From the NCBI RefSeq assembly GCF_000518805.1, contig NZ_JAEH01000025.1, positions 1 through 64,000 on the forward strand: a stretch of 64,000 nucleotides of DNA, in the 5' to 3' direction. Shown here piece after piece: positions 1 through 64,000 of this stretch (positions are counted from its first letter, which is position 1; each line of letters starts with the position of its first letter). Below the pieces are notes generated by a model. That model made no database searches. It was not told where the DNA came from and was given only the letters and a program-made list of their open reading frames with translations. Made by a program: the position numbers and the translations under genes. The DNA is from Shewanella waksmanii ATCC BAA-643 (GTDB taxonomy: Bacteria; Pseudomonadota; Gammaproteobacteria; Enterobacterales; Shewanellaceae).

Positions 1-122
1 GTGCTTATCCCCGGTGGGCAGGAAGCCCAAAGAGGGGGTTTGCATGTTTTTGGATGTGCTTATCCCCGGTGGGCAGGAAGCCCAAAGAGGGGGTTGCATG
101 TTTTTGGATGTGCTTATCCCCG
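1..122. repeat. 55-bp tandem repeat, two copies plus a partial third
   Basis: A unit starting GTGCTTATCCCCGGTGGGCA occupies about 1-55 and recurs at 56-109 with one T missing; a third copy starts at 110 and loses similarity after about 12 bases. Each full unit contains the small inverted repeat GGGC-AGGAA-GCCC. All three forward frames stay open across it, but the translations have no protein character. The array may continue left of the window. From 123 to 300 I see no gene and no clear signal. Confidence 0.8.
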
Positions 123-300
123 TTCGTGGTTTTGCTTACAGCGAGGCGCTTTCTTTTTGTCGCAAAAGAGTCCGTCCATGGCCGCTTTACTATTTCACTC
201 CTGAAACTGAAACTTCTAGTTGCATCTGCACCGGGTTCGATTACTTCTTCGATTGCGCTGTTCCATGAACGAGTGGGGTAATAGGGATATTTTGGCGACC

Positions 301-513
301 TTATCCAAGGGTCACGCTTGGGTGTTTGTCACTGGAGTGTTCATGAAAAATATCATCAAGATAGCCGAGCAGTTGTTCGCTACTCAATTCACTGGGAATT
401 ATCACATCATAGACGCGGCGGCGCATGCCCGTGCCCGATTCGACAAAAAGTAGCCACTCATCTTGTTGTCGGTGTACTGACATCAAGGTGCCAAAAACGT
501 TGAATTTGTGCAT
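301..513 (-). CDS. Small DUF7661-like hypothetical protein (70 aa)
   Basis: This is a 70-residue soluble protein without signal peptide or membrane segment. The middle is rich in charged residues (SGTGMRRRVYDVIIP) and the C-terminus has DDIFHEHSSDKHPSV, a pattern I associate with the uncharacterised DUF7661 family. An AAGG about 6 nt upstream of the ATG can serve as ribosome binding site. It lies 26 bp downstream of the CadC-like regulator on the same strand and may be co-transcribed with it. Its function is unknown. The family assignment is from memory of the pattern only. Confidence 0.65.
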   Translation of the reverse strand: MHKFNVFGTLMSVHRQQDEWLLFVESGTGMRRRVYDVIIPSELSSEQLLGYLDDIFHEHSSDKHPSVTLG

Positions 514-539
514 GCTGCGGCCTTGCTGCTGATAGTGAA

Positions 540-2420
540 CTAGATTGCTTTATCGTAGTGTTTTAGTTCTGCAAGTCCAATGATTTCGAGTACGGATTTA
601 AAACGCGCCTCTGTGTGATAAGGCTTGAATCTTGGGTCTTGCCGAGTAAAAATCAGACAATTAGATTGATAGCTAATTGCTTGCTCAAGCTGCTGATACA
701 TTTCAGGTTTAAGGTCTAGCAGTGCATATACTGCCGCGGTCTCATAGGGGCAAACATAGTCGCTTTGGCGCTGCGCTTCTGCGATTAAGTCTAGGGCCTG
801 CTGGTTCTGACCTGCTGCTGCATATGACTGCGCTAATAAGATTAGTGGGTACGGCGCACGCTCACTGATTGTAACGCCGGTTAGCATAAGTTTGTGGCTT
901 TGGGTTAAGTCTCCAGTCAAGTACTTAGCTACCCCTAAATTTAGGTGCATGAATGCCGAATCTGGGTGTTGAGTTAGTTTAATACGCCCCCATTGTTGGG
1001 CAGTCTCAAGCTCATTGATCATCATTAGTGCCCACATTCCCCAGTCGGCTACTTCTTCATTTAAGGGGTCGAGTTTGTCAGCTGCGGCTAGGTGATCTAG
1101 GACTTGCTGATTCTGTCCCATTGCGGCAAAAAACAGGGCGAAACCAAGTTGCGTGAGCGCGTTATCAGGCTCTTGCTGTTGGGCTTTGTTTAACATTTTC
1201 CAGGCCTCATCCCATTGCCACGCGTGCACATAGGCTAGTCCGAGCTGACTCATGACCTGTGCCGAGTCAGGATTAATACTAAGTATCTCTGTTGTTGCCG
1301 CAATCACTTTTGGCAATATTAGGCTGGGTTTGTCGAAGGTGGTCATCAGTATGCGATAGGCCGTTGCCTTTGCCACATAAGCGGCTTGAGCTTCAGGATC
1401 CAGTGCTATGGATTGGTTGAAGTGCTCAATGGCGTTAAGAACAGCTTGATGATTCATCAGTGAAAGCTGGTATTGTCCCAAAACAAAATGCTCGTACGCG
1501 GCTAGGTTGTATGGTCTAGCCGTTGTGTTGCTGGTACTGTCTTGCGCCATAACTGCTTTTAGCGAACTAGCCACTGCTGATGTGATGTCGTTTTGAATAC
1601 TAAAGGGACTCTGTTCTCGTAAGTTCATTTGATAATCACCATCCCAGATAAGTTGACCACTAGCTAGGTGCTCAAGTTCTATTGAGATACGCATATTCTC
1701 ATTGCTATCAATACTAACCATACCGTCTAACACGTAGTCTAAATCAGGCAATTGTTGGCGAATATGCTGCCGATTCTTCTGTCCCTTAAACGTAAAAGAG
1801 GAAGGTGGCGGAACGGTTTTTACCTGATTGACTTTGCGTAAATTCTGAATGAGTTCTCGGGTGATTTGATCGGAAAAAGGCTGCCACTTTAGTGGATTCT
1901 GGCTCGAAACGGACAAAGGCAATACTAATAAATAGGGGGGTGTATGCGGCGTACTTTGTCTTGATATTAATGCATAAATGCCCAGTGTTACTGCAATTAA
2001 GCTGACGAAAACCAGCATCACTCGCCAGTGTGCGAGTCGTTGCCATCGATGGGCTGGACGAATGGTTTTCTTTTGTGGTGGCCTATCATTATGATGGCTA
2101 TTCTCCTTGCTTGTCTGGTCAAGAATGGCGACAAACTGATAGCCCCTTGTTCGTACTGTCTTTATAATCCGCTGCCGCTCGCCATCATCGCCTAGTAAGT
2201 TGCGCGCCGTTTTGATGTGGTTGCTAAGAGTGGTATCCGATACGGATCGTCCTTGCCAGATACTTTCGAATAGCTCATCTCGCGAGACGACTCGATGGCG
2301 ATGTTCAATGAGGTACAAAATAACATCAAATACTTTTGGTTCAATAGCGACCTCTGTTCCAGCAAGGCGCACAGTATATTGTGTCGAGTCGATCTCAATA
2401 TTTTCAAATCGATAGTGCAA
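540..2420 (-). CDS. CadC/ToxR-like membrane-anchored transcriptional regulator with TPR-rich C-terminal domain
   Basis: The N-terminal ~100 residues form an OmpR/CadC-type winged helix, with a recognition region around VSDTTLSNHIKTARNLLGDD and a wing near IIKTVRTRGYQF. A Lys/Arg-rich linker and a single hydrophobic span (VMLVFVSLIAVTLGIYALI) follow. The rest, about 450 residues, is alpha-helical with repeated TPR-like segments (for example AYVAKATAYRI, AQVMSQLGLAYVHAW) and should lie in the periplasm. I chose the TTG at 2420 because GGAGC lies about 6 nt upstream; an in-frame start at 2483 would add 21 residues with no family character. The divergent gene at 2581 is a natural target candidate, but no ligand or regulon can be read from sequence. 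Confidence 0.85.
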   Translation of the reverse strand: MHYRFENIEIDSTQYTVRLAGTEVAIEPKVFDVILYLIEHRHRVVSRDELFESIWQGRSVSDTTLSNHIKTARNLLGDDGERQRIIKTVRTRGYQFVAILDQTSKENSHHNDRPPQKKTIRPAHRWQRLAHWRVMLVFVSLIAVTLGIYALISRQSTPHTPPYLLVLPLSVSSQNPLKWQPFSDQITRELIQNLRKVNQVKTVPPPSSFTFKGQKNRQHIRQQLPDLDYVLDGMVSIDSNENMRISIELEHLASGQLIWDGDYQMNLREQSPFSIQNDITSAVASSLKAVMAQDSTSNTTARPYNLAAYEHFVLGQYQLSLMNHQAVLNAIEHFNQSIALDPEAQAAYVAKATAYRILMTTFDKPSLILPKVIAATTEILSINPDSAQVMSQLGLAYVHAWQWDEAWKMLNKAQQQEPDNALTQLGFALFFAAMGQNQQVLDHLAAADKLDPLNEEVADWGMWALMMINELETAQQWGRIKLTQHPDSAFMHLNLGVAKYLTGDLTQSHKLMLTGVTISERAPYPLILLAQSYAAAGQNQQALDLIAEAQRQSDYVCPYETAAVYALLDLKPEMYQQLEQAISYQSNCLIFTRQDPRFKPYHTEARFKSVLEIIGLAELKHYDKAI

Positions 2421-2580
2421 TTTTTGCTCCCTGCTATTGGCTCCATATAAACCACTCTTGCAAATCAGAGCATGCACAATCATTAGCTAAAAATTAGTCA
2501 ATGGTTATCTAAACCCCAAGTAAAGCGTAGCAATAGATCATAGGTTTAGCGGTAGGTTATTGCAAAAAAGGAAATTTGGT

Positions 2581-3324
2581 ATGCCGACACCCATTGAAGT
2601 TCTATTTGATCCACTGTCGCTATTCTTATTGGCCATTTATGCCGTACTAATGCTGATTGAATGGCTGATTCCAGCACGACAATTACCCACAGTTAAAGGG
2701 TGGGTGCCCAAATCGCTAATCGTATTTGTGATCTATTTTTACTTATCGACCTATTTACCCTTGCTATGGGATAAATACTCTTTGGCCTATCAGTTGTTTG
2801 ACTTGACTGAAGCCAATCCTATTATCAGTACTTTGATAGCCATACTCGTGTTTGAGTTGTTGATCTATTGCTGGCACCGGGCGATACATCGCAACAATTT
2901 TCTATGGCGATCGTTTCATCAAATGCACCATAGTGCAGAGCGGATCGATACGTTTGGTGCTTTCTATTTTAGTCCATTAGATATGATGGGGTTCACCTTG
3001 ATGGGCAGCCTAACCTTGTCGCTTGGGGTGGGGTTAGCCCCAGAAGCAGTTAGTGGTTTTCTCTATATCACGATGTTTTTAGCGGTATTCCAGCATATCA
3101 ATGTCAAAACACCACATTGGCTTGGATATATCATTCAGCGCCCAGAAAGCCACAGCGTACACCACCAACGGGGCGTCCATGCCTATAACTACTCAGACCT
3201 TCCTCTTTTTGACATTCTATTTGGCACTTTCAACAATCCCAAACACTTTGTTGACCAAGCAGGGTTTTACGAAGGAAGTTCAACCAAAATGAAAGACATC
3301 TTGTTATGTAGAGACATTTCTTAA
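2581..3324 (+). CDS. Sterol desaturase / fatty acid hydroxylase superfamily membrane protein
   Basis: The protein is a 247-residue di-iron membrane oxygenase. It has about four hydrophobic spans and the histidine clusters of the family: HRAIHR near residue 103, HQMHH near 117, and HSVHHQRGVH near 195. The family hydroxylates or desaturates lipid substrates using two irons bound by these His residues; the substrate here is unknown. The ATG at 2581 is preceded by AAAGGAA at a good distance, and a TTG seven codons upstream is a worse start. The gene is divergent from the CadC-like regulator and followed by a hairpin at 3353-3388. Confidence 0.88.
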   Translation: MPTPIEVLFDPLSLFLLAIYAVLMLIEWLIPARQLPTVKGWVPKSLIVFVIYFYLSTYLPLLWDKYSLAYQLFDLTEANPIISTLIAILVFELLIYCWHRAIHRNNFLWRSFHQMHHSAERIDTFGAFYFSPLDMMGFTLMGSLTLSLGVGLAPEAVSGFLYITMFLAVFQHINVKTPHWLGYIIQRPESHSVHHQRGVHAYNYSDLPLFDILFGTFNNPKHFVDQAGFYEGSSTKMKDILLCRDIS

Positions 3325-3352
3325 AGCCGATTTACCAACAGCAAAACTGACG

Positions 3353-3388
3353 AAACCTAGACACATTTATTAGTGTCCGCTAGGTTTT
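3353..3388 (+). terminator. Probable terminator after the fatty-acid-hydroxylase-like gene
   Basis: The stem AAACCTAG / CTAGGTTT is extended inside by ACAC / GTGT, and the U-run is short (four T). It lies about 30 bp after the stop of the forward gene and just before the stronger terminator of the opposite strand. Confidence 0.5.
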
Positions 3389-3390
3389 GC

Positions 3391-3429
3391 CAAAAAAGCC
3401 AGCCGTTATAGATGAGATAAACGGCTGGC
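3391..3429 (-). terminator. Rho-independent terminator of the octaheme cytochrome operon
   Basis: Read on the minus strand, a perfect 10-bp stem GCCAGCCGTT / AACGGCTGGC is followed directly by six T. It sits about 57 bp after the stop of the octaheme cytochrome gene. Confidence 0.88.
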
Positions 3430-3485
3430 AAACAAGCGCATGGAGTGGGAGCTCATTTCGATGAGTGTTATGCGCTTATGCAGGA

Positions 3486-4880
3486 CTAGCGGGCATGACG
3501 GACGCCCGTCTTGTTTTTCATTGGGTCACCGTCATATCCCAGTGCTTGCCAGTCAAGGCGGCCCCCTTTGGCGCTATGACAATCTTTACACTGCAGTGCG
3601 GCTGATTTGGGCGATACCATATGGTTAATTGGCCACCACATTTCGGTCGCGGCAAAGCCGTATTCTCCGCTAAAGCTGATGCCTTTTTCCACCATAGTGG
3701 CATTTTGTTGCATGCCCAGTTCAGCGGCTTTAGCCCAGTCGAATGTCTTCCAGTATCCGCCTTTGCCAAACACTTTAGGGGTGATAAATATGTTGTGCTT
3801 TTTGTCGAAAATCTGCTTACCAGTATGAACTTTAAAGGGGGTAATTTTGGCTTGTGGATCGCTAATGCTGCCCAGAGGGTAGGTGAGCTTAGTGGTGACT
3901 TTAGCATCCATTTTATCCCCAGGCATATAAGCATCAGCTTTGCCGTTATACCAAGCATATTCGGGTGTTACCGACTTAGCCCACACAAAATCGCCTTTCT
4001 TCTTCATGTAGCTATGCTTGCCATATTGATCGACTGTTTGTGGTCTATCACTGCCGGCTGTTGACCAATCCCAGCTCATTTTAGTGGGTTCATTTTTGGC
4101 AAACACCGGAATGTGGCAAGTTTGGCAGGCAATGGCTTGGCTGTGCTGGTTAAGCTTTGCTTTTTTATGAGGCTCAGCTTCATGGCAGTTACTGCACCCG
4201 ATGGGGTTATCCCCGCCGGGTGAGACGCCCATCGCATTGCCTGTGATTTGATGGTCTTGGGTGACGTGACAATCTTGGCATTGAAAGTCGTTGCCATCGG
4301 TGTCCATGTGAACGTCGGTGGCTTTGTCAGGGTATGACATGGAGGAGTCTAAATCACCATGTTTGACCCCATCACCGCCACCACCAAAGAAGTGGCAACT
4401 ACCGCAGTTGTCCCTAACTGGGCGGCCGACATTCTGCGCCACGCGAGTCAGATTGACCTTAGCGGCCACTTCGCCAGCGCCGGCAGGATCTTTAACGTAG
4501 GTGCCCGTGGTGTCGTGGCAAATAAGGCAATCTACTTTGGTCATATCGTTAAAGTCGAAGTTGTTATCCTTCCAGCCATAACCGGCATGGCAGCTGGTAC
4601 AGCGGGGTTCGTTACTCGACACTGCCACACAGAAGTTGTTGATGGTGTTCTTTTTACCTCTTTTTACGGTTCGGTCAGGGAGTTGTTGTTCTAGCTCCCA
4701 AGTCCAATGGGAAGACTTCATCAAAGCAGTGGCATGCTCTTCGTGGCACTCGATACATTGGCTAGTGACTTCACTGCCACTCGCAAACGGCCCGCTGAGG
4801 ATCTCGCCATGATCTTGGCCTGCCCAGCTTGAGCAGCTTATCAACAGGCCCAACAGTAGGGGGAAAATTGGGGTTTTCAT
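3486..4880 (-). CDS. otr: Octaheme tetrathionate reductase-type cytochrome c (Otr)
   Basis: This is a periplasmic multiheme cytochrome. Eight CxxCH heme sites are visible: CIECH, CTSCH, CLICH, CGSCH, CQDCH, CSNCH, CQTCH and CKDCH. The signal peptide ends SCSSWA, cleaved at about residue 20. Lys173 of the precursor (GVKHGD motif), residue 153 after removal of 20 residues, matches the lysine reported as distal ligand of the active-site heme in Shewanella Otr. That enzyme reduces tetrathionate, nitrite and hydroxylamine in vitro; the physiological substrate is unsettled. The ATG at 4880 has AAGGAGC about 6 nt upstream; an upstream in-frame start at 4925 would spoil the signal peptide. The gene is last in an operon with a beta-barrel and a small cytochrome. 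Confidence 0.93.
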   Translation of the reverse strand: MKTPIFPLLLGLLISCSSWAGQDHGEILSGPFASGSEVTSQCIECHEEHATALMKSSHWTWELEQQLPDRTVKRGKKNTINNFCVAVSSNEPRCTSCHAGYGWKDNNFDFNDMTKVDCLICHDTTGTYVKDPAGAGEVAAKVNLTRVAQNVGRPVRDNCGSCHFFGGGGDGVKHGDLDSSMSYPDKATDVHMDTDGNDFQCQDCHVTQDHQITGNAMGVSPGGDNPIGCSNCHEAEPHKKAKLNQHSQAIACQTCHIPVFAKNEPTKMSWDWSTAGSDRPQTVDQYGKHSYMKKKGDFVWAKSVTPEYAWYNGKADAYMPGDKMDAKVTTKLTYPLGSISDPQAKITPFKVHTGKQIFDKKHNIFITPKVFGKGGYWKTFDWAKAAELGMQQNATMVEKGISFSGEYGFAATEMWWPINHMVSPKSAALQCKDCHSAKGGRLDWQALGYDGDPMKNKTGVRHAR

Positions 4881-4927
4881 CTGATTGCTCCTTGCCCCCT
4901 TGCTGTTAACAAGGGGGCCTATCAAGA

Positions 4928-6640
4928 CTAGAAATTAACGGTCAACGAAGCGTTGATATCAAAGGCGGTGTCGACTACCGGTAACATCGAGTAGGCACTG
5001 CCAGCTAAGATGTCATCAATACTCTGCGGTGCACCAACCGGGGTGCCGCTGCCGGTGTATTCGTAATCGTAATAAAGCCCGGCCAGCTTAATGAACATGC
5101 GCGGATTAACATCAAATATGTAATAGGCTTCACCCACATGTCCACGAGTCGCAAGCTTGCTGCCAATGGGATCGTCTTGGGCTTGGGTAAAGGGAGTCCA
5201 ATACTTAGAGCCGTAGTTGTATTCGATACCAAACTTACCTAGCGGTGCCGGAATTTGTACCCCGACATAGACGCCGTATCCATCTTTGGTGTCTTTGTCA
5301 TCGCTATGGGCTGGCATCATGATAATTTCTGAACCGTCGGCATTCAGCTGTGCTTCAAATACCGCATCACTGAGCATGCCGCCAAACATGCCGGCGTTGC
5401 CATTGCTTTCACTGCGAGTCCAGCCACCAGAGATAAACCACTTGATATCATTGGCTTCTTCACGGGCAAAACCGATGCCCCCTAAGTACATATCGCCGAT
5501 AACTCCACTGGGCTGCACCCGGGTTTCAAAGTTGAAGTTGCTGAACTTCTGCATGTCTTGATACATGGTGGGGGCAAAAATACCCGCCAGTTGAGTGGGA
5601 AATGCCATGGTGCCTTTGAAACCATCATTGATATCTTTCGCGCCAAATAACGTGAACTGCAGGAAGTTGGTGCCGTCATTGATAGCGTCAATGTTGAAGC
5701 CGCCTAGGTGGGTATCTTTAGTGACAATATCACCAAACATTTCACCATTGCCCCATTGGGATTCAAACCCTTGGCCATAGCAAAAGCGCACCACTTGACC
5801 ATCAATACCGGTGATTTCACCGAGGTTATAACCTAAGGTTGCACCATCAAAATTAAAGTTCACTAGATGACCTGAAGGGGTGCCACCTCGTTTCTCGTTT
5901 TCGCGATAATGGGTCGGTGGACCATAGGTTGATGGGCGACGACCAATAGACAAATAGGTGTTGGAACCACCAATGTTTTTCCAATCAAAGTAAGCGCGCT
6001 CTACCCGCAGCCAGTCGCCGCTGGTGTTACCACTGCTGGTGCCATCCATGGTAAAAGAGCGCCAAGAGTCAAACACCTGGACGCCGGTGGAGTCCCCCCA
6101 GTTTTTATACATAGAGAGTCGACCGGCAAAATTAACGTTGTCCCACACCTTTGCCTTAATATTGAGTCTAAGCCGAGTGGTATAGAAAATATCGTTATCT
6201 ATATCTTGGGTACTTTTAGGCGCGAGCACATAGGGCATCACTCCCTGCAGTTGTCCCTGCTGAAATGCGGTTGCCAGTGCAGGATTTGCCGCGAGCATTT
6301 TACCTAAGGGGGAGTCACTGTCGGTGGGTGAACCGAATGCGCCGCTCATGGCTTTGCCGCCAAAGTCATTGAAGTTCACTTTGATGGCGGGATTCCAAGT
6401 CACATTTTGGTAGTGCAGTGAGTGGGCTTTGACGCGAAAGTCACCAGTGAGGCTAATACGATCAAGTGCCGTGTGACGCTCATTATTATCGACACGATCG
6501 TTCAAATCATCTAGCTCTTCTGTAATATCTGCCAGCTGTTGTTTAAGTTGGTTTATTTTTTGAGTGTCACTGTCATTTGCCCATGCAGTGCCTGACAGGG
6601 CAAGCGCATTAGCAACCAGTATTGAAAGTAAGGTACGCAT
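4928..6640 (-). CDS. DUF3373-type outer-membrane beta-barrel (porin-like)
   Basis: The 570-residue protein starts with a signal peptide ending TAWAND. A short heptad coiled coil (about residues 22-60, KINQLKQQLADITEELDDLNDRV) follows, then a long stretch of alternating polar/aromatic strands with repeated 'GRLSMYKNWGD', 'YDYEYTGSG' style segments, ending in a C-terminal Phe (SLTVNF) typical of outer-membrane barrels. Coiled coil plus barrel resembles porins of Shewanella electron-transfer operons and the DUF3373 family. The ATG at 6640 has GGGAG about 8 nt upstream. It lies between the monoheme and octaheme cytochrome genes, suggesting a role in substrate passage or a cytochrome-porin complex; that role is inferred. 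Confidence 0.82.
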   Translation of the reverse strand: MRTLLSILVANALALSGTAWANDSDTQKINQLKQQLADITEELDDLNDRVDNNERHTALDRISLTGDFRVKAHSLHYQNVTWNPAIKVNFNDFGGKAMSGAFGSPTDSDSPLGKMLAANPALATAFQQGQLQGVMPYVLAPKSTQDIDNDIFYTTRLRLNIKAKVWDNVNFAGRLSMYKNWGDSTGVQVFDSWRSFTMDGTSSGNTSGDWLRVERAYFDWKNIGGSNTYLSIGRRPSTYGPPTHYRENEKRGGTPSGHLVNFNFDGATLGYNLGEITGIDGQVVRFCYGQGFESQWGNGEMFGDIVTKDTHLGGFNIDAINDGTNFLQFTLFGAKDINDGFKGTMAFPTQLAGIFAPTMYQDMQKFSNFNFETRVQPSGVIGDMYLGGIGFAREEANDIKWFISGGWTRSESNGNAGMFGGMLSDAVFEAQLNADGSEIIMMPAHSDDKDTKDGYGVYVGVQIPAPLGKFGIEYNYGSKYWTPFTQAQDDPIGSKLATRGHVGEAYYIFDVNPRMFIKLAGLYYDYEYTGSGTPVGAPQSIDDILAGSAYSMLPVVDTAFDINASLTVNF

Positions 6641-6798
6641 AAGGAATCTCCCTATGGCAGCACGAATCGAGTCCGTTTTCCGTGTTACCAAGCTGTCCGT
6701 TTTTCATGGTTTGAGGCAATTTTTGGCAAGCCGTTGCCCTAGGGATATCCCTATAAATTGCTCAAATTAGGTTAAGTTTTTGCTAGTCGGTTTGAGCG

Positions 6799-7125
6799 TT
6801 AGCCGCAGGTTTGCGGTTGATCAGAATCGGCTGCATGGTCATACAGAAACTGCTGGATATCGAGCTTGTCTTTGTCAGAGAGCTGCTGAAACACTTCTGG
6901 GTTTCCTTTGTGTTTGTTGCGTTTGAAATAACGATCCCACTGCGACATTGTTTTTGTCATGGGTGTCATTTCACCGCCTACATCACCTTGGCTGTGGCAA
7001 ACCTTGCAAGTTTTCTTATACAGGTGTTTGCCCTTTTTGGGATTACCGCCATCCACGGCATACGCCGAGGTTGCTAAGGCTAACCCGACAACCAAGCAGC
7101 TCATCATGTTCATCATCATTTTCAT
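6799..7125 (-). CDS. Monoheme class I cytochrome c, periplasmic
   Basis: The 108-residue precursor has a Met-rich signal peptide ending SAYA and a single heme site CKVCH at about residue 40. A C-terminal region containing EMTPMTK supplies candidate Met axial ligands. The helix DKDKLDIQQFLYDHA is the typical last helix of small cytochromes c. It is first in the leftward operon with the DUF3373 barrel and Otr, so it probably passes electrons to the octaheme protein; 158 bp separate it from the barrel gene. The last residues include a lone Cys (PQTCG). Confidence 0.9.
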   Translation of the reverse strand: MKMMMNMMSCLVVGLALATSAYAVDGGNPKKGKHLYKKTCKVCHSQGDVGGEMTPMTKTMSQWDRYFKRNKHKGNPEVFQQLSDKDKLDIQQFLYDHAADSDQPQTCG

Positions 7126-7223
7126 CTTTTAGTCCTTACCCATCTTGGTAGATGGTGTTCTTAGTGTTGATGAGAAGGTACTCATCTTGTAAATAAATTT
7201 ATCAAATGTAGGTAGATGTAAAT

Positions 7224-7237
7224 TTGATGTTGATCAC
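7224..7237. promoter_or_regulatory. FNR/EtrA-like site upstream of the cytochrome operon
   Basis: TTGAT-GTTG-ATCAC matches the FNR consensus TTGAT-N4-ATCAA in 9 of 10 positions. It lies about 100 bp upstream of the start codon of the monoheme cytochrome gene, in a 368-bp AT-rich gap. The match is read directly; the binding is inferred. Confidence 0.55.
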
Positions 7238-7369
7238 TAATATCGTAAAAATCTAATTGATAAAAATATTGTTGAAAAAAATCTAATGGATGGTTTTTAA
7301 GTGTTTGTGTTTAAAGCTTTTTGGTCTTTGTTGTGGCAGAGGTTTGATGATTTTTAGCCTCGTAAAGGC

Positions 7370-7385
7370 TGTGATTAGGATCACG
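7370..7385. promoter_or_regulatory. CRP-like site upstream of the cytochrome operon
   Basis: TGTGA-TTAGGA-TCACG matches the CRP consensus TGTGA-N6-TCACA in 9 of 10 positions. It lies about 245 bp upstream of the cytochrome gene start and about 110 bp beyond the stop of the gene at 7494. CRP is a known main activator of anaerobic respiration genes in Shewanella. The rest of the gap 7126-7493 is AT-rich with no open frame I would support. Confidence 0.5.
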
Positions 7386-7493
7386 TTTGATTTTTTTAGC
7401 TATTACTTAAGTGATATTTTTTAGTTGACGCTACTTACTAAGGTGCTCTTTCATAGTGGAGTGATTGCAGGGAGGGCTTTGGTCACGGCAGAG

Positions 7494-7802
7494 TTATTCA
7501 GACTTGTGGTTGAATCGTCGGCAAAGGATTGCAATGATGGCTGGGCTTAAGATAAACAGCGCGGTTTTAGTGCACCACACCGTGATAATTTGATCGTAGT
7601 TGCTACCGGCTGGGCCATATTGTACTGGGAAATAGTAGATGACAGTCCATACCAAAGGGGTAATGATGAGCAGTTGTAATCTAATGCGCTTGAGTAGCAC
7701 TGAGCCTTTGAGTTGGTCGAGCAAGCGAATGAGAAGAACGCTGCTGACAAGTAGCGACAGCATTGCAACAATGGCAATAGCGAATGCGATTATCATACCC
7801 AC
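7494..7802 (-). CDS. Small inner-membrane protein of unknown function (102 aa)
   Basis: Three hydrophobic spans cover about residues 3-27, 43-61 and 78-96, joined by short basic loops (KRIRLQ) that suggest inner-membrane topology. No enzyme motif is visible. It lies between the NapH/NosR-like ferredoxin gene and the cytochrome operon on the same strand, with 135 bp upstream and 368 bp downstream, so it may be a separate transcription unit. Confidence 0.6.
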   Translation of the reverse strand: MGMIIAFAIAIVAMLSLLVSSVLLIRLLDQLKGSVLLKRIRLQLLIITPLVWTVIYYFPVQYGPAGSNYDQIITVWCTKTALFILSPAIIAILCRRFNHKSE

Positions 7803-7937
7803 AGCAGTTTTCCTTTCAATGAATTATTTTCACCACTACACGCTAGCAATTATCAATTAATTCAAACTTAATCAAATGCTTAAACCGATAAGATTCTGGC
7901 ATTATTAACTAATAATACCAGATGCACCCTCGCGAGA

Positions 7938-9155
7938 TTAATGCCCTATAGCGTTGAGGTGTTGGATTAAGTACATACGGATATCATCCGGTGTTTGGCT
8001 GACCCAGAAGCCGTTTAGGTAAGCCAGCAAAGGGATAGCAAACAATAAGATAAGCAAGGTAATTGCCAAGCCCGTTGCTGACATCTGCCAACCATTGCGG
8101 GTGCTAAAAGTCAGAGACGCTTTTTTCGGACAAGCATTGATACAGCGCATACAGGCTTGGCATTCATCTGAGCGAATGTTGATTTGCTGATGTACCTTAA
8201 TATTAGCGGGGCAGGCGCGGGTGCATTTGTCGCATTTCATGCCTTTACTATCAATTAAGCAATGCTCTGTGTGGCGCCGTATCTTTAACGGACTAAGGAA
8301 GCTTAATATACCCAGTAGTGCACCATAGGGGCAGATGTAGCGGCAAAAACCTTGGCGTCGCCATGCGGCTAACGCCAGTATGACTGCGAAACACAGTAAG
8401 GTGATTAGCCCAGGAGTAATAAAGAACAGCGCCATTTTTAAGTCGGCAATTTTGTGGTAATTGCCGTTTAAATAGCTTGGTATGGCCTGAGATGGCATGC
8501 CAGCAATGATGATGTACAGTAAAGCCAGCAACAGCAAATACTTGAGCATTCTCAATGGCCAATCAAGCCAAGCTGGTGGTAGCAGATCGCGCTTTATAAA
8601 GCGTTTTCTGAGCTTGTAGAGGTATTCGCCGGCTAAGCCCAATGGACAAGCCCAGCCGCAAAAAGCACGCTTGCAAAGCAGCCCAGTGAGCATTACCACT
8701 GCCAGCATGACAGCTGCTGCGGGGTGAGTTTGGTCCCAATAGCCCAAAGTGATTATCGCTTTTAGCTCAATCCCTCCGTCGATAGGTAAGAAGGCATCGC
8801 CAACGTCCGGTCGCATTAACCATGGGGTTTGGCCCATTTTCAACATGATGGCATTGCAGGTAAATTGCACCGCAACCAATAGCATCGAAACCGCTAAAGT
8901 GTGATGGATAAGTTCCCGTATGGTGTTGGCTTTAATCTCAGGACTAAACAAGTTTGGCGCTAGCCGTTTAGCAAGCCCTAGCCCGATAGCTACCAATGCC
9001 GTTGCTAGCAGCATGGGCCAATAGAGTGTGGCAATCATCCCTGCGCCTAGTAGTGATAGACTCGTCAAAGCGCCCCAACGTTTACCACTATAAAACATCA
9101 GACTGATCGCATAGAGTAGCGCCAAGGCTAAGGTAAAGGATTCAATAAAACTCAT
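7938..9155 (-). CDS. NapH/NosR-like membrane polyferredoxin (4Fe-4S)
   Basis: The 405-residue integral membrane protein has at least six hydrophobic spans. Two CxxxCP motifs follow membrane segments (FCGWACPLG near residue 166 and CRYICPYG near 273), as in NapH, NosR and RdxA/CcoG relatives. Two 4Fe-4S ferredoxin motifs lie near the C-terminus (CDKCTRACP and CQACMRCINACP), and one more membrane span ends the protein. Such proteins pass electrons from the quinone pool or flavin donors to periplasmic reductases. The nearby Otr operon makes it a candidate electron donor, though it appears to be transcribed separately. Confidence 0.85.
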   Translation of the reverse strand: MSFIESFTLALALLYAISLMFYSGKRWGALTSLSLLGAGMIATLYWPMLLATALVAIGLGLAKRLAPNLFSPEIKANTIRELIHHTLAVSMLLVAVQFTCNAIMLKMGQTPWLMRPDVGDAFLPIDGGIELKAIITLGYWDQTHPAAAVMLAVVMLTGLLCKRAFCGWACPLGLAGEYLYKLRKRFIKRDLLPPAWLDWPLRMLKYLLLLALLYIIIAGMPSQAIPSYLNGNYHKIADLKMALFFITPGLITLLCFAVILALAAWRRQGFCRYICPYGALLGILSFLSPLKIRRHTEHCLIDSKGMKCDKCTRACPANIKVHQQINIRSDECQACMRCINACPKKASLTFSTRNGWQMSATGLAITLLILLFAIPLLAYLNGFWVSQTPDDIRMYLIQHLNAIGH

Positions 9156-9424
9156 AATGACTTCAAATTAGTTGCGGTGAGTAACGAGTGTGAGTGGTCG
9201 TTATTAATTTGGTTCGCAATGTAGCCAAAGAAGTGTGAGAGGTGTCTAAATTGTGAGGCTGTTTTATCTAGATTGGTGTGCTAGCTCACAAGGGGCTAAC
9301 AATCGCGTTGCGCTTGGATAAGCTTGATTGCTAGTGAATACAGGGGCAGTGTCAGATGTGGGCAGGTTTAGCTTAGACAAAACCTACCTGCCAGCGCGCT
9401 GAGCTGACAGGCAGAGTCGTTGGG

Positions 9425-10072
9425 CTAGTTGCCTTCGATAGAGGCGATAAACTTGTTGGACTCTTCAATTGATTTGTTCATCTCTTTAATGAGCCCGGAG
9501 ATATCAGTTTGCAGGCTGGCAAACTCCCCTTTAATAGCCCCAATCGCTTGGGCATTGAGGTTGTGCTTAAGGTAAAGCATGTTATCTTTCATCGCCACGA
9601 GCACAGGATCCATTTTGCTTTCTGCGCGTTTCATGGTTCTTACCAGTTGCTCATAAGAGCGCTGAGTTTCTCTGAGCTTAGTTTCACTGTTGCGTCGCAA
9701 GCTGGCTTTGCTGATTTCATTGATTTCAGACTGCCATTCATCAAATAGCGCTTCGGCCACATCTTCTACTTTACTGATGCGACTACTGACATCGTCTGCT
9801 GCTTCTTGCGAAGACTCATATTCATCTTTGGCCTTGTTGTAGGCTTTTTCTAAGTCACCGCCGTCGTGGTTAAGCAGAGCCTGCATCTCTTCTAACGCAG
9901 AGCTAAACTGCTCTTGCGCTTCTTCTTGAGACTCTTTGGCATCGGTCACGCGATCGACCATGATGTCACGCTTATGGTAGCCAACTTTTTCCATGGCACC
10001 GTAATAAGCGCTTTGGCAACCACTGAGTAGTAAACTTGCCCCTAATAGCGCAATGGAAATACCTTTTTTCAT
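9425..10072 (-). CDS. DUF2959 outer-membrane lipoprotein with coiled coil
   Basis: The N-terminal signal ends in the lipobox LLSGC (Cys19). The remaining ~195 residues are almost entirely charged helix with heptad character (DAKESQEEAQEQFSSALEEM, KLRETQRSYEQLVRTMKRAE). This is the DUF2959 pattern, whose function is unknown. It is followed on the minus strand by an imperfect GC hairpin around 9385-9415. It stands alone, 82 bp downstream of the small membrane gene at 10155. Confidence 0.85.
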   Translation of the reverse strand: MKKGISIALLGASLLLSGCQSAYYGAMEKVGYHKRDIMVDRVTDAKESQEEAQEQFSSALEEMQALLNHDGGDLEKAYNKAKDEYESSQEAADDVSSRISKVEDVAEALFDEWQSEINEISKASLRRNSETKLRETQRSYEQLVRTMKRAESKMDPVLVAMKDNMLYLKHNLNAQAIGAIKGEFASLQTDISGLIKEMNKSIEESNKFIASIEGN

Positions 10073-10154
10073 CCTGAAACCACCTTTATTTTTGACTCAT
10101 CAAACTGAGACTCTGTTCGCTCTGTGCTGTTTGGCTGAATTTTACTACTGAGTA

Positions 10155-10382
10155 TTAGCCTCGATATCGCGCCGCATCAATGATGCACCAAATGTGCAGT
10201 GGCACAGCAACGATTAAGAATAGCCCAAGGGTGAAGCTGGCAATACCGTATGCCGCATAGGTGAACAAACAAAATAGAATCGCTGACATGATGCGGCCCT
10301 GCACAAGCTGACCCAGTCCAACGATAAAAAAGCTAGCAATTGCGGCAATAACATTGCCTGCAGATCCTTGTTGAGACATCAA
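10155..10382 (-). CDS. Small TM2-like membrane protein (75 aa)
   Basis: Two hydrophobic stretches (about residues 9-27 and 31-62, with GLGQLVQGRIMSAILF between) end in a basic tail CIIDAARYRG. This resembles TM2-domain or YqaE-like proteins. The start MMSQQ is reasonable, with AGGAAGAAATTG just upstream. Function unknown. Confidence 0.7.
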   Translation of the reverse strand: MMSQQGSAGNVIAAIASFFIVGLGQLVQGRIMSAILFCLFTYAAYGIASFTLGLFLIVAVPLHIWCIIDAARYRG

Positions 10383-10443
10383 TTTCTTCCTTACACTTGT
10401 AAATCTGAGGTTATAAGCTTTATTGTACGAAGATACAGGTTTT

Positions 10444-10709
10444 ATACCAATCAGTATAAGATTTTGTGCTACTCAGGGTATTTTTTGAGTCACTGACTCA
10501 AAGACAACACATAGCATAATGCCTGTTGTTTATGATTTTATTCAAGCGATAAGCACTAAGTCAAAAATACGCCTACAAAGGCGAGTGTCAGTGACGCTGA
10601 TGCGGCGTTAACGAATTAATGCGTAGAATGACTATGCATCGCATTCGTTGCCTAGCCTCAGAACCACTATACTCTCGCTGAGCGAACAAACCTTTATACT
10701 GATTGGTAT
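10444..10709 (+). mobile_element. Miniature inverted-repeat element, copy 1 (266 bp)
   Basis: It begins ATACCAATCAGTATAAG and ends with the near-perfect inverse ending CTGATTGGTAT. It contains no open frame. About 35 bp at the left end and 60 bp at the right end match the inverted element at 61741-61952; the middle parts differ. It fills the 347-bp gap before yihY, and a further partial inverse (GATACCAATC) lies just right of its end. No transposase is nearby. Confidence 0.8.
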
Positions 10710-10729
10710 GATACCAATCCCTAACGCCA

Positions 10730-11710
10730 ATGAATAATGAGATAGCTGTGATTAATAAAATTAAAAGCTCAGTTTTTTATACCATCTTACTGAGTATTTG
10801 GCATTTTGCATTACACCTGCGCCAGCGCTTGGCTGAAGATCAGGTTAACATTCGAGCCGGGCATCTGGCTTATGTCACCCTATTATCGTTGGTGCCCATG
10901 GTCGCAGTGACGATGTCGATGTTGTCTGCTTTTCCGGTGTTTAAAGGCATTCGTGGCCAGATAGAAACTTTTATCTATGAGAACTTTATTCCCTCAGCGG
11001 GCGATAGCGTGCAGGTGTACATTAATGAATTTGTCGCGAATGCATCTAAAGGCACTGCAGTGGGTATTGGCGCCTTGGTCGTAGTCGCTATTATGTTGAT
11101 ATCTAACATAGATAAAGCACTCAATGCTATTTGGCGCACCACCGAAAAACGCTCAATGGTGGTGTCATTTTCCATGTATTGGATGGTGCTAACCTTAGGG
11201 CCTGTGTTAATGGGCGCGAGCTTGGTGGCGACCTCTTATGTGGTGTCATTAAAGGTGTTCACCGGCACAGAGTTATCTGGTGTGGTACCGCTGGTGGTTG
11301 AACGACTGCCGATGCTGTTTTCTGTGGCGACTTTTTTACTGATTTATATGGTTGTACCTAACACCAAAGTGAAGTTTTTCCACGCATTGCTGGGGGCGAT
11401 TGTTGCCGCATTGCTGTTTGAGTTCGGTAAAAAAGGTTTTGCGTACTACCTAACCCAATTTCCAAGTTATGAAGCCATTTATGGCGCTTTAGCTACGATT
11501 CCAATCTTGTTTGTTTGGGTGTATTTAAGCTGGATGATCGTGCTTATCGGGGCGGTCATCACCGCGGGTATGCCTGAGTATTTAGATACTCGCCTAGTGG
11601 CTTTACGTAGTCACTTTCGCCAGCAAAGCGCGCAACAGCAGCAAAATGAGCCCAAAGAGAGTGCACCTGAGCCAGAAAGCACGCAATCTCAGCATCAAAA
11701 AGGGGGCTAA
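10730..11710 (+). CDS. yihY: YihY/BrkB family inner-membrane protein
   Basis: The 326-residue protein has six or so hydrophobic spans and the family's N-terminal segment [21 protein letters not shown]. The central [10 protein letters not shown] and the late [23 protein letters not shown] are also family hallmarks. The last ~40 residues are hydrophilic and Gln-rich. Members were once called ribonuclease BN, which is now considered wrong; their function (possibly export or envelope) is unsettled. The pip gene starts 3 nt after its stop, so the two are co-transcribed. Confidence 0.9.
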
Positions 11711-11712
11711 GC

Positions 11713-12672
11713 TTGGCAGTCCATTTACCGCTCATTAGTCAAGATTGGCTGGATGTCGGCAATGGCCATCAACTGTTTGTTGCCCAGTATGGCTCGTCAC
11801 AGGGCACGCCAGTGTTATACCTTCATGGTGGCCCAGGGGCTGCTTGCCAACAAGGTGATGTGGCGCTGTTTGATAGTGCGGTCACCGACATTAAGGCGGT
11901 ACGGCTGTTTATGTTGGATCAGCGTGGTTGCGGCCGCTCCAAACCCTATGCCAGTACTGAACACAACCATTTGATTGCATTACTCAGCGATATTGAAAAG
12001 CTCCGTCAATGGGCCGATGTTGACCGCTGGGGGTTATGTGGCGGCTCTTTTGGAGCAACATTGGCGTTGTTATACAGTTGCTGTTATCCCAACCGAGTGA
12101 GCTGGCAGCTACTTTGGGGGCTGTTTATTCCCTCGTCGACGAGCCTAGAATGGCTCTATGGCCGTGACGGAGCTGGGCAGATTTTCTCTCAGCAATACCG
12201 GGATTTTAAAGGTGATTACAGTGGTAGTGACACCCAAACTTTGCTCAATGACTTTGTTACGGGGCTGGCAGATCGTGATGCGAGTGTACGCCGCGATTAC
12301 CATCAACGTTGGCAACAATGGGAACAGGTGTTAGCGCTACCTAGTGATGACTTTACTCGCGCGCCATACCAAGGTGAGGCGTTAGCAAAAATTGAAGCGC
12401 ATTATGCACAAGCTGGGTATTTTGAGGCGCAGCAAATCTTGCAGCAACGCGCTAAGGTCATTAGCGCCGAGACTTTGATCATACAAGGCGAGTTAGATTG
12501 GGTCTGCCCACCTCAGGCCGTTAGCCACTTTATTGAAACCAATGCTTTGGCTCAGTTAACGCTACAAATCATTAATCACGGGTATCATGCCTTAGGCGAT
12601 GATAAGATGCGACAAGCGGTCATTGCCGCCTTACGGAAAATGATGAATAACAGAAAGGATATAGCAGAATGA
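11713..12672 (+). CDS. pip: Proline iminopeptidase-like alpha/beta hydrolase
   Basis: The 319-residue cytoplasmic hydrolase has the oxyanion motif HGGPGA and the LDQRGCGRS segment characteristic of prolyl aminopeptidases. The nucleophile elbow is GGSFGA (Ser about 114), the acid lies in GELDWVCP and the His in NHGYHAL. Pip releases N-terminal proline from peptides. The TTG start at 11713 has AGGGGG 6 nt upstream, within the end of yihY. Its stop overlaps the next gene (ATGA), so yihY-pip-lipoprotein form one operon. Confidence 0.88.
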   Translation: MAVHLPLISQDWLDVGNGHQLFVAQYGSSQGTPVLYLHGGPGAACQQGDVALFDSAVTDIKAVRLFMLDQRGCGRSKPYASTEHNHLIALLSDIEKLRQWADVDRWGLCGGSFGATLALLYSCCYPNRVSWQLLWGLFIPSSTSLEWLYGRDGAGQIFSQQYRDFKGDYSGSDTQTLLNDFVTGLADRDASVRRDYHQRWQQWEQVLALPSDDFTRAPYQGEALAKIEAHYAQAGYFEAQQILQQRAKVISAETLIIQGELDWVCPPQAVSHFIETNALAQLTLQIINHGYHALGDDKMRQAVIAALRKMMNNRKDIAE

Positions 12673-13241
12673 GAAAAACCATGATGGTCACTGCACTTTG
12701 TGCAGCATTAGTTGGCTGTGCATCAACCGATGAGGCGAACACAAGTGACGCGGCGACTGTCGCACCAGAGTCAGTTACTTTGGGCGGCATGAGTAACGAG
12801 GCCGCCGCAGATGCATTATTAGCCGCGCTTCTGAAAAAGAATTACCTTGCCAGCAAGGTGTCGCCTACTCGAGTCGGTGTGCAGTTTGATAAAAGCCAGT
12901 TTGTACTGCAACCTAGCATTAATGCCGAGGGGATTGATCGTATCTTAATGAATCGTTTTTATGCCATTCATCCTAAAATGGCCGGTAGCAAAGAGTTACT
13001 GCTGCTCATCGGTACGTTGAACCATAAGTTAAACTTCGCTAAATTCACTTTGCGCGAGAATGGCAATGTTATTCAAGTGCAAGGCGCAGCGACTTTCGTC
13101 AACACCATTGATTTAGAAGAGATCCGCCGTTTTATGTTGTGGACCGACGACGGCCTACATCAGGTGGGTTTATCTTTACCAAAGGGATCTGAAGAGCTGA
13201 TTAAGCCAATCCCCATTATGAAAAACCCAGTATCAACCTAA
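12669..13241 (+). CDS. Hypothetical lipoprotein (190 aa)
   Basis: The signal peptide ends in lipobox ALVGC (Cys17), followed by an Asp/Thr/Ala-rich linker and a compact domain of about 140 residues (LLAALLKKNYLASKVSPTRVGV to the end). I recognise no catalytic motif. Start ATG at 12669 overlaps the pip stop by 4 nt, which fixes the start and implies translational coupling. Confidence 0.8.
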   Translation: MRKTMMVTALCAALVGCASTDEANTSDAATVAPESVTLGGMSNEAAADALLAALLKKNYLASKVSPTRVGVQFDKSQFVLQPSINAEGIDRILMNRFYAIHPKMAGSKELLLLIGTLNHKLNFAKFTLRENGNVIQVQGAATFVNTIDLEEIRRFMLWTDDGLHQVGLSLPKGSEELIKPIPIMKNPVST

Positions 13242-13318
13242 GCGTTAAACGAGGTTGGTCGCTAATAGGTCTTGTTATTTAACAAGGCCTGTTGATTAAC
13301 AATAAGGTAGTAGAGTAC

Positions 13319-13756
13319 GTGATAGCCCTGATCCAACGAGTGAGCCAAGCCAAAGTTGATGTTGCAGGTAAAACCATAGGCGCCATAGATAAAGGCTTAT
13401 TGGTGTTGCTTGGTGTTGAGCGCGACGATGATCTAGAAAAAATGCAAAAACTGGCGACTAAAGTGATGAAATATCGCGTGTTTAGTGATGAAAATGGCAA
13501 GATGAACCTCAATCTTAGCCAAGCCGGGGGCAGCTTACTGGTGGTGTCGCAATTTACACTTGCCGCTGATACTGGTCGTGGTTTACGCCCAAGCTTTTCG
13601 GGGGCAGGCACTCCTGAGCAAGCAAAACAGCTGTACGATGCGTTTGTCGAATATTGTCAGCAGCAGGGGGTGAATACCCAAACGGGCGAGTTTGCAGCCG
13701 ATATGCAGGTGAGCTTAACCAATGATGGTCCAGTGACTTTTAATCTTCAGGCCTAA
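13319..13756 (+). CDS. dtd: D-aminoacyl-tRNA deacylase
   Basis: The protein has 145 residues, the usual DTD length, if translation starts at the GTG at 13319 ([13 protein letters not shown]); AAGGTAG lies 8 nt upstream. The signature motifs SQFTLAADT and, near the C-terminus, NDGPVTF (the Gly-cisPro loop) are intact. DTD removes D-amino acids, and mischarged glycine, from tRNA. An in-frame start at 13292 would add nine residues not seen in the family. A 23-bp tandem repeat begins in the last codons. Confidence 0.95.
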
Positions 13757-13810
13757 TGATTTTTCATCTTCTGGTCTAATGATTTTTAATCCTCAGGTGT
13801 AAGCCAGTTA
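13742..13810. repeat. 23-bp tandem repeat at the dtd 3' end
   Basis: A unit of the form AATCTTCAGGCCTAATGATTTT starts at 13742, 13765 and 13788 (the third degenerate after 'AATCCTCAGGTGTAA'). The first copy holds the last dtd codons and its stop; the others are non-coding duplicates of it. Confidence 0.7.
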
Positions 13811-13820
13811 ACTTTCAGGT

Positions 13821-14279
13821 GTGGCAATTATGGTGATAGCTGAGCAATCATTATTGGCTCAATTACAACAAACATGGCATCAAACGATTCCACTGAGCCA
13901 GTTTATGGCGGTAGAGCCTCTGAGCTTTAGTGATAATGAGTTTAAGGTCACCGCGCCTTTAGGCCCCAATATCAACCTGCATCAGACCATGTTTGCTGGC
14001 AGCATCTATACCTTGATGACCTTAACTGGATGGGGAATGGTATGGTTGCAACAGCAACGAGCTCAAGTGTGTGGAGACATAGTGTTGGCCGATGCCCATG
14101 TGCGTTATCTTGCGCCGGTAACTGCGCAGCCCATTGCAGTTGTCCGTTGCAGCCATATCGACCTAAGTCCGCTTAGTCGCGGTAAGCGGGTTAAAATCCC
14201 ACTGACTGTAGAGCTGTTTTGCGCCGATAAACTGTGCGCTCAATTTGAGGCTAAATATGTCAGTTTGCCGATAACTTGA
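13821..14279 (+). CDS. YiiD C-terminal-like hotdog thioesterase
   Basis: The ~150-residue protein has a single hotdog fold: LGPNINLHQTMFAGSIYTLMTLTGWGMVWL forms the central helix region, and DIVLADAHVRYLAPV the following strands. This matches the putative thioesterase domain of E. coli YiiD (FabY) without its acetyltransferase half. The substrate is unknown; acyl-CoA or acyl-ACP is likely. GTG at 13821 and ATG at 13830 are both possible starts; the ribosome site is weak in either case. Confidence 0.75.
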   Translation: MAIMVIAEQSLLAQLQQTWHQTIPLSQFMAVEPLSFSDNEFKVTAPLGPNINLHQTMFAGSIYTLMTLTGWGMVWLQQQRAQVCGDIVLADAHVRYLAPVTAQPIAVVRCSHIDLSPLSRGKRVKIPLTVELFCADKLCAQFEAKYVSLPIT

Positions 14280-14288
14280 TTAACAGCA

Positions 14289-14325
14289 AAGGCGATACAT
14301 ATACGTGTATCGCCTTATTATTTTC
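14289..14325 (+). terminator. Terminator after the YiiD-like thioesterase gene
   Basis: A perfect 9-bp stem GGCGATACA / TGTATCGCC, extended by AA/TT, is followed by TTATTATTTT. It lies between convergent genes and could serve both, but the T-rich side faces the forward strand. Confidence 0.8.
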
Positions 14326-14339
14326 ATTCAAATTTTTAC

Positions 14340-15722
14340 TTAGTTAGCCACGAAATCATCCATTAAGATGACGCCCAGTGGTGTACCGCCGCCAGCGGCA
14401 TCCACAGCGGCAACTGAGTAGATCCCCCCAGCCATTAGACTAACGCTAAGCGGGCCAATGGCGACATCTTTACTGTCGTGTGGCGTGACGCTAACTACGT
14501 AATCACCGGCAGCAACAGCAAGGGCTCCCGAAGCGGCCATAAATGGCACATCGCTTAATGCTGGAGCGGCATCGCTAATGTCGTCAGTGGCGGTCAAATA
14601 AATATCGACATTACCAGCAGAGAATGACGCATGGGCTATATTGAGTTTTGCTGCCGTAGCAACACGGCGAGGGCTATCCATCAATACCCAAGGCATAATC
14701 TCATCACCTAGCGAGCCAATTGCTAGTGCTGAATAGCTCATACCTTGATCTAACATCACCTCTGCAGCATCAATCACAACCACGCTGTTGTCAGCATCAG
14801 CGGCTACTGTCACGGTATGCTCACCTTCTGGCACGTTTAGGTAACCTGTGACTTCGCCGAAGCTCAGCATATCGACTGCTGGCATATCGCTACCGTCGAG
14901 GAATACATCAACAGCTGGCGCATCGGCAACTGCATGAATCACTCGTAGGTCAGCACCGGCGTTTTTGTCTTGAATCAAGGCTTGGCCCTCTGGCAGTGCA
15001 GCAAGTAGTGCAACAGGAGAGTTACCGCTCCAAACGTTAGTAATGGCCGTGAGCAGATAATCGGTTTCCGCAGCCAGTGTGACCGCGCCAGAATCATATA
15101 CCACGTCTTTTTGATCCGCGGCGGTAATGCGAACTTGATAATCGCCAGCCATGATTTCTAATTGATCGGTATTGTCCATGTAATCGACTGAGAGTGTCGG
15201 AGCCATATCGCTGATATCTGCGTCTAGTTCAGTGACGTAAACATCGACTAGCCCAACCCCTACAGTGCCATGCAGCACCTGTACTCGCGTATATCCTGCA
15301 GCAATATCGCTAGTGGCGTTGGCTATTAGTGCGAGGTCGAGTGATTCACCTGCCACACTGCCTACGGCGACTGCGGTGTACTCCATATCAGCTTCAGCCA
15401 TTAAATCAGCAGACAAGACAGTGGCAGTTTCACCACTTGGTAATTGTGCATTGACCGCAATGGCATAGGTGGCTGACTCGACACTTAACAAGCCAGACGA
15501 CATTGCATAGTCAACATCTGTTAGCAGCTCGGCATCGTTAGCTGTGACATTAACCATGGGGGCATCAGCACTGGCATGAATGACTCTAACCATCGACATT
15601 TCGGCCGGCGTAGGGGCTGGTGCAGGATCTGGAGCAGGTGTTGAGCTGTTGTCATCGTCATCGCTACAGCCGGTGAGAGCCAGCGCAGCAGTCAGTACGA
15701 TACTAGGATAGAGACGTTGCAT
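14340..15722 (-). CDS. DUF4397 repeat lipoprotein
   Basis: The signal peptide ends in lipobox ALTGC, followed by an acidic and then Pro/Ala-rich linker (SDDDDNSS, PAPDPAPAPTP). The body consists of repeated DUF4397 units, recognisable by RVIHASADAPMVNV, RVLHGTVGVGLVDVYVT, RVIHAVADAPAVDVFLD and NIAHASFSAGNVDIYLT: four beginnings in about 420 residues. The protein is strongly acidic and poor in Lys/Arg, as for surface or periplasmic domains. The ATG at 15722 has GAAGGAA upstream; the ATG five codons earlier contains that site. Function unknown. Confidence 0.85.
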   Translation of the reverse strand: MQRLYPSIVLTAALALTGCSDDDDNSSTPAPDPAPAPTPAEMSMVRVIHASADAPMVNVTANDAELLTDVDYAMSSGLLSVESATYAIAVNAQLPSGETATVLSADLMAEADMEYTAVAVGSVAGESLDLALIANATSDIAAGYTRVQVLHGTVGVGLVDVYVTELDADISDMAPTLSVDYMDNTDQLEIMAGDYQVRITAADQKDVVYDSGAVTLAAETDYLLTAITNVWSGNSPVALLAALPEGQALIQDKNAGADLRVIHAVADAPAVDVFLDGSDMPAVDMLSFGEVTGYLNVPEGEHTVTVAADADNSVVVIDAAEVMLDQGMSYSALAIGSLGDEIMPWVLMDSPRRVATAAKLNIAHASFSAGNVDIYLTATDDISDAAPALSDVPFMAASGALAVAAGDYVVSVTPHDSKDVAIGPLSVSLMAGGIYSVAAVDAAGGGTPLGVILMDDFVAN

Positions 15723-16050
15723 AGCATATTCCTTCATTGTGTGTAGGTTACGTATCGCTATACGCCGAGGTAAATTTTAACGATCACATTTTTTTAACTT
15801 TTCGATTTGATAAACGGCGAATAAAATGGCGCTGCATGGCAATTTCTTTCTATTTTTTAGGTAAATACATGCCATTTTATGCGCTTTTATTCTTATTAAT
15901 GGCAGCATAGACTGGTGAACGATAACCCAGAGGCTTAAAGAGAGTGGTGTTGGAGTGGTAATGATATCGACACAAGTATTGGCGATCTGAGAACGATTTT
16001 TACCTACAAGATATTGGCAGGAATCATCAACCCCGACCAAGATTAGGTGA
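15723..16050. other. Gap without supported gene; possible small RNA on the + strand
   Basis: The stretch has no convincing protein gene. A minus-strand frame (15777-16040) has low-quality composition. On the plus strand there is a 13-codon frame at 15869-15910 encoding a hydrophobic peptide (MPFYALLFLLMAA) with AGGT upstream. A strong plus-strand terminator at 16051-16083 implies that some transcript ends here. Confidence 0.4.
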
Positions 16051-16083
16051 ACCCCAAAGCAGCTGGCTGCTTTGGGGTTTTTT
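16051..16083 (+). terminator. Strong orphan rho-independent terminator
   Basis: A perfect 13-bp stem ACCCCAAAGCAGC / GCTGCTTTGGGGT with a tiny loop is followed by five to six T on the plus strand only. No annotated forward gene lies upstream within 1.7 kb; both neighbours are on the minus strand. Confidence 0.85.
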
Positions 16084-16097
16084 ATTTTAGTATCGTA

Positions 16098-16841
16098 TTA
16101 ATAGTAGGCGCGTAAGTACTTAGCAGCGTATCTTTGTAATTTACGCTCGCTGCTGGTTTCGGCCAGTTTTTCTATGGTTGGACGGTACTTTTCTTCGCCG
16201 CTGCTGGCCAAGGCTTTTGCCATAAAGGCGTAGGCCTGAATCGCCAATTTGTCATGCTTTAGTAGCCGAGTATCCTGTAACTCGCTATCGAGTGTTTTCA
16301 GCACTTGGTCGGTATACACGCCGCGGTTTATCACTCGTTTAGCAGCGTCTAACTTGAGCTGCAATTCATCACTTCTTAGGGCGTTACTGAGCACATTGCT
16401 ACGTTGATTGTACTTGTCATCATAGTGGCTTTTATCTGCCAGAATGGGTGCCCAAACTTGGTATTTTTCGAGGTTTTTTAATGATTTTTTCGCGTATTTT
16501 TGTAGTTTACTATGATAATCACCATTGATGATTTCATTATAAGTGGCCACATACTTCTCATCACCAGAATAGGCTAAGCCTTTAATTAACCATGCACTGT
16601 AATCTATGCTGTGGCGATCAATGGCTAGTGGTAGTGAAGCTTGCAGCTTATTGTTGAGCGTCTCGTAAACTTGGGGGTCATTCAGACCTGCCATCACTAG
16701 TGAAGCAATAGCATCTTTTTGTTTGTCGACATTATCGCCTTGAAATATTTCAATGTACTGCGCTTCAGTTAGCGGCTTAGCAAGGGCCGCGCCGCTGGCC
16801 AGAGACAGGGTTAAACACACAGCTAAAGAGAGATTTTTCAT
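16098..16841 (-). CDS. Periplasmic HEAT-like repeat protein at the end of the APE operon
   Basis: A signal peptide ends AALAKP (about residue 22). The remaining ~225 residues are helical with repeats of the form 'DEKYVATYNEIING', 'EEKYRPTIEKLAETSSERKLQRYAAKYL' and 'KLQKYAKKSLKNLEKY', similar to HEAT/armadillo units. It starts 18 bp after the stop of apeR on the same strand, so it is probably the last gene of the aryl polyene operon. It is not one of the commonly described APE proteins. Function unknown; a scaffold or binding role is possible. Confidence 0.75.
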   Translation of the reverse strand: MKNLSLAVCLTLSLASGAALAKPLTEAQYIEIFQGDNVDKQKDAIASLVMAGLNDPQVYETLNNKLQASLPLAIDRHSIDYSAWLIKGLAYSGDEKYVATYNEIINGDYHSKLQKYAKKSLKNLEKYQVWAPILADKSHYDDKYNQRSNVLSNALRSDELQLKLDAAKRVINRGVYTDQVLKTLDSELQDTRLLKHDKLAIQAYAFMAKALASSGEEKYRPTIEKLAETSSERKLQRYAAKYLRAYY

Positions 16842-16859
16842 TAGATATCCTATCTAGTT

Positions 16860-18098
16860 TCATTTCCATTTTTTAAAAATCAGTGACGTGTTAATGCCAC
16901 CAAAGGCAAAGTTGTTACTCATGACATAGTCAGTGTCTATGTGGCGAATGTCATCGCGAATATAATCGAGTTTGGCACACTCACTGTCGACTTGCTGCAG
17001 ATTCAAAGTCGGTGCAAACCAGCCAGCGTTCATCATCTCTACACTCACCCAGGCTTCGAGTGCGCCGCAAGCGCCGAGGGTATGACCGGTATAACTTTTT
17101 AGCGACGAGATTGGCATCTGGTCGCCAAAGACCGCCTGAGTCGCGTGGCTTTCAGCAATATCACCGCGATCAGTGGCGGTACCGTGCGCATTAACATAGC
17201 CGACTTGTTGTGGGCTAATGGCCGCGTCGGTTATTGCCTGACGTATAGCTATTTCCATGGTTTCCGCATGTGGCTGGGTGACATGTAAGCCATCGGAGTT
17301 GGTACCAAAGCCGACGATCTCAGCAAATATATGTGCACCGCGCGCTTGTGCATGGCTTAACTCTTCCAGTACTAAAGTGCAGGCACCTTCACCGATAACT
17401 AAACCGTCGCGGTCAGTATCGAATGGTCTGGGGGTTGAGGCGGGCGTATCGTTGCGGGTACTGGTGGCAAACAAGGTATCAAATACCACAGCTTCAGTGG
17501 CACACAACTCTTCACCGCCGCCAGCTAGCATTAATGTTTGTTGGCCGTATTTAATGGCTTCATAGGCGTAGCCAATACCTTGGCTACCCGAGGTGCAGGC
17601 ACTGCTGGTGGTGTGCACTCGACCTTTAATACCAAAATACACCCCCACATTAACGGCGGTGGTGTGTGCCATCATGCGAATATAGCTGGTGGCGGTTACG
17701 CCTGACATATCGCCATCTTTCAGCATATCGCCAAAAGCGGTGATGGGGTCGGTACTGCCGGTAGATGAGCCATAGGCAATCCCCATAGCGCCAGAGCTCA
17801 CCACCGGATCGTTCAGTAATCCAGCACTGATTAGCGCTTGTTCAGATGCATAGGTTGCCATCAATGAGACTCGCCCCATGGAGCGCACTTTCTTACGGGA
17901 ATAATGGGCTGGCTTTTCAAAGTCGGTGACTGGGGCTGCTAAACGAGTATTTAGGCCATCATACTTGTGCCATTCATCCATATGGACAACGGCATTGTGC
18001 TGATTCTTCAGCGAGGCTGCGATCGTTGGCCAATCGTGGCCTAGGCTAGATACGCCGCCAAATCCGGTAATCACCACACGTTTATGCGAGCTGGACAT
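16860..18098 (-). CDS. apeR: Aryl polyene beta-ketoacyl-ACP synthase ApeR
   Basis: A complete 412-residue FabF-like ketosynthase. The nucleophile is Cys168 (TTSSACTSGSQ), and the catalytic histidines are in NAHGTATDRGD and KSYTGHTLGACGA. In characterised APE systems ApeR is a homodimeric ketosynthase separate from the ApeO:ApeC pair and is thought to act at chain initiation. Its start codon overlaps the stop of apeQ by one base. Confidence 0.92.
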   Translation of the reverse strand: MSSSHKRVVITGFGGVSSLGHDWPTIAASLKNQHNAVVHMDEWHKYDGLNTRLAAPVTDFEKPAHYSRKKVRSMGRVSLMATYASEQALISAGLLNDPVVSSGAMGIAYGSSTGSTDPITAFGDMLKDGDMSGVTATSYIRMMAHTTAVNVGVYFGIKGRVHTTSSACTSGSQGIGYAYEAIKYGQQTLMLAGGGEELCATEAVVFDTLFATSTRNDTPASTPRPFDTDRDGLVIGEGACTLVLEELSHAQARGAHIFAEIVGFGTNSDGLHVTQPHAETMEIAIRQAITDAAISPQQVGYVNAHGTATDRGDIAESHATQAVFGDQMPISSLKSYTGHTLGACGALEAWVSVEMMNAGWFAPTLNLQQVDSECAKLDYIRDDIRHIDTDYVMSNNFAFGGINTSLIFKKWK

Positions 18099-18823
18099 TA
18101 GATCATACCGCCGTTTACTGAAATAACCTGACGGGTGATGTAACCGGCATCATCAGACATTAAAAAGTTAGCTAAACTGGCAATCTCTGCCGGTTGTCCC
18201 ATGCGGCGCATAGGAACTAGGTCTTTCACCATGTCTTTAGGAATATCGCTAACCATGTCAGTTTCAATCAGTCCTGGTGCGATACAATTGACGGTGATTT
18301 TACGTTTAGCGAGCTCTAAACTGAGCGCCTTAGTCGCGCCAATAATGCCCGCTTTTGAAGCGCTATAATTGACCTGACCTCGATTACCTGCAATGCCAGA
18401 AACAGAAGCCATGGTAATAATTCTGCCGCCTTGGCGGGTTTGTACCATGGGCATCACCGTTGGGTGAATCACATTGTAAAAGCCATCTAAATTAGTGTGC
18501 ACCACGCTGTCCCATTGTGACTCGCTCATCGCAGGAAAAGCGGTATCAGCATTGATGCCGGCATTAAGCACCACGCCGTAATAAGCGCCATGTGCCGCGA
18601 TATCATCTTCAATCGCTTGTTTCACTGCGGCGCGATTAGCGATATCAAATTGCAGTAAGCTGACTTGCGCTCCTAGTGCTTCAAGCTCTGCTTGCGTGGC
18701 TGCTGCGGCCTGCTGATTGCTGTGAAAGTGCAGTGCGATATCAAAGCCAGATTCGGCTAACTTAACCGCGATGGCTTTGCCAATTCCTCGGCTTGAGCCA
18801 GTTACTAATACTCGTTTTTTCAT
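18098..18823 (-). CDS. apeQ: Aryl polyene 3-ketoacyl-ACP reductase ApeQ (FabG-like)
   Basis: The protein is a 241-residue short-chain dehydrogenase. The nucleotide-binding motif is TGSSRGIGKAIA (residues 7-18), the NAG motif LNAGIN is present, and the catalytic residues are Ser in MASVSGIAG and YSASK. The C-terminal SVNGGMI is FabG-like. It reduces the 3-keto group after each condensation in the polyene elongation cycle, using NADPH by family analogy. It lies 37 bp after the dehydratase gene apeP. Confidence 0.93.
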   Translation of the reverse strand: MKKRVLVTGSSRGIGKAIAVKLAESGFDIALHFHSNQQAAAATQAELEALGAQVSLLQFDIANRAAVKQAIEDDIAAHGAYYGVVLNAGINADTAFPAMSESQWDSVVHTNLDGFYNVIHPTVMPMVQTRQGGRIITMASVSGIAGNRGQVNYSASKAGIIGATKALSLELAKRKITVNCIAPGLIETDMVSDIPKDMVKDLVPMRRMGQPAEIASLANFLMSDDAGYITRQVISVNGGMI

Positions 18824-18860
18824 GGTCTATTTACTGTTCCCTGTTACTCAAATATCCGTT

Positions 18861-19358
18861 TTATTGGACACTTTGAGAAATGTAAGCTTGGGCGTCCTGT
18901 GGTTGAAACACATTGACGTTGGCGCTAGCGACAACTTGGTCTTGATGCAAGATTTGACAGTCAAATACGGCCAGCCCGGTATCTTCTTGGTATAAGCGAG
19001 TGACGCGAGTATGGTAGCGCTCCCCCAGCTTAAAGCCCTGAGTATTCATTTCAAGTTTACGGCTGCCAAGCAAAAAGCCGATACAGATGGGTAGATTGTT
19101 GGCTTTGGCTTCTACCCCAGCTAACGCCGCAATGGTTTGCGCCATATATTCAATGCCAACATAATTAGGCACCAGCTGTTGTGTGGGGTCAAAGTAGGCG
19201 CTTTGTTCACTAATGACAGTTTCAGACAATAGATTGTCATCGCAATACGCCAGTATGCGGCTGATTAAAATCATAGGGTCACGGTGGGGCAGATAGTCTG
19301 CCACATTTTGCCCTGCCAGCTCGTTATCAATGTCTGCGGTGGTTAAAGGAATACTCAT
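18861..19358 (-). CDS. apeP: Aryl polyene 3-hydroxyacyl-ACP dehydratase subunit ApeP
   Basis: This 165-residue hotdog protein has the FabA/FabZ-like entry motif DYLPHRDPMILI (His about 26) and a central helix VGIEYMAQTIAALAG with Glu in the expected catalytic position. In characterised APE clusters ApeP works as a heteromer with ApeI to remove water after ketoreduction, giving the conjugated double bonds. Start and the stop of apeO overlap by 4 nt. Confidence 0.88.
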   Translation of the reverse strand: MSIPLTTADIDNELAGQNVADYLPHRDPMILISRILAYCDDNLLSETVISEQSAYFDPTQQLVPNYVGIEYMAQTIAALAGVEAKANNLPICIGFLLGSRKLEMNTQGFKLGERYHTRVTRLYQEDTGLAVFDCQILHQDQVVASANVNVFQPQDAQAYISQSVQ

Positions 19359-20542
19359 TGTGTACCTCGGGCAAATATCACGCTGGCATTGCTGCCGCCA
19401 AAGGCAAAGGAGTTACTCATCACATAGCGCAAACGCGCCGCTGGTGCTGTGGTTACCATAGTAAGCTGTGGATTACTGCTGTCTTGGCTGCCATCGCCCA
19501 CCTGCGGAGGCAAACGTTGTTGGCCATTGAAATCGCTCAGTAGTAAATACGCAAAAGCGGCTTCAATGGCGCCAGCGGCACCTAAGGTATGACCCGTCAG
19601 TGGCTTAGTTGAGCTACACGGGGGTAAGTTATCGGCAAATACTGCCGCAATCGCACGGCTCTCCATGGCATCGTTTTTAGGCGTGGCTGTGCCATGAAGA
19701 TTCACATAATCAATATCTTGAGCTGTTAAATTGGCTTGTTGTAACGCGTCTGTCATTGCAGCAATAGCTCCGCGGCCCTCTGGGTGGGGGGCAGAAATAT
19801 GGTGTGCATCGCTTGATTCACCCACGGCCAGTAATTGCACCGCCGCTCGACCCAGTGTCACGGTAAACAATGCTGCGCCTTCACCTATGTTGATGCCATC
19901 TCTTTGCTCATTGAAAGGCAGGCAGTGGCCACTGGCAATCGATTCTAATGAGTCAAAGCCGTTGAGGGTAAGCTTACATAAGCTATCTGCTCCACCAACA
20001 ATCACCATGTCACACAGGCCAGCAAGCAATAAACCTCGGGCACTGGCGAACACTTTTGCACTAGAGGAACAGGCGGTTGAGACAGTGTAGCAAGGACCGC
20101 TGAGGGCAAAATAGTGACTGACAAACTCGCTGCTATTGCCTAGCTCCTGTTTTTGATACCGGTAATCTGTTGGCAGGCTGTCATGTTGGTCCAGATAGGC
20201 CAGGGCTTGCTCGCCGCGATTAATGCCTGAAGTACTGGTGCCGATCACCACCGCCACTCGGTCTGCGCCATATTGTTGTTTCGCTGCGTCGACTTGCGGC
20301 GCAATTTGCAGCATGGCACTGAGCAGTAGTTGGTTATTGCGGCAGTCATATTGATTAAACTCGGCGGGTAATGTGGGCAGCGTAGCGCTGACCTCGCCGA
20401 CCAATACCGATTTATTGGGGATCAAATCATCGCGCCATACCATGCCTTGGGTATCGCCGTTGATCAGATTGTCGAGCACAGCTTGCGGCGTTTGCCCTAA
20501 GGGAGTGCATAAGCCTAAGCTTGAAATTGCTATGTCGGTCAT
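19355..20542 (-). CDS. apeO: Aryl polyene beta-ketoacyl-ACP synthase ApeO
   Basis: A 395-residue ketosynthase with nucleophile Cys158 (STACSSS) and histidine motifs NLHGTATPKND and KPLTGHTLGAAGA. It ends with the family-typical NSFAFGGSNASVIF. ApeO is the elongating ketosynthase, paired in known systems with the chain-length-factor-like ApeC, encoded here as first gene of the operon. It lies 34 bp downstream of the DUF3261 lipoprotein gene. Confidence 0.92.
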   Translation of the reverse strand: MTDIAISSLGLCTPLGQTPQAVLDNLINGDTQGMVWRDDLIPNKSVLVGEVSATLPTLPAEFNQYDCRNNQLLLSAMLQIAPQVDAAKQQYGADRVAVVIGTSTSGINRGEQALAYLDQHDSLPTDYRYQKQELGNSSEFVSHYFALSGPCYTVSTACSSSAKVFASARGLLLAGLCDMVIVGGADSLCKLTLNGFDSLESIASGHCLPFNEQRDGINIGEGAALFTVTLGRAAVQLLAVGESSDAHHISAPHPEGRGAIAAMTDALQQANLTAQDIDYVNLHGTATPKNDAMESRAIAAVFADNLPPCSSTKPLTGHTLGAAGAIEAAFAYLLLSDFNGQQRLPPQVGDGSQDSSNPQLTMVTTAPAARLRYVMSNSFAFGGSNASVIFARGTQ

Positions 20543-20576
20543 GGTGTTAATCTTTACTTCTATTTATCTGTCGCGC

Positions 20577-21158
20577 CTACAGTGGCGTCACTGTCATGTT
20601 AAATTGCGCATCGGCAATCATCAGCTGCACCTGAGCTTGGCTTAGGTCGCTACTATTGTACTTAATCTCAATCGCAGCAACAGCGCTGTCGTTAGCATAT
20701 AATCTTCTGACTGGGCCTGCAGTATCTTGGCTCGAAACCAGATGCCCTTGTTGTAAATGCTGATTGACATCATTGATAGGCCAATAGATCAGCTGCAACA
20801 TCGCCAATAAATACTCTGCTTTAAACTCGCTGCCAAGTAACCGATTTTGTTGACTATTAATCTGCTGACCATCATAGGTTACGGTAAACAGCGCATTGCC
20901 CAGTGGCGCTAATCCCACTAAGGTCGCCAACTTGGCGTTGATCTCTAGTTGGGCCAATAACTGGTGTGACTGACCTTTGACATCTAAGTTTACCTGCAAC
21001 GTACGATTGTCTGAGCTGACGGCAGCACTGAGCGGCGCTAAACAGTAATCGACGCCGCTTGCCAGCGGCATACAGGTTTGACGCACCTTGGTGGTGGTGC
21101 AGCCACTCAATATGATGCAAGCTAGCAGTAAAAAAGCAATCCAGTTTAGGCGCGGCAT
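20577..21158 (-). CDS. DUF3261 outer-membrane lipoprotein of the APE cluster
   Basis: A signal peptide with lipobox IILSGC (Cys20) is followed by about 170 residues of beta-rich sequence with the DUF3261 pattern (LFTVTYDGQQI, LAMLQLIYWP). Lipoproteins of this type accompany the LolA-like carrier and MMPL exporter in APE clusters, and probably help place the lipid-linked pigment in the outer membrane. The 13-bp overlap with the upstream halogenase-like gene indicates coupled translation. Confidence 0.82.
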   Translation of the reverse strand: MPRLNWIAFLLLACIILSGCTTTKVRQTCMPLASGVDYCLAPLSAAVSSDNRTLQVNLDVKGQSHQLLAQLEINAKLATLVGLAPLGNALFTVTYDGQQINSQQNRLLGSEFKAEYLLAMLQLIYWPINDVNQHLQQGHLVSSQDTAGPVRRLYANDSAVAAIEIKYNSSDLSQAQVQLMIADAQFNMTVTPL

Positions 21159-22414
21159 AGTTCTACCACGAGTTTGAGCCGACGCTCAGAATCTGCCACA
21201 AACGGGTTGCTTTCATCCCAGGCGTAACCAGCCAAGATAGAACAGATCATCTGTTTAATTTTTGGGTCGGCATCAGGATAAAAAATCACATCTTGAAAGC
21301 GACCGTCATACCAAGCTTCAACATAGGTTCTAAAGGTGTCGACACCGACCATTAATGGCTGGGCATATTGTTGCTGCCAATCAACTTTTTCACCATCGAG
21401 TTGTTTTAGCAGGCATTGGCTGGCCAGTGCCGCAGATTGCATTGCGATAGTGACGCCAGAAGAAAATACCGGATCTAAAAACTCACCGGCATTGCCCAGT
21501 AGCGCAAATTTGTCGCTAGCTAAGGTTTTTACGTTAGCCGAATAACCTTGTAGCAATGCGCATTCTCGTACAAATTTGGCCTTGCTGAGTAACTGCTTAA
21601 GTCTCGGTTCTTCATTGATAAAGCGTTGTAATATGGGTTGTAAGTCGCCATTGAGGTCGCCTAACAAATGCGGCTCGCCCACCACGCCAACAGAACAGCG
21701 GCCGTTGCTAAATGGAATTAGCCAATACCAGATGTCTTTGTTTTCTGGATGGACACTAATTAGAATCTTATCTCGGTCAAATTCAAACTCGGGATCAGAT
21801 AAGGTATCGATATTGTCTTCAATATGGGTGAACACTGCGCTGCGAGTCGGTAGGCTTGATGGAATTTCTAAATCTAACAATCGCGGTAACACGCGGCCAA
21901 ATCCACTGGCATCAAGAATATACTTGGCTTGAATTTGATAAGGCTGACCGTGTTCATCGACCACATCAAGCAGAGGAGCGCCTTGCAAATCGATTTGCTC
22001 AACACTGTGGCCATAACGAATATTTACCCCTTGTTCGGCAGCGGTATCGGCCAGCAGTTTATCAAAACTGCCGCGCTCAACCTGAAAAGTGGTGCCGTGG
22101 CCGACGGAAAATTTGTCGGTAAAATCAAATTCGGTGTAGCGACCCTGCGAGTTAAATGCCGCGCCATTTTTAAACTGGAACCCCGCCTGGTTAACCGCCT
22201 CAATTAGGTTTGCTTGCTCTAGTACGTTCATGCAGCAAGGCAGTAAGCTTTCACCAATAGAGAAACGCGGAAAGTGCTGTTTCTCTATGACAATGACCTG
22301 TTTACCTTGTTGATGCAGCAAACTTGCAGCCACACTGCCAGAAGGGCCAGCACCAATAATTGCCACATCGAAATGCTGCGGGGATCGACTTGGGACTTGC
22401 TGTGCAGACTGCAT
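21146..22414 (-). CDS. Flavin-dependent halogenase-like FAD enzyme of the APE cluster
   Basis: The 422-residue protein begins with an FAD-binding Rossmann motif GAGPSGSVAA (residues 21-30) and GESLLPCCMN (54-63). Two halogenase hallmarks are visible: Lys82 in GFQFKNGAAF, at the place of the catalytic lysine of phenolic halogenases, and W229-Y-W-L-I-P234, matching WxWxIP. A second FAD segment LLGNAGEFLDPVFSSGV lies near 305. The motifs suggest chloride or bromide transfer to an aromatic ring; some relatives are plain oxidoreductases, so activity is not certain. The gene overlaps its neighbours, so it belongs to the operon. Confidence 0.78.
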   Translation of the reverse strand: MQSAQQVPSRSPQHFDVAIIGAGPSGSVAASLLHQQGKQVIVIEKQHFPRFSIGESLLPCCMNVLEQANLIEAVNQAGFQFKNGAAFNSQGRYTEFDFTDKFSVGHGTTFQVERGSFDKLLADTAAEQGVNIRYGHSVEQIDLQGAPLLDVVDEHGQPYQIQAKYILDASGFGRVLPRLLDLEIPSSLPTRSAVFTHIEDNIDTLSDPEFEFDRDKILISVHPENKDIWYWLIPFSNGRCSVGVVGEPHLLGDLNGDLQPILQRFINEEPRLKQLLSKAKFVRECALLQGYSANVKTLASDKFALLGNAGEFLDPVFSSGVTIAMQSAALASQCLLKQLDGEKVDWQQQYAQPLMVGVDTFRTYVEAWYDGRFQDVIFYPDADPKIKQMICSILAGYAWDESNPFVADSERRLKLVVELCRA

Positions 22415-24783
22415 TACTTCAAATTCCTTGCAAAGGTATGGGGGAGGGGGGACAGCATGAAGGTTAATGCAATCCCCAATAATAAGGTCAAGCCAAACGC
22501 ATGTATTGCCGGAGTTTGGCTAAAGGCCAATAAACCAAACGCCAGCATGGTTGAGCACGCGGACATTGCCACGGCCATCATCACACTGTTTTGGTGCTTA
22601 GATTCGGCAAAGAACAATGCGTAGTCGACGCCGATGCCAAACACTAAAATAAGCGCTAAGGCATGAAACAGACTTAGCGCGATGCCAGCTAGCGCCAGTA
22701 TACTGAGACAAATCACAATCGCCAATAGCGGCACAGCCACCACCAATAGGCCTTTTCGTAGGCCAAATCGCCAGCAAAAAATAATCGCAGCGACCGCAAG
22801 TGCAATGGCCAATAAGCTTAAGGTGAGCTGGCGATAATGCCCCATGACGCTGGAGATATCAGCGACTTTATCAACCACGATTGCCCGGTCGATTTGCGCG
22901 ACACTGTCACTGACGGCATTGAGATCTGTAATCCCACCGAGCAGCACAATAGCGCCGTATTGATTGGGGTGCGCGGGGCTAGGTGCTAGCCACAGTGGTG
23001 CGAGAAGTTGCCCCATAGGTGTTGTCATGAAGGCTTCGGGTTCGATGTATTTATGTTTCGCTAAGGCAAATTGCTGCTGTAGTGGCTCAGCAAGATCGGC
23101 GCTCATCCCCAGCTGTGCCAAGACTTGGGGCAACTGAGAGTACAGGGCTTGTTGTGCTTGATAATTACGGTCTTGCTGAACATGGGGCGGAATAAACTGC
23201 GCTAAGCTGACATGATTGCCAATCCAACCTTGATGTTGCGCGTCATTTAACACCGAATCTAGCTCAGCTAAACGGGTCAACAGCTGTTGCTTGTCGTTAG
23301 CGGCAACCAATACAAATTGGTTATCGGTGCCTCCGCTTAGCAGCTGCCTGACTTGATTCTCAGCGGCCATCACTTGAGGCTCGGCCGATTGCAATGCCCG
23401 AATATCATCATTGCTGCGCAGCTGGCTTAATGACATACCACAGGCGATGACCACCAGTAATAGCAGCAAGCGTCGTTGGCTTGCTGATAAGCGCTGGCAA
23501 TGTTGCTCAATATACGCCAGATAAGCGCTGGCGCGATTTAGTGGTGCACTGCGATTAGGTAATGCGCCGCCCGCAAGCGATGGATAGGCCAGTAGCAAGG
23601 TTAAATAGGCGCCAATTAACCCAGCGCCGCAGAAACTTGCGACCTGCTGCATACCTGGAAACGGGGTAAAGCCAATGGCCACATAGGCTAAAACAGTGGT
23701 GAGTAGCGCCAAAGAAATGGCCGGGAAAATCGCCTTAATGGCTTGGGCAGCATCGTGGTTGCTTTGGTTAAGGCGTTCGCAATAGAAATGAAAACAGTAG
23801 TCGATTGCCACGCCAATTAAGCTGGTGCCAAAAACTAAGGTGAGCAGGTGCACTTCGCCAAATAACAGCAAGGTGGTGACAAAGGCAAATACAAAACTGC
23901 TGGCCAAGGTTAGGCTGGCCACGATTAACGGCACTACAGAGCGAAAAGCCAAGTACACCAAAGCGATCACGCCAATCAACGAGGCTAGCCCTAATGTCGA
24001 TATTTCAGTTTTTGCTTGCGCGGTGGCATGGGCTGCATGAAACAGTGTGCCAGCTCCCACCACATTGATGGACTCATCAAGTTGGGCTTTAGCATAATCA
24101 ATACTGGCCAGCTGCAGCGCCTGAGCTTGCGGGTTAAAGGCGCTGCCCTGACCCTTAGCGTTCACCATCGCCGCCACCTGGCCGGTTGGCATATCGGTGA
24201 GCAATATGCCGGCTTGTAGCTGTAACTTGCTTGTTGGCGCCAACGCCATCAGATTATCAGGGTAGAGTAGTAAAGGGTCTTGGCTTAGTAGGGCACTGCT
24301 GGCGACCCCAAATGCGCTGTACAGCTGTTGTTGAGCTTGGGTTACCCAAGCGTTGACCCCCTGTTGTTGATAATCAGCAAGTTGGGTGTCTGTCAGTAGT
24401 TTAAAACGATGCTGAAAGTAAAACTCATTGAGTGCAGTAGCATTATCAAAGTCGGCGCTTTTTATCTCGCTAAAGCCGGACTGAGTTGCTAATGCATCCA
24501 TAAAGCGATGGGCGGCATCGACGGCCTGTGGTGCATTGCTGGCTGTTAGCGCAAAGTAAACTCTATTTTCTAGTTGCGACTCGACCCGCTCAATGGCAGC
24601 TTGGGTCAAGGGTTGTTCGTCCACTTGCGGCAACATCGCCAAAATATCACTCTGGATGCGTGCCCCTTGTTGCCATTGCCACGAGCCTGCCAGTACCAGT
24701 AGCAACAACAAGCCAGCAAAAAGTCCCAAGCGGTGCCTAGGGTGCCAGTGGTATTGCGTTAAAGAACGGCTGGGCTTATTCAT
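22414..24783 (-). CDS. MMPL/RND-type exporter of the APE cluster
   Basis: The 789-residue membrane transporter has the RND/MMPL layout: an N-terminal span, a large periplasmic loop (about residues 45-255), a block of five to six spans, a second loop (about 455-630), and a closing block of spans. Motifs such as GVAIDYCFHFYCE and GIGVDYALFFAESK in the two membrane halves are the paired MMPL proton-relay segments. It probably moves the finished or lipid-linked aryl polyene out of the inner membrane. Start overlaps the LolA-like gene by 4 nt. Confidence 0.88.
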   Translation of the reverse strand: MNKPSRSLTQYHWHPRHRLGLFAGLLLLLVLAGSWQWQQGARIQSDILAMLPQVDEQPLTQAAIERVESQLENRVYFALTASNAPQAVDAAHRFMDALATQSGFSEIKSADFDNATALNEFYFQHRFKLLTDTQLADYQQQGVNAWVTQAQQQLYSAFGVASSALLSQDPLLLYPDNLMALAPTSKLQLQAGILLTDMPTGQVAAMVNAKGQGSAFNPQAQALQLASIDYAKAQLDESINVVGAGTLFHAAHATAQAKTEISTLGLASLIGVIALVYLAFRSVVPLIVASLTLASSFVFAFVTTLLLFGEVHLLTLVFGTSLIGVAIDYCFHFYCERLNQSNHDAAQAIKAIFPAISLALLTTVLAYVAIGFTPFPGMQQVASFCGAGLIGAYLTLLLAYPSLAGGALPNRSAPLNRASAYLAYIEQHCQRLSASQRRLLLLLVVIACGMSLSQLRSNDDIRALQSAEPQVMAAENQVRQLLSGGTDNQFVLVAANDKQQLLTRLAELDSVLNDAQHQGWIGNHVSLAQFIPPHVQQDRNYQAQQALYSQLPQVLAQLGMSADLAEPLQQQFALAKHKYIEPEAFMTTPMGQLLAPLWLAPSPAHPNQYGAIVLLGGITDLNAVSDSVAQIDRAIVVDKVADISSVMGHYRQLTLSLLAIALAVAAIIFCWRFGLRKGLLVVAVPLLAIVICLSILALAGIALSLFHALALILVFGIGVDYALFFAESKHQNSVMMAVAMSACSTMLAFGLLAFSQTPAIHAFGLTLLLGIALTFMLSPLPHTFARNLK

Positions 24784-25484
24784 TGCTGCGGGCTTGCTGC
24801 CTCAGTTTGTCGGTTTTGTGGAGCAAATATGGCAATTTGCTGCTCCGTCAACGGGGCATAGCTGATCTGCTTGAAGCTAATTTCACTGCGGTCGCCATTA
24901 TCGCTAAGCAGCTGCAGTTGGCGAACTTGGCTATCACCACTGATGATGATTTTAGGCAATACTGCGCTGAGTTCAGCAGATTGGCTCAGTAAGCCGATTT
25001 GCCACTGCTGCGGCTGCTGAATAAAGCCGATTTGAAAGCTTTGTTCAAGCTGGTGGATATCGCCACTGAGTATGGCTTGCAGTAGTTGCGGCATTAACTT
25101 GGCAATCTCGGCCGCGGGTCCTTGGGCCTGCATTGATTGGCGTTTTCCTTGGCTATCAATTTGCGTGACTTGTTCGCCGCTTAATATTAAGGCGCTATAA
25201 AAAGGGCGCTGTTGTTGCCACGCTAAGCCGAGGTCAGCGTCGAAAGTAAATTCGCCTTCACTGAGCAGTGGTTTAGTCAAAACGGCTAAGTGGCGCGCTT
25301 GACTGAACTGGCCATTGGCCTGTGGGCCTTGGTTAAGCTGCTTGGTTAGTTGCAGCAAGGCGTCGCGATCTGCCGGGCGATTAAACAGCGCTGGGTCTGG
25401 CTCACTGGCATAGCTGTTGGGAACCAAACTAAATAACAAAACCAACAGTAAGCCGATGATTGGGCGCATCGCGATAGGGATCAT
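24780..25484 (-). CDS. LolA-like periplasmic carrier of the APE cluster
   Basis: A signal peptide (about residues 6-26, ending NSYASE) precedes a ~200-residue beta-rich domain: GQFSQARHLAVLTKPLLSEGEFTFDADLGLAWQQ contains the LolA-type F-Q-Q and 'L..G.F' pattern. LolA carries lipoproteins across the periplasm; in APE clusters the homologue is thought to carry the pigment lipid to the outer membrane. It lies 2 bp after the thioesterase gene. Either of two nearby Met codons (1 or 6) could start it. Confidence 0.82.
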   Translation of the reverse strand: MIPIAMRPIIGLLLVLLFSLVPNSYASEPDPALFNRPADRDALLQLTKQLNQGPQANGQFSQARHLAVLTKPLLSEGEFTFDADLGLAWQQQRPFYSALILSGEQVTQIDSQGKRQSMQAQGPAAEIAKLMPQLLQAILSGDIHQLEQSFQIGFIQQPQQWQIGLLSQSAELSAVLPKIIISGDSQVRQLQLLSDNGDRSEISFKQISYAPLTEQQIAIFAPQNRQTEAASPQQ

Positions 25485-25486
25485 AG

Positions 25487-25915
25487 CTATTGCTCCACAT
25501 CCACAAGGTGGGCAATTTTGTCACGAAACACCTGCGGGGTGACAAAGCATAATTCTTGGGTCGCCATATCGACGGCAGCCTGTATCGTATAGCCCTTGGT
25601 GAGGCGCTTGTTAGTGGCCGCATCTCGCACTTGGTAATTAATCTTAATGCGATTTTCCCATTCGACCATTTCAGCGTAAATCCGTACTTGCTGGTCAAAC
25701 GTGCTGGATTGTACGTATTTGATCTGCACATCAACAATGGGCCAGCCATAGCCAGAATCTTGCATAGCGCGATAGCCGTAGTCGATCATATCGAGCAACT
25801 GGCATCGAACTATTTCAAAATAGCGCAGGTAATTACCGTGCCAAGTGATACCCATCGAGTCCACATCGTGGAACGGAATGGTCAAGGTCATCTCGGTGGA
25901 TAAAATAGCTTTCAT
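25487..25915 (-). CDS. apeK: Aryl polyene acyl thioesterase ApeK (4HBT hotdog)
   Basis: A 142-residue 4-hydroxybenzoyl-CoA thioesterase-like protein. The motif HDVDSMGITWHGNYLRYFE includes the Asp and the helix start typical of the class. The rest follows the hotdog pattern (RVRIYAEMVEWENRIKINYQV-like strands). ApeK homologues are the chain-releasing or editing thioesterases of APE synthesis. It lies 37 bp after the ammonia-lyase gene. Confidence 0.85.
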   Translation of the reverse strand: MKAILSTEMTLTIPFHDVDSMGITWHGNYLRYFEIVRCQLLDMIDYGYRAMQDSGYGWPIVDVQIKYVQSSTFDQQVRIYAEMVEWENRIKINYQVRDAATNKRLTKGYTIQAAVDMATQELCFVTPQVFRDKIAHLVDVEQ

Positions 25916-25952
25916 TGGCTGATCCTTGCATTAACGCGTGGTGCAAATAGCA

Positions 25953-27515
25953 TTAGTGACACACTTCCCACTGGCCGAGCTGAATTTTCTCAACCGTTTG
26001 GCGCAGTAGCGCTTCTAACGGCCGGTCTTCAACTAAGGGTTCAAAGTCAGCTCGCACCTGCGACAGTGTTTTTAACAATGAAGGGGTTAACGATGACTGA
26101 CACAACTCTTGCTGTTCTATTCGTAAATTGATGCCTTGAGTCATTGCCAGTAGCGCGGCTGCGGCGGTTTGCTCTGTTAGCTGTAATACCCGTAAACAAT
26201 CGCGCGCGGCAATAGTGCCCATGCTGACTTTATCTTGGTTGTGACACTCAGTTGAGCGTGAAAATACACTGGCTGGCATGGTGTTTTTCAGTGCTTCTGC
26301 GGTCCAGGCAGATACCCCAATTTGTACCGCTTTAAAGCCGTGGTTAATTGCCTGACGTCGACCTTTAGCTGCCGACAAGTTAGCTGGCAGACCGTTATTA
26401 AATTTAGGGTCCATGACCAAGGCCATTTGTCGGTCGATTAAATCAGCAATATTGGCAATGGCATTTTTCATCGAATCCATGACAAATGCGATGTGACCAC
26501 CATAGAAATGACCGCCGTGTAAAATGTGCTCGCCTTCACCATCGACGATGGGGTTGTCGTTGGCGCTGTTTAATTCGGTTTCAATGAACTGGCGCATAAA
26601 TGGCAGTGCATCCTGCAATACGCCAATAATGTGCGGCGCGCAGCGAATCGAGTAACGGTCTTGCAGGCGGTCGGAGTTGCGAGGGTGCTCATGATGATTG
26701 AGATCTTGCTGGATCCACGCCGCAATCTGGTTTTGTCCTGGATGCGGTTTCGCGGCAAACAGAATGTCATCAAAATGGTTGGAATTCCCTTTTAGTGTCA
26801 GTGAGGCCATGGCGGTAATGCGCGCACTGAGTCTGGCAAGATACTGGGCGCGGTCATAAGCTAAACACGCCAAGGCTGTCATCACGGCAGTGCCATTCAT
26901 CAGTGCCAAGCCCTCTTTAGGGCGTAAGGTCAGCGGCGTAATGCCTAGTTGCTGATAGACCACACTAGTGGCTTGACGTTGGCCCTGGTAAAAGACCTCT
27001 CGCTCGCCCACTAACACACCGGCTAAATAGGACAACGGCGTTAAATCACCACTGGCCCCCACAGACCCCTCTTCGGGGGTAACCGGGGTGATATTTAAAT
27101 TAAGTAACGTTTCGATGCGCTTAAGTAGCGCGTAGCTGACCCCTGACTTACCAAGTGCTAATGAGTTTAATCGGCATGCCATCACCGCACGAGCTTGCTC
27201 AATACTTAATACATCGCCTAAGCCGCAACCATGAAAACGACTCAGATGAAGTGGCAATTCATGGACCAAATCTAACCCAACCGTAACTGTGCACGAATCG
27301 CCGTAACCCGTGGTAACACCATATACCACGCCTTCTTCATCAAGCAGACTGTCGATGAAATGCGCGCCTTTTTCAATGTAATCTTGATAGGCTTGGCTGG
27401 TGTGGAGTTGCGCGTTAGCACCTTTGGCAACAGCGACAACATCTTCGAGCGTAAGCGCGACTTGACCAAACTTAACCGTTTGCTCTGCTGTGTGAGAAGG
27501 GTGAGTGTGTGACAT
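25953..27515 (-). CDS. Aromatic amino acid ammonia-lyase (HAL/PAL/TAL family)
   Basis: The 520-residue enzyme has the MIO-forming triad Ala154-Ser155-Gly156 in GSVGASGDLTPLSYLAG, the active-site loop VVYGVTTGYGD (Tyr65), and other family segments (LNSANDNPIVDGE, MNGTAVMTA). The residues that set substrate preference fall in LSRFHGCG: Phe94-His95, which is neither the Ser-His of histidine lyases nor the His-Leu of well-known tyrosine lyases. In the operon between the GT-acyltransferase and the thioesterase, it most likely makes 4-coumarate or cinnamate as the aryl starter. A degradative histidine lyase is unlikely, since no hutU/hutI genes are near. Confidence 0.88.
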   Translation of the reverse strand: MSHTHPSHTAEQTVKFGQVALTLEDVVAVAKGANAQLHTSQAYQDYIEKGAHFIDSLLDEEGVVYGVTTGYGDSCTVTVGLDLVHELPLHLSRFHGCGLGDVLSIEQARAVMACRLNSLALGKSGVSYALLKRIETLLNLNITPVTPEEGSVGASGDLTPLSYLAGVLVGEREVFYQGQRQATSVVYQQLGITPLTLRPKEGLALMNGTAVMTALACLAYDRAQYLARLSARITAMASLTLKGNSNHFDDILFAAKPHPGQNQIAAWIQQDLNHHEHPRNSDRLQDRYSIRCAPHIIGVLQDALPFMRQFIETELNSANDNPIVDGEGEHILHGGHFYGGHIAFVMDSMKNAIANIADLIDRQMALVMDPKFNNGLPANLSAAKGRRQAINHGFKAVQIGVSAWTAEALKNTMPASVFSRSTECHNQDKVSMGTIAARDCLRVLQLTEQTAAAALLAMTQGINLRIEQQELCQSSLTPSLLKTLSQVRADFEPLVEDRPLEALLRQTVEKIQLGQWEVCH

Positions 27516-29245
27516 TAATTTTCGGTCCTATTGTGCTGACTTTCACTGCGATTTTGTGACGTGCTAGTGCCTGTGTCGCGCAGGGTTTGGTGATCTTTCT
27601 GCCAAAAGTCAAAGAAGTTAAACCATTGCATTGGTGCAAGGCCCACATAATGCTCAAGGCGTTCGCTATATTGTGCGACCGCGGCATCGAGGCGAGCAGC
27701 TCGACCCGCACGCGGGCCTTTTAGTGATGCGGTAAACGGCTCAACATAAACTCGATAATGATCTTGTTGGCGCAAACAAAACATCATATAAACCGGGCAA
27801 TCTAATAAGCCCGATAGAATAAAGGGTCCTTGAGGGAAAGGCGCATCATGGCCCATAAATGGGCTATAGACTACCCGTCCCATACTGCTTGAAGAAGTGC
27901 GATCACCGGCAATTACGACTAACTCTCCCTGCTCAACTTTCTGTTGCAACAGCATGGAAGTGCTGGGGCCAAGTTCGGTAACTTGGATCAGGTTAAGTGC
28001 GCTATCAGGATTAAGTTGTTTGAGAACCCGGTTAAAGTTCTCGGCATGCTCAGTCATCACCAACACATTGACTTTTACTTTGCGTTGGTTGATGGAAATC
28101 GCGCGGCACAGTTCCAAATTACCTAAGTGTGATACCAGCAACACCGCGCCTTGGCCGCTTGCTAGTTGGTCAGCCAGCTGTTGACGATCGGGAAAGTCGA
28201 CTTGGGATAATTTGATGCGGTCACACCAAGCATCGATACGAACTATAGCGGCATTACCAAAGCTTAAGAAATGCTTGAGGCTGTGTTGCCAGCCTATTTT
28301 GCCTTGCAGATCGGCATGCTCTGGATGGCGCGCTTGGGCATATTGTAAAAACTTTAACGATGCTTCGCGTGCAGGCCGCCCCGTTAAGAAGAAATAACAG
28401 ATAACAGGATACATAATGGCGCGGCAAAGCCAGTGGCCACCAATGCGATAACTGTTGGCCAGTAGCTTAATGCCCCAATAGCTGCCGCGTTCTTTGAGGT
28501 TTGACCAATGCTGAGGCTGACGTTGGCGAGCAAGCAACTTTGGCAGGTGTTTTAGCATGCCGAAAAATAACCGCGTATGCATCCACGAGATACGCACGTT
28601 GTCTTTTAGTCCCTGAAAATGACTGATGCCACCTTCCGGATAAATGACTTTAGTGGGCACGTGCACCACTTGTACGCCACGCCAATACAGCTTGACTAAT
28701 ACTTCGATATCAAAGTCCATGCGCTCGCCCAAACTGTCTTGTAAAAACAGGGCTTCTGTGGCGGCGAGCGGGTAGATGCGAAATCCACACATGGAATCTT
28801 TAATTTGCAAACTTAAGGTTTCAACCCACACCCAAAAATGGGTAATAAAGCGGCCGTAATAACGTCCTTTGGGGATAGAGTCATCGTATTGAGGTAAACC
28901 CGATATCACTGCCTGTGGTGATTGTGTTGCCGCGGCAATCATCTGTTCAATATCATCAAGGTTATGTTGGCCATCGGCATCGACCTGCAATGCATGGCTA
29001 TAGCCGTCGCGGTAAGCTGCACGCAGTCCGGTGGTCACCGCGGCCCCTTTGCCTCGATTGTAGGGGTGCTGGATTAAACGCACCCAATCAAAGCGACTGG
29101 CTAACTGCTCAAGTAGATAGCGAGTTTGCTCATTACTGCCATCGTCGACCAAATAACATTGGAGTCCATAGGGCGCTAAAGCCACTAAAGTTTGCTCAAT
29201 GGCGTAGTGGTGATTGTAGTTAGGGATCACTAACGCGAGTTTCAT
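27515..29245 (-). CDS. Fused family 2 glycosyltransferase and LpxL-like acyltransferase
   Basis: The first ~250 residues are a GT-A glycosyltransferase (VIPNYNHHYAIEQTL, LVDDGSNEQT, and the DxD-like VDADGQHN at about 92). After a linker, residues ~285-560 resemble lipid A lauroyl-type acyltransferases: LLVSHLGNLELCR supplies the H-x4-E motif. The fusion is a standard part of APE clusters and probably builds the glycolipid anchor of the pigment. Its ends overlap neighbouring genes by 1-4 nt. Confidence 0.9.
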   Translation of the reverse strand: MKLALVIPNYNHHYAIEQTLVALAPYGLQCYLVDDGSNEQTRYLLEQLASRFDWVRLIQHPYNRGKGAAVTTGLRAAYRDGYSHALQVDADGQHNLDDIEQMIAAATQSPQAVISGLPQYDDSIPKGRYYGRFITHFWVWVETLSLQIKDSMCGFRIYPLAATEALFLQDSLGERMDFDIEVLVKLYWRGVQVVHVPTKVIYPEGGISHFQGLKDNVRISWMHTRLFFGMLKHLPKLLARQRQPQHWSNLKERGSYWGIKLLANSYRIGGHWLCRAIMYPVICYFFLTGRPAREASLKFLQYAQARHPEHADLQGKIGWQHSLKHFLSFGNAAIVRIDAWCDRIKLSQVDFPDRQQLADQLASGQGAVLLVSHLGNLELCRAISINQRKVKVNVLVMTEHAENFNRVLKQLNPDSALNLIQVTELGPSTSMLLQQKVEQGELVVIAGDRTSSSSMGRVVYSPFMGHDAPFPQGPFILSGLLDCPVYMMFCLRQQDHYRVYVEPFTASLKGPRAGRAARLDAAVAQYSERLEHYVGLAPMQWFNFFDFWQKDHQTLRDTGTSTSQNRSESQHNRTEN

Positions 29246-29619
29246 TGAGCCACCTCTTGCTCAATGGCCTTATCAACAAATGCGATACGCCCTGAGCCGT
29301 AACGCTTGTCGCCATCATAGTAAGTGAATACTAACTTTTGCTTATTCGCTTTGTGGCTAATGCGTAAAGTGACTTCGGTACCGGGCAACATCAATTGCTG
29401 AAACTTCAGTACTTCTAAGCTCGCCACATCAATAGCATAGCCAAAATGTTTAGCACCTAACTGAATCGCCCAATCAAGTTGGGTCACTCCCGGCAATACC
29501 GGCTGTTGAGGGAAATGGCCCTCAAAGAAAGGCAGTTCGGCATTGATGGCTAAGCGCCAATGTGCCTCGTCATTATCAGCTGAGTGGCTAATGATCGGCG
29601 GTAAAACAGACTTAATCAT
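29242..29619 (-). CDS. apeI: Aryl polyene 3-hydroxyacyl-ACP dehydratase subunit ApeI
   Basis: The 125-residue FabZ/FabA-like hotdog protein has the signature FFEGHFPQQPVLPGVTQLDWA (catalytic His in GHFP). Strands such as LEVLKFQQLMLPGTEVTL follow. ApeI and ApeP form the dehydratase pair of APE synthesis. The ATG at 29619 overlaps the stop of apeH by 8 nt; an in-frame TTG five codons earlier is a less likely start. Confidence 0.88.
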   Translation of the reverse strand: MIKSVLPPIISHSADNDEAHWRLAINAELPFFEGHFPQQPVLPGVTQLDWAIQLGAKHFGYAIDVASLEVLKFQQLMLPGTEVTLRISHKANKQKLVFTYYDGDKRYGSGRIAFVDKAIEQEVAQ

Positions 29620-30976
29620 GGTTAAACAGCTCAACTAATTCTGTGTGGATACGCTTACCTTGAGTATTGAACGGTAGCGCATCGGGGTAGCGCCAACGTT
29701 TTGGTAGGGTGACGCGTTCAAATTGGGTTAGCAACTGGGCTTTCAAGCTGTTGTTCAGTGCCAGCTTTCCTTGCGCTTGCAGCTGTTGTTGCCCTTGCTG
29801 ACTAAGAATGATGACCCCACCTAAACCCGCTCTTGGCTGGGATAGCATCACCAAGGCGGCATCGTCGACTAACGGGTGGCTACGCAATAAAGCTTCCATT
29901 TGCTCCAGCGACACCCGTTTCTCTTCAATTTTCACGACTCTGTCGAGGCGACCTTGCAATACAAACTGCTGTGCAGATAGCAGCGCAATCTTGTCATCGC
30001 ATTTAAGCCAATCATCATGACCTAAATAGGGGGACTGTAACCACAAGGCACCATCGGTTTCGTCACGTTTTATCTGGTGGCTACTAAAGCATTGCCAAGC
30101 TTGCTCGCTTTGCTGTTGCTGACGATAGCCAATGCCACCGGTTTCGGTGCTGCCGTATATTTCTATGGGCAGTTTACCGTAGCAGTGGGCGACCTTTGAG
30201 GCGGCTTCAAATGAGAGCGGTCCGCCAGAGCTAAAAATGACCCCAGGGCTGCGTAGTTGCACTTCATTATCAAGTGCGTCGGGTAAACGCGATAGCTGCG
30301 CAGGGCTGCTGACTAAACACAGGTTAGGAAACAGGTTGGTGTAGTAGGTTAAGGTCTCAGGGTATTCAACTAGCTCGCTTAAAAATGGATATCCCGCCGC
30401 GAGTGGCCAGAGGATTTTAAACAGCAGTCCATAAATATGCTGATGTGACACGGTGGCAATCACGCTACTTTGCGCCACTTGTTTTGAGAAGGTTTGCGCT
30501 AACATGCTTACTTCAGCATCAAGCTGAGCCAGCTGTTTAATTATCGCCTTGGGTTCGCCACTACTACCCGATGTGTACAGTTGCAGCTCGCCCCACTGAC
30601 TTAATGCCGGCCAAGGTTGACCATTGTTAGGGTAATCTTTTTTCAGCAAAATTAGGCGTTTGCCTTCACATAGTGGCTGGTCGGAGAGCACGCCATCAAA
30701 TTGATGTGTCATGGCGCTGAGGGTGCCACTTTGGGTGTTATTTGGCATCACAATTTGCTTGCCAGCTAGCAATGCTGCACATAGGCCTGCAGCAAAGAGC
30801 GCACTGTCATCACTGGCCAGCAACCAGCGTGTTGCCTGTGATTGAGACAGCTGAGTATGAATATGTGCCACTTGATTGGTAAATAGGGCACCCGTAACAA
30901 TATCGTGATGATTAAAGCTGATGAGCTGTTGGCTTGAAGGCCCTCTAATGAGCCAAGATGTAAGTAACTCAGTCAT
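29612..30976 (-). CDS. apeH: Aryl polyene AMP-dependent acyl ligase ApeH
   Basis: A 454-residue adenylate-forming enzyme of the acyl-CoA/acyl-ACP ligase type. The phosphate-binding loop is LYTSGSSGEPKAI (about residue 133), the A5-like motif IYGSTETGGIGYR, and the C-terminal hinge segment LQGRLDRVVKIEEKRVS. It should activate the aryl starter acid (coumarate/cinnamate or benzoate type) and load it on an ACP. It is shorter than usual acyl-CoA synthetases because the C-terminal subdomain is small. Confidence 0.9.
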   Translation of the reverse strand: MTELLTSWLIRGPSSQQLISFNHHDIVTGALFTNQVAHIHTQLSQSQATRWLLASDDSALFAAGLCAALLAGKQIVMPNNTQSGTLSAMTHQFDGVLSDQPLCEGKRLILLKKDYPNNGQPWPALSQWGELQLYTSGSSGEPKAIIKQLAQLDAEVSMLAQTFSKQVAQSSVIATVSHQHIYGLLFKILWPLAAGYPFLSELVEYPETLTYYTNLFPNLCLVSSPAQLSRLPDALDNEVQLRSPGVIFSSGGPLSFEAASKVAHCYGKLPIEIYGSTETGGIGYRQQQQSEQAWQCFSSHQIKRDETDGALWLQSPYLGHDDWLKCDDKIALLSAQQFVLQGRLDRVVKIEEKRVSLEQMEALLRSHPLVDDAALVMLSQPRAGLGGVIILSQQGQQQLQAQGKLALNNSLKAQLLTQFERVTLPKRWRYPDALPFNTQGKRIHTELVELFNHD

Positions 30977-31520
30977 GTTTTTTCAACCAAAATGTTCGAT
31001 ACAGCCATTCACCTGCAAACATGGCTCCAATGAGTAAGTAAGCAATCAGACCGTTATACCAAGTCCACACTGCTAGCGTTGCATAACTTGCTGTGTACCA
31101 CGCCATTGCACCATTAAAAATAAACAAACCGCACCATAACTTGGTCACTGTTCGCAGATAGGTAATCGCAGTTGCGGGTAAATCTGGCTCTTTTAAGCGT
31201 GCCAAACGCTCTATCATGCTAGGGCCGTGTTTCAGCGAATAACCAAATAGCGCTAACATGCTGACATTAATCACCACCGGATAGTACAGCAGCCACTGTT
31301 GCTCTTTGGCGATAAAGCTGGCCGCGGTTAAACCTATGCCAACAATAATGGGCGCCATCATGGCTTTAACTTGCTGACGTTGCAGTGCCAATCGCAATAC
31401 CAAGGCGATACACAACATTAAAGCTACGGTGCCTGGTGGCAACCACTGCAGGCCAAAAAACACCGCCAGCGGGTAACCGACAATGAGCGCACCAGTGACA
31501 ATCTGCAGTAACAGCCGCAT
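30969..31520 (-). CDS. COG4648-type membrane protein of the APE cluster
   Basis: The 183-residue protein has five to six hydrophobic spans (for example IVTGALIVGYPLAVFFGLQWL, GTVALMLCIALVLRLAL, GLIAYLLIGAMFAGEWLY) and the conserved loop SLKHGPSMIERLARLKEPDLP. Homologues sit at the same place in most APE clusters and have no established function. It overlaps the second ACP gene by one base and the ligase gene by 8 bases. Confidence 0.82.
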   Translation of the reverse strand: MRLLLQIVTGALIVGYPLAVFFGLQWLPPGTVALMLCIALVLRLALQRQQVKAMMAPIIVGIGLTAASFIAKEQQWLLYYPVVINVSMLALFGYSLKHGPSMIERLARLKEPDLPATAITYLRTVTKLWCGLFIFNGAMAWYTASYATLAVWTWYNGLIAYLLIGAMFAGEWLYRTFWLKKHD

Positions 31521-31768
31521 TAGCTGTGAATTAGCCCTTCAATGGCAGTGACCACATCATCAACGGTACGCACCGCTTTAAACTCGTCAGGTTGTATTTT
31601 TTTACCTGTCATCTGCTGCAACTTGATCACCAGATCCACCGCATCAATACTGTCTAAATCCAGCTCTTGGTAAAGTGATGCTTGTAAGGTGATATCGTCC
31701 GCATCAATTTCAAAATCATCCACCAAAATCTCTGTGAGTTTCGCGAGGATCTCTTCACGATTTTGCAT
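31520..31768 (-). CDS. apeF: Acyl carrier protein ApeF
   Basis: An 82-residue acidic ACP with the phosphopantetheine attachment Ser40 in ELDLDSIDAVDL. Second of two tandem ACPs, 8 bp after apeE. It carries the growing chain during polyene synthesis; the two ACPs differ through most of their length, so they may serve starter and extender steps separately. Confidence 0.92.
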   Translation of the reverse strand: MQNREEILAKLTEILVDDFEIDADDITLQASLYQELDLDSIDAVDLVIKLQQMTGKKIQPDEFKAVRTVDDVVTAIEGLIHS

Positions 31769-31776
31769 ATGTCCTC

Positions 31777-32031
31777 CTACGCTCTTTGTGACTCGATAAA
31801 GCTGGCTAAGCTAGCAACGCTGTAAAAGTGTGCCTTAGTGGCGTCAGAATTTGCTTCAATCTTTACATCGAACTGTTTCTTAATTGCCAGACCAAGCTCG
31901 AGCGCGTCAATGGAATCTAGGCCTAAGCCTTCACCGAAAAGCGCTTCTTCAGTGTTAATATCATCGATGCTGATGTCTTCTAAGTCTAAGCAATCAATGA
32001 TTAACTGTTTTATTTCGTTATGTAAGCTCAT
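31777..32031 (-). CDS. apeE: Acyl carrier protein ApeE
   Basis: An 84-residue acidic ACP with Ser40 in GLGLDSIDALELG as phosphopantetheine site. First of two tandem ACPs, overlapping the acyltransferase gene by 4 nt. Confidence 0.92.
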   Translation of the reverse strand: MSLHNEIKQLIIDCLDLEDISIDDINTEEALFGEGLGLDSIDALELGLAIKKQFDVKIEANSDATKAHFYSVASLASFIESQRA

Positions 32032-32831
32032 AAGTTCTTATCTAGTTGTTGTATGTAATAGTGTTCAAGATCGCGGGTGAGTGTCCGCGCCATTTTGGCT
32101 TGTCCTTGATTATCGGCATCATAACCGATATGGGCAAATTTTGTCCCTACCTCTACGCGCATACCAATTGTTTGCCTTGGTATCTGATACCAAGCTTGTT
32201 GCTTGGTCAGCCCAATCGCATTGGTGCGTAGCACGACTGGGGTAATGTCAGTATGAGTACGCAGTGCAATATTGGCTGCGCCGCGGGCGAAAGGGTTAAT
32301 AATACTGCCCTTAAGTGTGCGTGTCCCCTCAGGGAAAATAATCAGATTAGTGCCAGTATCCAATACTTGTTGGCAATCTTGTAATAGCAGCTCGGCACCA
32401 CGGTTGGGGATATAACCTGCACTGGCCAATACACCGCGCATAAATGGATTGCGCCACAACCCCTGTTTTACAATGCAGCCGACATTGGGCATCAAGCTGA
32501 TTAACACCACAACATCAATTAATGTTGGGTGATTCGCGATAATGACTTGGCCGCTTGCTTGGTTTAATTTTGCTGCGTTGTTGGGGTACAGTTTCAAAAC
32601 GCCCGCCCAAGTCAGCATCGATACAAAGCAACGAAACATGCCACTGACAACCGCCCGTACTCGGCGAATCCGCTGTTGTCGCGTCCCAGGCCAAAAGCGC
32701 AGCACAGGTAATAAGGTTATTGAGCTAAGCAATCCCCCCAAGCCAAATACAATGTAACAACCAACGCCGCCAAGCCACCGTGGAACATATCGAATTCCCT
32801 GTAGCCTTGGCGCCATGTGCATTTCAGTCAT
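32028..32831 (-). CDS. PlsC-like 1-acylglycerol-3-phosphate acyltransferase of the APE cluster
   Basis: The 267-residue membrane-associated acyltransferase has the NHx4D motif in IANHPTLIDVVV (about residue 104) and the second motif FPEGTRTLKG (about residue 166). A hydrophobic N-terminal region (GGVGCYIVFGLGGLLSSITLL) anchors it. It corresponds in position to apeD and probably acylates the lipid or sugar anchor of the pigment. It overlaps genes on both sides by 4 nt. Confidence 0.88.
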   Translation of the reverse strand: MTEMHMAPRLQGIRYVPRWLGGVGCYIVFGLGGLLSSITLLPVLRFWPGTRQQRIRRVRAVVSGMFRCFVSMLTWAGVLKLYPNNAAKLNQASGQVIIANHPTLIDVVVLISLMPNVGCIVKQGLWRNPFMRGVLASAGYIPNRGAELLLQDCQQVLDTGTNLIIFPEGTRTLKGSIINPFARGAANIALRTHTDITPVVLRTNAIGLTKQQAWYQIPRQTIGMRVEVGTKFAHIGYDADNQGQAKMARTLTRDLEHYYIQQLDKNL

Positions 32832-33538
32832 GGATTAATACACCACTGATAGCCTTGAAATTGCCCCGTTAAGCTATGACCTGTGGCAATAGCATGAATA
32901 ATGGCACCGTAACTTAAAGGTTCGCCCTGAGTATTGCGCGTATTGACGGTCAATTGCCCCAGCTCACCTTGGCCTGATGGAGTTAATAACAAGGCCATGG
33001 CTATCGGCAACTCGGATTCATTGACAAAATTGGCGTAAATATCGGGCACTGGCTCATCACCGAAAGCCAGCAACAAAGGTTCGGGTTGCTGTGCTAACTG
33101 ACAATAGGCTTCAATGAGCGCTTGTAACAGACTTTGCTGACATGCGGCTATTGAGGTTGAAGGCGCTTGGTTGTCGGTCAATATGGTGTACAAGCCACTG
33201 GCGGTGTTATGCACCGATTGGCTAAAACCGATGGGCGAAATAGGTTCATCCTTAATGATGTCTTTAAGTAGCCCTAAAGTGCGGTGTAGCTCGCCGTGAC
33301 GGGAGGCAAAAATAGAGCGGCATTGCGCTGGCGCTTGGCATTGAAAGGCGACCTCGAGCAACATTTTACTGAGGCGACTGAAACGTCGGCGCTGCATCGC
33401 AGGTACCTGAGCTAATTTAGGCTTAGCCTCTGGGTCTAGTTCAGATATAGGAGATTGCGGCCAATCTAACCAATGTGACAAAGTCTGATATTCGGGAGAC
33501 CACGCTCCGATAGACTGGATGCCTAATGATAACTGCAC
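32828..33538 (-). CDS. apeC: Chain-length-factor-like ketosynthase subunit ApeC
   Basis: The 236-residue protein matches only the N-terminal half of a ketosynthase (PF13723 type): FSQSVHNTASGLYTIL and the nucleophile region SIAACQQSLL (Cys133). The C-terminal half with the two catalytic histidines is absent, which is normal for this subfamily. ApeC pairs with ApeO and is thought to set chain length. It is the first gene of the operon and starts with GTG. The 228 bp upstream (33539-33766) must hold the promoter, but I see no convincing -35/-10. Confidence 0.85.
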   Translation of the reverse strand: MQLSLGIQSIGAWSPEYQTLSHWLDWPQSPISELDPEAKPKLAQVPAMQRRRFSRLSKMLLEVAFQCQAPAQCRSIFASRHGELHRTLGLLKDIIKDEPISPIGFSQSVHNTASGLYTILTDNQAPSTSIAACQQSLLQALIEAYCQLAQQPEPLLLAFGDEPVPDIYANFVNESELPIAMALLLTPSGQGELGQLTVNTRNTQGEPLSYGAIIHAIATGHSLTGQFQGYQWCINP

Positions 33539-33726
33539 TGCTTTGCCTCTGCTGTCGCAAAATTGCTGGGGTTGTCCTTAACATAGCGCTGGCTATAGAT
33601 ACGTATGTGGCACAGATGTGGTCTAGTTAACCAAAATGTTTCCGCCTTGTCGGCTATTCTATACCAAAGTAGGGGATATGCTGAATAGGTTTTGTGTGTA
33701 GAGATGTATATTTTGGTGGTAAATAA

Positions 33727-33751
33727 GTAGCCCGCAATGAATGCGGGCTAC
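33727..33751 (-). terminator. Probable terminator after the DUF3014 gene
   Basis: The perfect 10-bp stem GTAGCCCGCA / TGCGGGCTAC with 5-nt loop lies 16 bp past the DUF3014 stop; on the minus strand it is followed by TTATTT. It separates DUF3014 from the APE operon. Confidence 0.65.
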
Positions 33752-33766
33752 TGCTATTGGAGGTGT

Positions 33767-34645
33767 TTACTGCAGTTGCTGTTTGATTTTTCTCAGCGCG
33801 GCCTTCACTTTACGGCTGTTATCTGGCCCCATACGTATCATGAGCTTTTGCGCATTGGGCAGTGCTTCAGGTTTCGGATCCATAAACTGGTAATTAACAC
33901 TGACACCATCAAGTTCAATCGGCTGCTCAATAATCGGTGCGGCCAACATCACGTCAATCGCTTCAACCATACGGTCATCAAAGGCCATATCGCCATAGCC
34001 TAACTCTGCAAACGCTTCGCCTAGCAATGGTGTCATCTGTTGATAAGCACTCGCGAGTTGCTCTTGATTCATACCCGCTAAGAAATCGGCATATAGATCA
34101 TATCTGTGGTAACTGTCTGGGTTGAGATAGGTTTTATTGGTGATCTCCGATACGGTAAAGATACGGTTTGGCGCTTGCAGCGGACTGACTTTGCGCGCTA
34201 ACTCACCTTGGGCCAAGTTATCGACAAATACTACAAAGTGACGTACCAAATCTTTTTCAACCAGTAAGGGTTCAATCTTCATACCATCGGCTACTTCAGC
34301 CGTTTTTTGATGGACAAATTCATCACTGTCATTCAGGTTGGGTAGGGGTTCCTCTGCAGGCTCTACCACCTCAGGTAAGGTCAACGGCACCGGTTCTATC
34401 ACTTCAGGTTCGACAATCTCTGGCTCTGGCAGCGGGGCGACCGTTGGCAGTGGTTCTTCAGGGACGATTTCTGGCAGTTGCACCGGTGTTGGTTCAACTG
34501 GCTCAGCTGATTTGTCATCGCTGCTGACAAGGTAATAAACACCGCCAATGATAATCAGCAAAATCACCACAGCAGCGATAACCAGCGAGTTGGTGCTGCG
34601 GCGTTGCTCGGGGGCTGTGATCCTATCTTCTTGACTTACCTGCAT
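33767..34645 (-). CDS. DUF3014 membrane-anchored periplasmic protein
   Basis: An N-terminal cytoplasmic tail, one membrane span (about residues 22-44, SLVIAAVVILLIIIGGVYYLV) and a Pro/Glu/Val-rich linker (about 50-105, repeats of 'PEPEIVEPEVIEP' type) precede a ~180-residue C-terminal domain of the DUF3014 pattern (FVVFVDNLAQGELARKVSPL, YDLYADFLAGM). Function unknown. It is a single-gene unit between recG and the APE operon. Confidence 0.88.
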   Translation of the reverse strand: MQVSQEDRITAPEQRRSTNSLVIAAVVILLIIIGGVYYLVSSDDKSAEPVEPTPVQLPEIVPEEPLPTVAPLPEPEIVEPEVIEPVPLTLPEVVEPAEEPLPNLNDSDEFVHQKTAEVADGMKIEPLLVEKDLVRHFVVFVDNLAQGELARKVSPLQAPNRIFTVSEITNKTYLNPDSYHRYDLYADFLAGMNQEQLASAYQQMTPLLGEAFAELGYGDMAFDDRMVEAIDVMLAAPIIEQPIELDGVSVNYQFMDPKPEALPNAQKLMIRMGPDNSRKVKAALRKIKQQLQ

Positions 34646-34890
34646 TGATTATCCTTGAAAGGCTTATGCCTGAACGTTGTGTGTACTGTTGTTATTCTGC
34701 AAAATTAGCAGAACTTGTCTATAGCCGTTGGCTCAAATAAAGAATATTTAATCATTAAGCACGACAAAGCCAACTTAAATGTCGGTTAATTTGTATCGCG
34801 CCGAAGTGTCATCACTGGCTAGCGCATCCTTGTTATCAGTGTAGGTGCTCTGCGCTGAACAATGCTTGAATATGGTGACATTCATTGTCT

Positions 34891-36966
34891 TTAAGCTTGC
34901 ACAAATTGCTCCCGCTGCCCTAACCAGCGGTTGATGAGTGCATCCACACTTTGCGGTGCTTGCTGCATCACGTGTTGCGCTAGTTTCTGCACGTGCGGGA
35001 TCAGTGTTTGGTCTCGCACTAAGTCAGCTATTTTCATATCAGCGATGCCCGTTTGTTTCGTCCCCAGTACTTCACCTGGGCCGCGAATTTCCAAATCCTT
35101 TTGGGCGATAACAAAGCCATCGTTGCTTTGGCGCAATACGCCTAATCTTTGGGTGGCAGTGGCAGATAACGGCGCTTTATACATCAGCACACAATGGCTA
35201 TCGATACTGCCACGGCCGACACGGCCGCGTAGCTGATGCAACTGGGCAAGTCCCAGTCGCTCGGGGTTTTCAATGATCATTAAGCTTGCATTGGGCACAT
35301 CAACCCCCACTTCAATGACCGTTGTCGCGACCAATAAATGCAGTTTGCCCACTTTAAAATCTGCCATGATTTGCTGCTTTTCAGCGGGTTTCATTCGTCC
35401 ATGTACTAAGCCAATATTGAGCTCAGGCAGACTCAATTTAAGCTCTTCTGCGGTATCTTCTGCCGCTTGGCATTCAAGCACTTCAGACTCTTCAATCAAG
35501 GTACATACCCAATAAGCCTGACGACCATTGTCGATGGCAGCGGCACGGACTCGGTTGATCACATCATTGCGGCGCAAATCTGACATCGCCACCGTGGTAA
35601 CCGGCGTACGCCCAGGTGGGAGCTCATCAATGACCGAGGTATCTAAATCGGCATAGGCGGTCATGGCCAAGGTCCGTGGTATCGGCGTTGCCGTCATGAT
35701 CAATTGATGCGGATGAAACCCTTGATTAATGCCTTTTTCTCGCAGCCCTAGGCGTTGGTGCACCCCAAAGCGGTGCTGCTCATCAATAATAATTAATGCG
35801 AGCTTGTTGAACTCAACTTGCTCTTGAAATATCGCATGGGTGCCGACGACGATATGGGCATCACCGGATTTAATGTCAGCTAGCGACTGAGTTCTGGCTT
35901 TGCCTTTGAGCTTACCGGCTAACCAGCCTACTTTTAATCCTAACGGTTCAAACCAGGCACTAAAATTATTAGCATGCTGCTCGGCCAATAGCTCTGTTGG
36001 AGCCATCAGTGCCACTTGATAACCACTTTCTATGGCTTGCAGCGCTGCCAAAGCGGCCACTAAGGTTTTACCGGAACCAACATCACCTTGCACTAAGCGC
36101 ATCATTGGGTGTGGCTTAGCTAAATCGTCACCAATTTCTGCCACTACCCGTTGTTGGGCACCGGTGGGTTTAAATGGCAGATCACGTAAAAAGGGGTTGA
36201 GTAGTTGGCCACTGGCAGCCATGGGGATTGCCGCATCATGGTTCACTCTTTGTCTGAGTTTTAACATGCTGAGGTTGTGCGCCAATAGCTCTTCTTGGAT
36301 CAGCCGTTGCTGGGCAGGATGGTGACCTTGTTCTAGTTCAAACTGGGCAACATCAGCAGGTGGACGGTGTAATATCTGCAAAGATTGCCGCAAGGATAAA
36401 TTGCCTGGCTGTAAGCTATCAGGCAGCAGCTCTTGCAAGCCGCCGTCTTCAAGCATAGCTAAGGCTTGTTCGGTGAGCTTTATCCAGCTGGCTTGTTTTA
36501 GGCCTTCGGTAGTCGGATAAATGGGGGTCAGTGTGTCGCTAAGGTTAAGATCGTCCCCTGGCTGAATCACTTTATATTCGGGATGAATGATCTCAGCATG
36601 ATGCTTACCGCGGCGTATTTCACCATAGGCGCGGATAGTGGCGCCATTTTCTAAGCCGTTGCGTTGTGCCAACGAAAAATTAAAAAAGCGTAACGTGATC
36701 ACACCGGTGTCGTCGCGTACTGTGCACGTTAGCATGCGTTTGCGACCTTGGATTATCTGGCTAGATTGAATGACTGCTTCAATGGTGCCGTAATGGCCGG
36801 GGTGTAAACTGGCGATAGGGTAGATTTGGGTGCGATCTTCATAGCGCAGTGGCAAATGGAATAGCAAATCTTGCACTGTTTTAATGCCGAGCTTATTTAA
36901 GCGTTCAGCCATTCGCTTGGCTACGCCTTTTAGCTCAGTAACAGCAATAAGATCGAGTCTTCTCAC
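34891..36966 (-). CDS. recG: ATP-dependent DNA helicase RecG
   Basis: The 691-residue protein has the RecG layout: an N-terminal wedge/OB domain (residues ~1-150), then SF2 helicase motifs GDVGSGKT (Walker A, about 292), DEQHRFG (DExH), TATPIPRT, and motif VI in QLRGRVGRGS. The C-terminal FVIAQKDLEIRGPGEVLGTKQTG is specific to RecG/Mfd. RecG remodels stalled forks and D-loops. The gene stands alone, with 245 bp downstream and 132 bp upstream free of genes. Confidence 0.97.
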   Translation of the reverse strand: MRRLDLIAVTELKGVAKRMAERLNKLGIKTVQDLLFHLPLRYEDRTQIYPIASLHPGHYGTIEAVIQSSQIIQGRKRMLTCTVRDDTGVITLRFFNFSLAQRNGLENGATIRAYGEIRRGKHHAEIIHPEYKVIQPGDDLNLSDTLTPIYPTTEGLKQASWIKLTEQALAMLEDGGLQELLPDSLQPGNLSLRQSLQILHRPPADVAQFELEQGHHPAQQRLIQEELLAHNLSMLKLRQRVNHDAAIPMAASGQLLNPFLRDLPFKPTGAQQRVVAEIGDDLAKPHPMMRLVQGDVGSGKTLVAALAALQAIESGYQVALMAPTELLAEQHANNFSAWFEPLGLKVGWLAGKLKGKARTQSLADIKSGDAHIVVGTHAIFQEQVEFNKLALIIIDEQHRFGVHQRLGLREKGINQGFHPHQLIMTATPIPRTLAMTAYADLDTSVIDELPPGRTPVTTVAMSDLRRNDVINRVRAAAIDNGRQAYWVCTLIEESEVLECQAAEDTAEELKLSLPELNIGLVHGRMKPAEKQQIMADFKVGKLHLLVATTVIEVGVDVPNASLMIIENPERLGLAQLHQLRGRVGRGSIDSHCVLMYKAPLSATATQRLGVLRQSNDGFVIAQKDLEIRGPGEVLGTKQTGIADMKIADLVRDQTLIPHVQKLAQHVMQQAPQSVDALINRWLGQREQFVQA

Positions 36967-37081
36967 TTACGATACCCATTTGATAGTTTAGCTGTTTTAA
37001 CGGCTAAAACCTGCTAACACTGTAAATATATACATATATTATCAGAGATATCAGTTTACGCAATCTTCAATGAATTAATCA

Positions 37082-37099
37082 TCTTATGCTGACTGGTAT
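37082..37099. repeat. Solitary inverted-repeat-element end after the response regulator gene
   Basis: TCTTATGCTGACTGGTAT differs at two of 18 positions from the right end of the element at 61741-61952 and touches the stop codon of the response regulator in the same way that element touches folE. No matching left end is found in the gap 36967-37081. Confidence 0.35.
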
Positions 37100-37695
37100 T
37101 ACAGCCACCCCTTCTGTTTGGCAATACGTGCCGCATCAATACGGTTACTGGCATGCAGTTTTGAGATGGCTTCTGATAAGTAGTTACGTACTGTACCTTC
37201 GGCGATAAACAGCTGCCCAGCAATTTCTGCGGTTGATTTGCCTTCGCTGGCTAAGCGCAGTGCCTTACGCTCTTTGTCATTGAGCGGATCTTGCTCGCCC
37301 ATTGCGCTGATAGCCAGTTCGGGGTCGATAACCCGTTTGCCTTGCATGACTTGTTCAATGGCTTTAATCAAAGATTCCGATGGCGCATCTTTAAGTAAAA
37401 AACCGCCAACGCCTAAATCTATCGCCCGCTTAATGTAGCCGGCGCGGCCAAACGTGGTTAGCACCACCACTTTGGTCGTGGGGGCGTGTTGTTGGCACCA
37501 CTGCGCTAACTCAATGCCACTGCGACCAGGCATCTCTATGTCGGTCAACAGCAGATCAAAGCTATGTTGCTGCAAAGCCGCAACGGCCTCGTCGCCATCG
37601 CAAGCTTGGGTAATGTCGTAGTCGGTTTCTAAACTCAGCAGTGCCGCGAGTGCACCCCTTACCATGGCCTGATCTTCGGCTAATAGAATGCGCAT
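37099..37695 (-). CDS. NarL/FixJ-family response regulator (DesR-like)
   Basis: The 198-residue protein has a receiver domain (acidic pair near the N-terminus LAEDQ, phospho-acceptor Asp in LLLTDIEMPGRSG at about 53, Lys in FLLKDAPS at about 103) and a LuxR-type HTH domain (NDKERKALRLASEGKSTAEIAGQLF...GTVRNYLSEAISKL). It follows the histidine kinase gene with a 2-bp gap. Relatives control membrane or envelope transport genes; its own target may be the TPR gene upstream, whose promoter region holds two perfect inverted repeats. Confidence 0.92.
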   Translation of the reverse strand: MRILLAEDQAMVRGALAALLSLETDYDITQACDGDEAVAALQQHSFDLLLTDIEMPGRSGIELAQWCQQHAPTTKVVVLTTFGRAGYIKRAIDLGVGGFLLKDAPSESLIKAIEQVMQGKRVIDPELAISAMGEQDPLNDKERKALRLASEGKSTAEIAGQLFIAEGTVRNYLSEAISKLHASNRIDAARIAKQKGWL

Positions 37696-37697
37696 GC

Positions 37698-38771
37698 TTA
37701 ATGGGCTCCTGCTATGGGTAAATAAAGACTAAATTGGCAATGGGGTTGACTGCGATACTGTAAGCTACCGCCCAGTTTATTTAAGCGTTCGCGGATGCCT
37801 TTAATGCCATTGCCTTCGGTAATGTCTACGCTGTCGCCGTCATCTTCAATGCAAATACAATGTTGGCTTTCGTCTTGGCTAAACTGCAATTGGCAGTGGC
37901 TAGCATTGCTGTGGCGCACAATGTTGTTACACAGTTCGGTGACCGACAAGATGACCTGGGTTTCAACCTCTGCCTCAAGTTGCGGGATATCGCCGACTAG
38001 GCTGACGGATAAACCTTTATCACGTAGGGTTTGGCACAAATTAGCGACGCTGGCTTGCAGGCCTTGGTGTTTATAACCTGACACCGTTTCACGCACCTGC
38101 GATAAGCTTTCTCGCGCAATACCATTGAGCTCTTGCAGCTGAGTTTGTGCCTGAGCAATGTTGCCTTTGGCCAGTAGCTTTTCTGCTAACTCGGCTTTGA
38201 GTGAAATCGACGATAAACTGTGGCCCATAATGTCGTGCAAATCTCGGGCGATACGCTCGCGCTCTAACATAGTGGCGAGCTGACTGATCTCATCTTGGCT
38301 TTGCTGTTGTTTGCATTTGGCCTCGATTCTTTTACGCTCGGCCACCCCAAATAAACCAATACCTGCCACTAAACCGGTACCGTAGATGGCAAAATAGTGA
38401 CTGATTTCTAAAAAATAACTGAGGGCAAACAGACTGGCAGCTAAAGCAATAAATGCCTGCAATGCGCGGTTTAATGGATAGAAAAAACCAATAAAAAAAC
38501 CAGCAAAGGTGAATAGCGATAATGAACCGGTATTGATTGGCGTGGTGGCAATCCCCAGAGCGATCATCACTAAAATGGGTTTGTACGCGTGGTGCTTATT
38601 GCTGCGATAAGCCCAAAAGTAGGCATACACAAACGGAATGAGTGCCAATAATGCCAGGGTGATTTGCCACACTGGCTTGTCTCCAAAAAACAGCGGAATA
38701 AGGTAAAAAGTCAGGTTAACTAAATATACCCAAGCTAATTTATCTTCTTGTTGTGAGATTTTGTTTATCAT
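37698..38771 (-). CDS. DesK/NarX-type sensor histidine kinase
   Basis: The 357-residue protein has about six membrane spans in the first 155 residues and a HisKA_3 dimerisation helix with phospho-acceptor His in RDLHDIMGHSLSSISLKAELAEK. The HATPase domain shows N-box ELCNNIVRHS and G-box GNGIKGIRERLNKLGG. No periplasmic sensor domain is present, so it probably senses membrane state or an intramembrane signal. I start it at the ATG at 38771; twelve codons upstream of it are also open. It is co-transcribed with the response regulator. Confidence 0.9.
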   Translation of the reverse strand: MINKISQQEDKLAWVYLVNLTFYLIPLFFGDKPVWQITLALLALIPFVYAYFWAYRSNKHHAYKPILVMIALGIATTPINTGSLSLFTFAGFFIGFFYPLNRALQAFIALAASLFALSYFLEISHYFAIYGTGLVAGIGLFGVAERKRIEAKCKQQQSQDEISQLATMLERERIARDLHDIMGHSLSSISLKAELAEKLLAKGNIAQAQTQLQELNGIARESLSQVRETVSGYKHQGLQASVANLCQTLRDKGLSVSLVGDIPQLEAEVETQVILSVTELCNNIVRHSNASHCQLQFSQDESQHCICIEDDGDSVDITEGNGIKGIRERLNKLGGSLQYRSQPHCQFSLYLPIAGAH

Positions 38772-38833
38772 TTGTCCATTCCATTTGACGGGACACATGG
38801 CCCGCAAGCGGGCCAGTTTGACTAATTGAGCCG

Positions 38834-39523
38834 TTAGTTTTTAACGCTTAATGACTGGTTTTGCTGTAGCAGGAAGTTAGCCCAGCCGTAATCTGAATCT
38901 ACGTTGATAGCATTTTGCCAATCAGCAATTGCGCCAGCACTATCGCCTAACTCCTGCTTAGCTAAGCCGCGCCAAGTGTATGCTTCTGCATGACCCCAAC
39001 AGATGTTATCGCAGGGTTCAGCAAACAATTCAATAGCTTTGCTGCTTAGGTCGATACTGTTTTGTTTGCTACCGCCATAGGCTGCGGGGGTGTTAAATGC
39101 GTTCATGGCTTTCACTAACAACAGTCTTGGGTTATTGGGCGTCAGTTGCTTAGCTTGCTCCAGTGCTTGGTATATTTTACCGCCGTAAGTCGCACCTGTT
39201 TGTGGATCTAAACCTATTTGCATGCCATAGGTTGCGGCGAGCAAAATTAACACTTCACTGTTGTCTTGATTACTATTAAGCGATTCCAGTGTTTGTTGGG
39301 CTGCATCAATGGCCGCTTTAGCGGTGCTGCGGTCACCCATAACATTGGCACTGATGGCTAAGCGATAGTTGGCATAGGCTTGCTGGTAACCCTGTGACTC
39401 ACTGGCCATGGTTTGCAGTTGATCAACTGCCATATGATTCACGGCGTTGTCAATGTCGCTAATTTCTACTGCGTGAAGTTGGCTGCTTAGTGCGAGTGAT
39501 GCTAATAAAGTGAGTGTTTTCAT
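38834..39523 (-). CDS. Periplasmic TPR-like protein
   Basis: A signal peptide (MKTLTLLASLALSSQLHA) precedes ~210 residues with TPR-like helical pairs (GYQQAYANYRLAIS, AEAYTWRGLAKQELGDSAGAIADWQNAINVDSDYGWA). It lies 62 bp upstream of the kinase gene on the same strand, so TPR-kinase-regulator may form one operon. Possibly a periplasmic partner of the kinase or a product of its regulation; neither is shown by sequence. Confidence 0.8.
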   Translation of the reverse strand: MKTLTLLASLALSSQLHAVEISDIDNAVNHMAVDQLQTMASESQGYQQAYANYRLAISANVMGDRSTAKAAIDAAQQTLESLNSNQDNSEVLILLAATYGMQIGLDPQTGATYGGKIYQALEQAKQLTPNNPRLLLVKAMNAFNTPAAYGGSKQNSIDLSSKAIELFAEPCDNICWGHAEAYTWRGLAKQELGDSAGAIADWQNAINVDSDYGWANFLLQQNQSLSVKN

Positions 39524-39595
39524 GTTGCTCTCCTAGATAGGTGTTGTCCTTAAATTCAGGATCAGTATCTAAGTTGCGAGCAATAATCGGCAGGC

Positions 39596-39659
39596 ACAAA
39601 TGTCATCAATTGCTGATGACATTTGTCATTGAATGTAGGTGAGTTTTGTCACCTACATT
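39596..39659. promoter_or_regulatory. Two adjacent perfect inverted repeats upstream of the TPR-kinase-regulator genes
   Basis: The first is ACAAATGTCATCA / TGATGACATTTGT (13 bp arms, 5-nt spacer, 39596-39626). The second is AATGTAGGTGA / TCACCTACATT (11 bp arms, 6-nt spacer, 39632-39659), followed by TGTTTTT on the plus strand. They lie 70-135 bp upstream of the TPR gene start and 36-99 bp downstream of the antiporter stop. They could be operators, or the second could be a terminator on the plus strand. Confidence 0.6.
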
Positions 39660-39694
39660 TGTTTTTATACATTAAATCAGCTGGATAACTGATT

Positions 39695-40621
39695 TTAGGC
39701 GTTTAATACTAGGTGACTAATGTAGGCTAAATAGCACACCAGCAATAGGCTGCCTTCACGGCGGCCAATGCGATAACCTGTCCAAGCAAACGGCAGTAAT
39801 ATCGCTGCGAGCATCAACATCACTATCAGATCGAGTGTGGATAATGATTGGCTTGATATCGGTGCAATCAATGCCGTAACACCCAAAATACCTAAAATGT
39901 TAAATAGGTTAGATCCCACCACATTGCCAATGGCAATATCACTCTTTCCGCGGCGTGCCGCCACCACCGAAGTCGCTAACTCTGGCATGCTGGTACCTAT
40001 GGCCACTACCGTTAAGCCAATCACCACTTGGCTGATACCCAACACGGTGGCTAGCTCCACAGCGCCATCAACAAACAGTATGCCGCCTCCCACAAGCATG
40101 GCCATGCCAACCACTATCATGGCCATGGATTGCCAAGAGGGGGTGGTATCGGTTGCGGCTACATCGCTCGGTGTCTGTGTGTCGGCTTTGAGGTAGCTCA
40201 TAATGAGATAGCCAAGCAACAGACTCGACAAAATCATGCCGTCGATGAGTCCGAGGCCACCATCCCACAGTAAGGCACAGAGTAGCAGCGATGCCAAAAT
40301 CATAATGGGGATATCACGTTTAACCATTTGTGATTTGACCCGAATCGGCTTAATCAGCGCAGTGATTGCCAAAATAAGCCCAATGTTGGCAATGTTAGAT
40401 CCGAGCACGTTACCAATGGCTATATCGGCATTATCCGCTAAGGCCGCTTTAATACTCACGGCAAATTCTGGAGCGCTGGTGCCAAATGCCACTATGGTTA
40501 GGCCTATCACTAATGGCGTGATACCCAACTTTAACGCAATCTGACTCGCGCCTTTCACTAACGCCTCAACACCCAAGGTGAGGATGATAAAGCCAGCAAT
40601 AATCGACAGAGCAATCCACAT
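39695..40621 (-). CDS. Calcium/sodium antiporter of the CaCA family (YrbG-like)
   Basis: The 308-residue membrane protein has ten hydrophobic spans in two inverted halves. Each half has the alpha-repeat ion-binding motif: GTSAPEFAVS with GSNIANIG in the first, GTSMPELATS with GSNLFNILG in the second. Such proteins exchange Ca2+ (or Na+/K+) across the inner membrane. It is a single-gene unit, 171 bp before the TPR gene. Confidence 0.93.
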   Translation of the reverse strand: MWIALSIIAGFIILTLGVEALVKGASQIALKLGITPLVIGLTIVAFGTSAPEFAVSIKAALADNADIAIGNVLGSNIANIGLILAITALIKPIRVKSQMVKRDIPIMILASLLLCALLWDGGLGLIDGMILSSLLLGYLIMSYLKADTQTPSDVAATDTTPSWQSMAMIVVGMAMLVGGGILFVDGAVELATVLGISQVVIGLTVVAIGTSMPELATSVVAARRGKSDIAIGNVVGSNLFNILGILGVTALIAPISSQSLSTLDLIVMLMLAAILLPFAWTGYRIGRREGSLLLVCYLAYISHLVLNA

Positions 40622-40730
40622 AATGTCAAATTTAAGATTAATTTAAGGGAGCGAAAGAATAGGCCGAAACGCTAAAAAGGCAACTAAAAAACGCAATAAA
40701 ATGATTAATTTTTGTTTAATTTGGGCGTAC

Positions 40731-40758
40731 AAAAAAGCACGTCTAGGACGTGCTTTTT
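40731..40758. terminator. Bidirectional-type terminator after the acyl-CoA synthetase gene
   Basis: The stem GCACGTC / GACGTGC with a 3-nt loop is flanked by six A on the left and five T on the right, so it can end transcription in either direction. It lies 34 bp past the stop of the minus-strand gene. Confidence 0.88.
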
Positions 40759-40791
40759 AACTGGGGCAAATAAGTCATTGATTGCCGCTGA

Positions 40792-42447
40792 TTATAGCTC
40801 TTCTTCCCAGCGTACTTTGGCACCACGGATACCATCAACTTTCTCGCTATAGCGCTTTTCAAGCACGTGACGTTTAATCTTTAACGTTGGCGTGAGCACG
40901 TCGTTATCTACATCCCAAGTTTCGGCCACAACCACAATGGCATCGATGGTTTCATGGGATTCGAGATTAGGGTTGATGCTGTCTAATGTCGCCTTAAGCG
41001 AGGCGCGTACTTCTTCACGAGGTTGCAATTGTGCGCCTTCTGATAGCTGCACAAGGGCAATGGGGTGCGGCAGGCCTGAGCCGATGACGCATAGCAGCTC
41101 TACGTGCGGGTCCTGTGCCAGTTTGCGCTCAATGGGCACAGGTGCAACGTATTTACCTTTGGCGGTTTTAAAGTTGTCTTTCACGCGGCCTGTGATGCTG
41201 ACACAGCCATCTTGGTCGATATCACACAGGTCGCCGGTTTTGAAAAAGCCATCTTCATCAAAGCTGGCGGCCGTCACTTCAGGCTGCTTGTAGTAGCCGG
41301 TCATTAAGCCGGGGCTTTTCACCAACAGCTCACCAGTTTCAGCTCGTTTAATTTCACAGCCTTCAATAGCACGTCCTACAGAGCCAATTTTTTTAGCATC
41401 AAATGGGAAGTTGATGATGGAATAAGCGCTGTTCTCGGTCATGCCCCATGCTTCACTGATATTCAAGCCAATTTTGTGATACCAATCGATCAATGAAGGT
41501 GGAATTGGCGCAGAACCAGAACCGAGTAAGTGGCAATGCTCCAAACCCAAACCTTGGTGGATTTTTTTCTTCACGATGCTGCTAATAATAGGCACCTTGA
41601 GCAAAAAGTTAAGCTTGGCATAACCAATCTTATCGATGATGTTCTTTTGGAATAAGCTCCACAGGCGCGGTACCGAGAAAAATACCGTTGGCCTTGCACG
41701 TTGAACGTCGGCCACGAAGCTATCTAAGCTTTCAACAAAAGCCACACAGCTGCCGGAGTAATACGATGAGCCTTCAATGGCGACACGCTCAGTAATATGT
41801 GCCAGCGGCAGATAAGAGATAAGACGATCTTTCACATCTGTTTGTAAGTCGCGCACTACCGCTTGGCAGGTCCATGCATAGCTGCCATAGGTTTGGATTG
41901 CACCTTTAGGTTTGCCGGTTGACCCTGACGTGTAGATCAGCGTCATGGTGTCGTCTGCTTCAGGGAACTTGGCATCAACCAGAGGTTGACCCAGCTTGAG
42001 TAAGCTGTCCCACTGGTATTGTGCTGGCATCGTATCGTAAGGCATGGCTAAACGCAGGATATCGCCGCCAACACCGGGCTCTTGGTCAGCCCAATAATCG
42101 AGTTTACCAATAATAATGGCTTTGGCTTCGCTGTGCTCCAATACGTATTTAATGGTATCGGCATTCGCGGTAGGGTAAATCGGTACACTGATATAGCCGC
42201 CATGCATTAAGGCTAAATCGGTAATAAACCATTCGGCACAGTTTTTAGATAAAACCGCGACTTTGTCGCCAGGCTGTAAACCTAAGTGTCTGAGGGCGCC
42301 GGCAAGCTGTTGCATTTTTTGCTGCACATCTTGCCAAGTGAAATCAACATACTGACCATTTATGGGCTGTCTAAGGTAGATACTGTCGCCTTGCGTATCG
42401 ACCCACCGGGCAAGCATCTCTACTGGGGTTTTGATTGCTGAATCCAT
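40792..42447 (-). CDS. Long-chain acyl-CoA synthetase (AMP-binding, FadD15/ACSL-like)
   Basis: The 551-residue adenylate-forming enzyme has the P-loop LIYTSGSTGKPKGAI, the motif EAWGMTENSAYSIINF, and the hinge DQDGCVSITGRVKDNFKTAKGKYVAPVPIE, as in the eukaryote-like long-chain acyl-CoA synthetases found in Shewanella. It converts fatty acids to acyl-CoA with ATP. The ATG at 42447 has GGAAGA about 6 nt upstream; the ATG four codons earlier has no ribosome site. It is monocistronic. Confidence 0.9.
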   Translation of the reverse strand: MDSAIKTPVEMLARWVDTQGDSIYLRQPINGQYVDFTWQDVQQKMQQLAGALRHLGLQPGDKVAVLSKNCAEWFITDLALMHGGYISVPIYPTANADTIKYVLEHSEAKAIIIGKLDYWADQEPGVGGDILRLAMPYDTMPAQYQWDSLLKLGQPLVDAKFPEADDTMTLIYTSGSTGKPKGAIQTYGSYAWTCQAVVRDLQTDVKDRLISYLPLAHITERVAIEGSSYYSGSCVAFVESLDSFVADVQRARPTVFFSVPRLWSLFQKNIIDKIGYAKLNFLLKVPIISSIVKKKIHQGLGLEHCHLLGSGSAPIPPSLIDWYHKIGLNISEAWGMTENSAYSIINFPFDAKKIGSVGRAIEGCEIKRAETGELLVKSPGLMTGYYKQPEVTAASFDEDGFFKTGDLCDIDQDGCVSITGRVKDNFKTAKGKYVAPVPIERKLAQDPHVELLCVIGSGLPHPIALVQLSEGAQLQPREEVRASLKATLDSINPNLESHETIDAIVVVAETWDVDNDVLTPTLKIKRHVLEKRYSEKVDGIRGAKVRWEEEL

Positions 42448-42808
42448 CTGATCTTCCATATTTGTTATTTTTTATTGTTCACTCAGCTGAGCGGGTAGTC
42501 TTGTTGTTTAGATTGATATTTATTACGGGTAATCAATATGAGTATGGCGAATAAAAGAAATGATGACAATTGATTTGCAGGACAAAGCCCTGAATTGTCA
42601 TCATAGTGTTATAAATGACAGCCAGATGTAGTGGGGCTGTAAGGTAGGCTTCAACACGCTCAAGGTAGGTTATTACTGCATAAAGTTAAGCCACTACTGA
42701 GCAAAACACATAGTGGCTTAAAAGATAAAAAACATGGGCTTTAGCCTGCTAACGTAACAGCAAACCCGCATATTGCATGGGCAAGACTGCTTTATATGCT
42801 TTGAGTGC
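42448..42808. other. Gene-free stretch with one hairpin
   Basis: No supported open frame. A 10-bp inverted repeat TAAGCCACTA / TAGTGGCTTA lies at about 42687-42720 with a 14-nt loop, about 90 bp downstream of the trmH stop; it could end the trmH transcript but has no good T-run on that strand. The rest is AT-rich and probably holds the promoter of the acyl-CoA synthetase gene. Confidence 0.5.
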
Positions 42809-43510
42809 CTATTCAGGCTCGGCGTTCGGGTCTGGCGCGCGCATGCGCTGCCACCAATCTTCATTAGCGGCAATTTGCCCTTGCTCGTCTACTCGTGGGT
42901 AAGGAATACCTTTGCGGCGACAAGCTTTGGCATAGATAGGATGGCCTTGTTCAAAGAGCATTTTTTGGCAATAGGCATCATCTAGGGTGCGTTTACCGTA
43001 CATGCCAGCAATTTCCCGCTGGCGCTGAGCTTCATACATAATGAGTGCAGATGCCACCGAGACATTCAGTGACTGCACCATGCCGATCATTGGAATAATA
43101 ATGTGTTGGTCAGCGATCGCGATGCCTTCTTCACTGACGCCGTCGCGCTCGTTACCCATAATAATTGCTGTGGGTTTGGTGTAGTCAATGTCACGAAAGT
43201 CGACGGCTGTGTCGGAAAAGTTAGTGGCCAACACTTGCATGTTTTGTGCATCAAAACAGGCTTTTGCTTCACTCATGTGATAGTGCTTTTTAGTGCCAAC
43301 CCACTGCTGACTGCCAGAAGCGGTGTTGCCCGATACGCGCATATCAATGTCGGGCCAAACCGCATGGATTTGGTGGATGCCCACGGCATCGGCTGTGCGG
43401 ACAACCGCGGCAATGTTATTGGTTTTATGAACTTTATCTAAACAGATAGTCAGGTCGGTTTGACGATTGTCGAGCATCTGATTGATGCGCTGTAAACGTT
43501 CGGGGCTCAT
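42809..43510 (-). CDS. trmH: tRNA (guanosine(18)-2'-O)-methyltransferase TrmH
   Basis: A 233-residue SPOUT methyltransferase. Motif 1 NIAAVVRTADAVGIHQIHAVWP, motif 2 TAIIMGNERDGVSEE and motif 3 MVQSLNVSVASALIMYEAQRQR form the knotted SAM-binding site. It methylates the ribose of G18 in the D-loop of tRNAs. It is encoded downstream of spoT and ridA, as in other gammaproteobacteria (spoT-trmH-recG neighbourhood), with a 97-bp gap containing a terminator-like hairpin. Confidence 0.95.
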   Translation of the reverse strand: MSPERLQRINQMLDNRQTDLTICLDKVHKTNNIAAVVRTADAVGIHQIHAVWPDIDMRVSGNTASGSQQWVGTKKHYHMSEAKACFDAQNMQVLATNFSDTAVDFRDIDYTKPTAIIMGNERDGVSEEGIAIADQHIIIPMIGMVQSLNVSVASALIMYEAQRQREIAGMYGKRTLDDAYCQKMLFEQGHPIYAKACRRKGIPYPRVDEQGQIAANEDWWQRMRAPDPNAEPE

Positions 43511-43567
43511 AGTCTTTTAATTCAGTGTGGTCAACAAGTTGGGCTAACAGTAACGAGTAAAAATAAC

Positions 43568-43590
43568 AAAGGGCGCTTATGCGCCCTTTA
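43568..43590 (-). terminator. Terminator after ridA (end of the gmk-rpoZ-spoT-ridA group)
   Basis: The 9-bp stem AAAGGGCGC / GCGCCCTTT with loop TTAT lies 18 bp past the ridA stop; on the minus strand TTTGTTATTTTT follows. Confidence 0.75.
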
Positions 43591-43607
43591 ATACTGAGTG
43601 TTAGGCT

Positions 43608-43991
43608 TTATAGCTCTAACACGCCGTCCATTTCGACTAGCGAATCTTTAGGCAGTTGCTTAACGCCAATCGCTGCACGGGCAGGGTAAGGCTGGCTGAA
43701 ATAACGACCCATAATTTCGTTAACCGTCGCAAAGTTGCTTAGATCGGTCATGAAGATGTTGAGTTTAACGATGTCGTTTAATGAACCACCTGCGGCTTCA
43801 CAAACGGCAGTTAGGTTGTCAAACACTTGCACAACTTGTGCTTCAAATTCATCGCTCACCATCTCCATTGTTTGTGGATTTAGTGGAATTTGACCTGATA
43901 GGTAGACAGTGTCGCCCACTCTAACAGCTTGAGAATAAGTGCCGATAGCTTGCGGGGCTTTATCGGTAGCGATGATTGTTTTTTCAGCCAT
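43608..43991 (-). CDS. ridA: RidA family enamine/imine deaminase
   Basis: A 127-residue YjgF/YER057c/UK114 protein. The arginine of the active site lies in [24 protein letters not shown], and the N-terminal [27 protein letters not shown] is diagnostic. RidA hydrolyses reactive 2-aminoacrylate formed by PLP enzymes. It starts 31 bp after the spoT stop, as expected for this gene group. Confidence 0.94.
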
Positions 43992-44022
43992 GAAACTCTC
44001 CGTTATTATCTTCTGCGATTGC

Positions 44023-46131
44023 TTATCGATTGCGAGATGTACGCAAAACTTCTGGCAATACGCGGATACGACGCATCACGTTTGCCAAGTGAATTCGGTC
44101 GGTCACCGAAATTCGTAAATTAATCAAGAACACTCGGCCGTCACGCTCCTCGGTACTGAGGTTGTGAATGTTCGAGCCTTCTGCCGCCACAATCGAGGTG
44201 ATTTTTGCTAACGCACCTTGGTGGTTAACAATTTCTACCCGCAGGTTGGCTTGGAATTCAACGCCTTCAGCGTTATCCCATTGTACTGGAATATATTTAT
44301 CTGGCTCGCCTTGGTAGCCACGAATATTAGCGCAGCTTTCCATGTGCACCACTAAGCCTTTACCTGGACTTACATGGGCAATCACCGCATCACCCGGAAT
44401 AGGGCGACAACAGTTCGCGAATGAAACCAACATACCTTCAGCGCCACGGATTGGCATCATGTTGGATTCTTTATGTTCGTGCTGTTCGACTTCTTGGTCG
44501 CCACGTAAACGCTGAGCGACAACAATGCTCATGGCGTTGCCTAAACCAATATCTGCTAGTAGATCATCTAAGGTGTCATGCTTAGTATCGGCGACAACCT
44601 TCTCGACCTGTTTAGGATCAATATCTTCGATATTATTCTCACCCAGCGCATGGTTGAGTAAACGTTTACCGAGGATAACCGCGTCATCCTCTTTAAGACT
44701 CTTAAGCAGGTGACGAATTTTAGCGCGGGCTTTACCCGTTACCACAAAGTTAAGCCAAGCCGCATTAGGCCTAGCGCCCTTAACGGTAATAATTTCGATG
44801 GTTTGCCCTGAAATCAGCGGCTGACTCAATGGGTAGGCTTGGCGATTAACGCGCGCGCCTACGCAGGTGTTACCCACATCTGTGTGAACTTCATAAGCAA
44901 AGTCGACCGGTGTTGCGCCAACGGGCAATTCTAGAATTCGCCCTTCTGGGGTGAAGACATAAATTTCTTCTGGGAACAGCTCAGTTTTGAAGTTTTCTAC
45001 AAACTCAAAAGAGGTGCTGGCACTTTGCTGCAGCTCTAACAAGCTTTGCATCCACTTGCGCGCACGCACTTGGGTTGTGGTGCCTTGGTCTTGTGAGCTT
45101 GAACCTTTATACAGCCAATGTGCTGCCACCCCTTTATCGGCCATTTGATCCATATCTTCGGTACGGATTTGAATTTCAACCGGTACACCGTGGGGACCAA
45201 ATAGTGATGTGTGCAACGACTGATAACCGTTGGCTTTAGGAATGGCAATATAATCTTTAAAACGGCCTGGGCGAGGTTTATACAAACCGTGCATTGCACC
45301 CATAACGCGATAACAAGTATCGACCGAGTCGACAATTACGCGGAAGGCGTAAATGTCCATCACCTCTTGGAACTGCAACTCTTTGTTGCACATCTTGTTG
45401 TAGATGGAGTAGAGGTTCTTTTCGCGGCCCTTAACGGTGCCGACTAATCCGGTATCTTCTAGGCGGGTATGGATGGCCGCTTCAATGCCTTGGATCAGTT
45501 CTTTACGATTACCCCGTGCGGCTTTGACCACTTCTTTTAATACGCGATAGCGCATGGGGTAGTAGGCTTGAAAGCCTAAATCTTCAAGTTCAGTTTTAAT
45601 GTTGTGAATACCTAAGCGATTGGCAATCGGTGCGTAAATCTCTAAGGTTTCACGGGCAATACGGCGACGTTTATCAGGGCGAAGTGCCCCAAGGGTGCGC
45701 ATATTGTGGGTGCGGTCAGCCAGCTTGATAAGAATGACTCGGATATCTTGGGTCATTGCCATCATCATTTTGCGGAAGTTTTCCGCTTGGGCTTCTTTCT
45801 TGTCTCTGAACTTGAGCTTGTCGAGTTTAGACACGCCTTCAACCAATTCGGCAATCGATTCACTGAATCGTTCGGCCAATTCTTCTTTGGTTACCGGGGT
45901 ATCTTCAATCGTGTCGTGGAGCAGGGCAGCCATCAGCGTCTCATGATCGAGACGCATGTCTGCCAGGATGCGGGCTACCGCAACCGGATGGGTAATATAA
46001 GGCTCGCCACTGGTGCGCATCTGACCTTCATGGGCATCACGCGCCACCTGATAGGCCTGCTTGAGTAATTCTACCTGCTCAGCTTCTAAATAGGCTGACG
46101 CAGACTCCCTGAGACCTTCAAACAGATACAA
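44023..46131 (-). CDS. spoT: Bifunctional (p)ppGpp synthetase/hydrolase SpoT
   Basis: A 702-residue RelA/SpoT protein. The HD hydrolase domain is intact ([37 protein letters not shown]). The synthetase region includes [30 protein letters not shown] domain (about 385-450, [22 protein letters not shown]) and a C-terminal ACT domain ([26 protein letters not shown]) follow. It sets the alarmone level in response to starvation. The gene follows rpoZ with a 14-bp gap. Confidence 0.97.
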
Positions 46132-46145
46132 AGTGGCGGCACTCC

Positions 46146-46427
46146 TTATATAGTGTTGCGGCCTTCAGCGATGGCAGCAACAGCAGCAATTTCAGCTGCT
46201 TCACGTTCGCGGACAGTTTGACGCTCGTCGGCATCAAGGGTGTCAGCAGTCACTAAACCTAGTTCGATTTCGCGAAGTGCGATAACGGTTGGCTTATCGT
46301 TCTCTTCTTCAACCATAGGGTCTTTACCCTGTACAGCGATTTGGCGAGCTCGACGAGCTGCAACCAAAATCATGTCAAAACGGTTGCCGATTTGTTCTAC
46401 GGCGTCTTCTACAGTTACGCGAGCCAT
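46146..46427 (-). CDS. rpoZ: RNA polymerase omega subunit
   Basis: A 93-residue protein with the conserved N-terminal [29 protein letters not shown] and the helix [13 protein letters not shown]. Omega stabilises the beta' subunit and is needed for the ppGpp response. It sits between gmk and spoT, the standard gammaproteobacterial order. Confidence 0.97.
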
Positions 46428-46486
46428 CAGATGGAACTCCAGTATTTATGGGTGAAAAAATGACGCAAAATTGTACACTATGACAG

Positions 46487-47110
46487 TTAGTCTGCCAACA
46501 GATCTTTAAGCATATCATTTTGAGCCTGAATTTGGCTAGCACCAGTAAGCCGTTGGCTGCGAATAATCGCCTTTAAATCTACCTGTGCTTGTTCAAAATC
46601 GTCATTAACGATGATGAAATCGTACTCGTTGTAATGGGATATTTCTGAAGTTGCTTGCGCCATGCGGCCAGCAATGACTTCAGCAGAGTCCTGCCCACGG
46701 CCGGTTAAGCGGCGCTCTAGCTCCGCTTTTGAGGGCGGTAAAATAAATACCCCAATGGCTTCTGGCATCATCTGTTTAACTTGCTGTGCGCCTTGCCAAT
46801 CAATGTCGAGGAAAATATCGACACCTTCAGCCAGTTTAGCTTCAATCACTTGGCGTGAGGTGCCGTAATAGTTGCCAAACACTTCGGCCCATTCAAAAAA
46901 GGCACCTTGCTCAATTAGCGCTTTAAACTCATCAACCGACACAAAATGATAATGCTCGCCATTGTTTTCACCATTACGTGGCTGGCGTGTGGTGTGTGAT
47001 ACCGACACCTGCATATCAGCGGGCTTATCTTTTAAGATTGCAGAAAGGAGCGACGATTTGCCGGCGCCACTTGGCGCTGAAATGATAAAAAGGTTGCCAC
47101 GAGCGGTCAT
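46487..47110 (-). CDS. gmk: Guanylate kinase
   Basis: A 207-residue P-loop kinase with [12 protein letters not shown] (residues 10-21), the GMP-binding segments [22 protein letters not shown] and [15 protein letters not shown], and [11 protein letters not shown]. It phosphorylates GMP to GDP. First gene of the gmk-rpoZ-spoT group. Confidence 0.97.
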
Positions 47111-47411
47111 GGTGCGGAGTCCAAAGCTAGAAATTGATAATAGCGGCCCATTATACCTCTTGGCTGATCTATTGAGCTAGTGTTAGGGCAAAAATTTATC
47201 AATTGCTTGTTAGTCGAGCTTACGCTTTACATTGTTATCTATCAATTTGCATGATAATTCACCGGATTAAGCGTGGTGACTAGGGCGCGTTAGCAGTATA
47301 TGGTATAAAAACAGCCAAGATGGGGCTTATTATCTGCTAGTGCATTAATCTTCAGCTCAGCTCCATCAGGTTTAATCGACTTTTCCATGCATGTTTTAGG
47401 TGATCGCTGTT
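47111..47411. other. Divergent intergenic region between gmk and a membrane-protein gene
   Basis: No open frame or repeat that I would support. It must hold promoters for both directions; a possible forward -35/-10 pair (TTGTTA ... TAATTC) lies around 47236-47266 but is weak. Confidence 0.3.
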
Positions 47412-48497
47412 ATGCATTTTAAATCGCTGCTTTGTTTGACCGGTACTGATAGCCAATTTCGCTTTATGGCGATTAATGCTTTGGCTTATGTGGTGCTATT
47501 AATTACCACTAGCTTTATTGGCGCCCATATTGGCACCCTGGTTGTAGCGTTACCGGTTATTGCGCTGGTTGTTTTGAGCGCTAAACGCCGCGTTAAGCAT
47601 GTGGCTCACCCTGCTTGGTTTATCTTATTGCCGGCATTGCCATTGCTACTGTTTTGGAGTGCGCTGGCATTTGATGCCAGTATGGGGTTTGTCGTGGTCA
47701 GCGCCCTGTTAGGTGTGGCGGTGTCGCTGTTAACCCAAGTGGTGTTACCTGCCACCAAATCTGTGAAATTTGACCAGTTTGGTTACGCTGGCCCTCATAA
47801 TCATTCAACGCCATCGGGAAGCAGCACTGAGCGTCGCCGAGTAGAACCCACACTAGATGGTGAGGTAACAGAGGTTACTGAGGTTAATTTTGAGGCGAGT
47901 GAGGCAAACGCTGACTCATTGGATAGCCTTAAAGAGGCCGAAGCGGCGCAAATCAATTGGCAAGCACTTGCAGGACGTTGGTCAGCGCTGTCAGCTGTGA
48001 AACAGAAAATGCTGATGATTAGCAGCGCTGCGCTTGTGGTGCTAGTGGTTGTATTGAGCCTTTTAAAACCTAGCGAGCAGGTTGAAACTTTGGCATCGGA
48101 GCCCGTTGAGCCGCAATCTATAGAACCTGTAGCATTTCAGGCTGATGCTAAAGCAGATATGCCCGATGGATTTAGTGTGATTTTGTTCGATGGCGCAGTG
48201 CTGCTTGAATGGCTGGGCGAGCGCGGTGCGCCGCAACAGTTATGGTCATTGGCAACGGCTAAAGGCGACAGAACTTGCCAAGCCATGGAGTTTAATAATG
48301 GTGCCAGCTATCGGCCGATTAATGTAGAACTGCTGCCAAGTAGCGCCACTCAGGCGCGGTTTTCACCGTTGGATACTCAGGCCATCATTACCGATATTGC
48401 CATGCGCGGAAATTTAAAGCTGTGTGGCTATCAGTTTAGCCTTAAAGGCAGCCAAGCAGCACTGGCTAAAAGTGCAGGCTTTATCGACTACTTATAA
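47412..48497 (+). CDS. Hypothetical membrane protein (361 aa)
   Basis: The N-terminal ~125 residues hold four hydrophobic spans. A hydrophilic, acidic stretch (about 130-200, ending in EAEAAQINWQALAGRWSAL) and one more span (about 206-222, MLMISSAALVVLVVVLSLL) follow, then a ~135-residue periplasmic domain with two Cys (RTCQAMEF, LKLCGYQF) that could pair. I recognise no family. The ATG at 47412 has AGGTGAT upstream; a GTG four codons earlier is less likely. Confidence 0.75.
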   Translation: MHFKSLLCLTGTDSQFRFMAINALAYVVLLITTSFIGAHIGTLVVALPVIALVVLSAKRRVKHVAHPAWFILLPALPLLLFWSALAFDASMGFVVVSALLGVAVSLLTQVVLPATKSVKFDQFGYAGPHNHSTPSGSSTERRRVEPTLDGEVTEVTEVNFEASEANADSLDSLKEAEAAQINWQALAGRWSALSAVKQKMLMISSAALVVLVVVLSLLKPSEQVETLASEPVEPQSIEPVAFQADAKADMPDGFSVILFDGAVLLEWLGERGAPQQLWSLATAKGDRTCQAMEFNNGASYRPINVELLPSSATQARFSPLDTQAIITDIAMRGNLKLCGYQFSLKGSQAALAKSAGFIDYL

Positions 48498-48684
48498 GTC
48501 GCGCTAGCATTTATGCTGTTAAGTTATTAGACTGCTGGGCTTGCTTGTTAGCACTGTAATGGCGTAGCAGTATGCCGTTGTAAGCTAAACCGTGAGGTGA
48601 CTAGCGCTGCATAAACCTTGGTTGAAGCGCCTAAGTACAGCAAGTTAATGATTAATCGAAAATAAGTTAATGGCGCAAGATTAA

Positions 48685-49608
48685 ATGTCTCAACACTTTA
48701 TGCCTAAATGCGGTGGCTTAACCTTAGTGATTATGGCCGCAGGCATGGGCAGTCGCTTTGGTGGCGACAAGCAGCTTGCTCAACTTGGCCCCAATGGTGA
48801 AACCTTATTGGCTTTATCGGTACGCGAAGCCATAGCAGCCGGTTTTAGCAAAGTGGTGTTAATTATCCGTCCTGAGCTGGAACAAGAACTCAAATCCAGT
48901 TTAGCGCCGATGTTTGCTGGGCAAATAGCAATTGCATTTTGCTATCAAGCGATGGATGACTTGCCCGATGGCTGGCAACAGTTTATTGCAAATACCGAGC
49001 ACAGAACTAAGCCTTGGGGCACTGCCCATGCGCTGTGGTGTGCTCGTCACCATGTATCTGGGCCAATGGCGGTGATTAACGCGGATGATTATTACGGCCA
49101 AGATGCATTTAAGCTATTAGCCGCAGGATTTAAATCTGCACCGGAACAGTGGCAAATGGTGGCGTATCGTTTGCGTAATACCTTGTCTGAACACGGCGGC
49201 GTTAATCGCGGGATTTGCCAGGTTGAAAATGGCGAGCTGCGTTCTGTGCAAGAATGGTTGAACATTCGCCCGACTTTGACGTCTGATACATGTAGCGGCG
49301 AGTTTGCAGGTCAAGTAATGCAACTGTCAGCCGATGCGCTGGTATCTATGACCTGTTGGGGCTTTACCTGCAGTATTTTTTCGGTGCTAGAGCAGCAGTT
49401 GCTGGCTTTTGTTAGCGCCAATGCCAATAGTGCCACTGCCGAATGTTATTTACCTTCTGTGGTGCAAAGCGCCATGGACGGAGCAAAAGAAACACGTGAT
49501 GTGTTTAAAATAGGGGTTAGCACAGCAACCCAAACATGGTTGGGTGTGACCTATCCTCAGGATGTGGCTGAGGTAAAACAAAAATTAATGGAGTTGTTGG
49601 GTGATTGA
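48685..49608 (+). CDS. Sugar-1-phosphate nucleotidyltransferase-like protein
   Basis: The 307-residue protein starts with the nucleotidyltransferase signature MAAGMGSRFGGDKQLAQLGPNGETLL (the G-x-G-x-R and Lys motifs) and has a metal-binding Asp pair in AVINADDYYGQDAF near residue 132. It belongs to the NTP_transferase family, whose members join NTP and sugar-1-phosphate. The next gene, an anomeric-kinase-like phosphotransferase, overlaps it by 8 bp, so the two probably act in sequence on one sugar; which sugar cannot be read. Confidence 0.82.
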   Translation: MSQHFMPKCGGLTLVIMAAGMGSRFGGDKQLAQLGPNGETLLALSVREAIAAGFSKVVLIIRPELEQELKSSLAPMFAGQIAIAFCYQAMDDLPDGWQQFIANTEHRTKPWGTAHALWCARHHVSGPMAVINADDYYGQDAFKLLAAGFKSAPEQWQMVAYRLRNTLSEHGGVNRGICQVENGELRSVQEWLNIRPTLTSDTCSGEFAGQVMQLSADALVSMTCWGFTCSIFSVLEQQLLAFVSANANSATAECYLPSVVQSAMDGAKETRDVFKIGVSTATQTWLGVTYPQDVAEVKQKLMELLGD

Positions 49609-50665
49609 TTTTATAAAGCAGCATGTACTGCCGAATTTTGGCATTGAAGTTGAGGCCAAAGTGTCACCGCTAGGAAATGGACATATCAACGATACCTTTC
49701 TTGTACGCGGCCAGCATGGTGAAATGGTGCTGCAGCGTATCAATACCGAGGTCTTTAAAACGCCATTTTTCTTGGTCAACAACGCGCAAAAAATTGCTCA
49801 ACACTTACGCGATAAACGCCAGCAAGCTGAGTACCAACTTAAAGTCGTGTCGCCGCTCACGACTCAAGCTAATGAACTCGCCATAGATTTAGGCGACAAG
49901 GGTTTTTGGCGAGCGATCAATTACCTACCCAACAGTCACAGTATTGATGTGGTAGGCGACGAGCAACAGGCCCAAGCCGCAGCCAAAGCTTTTGGCCACT
50001 TTTCGCAAGCATTGAGTGATTTTGATGCTGAGCAAATTGAAGATGTGATCCCACAGTTTCATCACTTACCTGGGCGTATAAAGCAGCTTGAACAGGCGGT
50101 GGCAACCAATAGCAAACAGCGCTTAGCTGGGTGCCAAGCTTGGGTTGATTTTGCCCTGACTCAACAAAGTTTATTGCAAGAACTGGCGGATATTGAGCCA
50201 CAGCTACCTAAACGTATTTGCCACAATGACACTAAAATCAACAACATGTTGTTTGATAAGCGTGACATGTCGAGTCTAGCAATTATTGACTTAGATACCT
50301 GCATGAAAGGGCATTTGATGTATGACTTTGGCGACATGGTACGTACCTTTTGCTCGCCAGAAGAGGAAGACTCAACCAACCTCAGTAATGTGCAGGTGCG
50401 CGAAACCATTTTTGCTGCGATATGCCAAGGGTATTTGAGCGAATTAAGCAGCATTCTTACCAAGGCTGAACGTCAAAGCTTATGGCTGGGGGCTAAAATT
50501 ATTTGCTTGATGATTGGCGTGCGCTTTTTAACTGATCATCTTAATGGCGATGTGTATTTTAATATTCATCATGAAAACCATAATTTAGAGCGCGCTGCCA
50601 ATCAGTTTACCCTGTACAAAAGCCTGCTTGAAAACCAAGCGGCACTGCAACAACACTTAAGCTAG
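49601..50665 (+). CDS. Anomeric sugar kinase-like phosphotransferase (APH/NahK-like)
   Basis: A 354-residue kinase of the aminoglycoside-phosphotransferase fold. The catalytic loop is RICHNDTKINNMLFD (Asp about 209) and the metal-binding motif AIIDLDTCMKGHLMYDFGDMVRTF (Asp about 230). N-terminal SPLGNGHINDTFLV supplies the glycine-rich loop, a pattern shared with N-acetylhexosamine 1-kinases. Paired with the nucleotidyltransferase gene, it would phosphorylate C1 of a free sugar. The GTG start at 49601 lies in the end of the upstream gene with GGAG about 7 nt before it. Confidence 0.8.
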   Translation: MIDFIKQHVLPNFGIEVEAKVSPLGNGHINDTFLVRGQHGEMVLQRINTEVFKTPFFLVNNAQKIAQHLRDKRQQAEYQLKVVSPLTTQANELAIDLGDKGFWRAINYLPNSHSIDVVGDEQQAQAAAKAFGHFSQALSDFDAEQIEDVIPQFHHLPGRIKQLEQAVATNSKQRLAGCQAWVDFALTQQSLLQELADIEPQLPKRICHNDTKINNMLFDKRDMSSLAIIDLDTCMKGHLMYDFGDMVRTFCSPEEEDSTNLSNVQVRETIFAAICQGYLSELSSILTKAERQSLWLGAKIICLMIGVRFLTDHLNGDVYFNIHHENHNLERAANQFTLYKSLLENQAALQQHLS

Positions 50666-50770
50666 TCGAGCACACGCGTAACGTAACCGGCACTACAGTG
50701 ATTAACGCACTGAGGTGCCAGTCACTCAGCACTATTTGCTGAGTTAATCGTTCCTACCGGAGTCGCAGCC

Positions 50771-52307
50771 ATGTTGGCCAATCTTTTAATGCTTACACCG
50801 CTGTTATTAACCTTAGTGTTGGCTTTGGTATTACGCCGAACGTTAGTGGCCTTAGGCGTGGGTATTGTTTCTGGCGCCCTTATCTTAAGCAGTTTTAATC
50901 CACTCGAAAGCATTCACTATTTATCGAGCACGGCTTGGCAGCAATTTTATGCCAACGGCCAACGGCCAATGGCAAGCGTGGCATTTAAATGTGCTGGCGG
51001 CGATGGTGCTGTTAGGGGTAATGACGCAATTGCTGGCCCGAGGCGGCGCAGTTAAATCTTTTGCTGACTGGTTGTATCATCGCATTCAAAGTGGCCGCCA
51101 AGCACGCATTGGCGTAGTGCTGCTGGGTTGGGTGGTATTTATTGATGGTATTTTTAGTTGCTTAGCGGTGGGCCATGTATGCCAGCCATTGAGCCAGCGT
51201 TATCAAATGAGCAAAGAGCAAATTGCCTACCTGGTGGACTCTAACGCCTCGCCGTTATGTTCGTTACTGCCTTTTTCAAGCTGGGGGCCGTATGTGATGG
51301 CGATTTTGGCCGGCATTACCCTGCTGCCGTTATCACCGCTTGAGTCCTTTATTGCCATTGCTCAGCTTAACTTCTATGCCATTACGGTGATTGTGTTGTC
51401 ATTGCTGATAGCGTGGTTTGGTATTGGTTTTACTTACCCTAAATCGGCGAATGCAGAAACCTCGCAATCAGCTATAGAGGATGCAAATCATGCTGATGCG
51501 TCTACAGAAGTGGCCGCAGGCAGTCCGTGGTTATTGGGTGTGCCCATGGCGAGTTTGTTGTTAGCATCCATTGGTTTCACCTTGTGGTCGGGCGCGGCTA
51601 ATGCCACATCAAACGAGCTTGCAGCATGGCTTACTGCGGCAGATATTGGTGCCGCCATGCGTGATGCCTGTTTGCTAGCCACAGGTATTGCAGTGGTGAT
51701 GTTAAAGTTTGCCGGGCGAAGCTTAACCCACCTGCTAAGCGATACCGTGGCAGGCATTAAAGTGATTAGCTTTGCTATCGCTATTTTACTGTTTACCTGG
51801 ATGATTGGTGCTGTTATCGCCGATTTAGGTGTGGCTAAGCTGCTGGCCAGTTGGGCCGAGCAATTTATATCGAGCCACATTTTGGTTGCGGGCTGTTTTG
51901 TACTGTGCGCGGTGATGGCGTTTACCACAGGCTCTAGCTGGGGCACCTTTGCCATTATGATCCCCATTGGTGCTGAAATTGCCCAGGCGGTAGATCAAAC
52001 TCTAATGTTGCCAGTACTCAGTGCGGTAATGGCTGGGTCAGTATTTGGTGACCATTGCTCACCCATATCAGATACCAGTGTGATCAGTGCCACCAGTTCG
52101 GGCTGTGCGCCCCATGCCCATGTAGTGACTCAGCTGCCGTTTGCCATGATTGCCGCGCTGAGTGCGATAGTGGGCTTTCAGGCAATCAACTTAGGTTTAG
52201 CGCCACTATGGAGTTGGATAATGGTGTTATCGGTCGCAGCGGCGCTGTTATATGGCTATCAACAATTAACGACAAGCCGAGCAGCTCGCTTAGCCAGCGC
52301 AGCCTAA
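50771..52307 (+). pseudogene. NhaC-family Na+/H+ antiporter-like gene, frameshifted by a 7-bp duplication
   Basis: Two overlapping frames together give one antiporter. The first (50771 to about 50965, MLANLLMLTPLLLTLVLALVLRR) carries the start with GGAG 8 nt upstream; the second (from about 50965 to 52307) carries HLNVLAAMVLLGVMTQLLARGGA, DSNASPLCSLLPFSSWGPY and FGDHCSPISDTSVISATSSG, typical of NhaC proteins. The break falls at a direct duplication of GCCAACG (50951-50957 and 50958-50964). Removing one copy restores a single frame of 509 codons reading YANGQWQAWHLN. As it stands, the first frame ends at 51055 after 94 residues. It could be a recent inactivation, a slippage-prone site or an assembly error. 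Confidence 0.85.
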
Positions 52308-52342
52308 TTGGCTTAGGTTTGTGTGGTTGGCCTGCTATGCAG

Positions 52343-52394
52343 GCCAACTATATGGGCTAACTTTACGGGGTAACTATACGGACTAACTATACGA
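52343..52394. repeat. 13-bp tandem repeat, four copies
   Basis: Units of the form GCTAACTATACGG start at 52343, 52356, 52369 and 52382, each with one to three changes. They lie between the antiporter pseudogene and the DUF1223 gene, just after a small palindrome GGCCTGC/GCAGGCC. Confidence 0.75.
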
Positions 52395-52458
52395 GTTAGA
52401 CTGAAAGATCTACGCGTCGTGTTAGGTCTATATTACAAAGCCTAGCAAGAGTGCGATT

Positions 52459-53421
52459 ATGTTTGCCCCAATCCTCCAAACGTGTAGTTTGTCATCTCGT
52501 CAAAACTGGCGGCAGTTTAGTGTAAGCAGCGCGCGAGCGTATTTATTGGTGCTGCTTTGCAGTGGCTTTTTGATGTCCCAGCCATTGCGAGCAGCCTCGC
52601 TAGGCGAATTTAATCAACAAAGCAGTGTTTATCGACCTTATTTTGTTGAGCTTTATACCTCACAAGGTTGCAGCAGTTGTCCACCTGCAGAGCAATGGCT
52701 ATCAAGCTTTCGTGACCATCCCCAGTTGTGGAAAACCCTATTTCCGTTGGCGTTTCACGTAAGCTACTGGAACTGCATCGGCTGGAAAGACCCCTACAGC
52801 AAACGCGCGTTTAGCCAGCGCCAATATGATCATCTTAACGCCAAAAACACCGGCCAAGTCTACACCCCACAGTTTGTGATTAACGGCAAAGAATGGCGCG
52901 GCTGGTTCGACCGTGAACTCGGTGATGTATTTAACCAGCCACCAGAAAAAGTTGGCGTACTGTCAGTCAGCATTAAAGCCAAATCCGCACAGGATAAAGC
53001 CGAAAATACAGCCACAGCCACAGCTACAGATACTGCCACAGGCACCGCAGGCACGGCCTTACATCTACAAGCCAGTTTTGAACGCTACAGCGACAATCAA
53101 AGTAGCAAGACCGCAAACCAAAGCAGCAACCAACAAGCAAGCACGGTTATCAACGACGAAAGCCCCATAGAACTGCATCTTGCTTTGGTCGGCACCGGCT
53201 TTACCACTAACGTCACCCGCGGTGAAAACCGCAACAAAGTACTAAAGCATGACTTTACTGTGCTGCAGCATCAAGTGTTTACGCCACATACCACTAACCC
53301 CAGCCATTTTAGCGGGGAAGTGACCATCGACAACAAGCACTCAGGCAAAGCAGAGAAACTCGTGTGGGTAGCATGGATAGTGCAAAACCACAGGCCGATA
53401 CAGGCGGTAGGTGGGCTGTAA
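52459..53421 (+). CDS. DUF1223 family thioredoxin-fold exported protein
   Basis: After a long N-terminal segment with a signal-like stretch (YLLVLLCSGFLMSQPLRAA) the DUF1223 domain begins with FVELYTSQGCSSCPPAEQWL; the CxxC at about residue 71 resembles a thioredoxin active site. FHVSYWNCIGWKDPYSKRAFSQRQYDH and YTPQFVINGKEWRGWF are further family motifs. An insert at about residues 178-230 is low-complexity (Thr/Ala, then Ser/Asn/Gln), encoded by an ACAGCC microrepeat at about 53008. Function of the family is unknown. Confidence 0.85.
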   Translation: MFAPILQTCSLSSRQNWRQFSVSSARAYLLVLLCSGFLMSQPLRAASLGEFNQQSSVYRPYFVELYTSQGCSSCPPAEQWLSSFRDHPQLWKTLFPLAFHVSYWNCIGWKDPYSKRAFSQRQYDHLNAKNTGQVYTPQFVINGKEWRGWFDRELGDVFNQPPEKVGVLSVSIKAKSAQDKAENTATATATDTATGTAGTALHLQASFERYSDNQSSKTANQSSNQQASTVINDESPIELHLALVGTGFTTNVTRGENRNKVLKHDFTVLQHQVFTPHTTNPSHFSGEVTIDNKHSGKAEKLVWVAWIVQNHRPIQAVGGL

Positions 53422-53437
53422 ACTAGGCTGTATGTGC

Positions 53438-53623
53438 TTATGAATTGTCTGAGCAGAGCCGTGTCACAGCCATGAGGATTGAAGGCAGCAACACGATAGT
53501 AGTGTATAGTCCAATAAGAAAACCAGCACTCGCTCCATAATTTATTAGTAAAATACATAAGACCAAAGCGACAACATTCAATGTGAGTGTGTAACCGATA
53601 AATGCTGGGTTGAGCTTTTTCAT
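53438..53623 (-). CDS. Small hydrophobic membrane protein (61 aa)
   Basis: Two hydrophobic spans (about residues 8-29 and 33-54) follow a short basic N-terminus MKKLNP. AAGGA lies 9 nt upstream of the ATG. It is convergent with the DUF1223 gene and at the left border of the AT-rich island. No family recognised. Confidence 0.55.
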   Translation of the reverse strand: MKKLNPAFIGYTLTLNVVALVLCILLINYGASAGFLIGLYTTIVLLPSILMAVTRLCSDNS

Positions 53624-53735
53624 GTGTCAAAATCCTTGTCGATACATTGTTATCTTTTTACCAGTGTTTATCATAGTTTATGGTGTAATGACTTAATACA
53701 AGTTTTCAAAAATAGTATTATAGTCGCTTCTCAAT

Positions 53736-53806
53736 AGTTGCTTAGTTGCTTAGTTGCTTAGTTGCTTAGTTGCTTAGTTGCTTAGTTGCTTAGTTGCTTA
53801 GTTGCT
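53736..53806. repeat. 8-bp tandem repeat AGTTGCTT, nearly nine copies
   Basis: Eight perfect copies from 53736 to 53799 and a ninth cut at seven bases (to 53806). It is at the left edge of the island, 100 bp from the end of the methyltransferase gene and outside any coding frame I support. Perfect short repeats of this length are prone to slippage. Confidence 0.95.
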
Positions 53807-53905
53807 AAGTTCTTTTGGTTGTATTTTTTCTTAGAAAACATGCGCTAAGCAGTGATTGTGCGGCGAGGGGGCTTAAGGTATGTCATCATTTTCAAGCCCC
53901 TTAAC

Positions 53906-55291
53906 CTAGTTTATCAGTTTGCTCTCTTTTCTGATTTTTACGGCTTCATCAATTCTTGATTGCATTAGCTTCGCTACTGCTGTGAAAACAGGTACAACAA
54001 CTGAATTGCCAAATTGGCGGTATGCTTGTGTATCAGATACAGGAATTATGAATTCGCTTTTCCCGGGCTCATCAAATCCCATTAGTCGAGCACATTCTTT
54101 TGGCATTAGTCTGCGGGGCCTATTCTTTTGGTTTTCTGGATTAGAAAAATCAAGTTCACCTAATTCTTTATTCCAGCCTTGGTCAATTAAAATTTCTGAA
54201 CCATCTTTATGGTAGCGGGCAGATAATGTTCTAGTTATTACGTCAGGCTTTTTCGGGTCGACTAAACCGTAGCCAAAACCGTTGCCTTTAGCTTGATGTT
54301 TTTTCGCGTATTCGTATAGATATTCCCATAAGCGAGGTGTCAGGGTATATTTTGCTTTTTCGGCCTCCGTAAGGCTATTAAGAAGGCTCTCAAAGGAAGG
54401 GGTATGCTCAGGAAACATAATGTTTTTTAGAGTGAAACCATTAGCAATATTTAAATCACGTTTGAAACCAACTAGTACAATTCTTTCTCTGTGTTGAGGA
54501 AGAAAGTTTTTGCCGTCAATAATTTTTGGGTCCTTACTTCCTGAACCTTCAAAGTCTATATCTGCTACGTCATAACCTAATTCATCAAGTGCCTGAGTTA
54601 TTACTTTGAAAGTATTACCCTTATCATGACTTTTCAGGTTTTTTACGTTTTCCAATACAAATGCACTTGGTTGTCTTGCTTTAATTATTCGGCACACATC
54701 GAAAAATAAAGTGCCTTGAGCTTCGCATTCGAAACCGTGAGCTCTTCCTAGAGAATTCTTCTTAGATACCCCAGCAAGTGAGAAGGGTTGACAAGGGAAG
54801 CCCGCGAGCAGGACATCATGCTCTGGAATATTATCTCGTATGTTTTTTGCAGCAACAGTTTCAGAAATGGTATCACTGTCTTCTGTTAGAGTTATTGTAC
54901 GTATGTCTTGGTTAAAGGAATGGGCAACCGGGTCACTATAGTAATTAGCTTTATAGGTACGGACTGCATATTTGTTCCATTCGCTAGTAAAAACACATTG
55001 ACCGCCGATAGATTCAAAGCCCTTTCTTATCCCACCTATTCCTGCAAATAGATCTATAAATTTAAAGCTAGGATTGTCATAGTGTTTGGGACGCTTGGGC
55101 AAAAGGTCATTTAAAATTCGGAATTCTTCAGAAGTAAGTTGTTTATCTGATTTCCCTTTTAGAATGCGATTGATTGTTTCTCTGCACCAGTCATTTTCAG
55201 TCCACGGATTTAGTTTGGCTGCTATTTGTTTTTGATCGTAAATTTCTAAAAGTTTAGTAAGTAGTTCAAGTGTTTCTTCGTTACTAGCCAT
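53906..55291 (-). CDS. DNA (cytosine-5) methyltransferase, M.EcoRII/Dcm type
   Basis: The 461-residue C5 methyltransferase has motif [23 protein letters not shown], the catalytic Cys in motif [13 protein letters not shown] in motif VI ([11 protein letters not shown]), QHRERI in [18 protein letters not shown] in IX and [11 protein letters not shown] in X. Whole segments match M.EcoRII and Dcm as I remember them ([50 protein letters not shown]-like region), so the target is probably the inner C of CCWGG. A divergent EcoRII-like endonuclease gene follows 193 bp away. Confidence 0.95.
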
Positions 55292-55484
55292 GGAGTGCTT
55301 CTTTACAAAATCTGAGGCCTAATACTTTATCACTCGTTTGACCCAGAGTACAGCTGAGTACTGTATAAAAACACATGTCAAAGGATGTTAGTGATAACTA
55401 GTTGTTGATATGAATAGAGTAGTAGTATTATTTTTATAAGTAGATAAAAATAAATGATAATCTTATGGTTGTTATTATATAAGG

Positions 55485-56747
55485 GTGGTGGCTTTGTACG
55501 AGACATTAGAAGATATTTTTGAAGCTGTAGCGGTCAAATACCTAAAAGCCGTTGATGTAAAGAGAGGCAACAATAACAAGAAGGGCTCAAACCAACATGA
55601 AATTGGCGGGTTAGTTAAGGCTGGATTTGGACGAAAGCTTGGCTTCCCTATTGATGGTAAAACCCTAAAATTTGCCGCTAAGATGGTATATATTTCTGAT
55701 GATGAAAGTGAACCCATTGTTTGTGAAGACACCGTTTCTTGGTACGACACCCGCTATAAAGACCCTCTAAGGGGGGCTGAATATAGACTTTATTATCATG
55801 ATAATGAAGTTACACAGAGCTTTAGAGAAGATGACTTTTTGTTGATTGCCCTTACAAAAGAGCAAACATTGCTGCTTGTTTTTGCGCCCAAAGGTAGTTC
55901 CGCAGAGGTTCAACTCAAAAGCATTTTTGGTGCTTTGAATCTTGATATAGATACAGCTTTAATAAATGTACCAGTCAAAGAAGCCTCTTTGGTTATTCCT
56001 GTGCGAATAGTATTAGCTCAGCTTGGAATAGATGTTAGTACTTCAAAAGTAGATGATGAAAGTAAGCTTACTGAGCTACTTAATCGGTTTGATTCAAATT
56101 TCCCCAAGACTCGTGTTTTTTCTGAATATTCACGGAAACTAGTTCAAAGTGAGGTTTGTGCAGTTGAAGCGCCAGACCAAACTTTACTTGCTTGGATGGA
56201 AGCTGAAGAGCAAAACTTCAGGCTACTTGAAAGGCACATTGTATCTGAACAGTTGAAGCTAGGGTTCGGAGGCTCAGGGCATGATGTTGATGCTTTCATC
56301 AAATTTTCTCTTAGTGTTCAGAATAGAAGGAAGTCTCGAGTTGGGCATGCTTTTGAAAATCATATAGAGGCTATCTTTATAGCAAATAACCTTTCTTATA
56401 AGCGTGGTGGAAAGACTGAAGGTAAGCAAACTCCAGATTTTTTATTTCCAAGCCAAAAGGCATACCAGAACAAGCGGTTTGATGAGAGAAAACTGAGAAT
56501 GTTAGGTGCTAAAACATCATGCAAAGACCGATGGAGACAGGTACTAGCAGAAGCAAAGCGCATAGAGACAAAGCACCTATTAACGTTGGAACCTGCTATT
56601 TCAGAAGAGCAAACTACACAAATGGTGCACTTGAAACTTCAGTTAGTTGTTCCAAAGCCTCTTCATGAAACATATACACCTAATCAGTTAGGGTATTTGC
56701 AGACATTTAAAAGTTTTATCGATGAAGTTCAAGCCATTTCGGGTTAA
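55485..56747 (+). CDS. EcoRII-type restriction endonuclease
   Basis: The C-terminal ~170 residues match the EcoRII catalytic domain: SVQNRRKSRVGHAFENHIEAIF, TPDFLFPSQKAY (the PD) and LGAKTSCKDRWRQVLAEAKRI (the K with KDRWRQ). The N-terminal ~170 residues correspond in place to the EcoRII effector-binding domain (NQHEIGGL, WYDTRYKDPLRGAEYRLYY) but look much diverged. EcoRII is a type IIE enzyme that cuts CCWGG when a second site is bound. Starts at GTG 55485, GTG 55488 or TTG 55494 are possible; AAGGG at 55481-55485 fits the TTG best. It is divergent from the methyltransferase gene. Confidence 0.9.
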   Translation: MVALYETLEDIFEAVAVKYLKAVDVKRGNNNKKGSNQHEIGGLVKAGFGRKLGFPIDGKTLKFAAKMVYISDDESEPIVCEDTVSWYDTRYKDPLRGAEYRLYYHDNEVTQSFREDDFLLIALTKEQTLLLVFAPKGSSAEVQLKSIFGALNLDIDTALINVPVKEASLVIPVRIVLAQLGIDVSTSKVDDESKLTELLNRFDSNFPKTRVFSEYSRKLVQSEVCAVEAPDQTLLAWMEAEEQNFRLLERHIVSEQLKLGFGGSGHDVDAFIKFSLSVQNRRKSRVGHAFENHIEAIFIANNLSYKRGGKTEGKQTPDFLFPSQKAYQNKRFDERKLRMLGAKTSCKDRWRQVLAEAKRIETKHLLTLEPAISEEQTTQMVHLKLQLVVPKPLHETYTPNQLGYLQTFKSFIDEVQAISG

Positions 56748-56838
56748 ACCGAGTTAAAAGGTTGCATTTGTCTAGGGAATAAGAAGAGCCTAAATATTAG
56801 GTAAAGGATAGTTTTTTAGGTTATGGTATCTCCCCCCT

Positions 56839-56873
56839 GAAAGCCTAGAAATTTCATGGCTTCTAATATTTTT
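56839..56873 (+). terminator. Possible terminator after the endonuclease gene
   Basis: An imperfect stem AAGCC-TA-GAAA / TTTC-A-TGGCTT is followed by CTAATATTTTT. It lies about 95 bp after the endonuclease stop. Confidence 0.4.
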
Positions 56874-56904
56874 CACCAGCCTGCTATCACAAGCGTCCCA
56901 ATAC

Positions 56905-57100
56905 TTATTCCACGTTCTGGATTTACCCAAGCATTTTCTCAATCAGTACTTTAAGCTCTACTGCTGCGGCAGTGACTTCAGCGCTGATAGATTTAGAGGC
57001 TAAGGTGTTAGACTCGCGGTTGAACTCTTGCATCATAAAGTCTAAACGGCGGCCTTGGGCGCCACCTTTTTTAAGGATGCGGCGAGTTTCTTCAACGTGG
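56905..57100 (-). pseudogene. Displaced 3' fragment of yicC (196 bp)
   Basis: On the minus strand this segment encodes the last ~65 residues of YicC (ending QNVE and a TAA stop, with ILKKGGAQGRRLDFMMQEFNRES upstream), aligned without gaps to 59024-59219. Similarity stops abruptly at 57100, at the same codon as 59219, where AT-rich sequence leading to the hipBA operators begins. The copy is diverged at scattered positions, densest near the 3' end (56921-56935), so it is not a recent duplication. It separates the restriction-modification genes from hipBA. Confidence 0.92.
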
Positions 57101-57125
57101 ATATTGAGTTTTAACTATCATTTTA

Positions 57126-57250
57126 ATGCCTATAGCGTGTTGTTTTTTGTTTAACGCTTATAGCGTGTAATTGTTGATTTAACGCCTGTAGCGTGTAATT
57201 ATCGTTTTAACGCTTATAGCGTGTGAATCTTGTTTTAACGGTTGTGGCGT
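57126..57250. promoter_or_regulatory. Five operator-like direct repeats at exact 28-bp period upstream of hipBA
   Basis: The palindromic core ACGCT-TAT-AGCGT (or close variants) starts at 57126, 57154, 57182, 57210 and 57238. Copies 2 and 4 are perfect palindromes; the others differ at one to four positions. Each core is preceded by TTTTAA or TTTAA and followed by GTGTAA or GTGT. The last copy ends 41 bp before the hipB start. HipB proteins repress their operon through repeated inverted sites, so these are the likely operators. Confidence 0.8.
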
Positions 57251-57291
57251 GTAAACTTGGTAATAGCGATAGGGTTTATAGGTGGGAAATA

Positions 57292-57573
57292 ATGAAGGTG
57301 ACTAATTCAAAACAGCTTGCTGTGTACCTTAAAGATGCGCGACTCAATATGCAGTTGTCGCAAAGCAAGGTAGGTAAGAAGGTTGGTATTCGTCAGGATA
57401 CGGTTTCAAATTTTGAACAGAACCCAGATTCCACTAAATTGGAAACATTGTTTAAGATTTTATCTGCTTTAAACCTTGAGCTAGATATTAAGGTTAGAAA
57501 TCCTGAACTGGTGTCGACGCTGGTTGAAGATAAACACATCCCCACTGACGATGAATGGAAAGAGGAGTGGTAA
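57292..57573 (+). CDS. hipB: HipB-like antitoxin/autorepressor (HTH_XRE)
   Basis: The 93-residue protein has a Cro/CI-type helix-turn-helix: LAVYLKDARLNMQLSQSKVGKKVGIRQDTVSNFEQNPDSTKLETLFKILSAL, followed by a beta strand LDIKV that would pair in the HipB dimer. HipB neutralises HipA and represses the operon. The ATG at 57292 has GTGGGA upstream. Its stop shares one base with the hipA start (TAATG). Confidence 0.92.
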   Translation: MKVTNSKQLAVYLKDARLNMQLSQSKVGKKVGIRQDTVSNFEQNPDSTKLETLFKILSALNLELDIKVRNPELVSTLVEDKHIPTDDEWKEEW

Positions 57574-58907
57574 TGGCTGTTCTTGATGTTTATATGAATG
57601 GCTATTTTGTGGGAGAGTTGACTAAATCTGCTACAGGTTCCCATCTATTTAAGTATGCTGCGCGATGGTTAAATACGTCAAATAGTCGGCCTATCTCTTT
57701 ATCTATGCCGTTGCAAAAACAGGCCTATAAGGGCGATGAGGTTTATAACTTTTTCGATAATCTACTGCCAGATAATATTGAGGTGAGAAACAGAATTGTT
57801 GCTCGCCATAATGCGCAATCGACACAGGCGTTCGATTTATTAGCGAAAGTTGGGCTAGACAGTGTAGGGGCATTGCAGTTCATTCCCCATGGACAAGTCG
57901 CTTTCGATGTTAAAAAAATTGAATCTAAGCCTTTATCTGATGCGGCATTGGAAAAAGTATTGAAGGGGTATCAGTCTGATATCCCGCTAGGTATGCTAGC
58001 GGATGAAGATGATTTTCGAATCTCTATTGCCGGTGTCCAAGAGAAGACAGTTTTACTCAATCTCGATGACCAATGGCAGTTGCCAATTAATGCCACACCC
58101 ACGACGCATATCATTAAGCTACCTATTGGTGAGATACAAAGTCATTCGCATACTATCGATATGTCTGACAGTGTTGAAAATGAGTACCTATGCATGATGA
58201 TTGCGCGGGAGTTTGGTTTAGTTATTCCGCAATGCTCAATCATTAAAGTGGGAGACATTAAAGCGCTTGCTGTAGAGCGTTTTGATCGTAAGTTGTCGAG
58301 TGATGGCAAATGGATTATGCGATTACCTCAAGAAGACTTTTGCCAGACATTGAATGTTCCTTCTGCTAAAAAATATGAAAGTCATGATGGACCGGGGATT
58401 GCACAAATAATGCCTTATTTATTGGGCTCTATAACCCCAGAGCGAGATAGATATGATTTCATGAAATCTCAGGTGCTATTTTGGCTGCTCGCTGCAACCG
58501 ATGGGCATGCGAAGAACTTTTCATTGTTTATTGAGGCGGGTGGCGGATATCGATTAACTCCCTTTTACGATATTTTGTCTTTATATCCAGCCATTGGTGG
58601 CAAAGGTGTAAATATCCGTAAGGCAAAATTGGCAATGGGACTTAAAGCAACCAAAGGTAAGGAATATCGGATAGCGCAGATCTTCCCAAGGCACTTTATC
58701 CAGACCGCTAGGGCGGTTGGGTATGATACTGACGAAATGGTTGCTATTTTGCTTGAGATTGCAGATACAGTTGATTTTGTGATTAATCAGGTTCAAAAGC
58801 AGCTACCGAATGATTTTCCAGCGCATATCAGTGACCCAATACTTGAAGGTGTAAAGCAAAGAGCAGCAAGACTGACGGTTGAAAATGTTCAAGGAGCCTG
58901 GAAGTAG
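57573..58907 (+). CDS. hipA: HipA-type Ser/Thr kinase toxin
   Basis: A 444-residue HipA protein. The N-terminal domain is LDVYMNGYFVGELTKSATGSHLFKYAARWL. The flexible ATP loop region DFRISIAGVQEKTVLL (about 145), the Lys-containing strand THIIKLP, catalytic loop LLAATDGHAKNFSLFI (about 300-320) and metal site PFYDILS are present. E. coli HipA phosphorylates glutamyl-tRNA synthetase and causes dormancy; relatives differ in target. It is translationally coupled to hipB. All key kinase motifs look intact, so it should be active. Confidence 0.93.
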   Translation: MAVLDVYMNGYFVGELTKSATGSHLFKYAARWLNTSNSRPISLSMPLQKQAYKGDEVYNFFDNLLPDNIEVRNRIVARHNAQSTQAFDLLAKVGLDSVGALQFIPHGQVAFDVKKIESKPLSDAALEKVLKGYQSDIPLGMLADEDDFRISIAGVQEKTVLLNLDDQWQLPINATPTTHIIKLPIGEIQSHSHTIDMSDSVENEYLCMMIAREFGLVIPQCSIIKVGDIKALAVERFDRKLSSDGKWIMRLPQEDFCQTLNVPSAKKYESHDGPGIAQIMPYLLGSITPERDRYDFMKSQVLFWLLAATDGHAKNFSLFIEAGGGYRLTPFYDILSLYPAIGGKGVNIRKAKLAMGLKATKGKEYRIAQIFPRHFIQTARAVGYDTDEMVAILLEIADTVDFVINQVQKQLPNDFPAHISDPILEGVKQRAARLTVENVQGAWK

Positions 58908-58959
58908 AATGAAGAGCGGGCTGCGTCAGCGTAAACTTATCTTTCTCTTATTTATCTAA

Positions 58960-58983
58960 CAAAAAGCCCAGCATTTGCTGGGC
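58960..58983 (-). terminator. Rho-independent terminator of yicC
   Basis: The perfect 7-bp stem GCCCAGC / GCTGGGC with a 4-nt loop is followed on the minus strand by TTTTTGTT. It lies 41 bp past the yicC stop and 53 bp past the hipA stop. The displaced yicC fragment at 56905 has no such terminator after it. Confidence 0.9.
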
Positions 58984-59023
58984 TTCACATCTTTACCAAT
59001 CCACTTTAAAACCAGAAAAACGC

Positions 59024-59887
59024 TTACTCTACGTTCTGGATCTGCTCGCGCATTTGCTCAATCAGTACTTTGAGCTCGACCGCTGCTGCCGTGACTTCAG
59101 CGCTGATGGATTTAGAGGCTAAGGTGTTAGATTCGCGGTTGAATTCTTGCATCATAAAGTCTAAACGGCGGCCTTGTGCGCCACCTTTCTTAAGGATGCG
59201 GCGAGTTTCTTCAACGTGGGCGTCGAGGCGGTCCATCTCTTCGGCAACGTCCATCTTTTGTGCCAAAATCACCATCTCTTGCTCTAGACGTGCTGGGTCT
59301 AAATCTTCTTTAATTTCTGCTAAACGGTTAGTGAGCTTTTCGCGTTGCCATTGCATAACGGCAGGCATGTGCTCACGTACTACGGCTACTTGTTCAGCAA
59401 TGGCGTCAAGGCGGGTGTCTAGCATGGTTTTAATGGCTTCGCCTTCGCGGCCACGGGCTTCAATAAATTGGTCTATGGCGCTGTCAAAGGCGGTAAGCAG
59501 CTCTTTGCCTAGGGCATCCATGTCTTGCTCTGAGCTCGACATCACACCTGGCCAGCGTAGTACGTCAACCACGTTTAGCTCGCCTTGGCTAGCTTGGTCA
59601 CGTACCCAGTTGGCCGCTTGAATCACTTGCTTGGCTAAGTCTTGGTTGAGTTGTAGCTCGTTGTTGTCATCGTCTTTGATGTCGTAACGCAGGTTCACTT
59701 CAACTTTACCGCGGTTTAATCGCTTGCGCAGGCGGTCTCGCAGCATGGGCTCTAGGTTGCGAAAATGCTCAGGCAGACGCAGATAGGTTTCTAAATAGCG
59801 CTGGTTAACAGAGCGAATTTCCCATGAGGCATTACCCCATTGTGCTTTGTGCTCTATTCGAGCGTAGGCTGTCATGCTTTGGATCAT
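59024..59887 (-). CDS. yicC: YicC family endoribonuclease-like protein
   Basis: The 287-residue protein has the family N-terminus MIQSMTAYARIEHKAQWGNASWEIRSVNQRYLE and C-terminus RLDFMMQEFNRESNTLASKSISAEVTAAAVELKVLIEQMREQIQNVE. YicC proteins are RNases that act on small RNAs in E. coli. The gene is complete and its 3' end is duplicated at 56905-57100, marking this gene as the integration target of the island. The divergent neighbour is rph, 302 bp away, as in E. coli. Confidence 0.95.
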   Translation of the reverse strand: MIQSMTAYARIEHKAQWGNASWEIRSVNQRYLETYLRLPEHFRNLEPMLRDRLRKRLNRGKVEVNLRYDIKDDDNNELQLNQDLAKQVIQAANWVRDQASQGELNVVDVLRWPGVMSSSEQDMDALGKELLTAFDSAIDQFIEARGREGEAIKTMLDTRLDAIAEQVAVVREHMPAVMQWQREKLTNRLAEIKEDLDPARLEQEMVILAQKMDVAEEMDRLDAHVEETRRILKKGGAQGRRLDFMMQEFNRESNTLASKSISAEVTAAAVELKVLIEQMREQIQNVE

Positions 59888-60189
59888 GAAGTGGGTCCGG
59901 TGTTATTTATTCGTCAAAGTGAATGCCGATTATAGACCTATCGTGGTAATGGTCAAAGTAATTGCCTGAAGTATCAAGGATAGGGTGGCAACTTAGGGTT
60001 TTAAGTCAGTGATTTTACGCGATGATATGCTGTTAGGTTAGCTTGATTGACTGGTCTTTGTTGGCGTTTGATTGTGAGTCATCCGCCACTGTTTAAGCTT
60101 GTTGGCTGAATGTCATGGCATATAGGCGCGCTAGCCCCTATAATATGCAGCCAAAATCGCTTTGTTTATTTTTAATACAGGAACCTTCT
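59888..60189. other. Divergent yicC / rph promoter region
   Basis: No gene seen. The only clear element is the rph ribosome site (CAGGAA just before 60190). Promoters for both genes must lie here; I cannot place -35/-10 boxes with confidence. Confidence 0.4.
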
Positions 60190-60903
60190 ATGCGCCCAAG
60201 TGACAGAACGCCCGCCCAATCTCGTCCGGTGACAATTACTCGCCAGTTTACGGCCCATGCCGAAGGCTCTGTCTTAGTTGAGTTTGGTGACACTAAGGTG
60301 TTGTGTACTGCAAGCTTTGAAGAGGGTGTGCCACGCTTCCTTAAGGGCCAAGGCCAAGGTTGGGTGACAGCTGAATACGGCATGTTACCACGCTCTACCC
60401 ACAGCCGCATGAACCGTGAAGCGGCACGTGGTAAGCAGTCTGGTCGTACGCAAGAAATTCAACGTCTTATTGGTCGTTCATTGCGCGCAGCGGTAGACAT
60501 GAAAGCGCTAGGCGAAAACACCATTGTGATTGACTGTGATGTAATTCAAGCAGATGGCGGTACGCGTACTGCGGCGATCACCGGTGCGTGTGTGGCCTTG
60601 GTTGATGCGCTTAATTGGGCACGCGGTAAAGGCATTTTGAAAACCAACCCGCTTAAGTTCCTGATTGCTGCAGTGAGTGTAGGCATTTATAAAGGCGAGC
60701 CGATTTGCGATTTAGAATATGTTGAAGACAGCGCTGCTGAAACTGACATGAATGTAGTGATGACCGAAACCGGTAAGATTATTGAAATTCAAGGCACTGC
60801 AGAAGGTGAGCCATTTAGCCACGAAGAGCTAATGAGCCTACTTGAGCTGGCTAAACACGGCATTCGCGAGATTGTCGATGTGCAAAAAGCCTCGTTAAAC
60901 TAA
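60190..60903 (+). CDS. rph: Ribonuclease PH
   Basis: A 237-residue phosphorolytic 3'-5' exoribonuclease that trims tRNA 3' ends. The start [20 protein letters not shown] and motifs [54 protein letters not shown] are all typical. Start ATG at 60190 has AGGAA 6-7 nt upstream; an in-frame start at 60115 lacks support. Followed by pyrE in the conserved rph-pyrE order, though a terminator-like hairpin lies between. Confidence 0.97.
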
Positions 60904-60918
60904 AATAGAAAAACAATT

Positions 60919-60943
60919 AAGGGTCCTACGGGATCCTTTTTTT
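60919..60943 (+). terminator. Terminator or attenuator between rph and pyrE
   Basis: The stem AAGGGTCC / GGATCCTT (one G-U pair), loop TACG, is followed by seven T. It lies 15 bp after the rph stop and about 42 bp before the pyrE start. In E. coli pyrE is controlled by attenuation between rph and pyrE, so this hairpin could serve the same purpose. Confidence 0.8.
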
Positions 60944-60984
60944 AAACCTTTTTACCCAGAAAAAATGATAAGTGAGGAGTGGTT

Positions 60985-61626
60985 GTGAAAGCCTATCAGC
61001 GTGAGTTTATTGAGTTTGCATTAGAGCGCCAAGTACTAAGATTTGGCGAATTTACGCTTAAGTCGGGCCGCACTAGCCCTTATTTCTTTAATGCTGGCTT
61101 GTTTAATACTGGCCGTGATTTAGCCCGCCTGGGTCGTTTTTATGCGGCGGCGTTGGTTGATTCTGGCATTGAACATGACTTGCTATTTGGCCCTGCTTAC
61201 AAAGGTATTCCAATTGCGACGACTACCGCTGTGGCATTGTGTGAGCACCACGATATTGATATGCCTTACTGCTTTAACCGTAAAGAGAAGAAACAGCACG
61301 GGGAAGGTGGCAGCCTAGTCGGTAGCGAGCTTAAAGGCCGCGTGATGTTGGTTGATGATGTGATCACCGCTGGCACGGCAATCCGTGAGTCAATGGAGAT
61401 TATTGAAGCGGCACAAGCTAAGCTGGCCGGTGTATTGATTGCACTTGACCGCCAAGAGAAAGGTAAGGGCGAGCTGTCAGCGATTCAAGAAGTTGAGCGC
61501 GACTTTGGCTGCGAAATCGTATCGATTGTGAAGCTAGAAGATTTGATTAGCTACTTGTCTGAAAAATCAGGCATGGAAGCACAGCTTGCAGCGGTAAGTG
61601 CTTATCGCGACCAATACGGCATCTAA
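60985..61626 (+). CDS. pyrE: Orotate phosphoribosyltransferase
   Basis: The 213-residue protein has the normal length if it starts at the GTG at 60985 ([13 protein letters not shown]); GAGGAG lies 5 nt upstream. The PRPP-binding motif [17 protein letters not shown] is intact, and [13 protein letters not shown] is the flexible catalytic loop. PyrE converts orotate and PRPP to OMP in pyrimidine synthesis. Confidence 0.97.
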
Positions 61627-61685
61627 TTGAGCTTTGCGGATGTGTTAGCGCCAAGCTAGAACATCAACAGCTTATTGATGATACA

Positions 61686-61715
61686 AAAACGCCACGTTAA
61701 TCCGTGGCGTTTTTT
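61686..61715 (+). terminator. Rho-independent terminator of pyrE
   Basis: The stem AACGCCACG / CGTGGCGTT with 6-nt loop is followed by T-run TTTTT; preceding A-run lets it work in both directions. It lies 60 bp after the pyrE stop. Confidence 0.92.
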
Positions 61716-61740
61716 ATGTTTGGCGGTTGAGTCGCTTGTT

Positions 61741-61952
61741 ATACCAATCAGTATAAACATTTAGTCACTCAGCGAGAATTTAGCGGTTCTGAGGTAAGGC
61801 AACGAGTGGAATGAAACACTCTGGCGCGTTTTAGGCTGCCTACTTCTGCGTTGAATAATTTCACAAGGGAACAACCATTGTTTCAATCATTCGCCTTGAA
61901 TTAGTTTGCCCAAAGCGCGCTGAGTAGATCAAATTCTTATACTGATTGGTAT
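61741..61952 (-). mobile_element. Miniature inverted-repeat element, copy 2 (212 bp)
   Basis: It starts ATACCAATCAGTATAA and ends TTATACTGATTGGTAT. Read on the minus strand, its first ~35 and last ~60 bases match the element at 10444-10709 (shared CTACTCAG near one end and CTCAGAACC, CTCGCTGAG near the other). No open frame. Its right end overlaps the last base of the folE stop codon, so it sits directly against folE. Confidence 0.82.
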
Positions 61953-62596
61953 TACTGCGACAGGAACTCAGCGCGGGTAGCCGGGTTTGACTTGAAAATT
62001 CCGCCAAGGGCCGTGGTGGTGGTTGAGCTGGTTGAGTCCATCACGCCGCGTGATTTAACGCAGTAATGTACCGCGTCCATTTTTACCGCGACATCTTTGG
62101 TTTCTAGCAGGGTTTGCAACGCCACTAACACTTGTTGGGTTAGGCGCTCTTGTACCTGTGGGCGTTGGGCAAAAAAGCGCACAATACGGTTAATTTTAGA
62201 CAGGCCGATAATGTTCTTACGCGGCAAGTAGGCCACTGTTGCTAGGCCATCAATGGTCACTAAGTGATGCTCGCAGGTGCTGGTTAGGCTGATATCCTTT
62301 ACCTTTACCATTTCATCAAAGCCCATTTTGTTTTCAATGACGGTGATTTTAGGGAAGTTCTGGTAATCGAGCCCCGAGAAAATCTCATCGACATACATTT
62401 TGGCAATACGCTTAGGGGTTTCAATTAAGCTGTCGTCACGCAAATCTAATGACATTAAGGTTAAAATCTCACGCATATGGTGTTCGATTTTTTCTTTGCG
62501 CTGCTCGGCATCAAGTCCACAAGGTAGCATCGGGGTTTCTAAACCGCGATCTAAGAGTGCTTGTTGTACTAGCTGTGCTGATTCACTAAGTGCCAT
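61952..62596 (-). CDS. folE: GTP cyclohydrolase I (FolE)
   Basis: A 214-residue enzyme making dihydroneopterin triphosphate, the first step of folate synthesis. Zinc ligands and catalytic residues lie in [15 protein letters not shown] (Cys, His) and [38 protein letters not shown] is the diagnostic segment. Start ATG at 62596 (MALSES) has GGAGGA upstream; a GTG four codons earlier is possible. The stop codon abuts an inverted-repeat element. Confidence 0.95.
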
Positions 62597-62778
62597 GAGA
62601 TCCTCCACTATACTGCCAGTGGTTAACTTACAGTGGCTAAAGCGAGCAATTGCTTGGGGCTTTAGCGGGTTTAATAGTCATTATAGTTGCTCTGTTTGAG
62701 TTAAACAGTCAACAACGGGGCAAGGAGGATACCGTGAAATGGCGTCAATTTATACCCGTAAAAAGTAAGGAATTACTG

Positions 62779-62807
62779 AAAAAACCTATCGTGATGATAG
62801 GTTTTTT
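62779..62807. terminator. Bidirectional terminator after the S9 peptidase gene
   Basis: The stem CCTATC / GATAGG with loop GTGAT is flanked by six A and six T, so it can act in both directions. It lies 28 bp past the stop of the minus-strand peptidase. Confidence 0.85.
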
Positions 62808-62834
62808 CAGTTTGCTGACCAATTTCTGCGGCTA

Positions 62835-64000
62835 TTACAGTCTAAGGTTCTCTTGCAAGAAGCTCAGCATTTGTTGGTAATACTTAGCGCGATGGGCGTC
62901 GCTGTAGAAGCCATGGCCTTCATCATCCATTACTAATTTTTCATAGGGATAGTTGTGCTTTTTAAGGTCTGCTTCTAAGGCTTCAAGTTGCTCAATTGGT
63001 GCGCGTTCATCTTCTCCGCCATGCACTAATAATAAGTTGGTTTTGAGCTTGTCGGTGTTGTGGCTAGGTGACATCTGCTGCAAGACTTTTTCATCTTTAC
63101 CGAGCACTTTGTTGAGATAACGCTTACCCGCGCGGCGTCCAGGTACGTCGCCCTTATTAAACATCAGCTCAAGGTCATACACGCCGGCAAAACCAATTGC
63201 ACACTTAAACATGTCAGGCTCGATGATTGGGCTTTGCAGTGCCGAATAGCCACCAAAACTGCCGCCGACTATACACACACGGTCTTTGTCTACATAGCCT
63301 TGGTCAATCACATAGCGGGTGGCATCAATAATGTCATATTGAATATCGGTGCCCCATTTTTGATGACCGGCATGTTCAAAATCTAACCCGTAGCCGCCCG
63401 ATCCACGAAAGTTAACCTGCAACACGGCTGCGCCTTTACTAGCTATCATTTGGTTTTGTGAGTCAAAGCCCCACCAGTCACGTGGGCCGTGAGGGCCACC
63501 ATGGGGGTTAACCACTAAAGGCAAGTTTTTAGGGTCGACACCATGGGGCAGGGTTAAGTATCCGTGAATGGTTTTGCCGTCGCGGGCTGTAAAGCTAATG
63601 GGCTTCATTTCAGCCATCAACTCGGGGTCGAGCCATTTTTTAGCTGACACTAGGTATTCGAGCTGCTTTTTTTTGCTATGAAAAACATAATAGTCGCCAG
63701 GGTTGCGGTCATTAAAGGCTTTAATCACCAATTGACTCGCATCATTAGTCTGGCTAACTAAGTGTACTTGGTGACCGGGCAGGGCTTTAAGTAATTGTTT
63801 TAGAATAATAGAATGTTCATCGTTTTTATCAATAAATTCATAGGTTGGATAGCCATTTTGGTACTCAATGGCGTATAAATTCTTAGATATTCTATCAATC
63901 CAAATGTTATTGGGATCAACCACTTCATCGCGGCTGACTAGTTTTTTAGTCCCCGTATTGATATCTAGTAAGAAAACACCTTGGGTTTTGCCTGCTTCTG
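62835..64000 (-). CDS. S9 family (prolyl oligopeptidase/acylaminoacyl) peptidase, 3' part
   Basis: The frame is open to the right edge, so only the last ~388 residues are seen. The C-terminal alpha/beta-hydrolase domain is complete: oxyanion region LVVNPHGGPHGPRDWWGF, nucleophile in CIVGGSFGGYSAL, acid in LLVHGGEDERAP and His in DDEGHGFYSD. Upstream segments (YYVFHSKKKQLEYLV, GVFLLDINTGTKKLVSRDE) look like blades of the beta-propeller. Such enzymes cleave short peptides; exported or cytoplasmic location cannot be judged without the N-terminus. Confidence 0.93.
   Translation of the reverse strand, partial: EAGKTQGVFLLDINTGTKKLVSRDEVVDPNNIWIDRISKNLYAIEYQNGYPTYEFIDKNDEHSIILKQLLKALPGHQVHLVSQTNDASQLVIKAFNDRNPGDYYVFHSKKKQLEYLVSAKKWLDPELMAEMKPISFTARDGKTIHGYLTLPHGVDPKNLPLVVNPHGGPHGPRDWWGFDSQNQMIASKGAAVLQVNFRGSGGYGLDFEHAGHQKWGTDIQYDIIDATRYVIDQGYVDKDRVCIVGGSFGGYSALQSPIIEPDMFKCAIGFAGVYDLELMFNKGDVPGRRAGKRYLNKVLGKDEKVLQQMSPSHNTDKLKTNLLLVHGGEDERAPIEQLEALEADLKKHNYPYEKLVMDDEGHGFYSDAHRAKYYQQMLSFLQENLRL

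Follow-up and report, generated by a model that had tools for sequence, protein, structure and literature searches.

Background

Antibiotic persistence is studied with HipBA as a model, and what is known of the structural basis of HipBA control comes largely from Escherichia coli. For Shewanella oneidensis, a HipBA structure (4pu3) and autoregulation through HipB-operator binding were reportedly described by Wen 2014. The operator sites of E. coli K-12 begin at -134, -106, -67 and -39, i.e. in steps of 28, 39 and 28 bp. Passages of PMC3376134 describe repression by K-12 HipB through cooperative binding to four operators, and bending of the DNA by 70 degrees in the HipBA complex. The S. oneidensis-type complex is characterised in part of PMC10627512 as open like HipBST and unlike the tight E. 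coli complex. Here we describe a hipBA locus in a 64-kb stretch of Shewanella waksmanii DNA (referred to below as the window) that carries five evenly spaced candidate operators, and compare their spacing with that of other hipBA loci.

The candidate operator array

Five copies of a palindromic 13-mer start at positions 57126, 57154, 57182, 57210 and 57238, with 1, 0, 0, 0 and 2 mismatches, respectively, to the motif given in the initial annotation. The exact 28-bp period claimed there is borne out by the direct repeats (steps of 28, 28 and 28 bp), and TRF reports the same array with period 28 and 4.8 copies (57122-57254). Self-identity of the array is 0.79 at lag 28 and 0.80 at the harmonic 56, all remaining lags from 20 to 60 giving at most 0.43. 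The best lag of 20-60 never exceeded 0.54 in 20,000 mononucleotide shuffles of the array stretch, and the next-best place in the window reaches 0.68, at an 8-bp tandem repeat near 53735. The 13-mer alone, with up to 2 mismatches, has 6 matches in the window against 4.29 expected, which is about chance; it is order and spacing that make the finding.

What is conserved is an imperfect palindrome of 20 bp, and 8-bp linkers separate successive units. On the forward strand, operator 1 (57123..57142; PWM score 19.3) is the most diverged, with 3 mismatches to the consensus, and is followed by operators 2 (57151..57170; 31.9), 3 (57179..57198; 31.1), 4 (57207..57226; 29.2) and the proximal operator 5 (57235..57254; 29.2), whose frame begins 57 bp upstream of the hipB ATG. 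A scan of the whole genome (4.97 Mb) for the 20-bp motif, allowing 3 mismatches at most, returned the five array sites and one stray single site (contig C3), the reversed control pattern giving one match. The five repeats are very probably HipB docking sites in front of hipBA.

Among 125 units compared, the operator reads TTA(A/C)C, then a looser middle, then TAGCGTGTAA, the right arm being nearly fixed. The palindrome had been said to differ from the E. coli operator. This is true of its letters, but positions 2-19 of the 20-bp unit coincide with the 18-bp 5-N8-5 frame of TATCC-N8-GGATA. Proximal sites favour TTACCTG and distal sites TTAACG. The sequence of the distal linkers is almost unconstrained (39 distinct among 45, only 28-bp steps being taken), and the last linker, AACTTGAT (57227..57234, forward strand), is the sole one conserved in relatives. 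We read it as part of the -35 region, and the proximal operator would therefore lie over the promoter. A promoter consensus scan gave no site on the forward strand and one on the reverse strand (0.5 in shuffles). A terminator-like hairpin at 57154-57166 (0.5 in shuffles) was not credited. No Rfam family reached its cut-off in 56700-59100, and a distant DNA search of plasmids with the array as query returned no match.

The hipBA operon

The array precedes hipB (57292..57573, forward strand), encoding a 93-aa HTH antitoxin (HTH_3) that is the presumed repressor, and hipA (57573..58907, forward strand), whose 444-aa product is an E. coli-type Ser/Thr kinase toxin (Couple_hipA and HipA_C). The antitoxin gene lies directly before the gene for the two-domain HipA kinase, the hipA ATG overlapping the hipB stop codon by 1 bp. 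Among solved structures, this HipA is nearest to that of E. coli (2wiu, E 1.3e-149), and it matches the S. oneidensis protein 4pu3 with E 8.4e-25. It is the only HipA_C match of the genome, and in the HipA alignment the positions of the catalytic E. coli residues D309 and D332 hold aspartate throughout. HipB scores below the NCBIfam HipB cut-off (72.1 bits vs. 79); that model, built around the name of the enterobacterial protein, is not treated as defining. For HipB and HipA, the matches given by PADLOC were no more than weak. By gene order, HipA type and operators in an 18-bp frame 27-28 bp apart, the operon would belong to the E. coli-type HipBA class, the use of a 27-28 bp spacing as a class feature being a proposal of the present analysis.

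Operator sites in Shewanella

A HipB match at E 1e-10 or better was found in 40 of 129 genomes, that of S. waksmanii included. From these, 42 hipB upstream regions were scanned; locus L017, which has two hipB copies, was counted twice and a late-starting piece (L041) was dropped. The PWM was trained on the same 42 regions, which favours the motif, spacing being no part of the training. Sites were found in 38 of the 42, bearing out the initial assignment of the sites to hipBA. Control DNA at the same threshold gave 8 matches in 91,668 strand-bases. The number of sites is 0, 1, 2, 3, 4 and 5 in 4, 2, 4, 14, 15 and 3 upstream regions, respectively. One locus (L029) has a single clear site. The array had also been called unusually long. 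At five sites it belongs to the longest seen (3/42), but it is not unique; three or four are usual, and K-12 has four. Among 89 gaps, 78 are of 28 bp and 8 of 27 bp; gaps of 43, 46 and 56 bp occur once each, the last of these representing a missing site. Among the 38 upstream regions with sites, 35 have a last site that starts 54-61 bp ahead of hipB. Of the four site-less regions, two belong to HipB proteins of 44% identity, L038 is truncated by the end of its contig, and L040 has a broken hipB.

We also scanned the 129 genomes for pairs of TAGCGTGT sites 14-44 bp apart. Such pairs occur at 46 places in 26 genomes, and 38 of the 46 lie upstream of a hipB match; counted from the list, 36 of these 38 pairs are at 28 bp, one at 27 and one at 43. 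Six further pairs are unlike the operator in their letters and stand 32, 27, 20, 22, 14 and 14 bp apart. The reversed control of the pair scan gave 9 places in 4 genomes. Arrays lacking hipB, which the initial annotation had held would count against the assignment, come to two instances in the 129 genomes, a decayed hipBA (G095) and an orphan pair (G087). In the former the array still stands in front of the decayed genes (L046, about 2290-3240). In the latter an operator pair at 28 bp (L045, about 2987-3022, minus strand) stands without an E. coli-type hipBA; a hipBA of a different type lies about 700 bp downstream of the pair.

A rearranged copy was seen at L180 (7500-8900; also L017), where two operators and hipB form an inverted duplication with the copies face to face. 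The stretch between the copies is short and, by eye, contains a yicC end. The 17 kb fetched contain no hipA match, and AAG stands in place of the aligned start codon.

Genomic surroundings

Left of the array lies a 3'-end fragment of yicC (56904..57100, reverse strand), a direct repeat of the end of the intact gene (179 of 197 nt identical), which itself is found beyond hipA (59024..59887, reverse strand). The yicC homology stops at 57100, 22 bp before the first operator frame. The intact copy and the 197-nt end copy thus flank hipBA, as in an island of the GI21 / GISpuPO1 type inserted at the yicC 3' end. According to parts of PMC8978831, yicC is a known genomic island site in Shewanella, and a different HipAB stabilises an island there. 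The array adjoins the yicC fragment at this known island locus (PMC8978831, in part), and the repeats could be recombinase arm sites or some other part of a yicC mobile element, unrelated to hipB. We consider this extremely improbable. Within the stretches fetched, yicC is present at 6 of 20 Shewanella hipBA loci, three of the six also having an end fragment beyond the array, while at the other 14, some with short stretches, hipB and sites are present without yicC. In addition, the site pairs of the 129 genomes lie mostly upstream of hipB, as given above, and neither an integrase nor an excisionase gene was seen among the ORFs of at least 60 aa in 53421-59024, four of which were given to Pfam. 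The array is therefore tied to hipB rather than to yicC, in agreement with the initial view that it came in with hipBA.

Divergent genes for a C5 DNA methylase and an EcoRII-C endonuclease occupy 53906-56747, left of the yicC fragment; they probably form a type II restriction-modification pair, carried by the same short island. Between the methylase ORF and its left neighbour lie 9.6 copies of the 8-bp tandem repeat TAGTTGCT (53735-53811); repeats of this kind can vary in copy number. At the window's start, TRF found a 55-bp tandem repeat (1-122; 2.2 copies, 98% matches).

Operator spacing beyond the genus

Spacing was also scored with a motif-free test, in which 20-bp palindromes similar to each other are sought and the lag between them is recorded, at three threshold settings chosen by us. 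The 118 loci entered comprised 14 plasmid loci, hand-picked from the top 40 of 1,549 records, the best 80 of 584 genome loci, 23 of 24 viral loci (fragment L166 being left out) and K-12. For the viral contigs, HipA alone as query gave nothing and the alignment as query gave the 24 loci. Nine loci without a hipB ORF by rule, five with a wrongly picked ORF (L102, L109, L122, L131, L162), five with less than 120 bp upstream of hipB and two near-copies (L070, L155) were dropped, leaving 97. This set includes the Shewanella loci L064, L065 and L071, apparently also in the set of 42, and an E. coli copy (L151). Among the matches listed, the loci span Cyanobacteria, relatives of Geobacter and of Legionella, Chlorobi and Spirochaetes.

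A lag of 27 or 28 bp was found in 87 of the 97 upstream regions (drawn in part from the best 80 of 584 genome loci), compared with a mean of 1.04 and a maximum of 4 in 100 shuffled sets of the same loci. With harmonics set aside, the runner-up among pairs of adjacent lags reached 5 of 97. At the stricter settings, 72 and 68 of 97 loci show lag 27/28, against 0.37 and 0.13 in shuffles. Such counts overstate independence, because the loci share descent. Half-sites vary greatly between the diverse loci.

The pitch was then mapped on a quick HipA tree of 92 rows, 19 of whose 89 inner branches are poorly supported. Labels were taken from a chain count that admits steps of 26-29 bp only and has no shuffle control; some chains are register-shifted and Shewanella arrays are undercounted, which weakens the observation that no chain is longer than four. 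The label 28 (46/92 rows) requires 8 changes on the tree against a shuffled mean of 31.0, and the label 27 (30/92 rows) requires 16 against 25.5, none of 500 shuffles being as low in either case. The mixed label (16/92 rows) shows no clustering (131/500). The pitch thus clusters on the HipA tree and is kept despite diverged site sequences.

The regular period had been read by the initial annotation as pointing to a helical-phase constraint. The 42 Shewanella upstream regions, the 97 diverse loci and the HipA tree agree that the period is constrained, but phase alone is insufficient. Spacings that exceed the pitch by one helical turn are seldom seen (lags 38-40 in 5/97 loci, near chance except for K-12 and its copy), so distance is held as well as phase. 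An unbroken pitch is nevertheless not obligatory, given the 43-, 46- and 56-bp gaps in Shewanella and the 39-bp step of K-12.

Operator spacing in other HipA subfamilies

A HipA type with about 25% identity was examined at 18 loci, at one threshold only and without shuffles; lag 27/28 was absent and 41 bp was found in nine. Another 20 Shewanella loci in seven clusters, hand-picked among the matches listed, gave no lag of 27/28 at either threshold. Their pitches, again among the matches listed, include 31 bp in 7/9 loci of one cluster, 30 and 60 bp in 3/3, 40 bp in 2/2 and 50 bp in 3/3, and the HipA of the 50-bp cluster matches the S. oneidensis 4pu3 protein over its whole length (E 2.8e-286). 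Lag 27/28 was thus found in 0 of 38 loci of other HipA subfamilies (20 of them among the matches listed), in controls that were all taken from a single genus, are related by descent within clusters and were scored without shuffles. Absence of 27/28 in other subfamilies is the firmer part of this result, the subfamily-specific pitches being leads.

These comparisons bear on whether the period merely records how a 28-bp unit was duplicated in tandem, with no function in the spacing. Tandem copies keep a period without selection, and arrays of relatives do differ by whole units, as in L015 with four sites and L016 with five next to the same outer flank. However, the linkers have diverged in sequence while their length is constant, 27/28 bp is kept with different site sequences in K-12 and in 87 of the 97 upstream regions (drawn in part from the best 80 of 584 genome loci), and other HipA subfamilies keep other steps (partly among the matches listed). 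A mere duplication trace is accordingly very unlikely. Spacing is kept across phyla while the site letters drift, so that the geometry of the bound complex appears to be under selection, and the spacing may well be dictated by the shape of the proteins in that complex.

Proposed mechanism

We are confident, short of certainty, that the five repeats are operators of an E. coli-type hipBA, with the proximal site on the promoter and a pitch set by the geometry of the complex. Each 20-bp site would take one dimer of the window's HipB, and in the HipBA complex on DNA two HipA molecules would flank each HipB dimer. Occupancy of the proximal operator, over the putative promoter, would repress the operon. 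The pitch (28 bp here, 27-28 bp in the family) would determine how far apart, and at what angle, HipA molecules carried by adjacent HipB dimers come together, and neighbouring HipBA complexes would therefore stabilise each other, the toxin staying inactive on the DNA. At 10.5 bp per turn, 28 bp amounts to 2.67 turns and three steps to eight turns.

We lean towards HipA-HipA contact as the reason for the pitch. It is possible, if rather doubtful, that the pitch reflects HipB itself or DNA bending instead. HipB alone binds the K-12 operators cooperatively (passages of PMC3376134), and the pitch could equally track HipB, which evolves with HipA. Against this stand several points, none of them decisive. 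Sites of 20 bp with 8-bp linkers leave space for flanking HipA, and HipA dimerisation on operator DNA has been reported: parts of PMC6581861 describe the HipA N-subdomain as taking part in dimerisation during DNA binding, and the G22S change is believed to interfere with dimerisation of operator-bound HipA (PMC7029023, in part). Moreover, the S. oneidensis-type complex, open according to the text seen of PMC10627512, has a 50-bp pitch among the matches listed. The hipA7 residues G22 and D291 are kept in 91/99 and 96/99 aligned HipA rows (K-12 counted twice), a conservation that may have other reasons.

With HipA-HipA contact as the preferred reading, we tentatively put forward, as a speculation, that each HipBA subfamily might have its own operator pitch, serving as a DNA ruler that matches the size of its complex and is read via toxin-toxin contact. 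Long uniform arrays, the present one among them, might then arrange HipBA in a row on the promoter and store toxin, with operator number tuning the amount. The pitches would be 27/28 bp for the E. coli type and 30, 31, 40, 41 or 50 bp for others (partly among the matches listed). The array is a known kind of operator that reveals a testable spacing rule. Natural variants, with 27 or 28 bp, one to five sites and uniform or paired arrangement, allow tests of the E. coli-based account. The pitch may help to locate HipB operators without known sequence, and may distinguish promoters of the E. coli type from promoters that belong to other HipA subfamilies.

Comparison with known systems

The E. coli spacing and a remark on intervals in Caulobacter are prior art. 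As far as searched, three things are new: a pitch shared across phyla, the way it clusters on the HipA tree, and the subfamily-specific pitches; no earlier statement of a 27/28-bp pitch across phyla or of subfamily pitches was found in literature titles, abstract openings and passages, Schumacher 2015 and Wen 2014 being outside the scope of this search.

The locus described here shares with E. coli K-12 hipBA the gene order, the HipA type, the 18-bp 5-N8-5 frame and the 28-bp step within site pairs, but K-12 has four sites as two pairs 39 bp apart and other letters, whereas the present array has five at a uniform 28 bp. For the hipBA1 and hipBA2 promoters of Caulobacter crescentus, passages of PMC7029023 remark on a series of inverted repeats whose intervals fit the E. 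coli complex. The S. oneidensis 4pu3 type belongs to the same genus and presumably has HipB-operator autoregulation in common with the present locus; it differs in its distant HipA and in its 50-bp pitch (3/3 loci among the matches listed). Legionella HipBST likewise has evenly spaced operators, three in number, before its hip operon, but with 53-bp gaps between them, a split toxin and a different motif (PMC10653801, in the parts available). S. putrefaciens GI21 also carries HipAB on a yicC-type genomic island in Shewanella, unlike the present locus in having hipA-hipB order and a 152-aa HipB, and with no operator array described in the accessible portions of PMC8978831.
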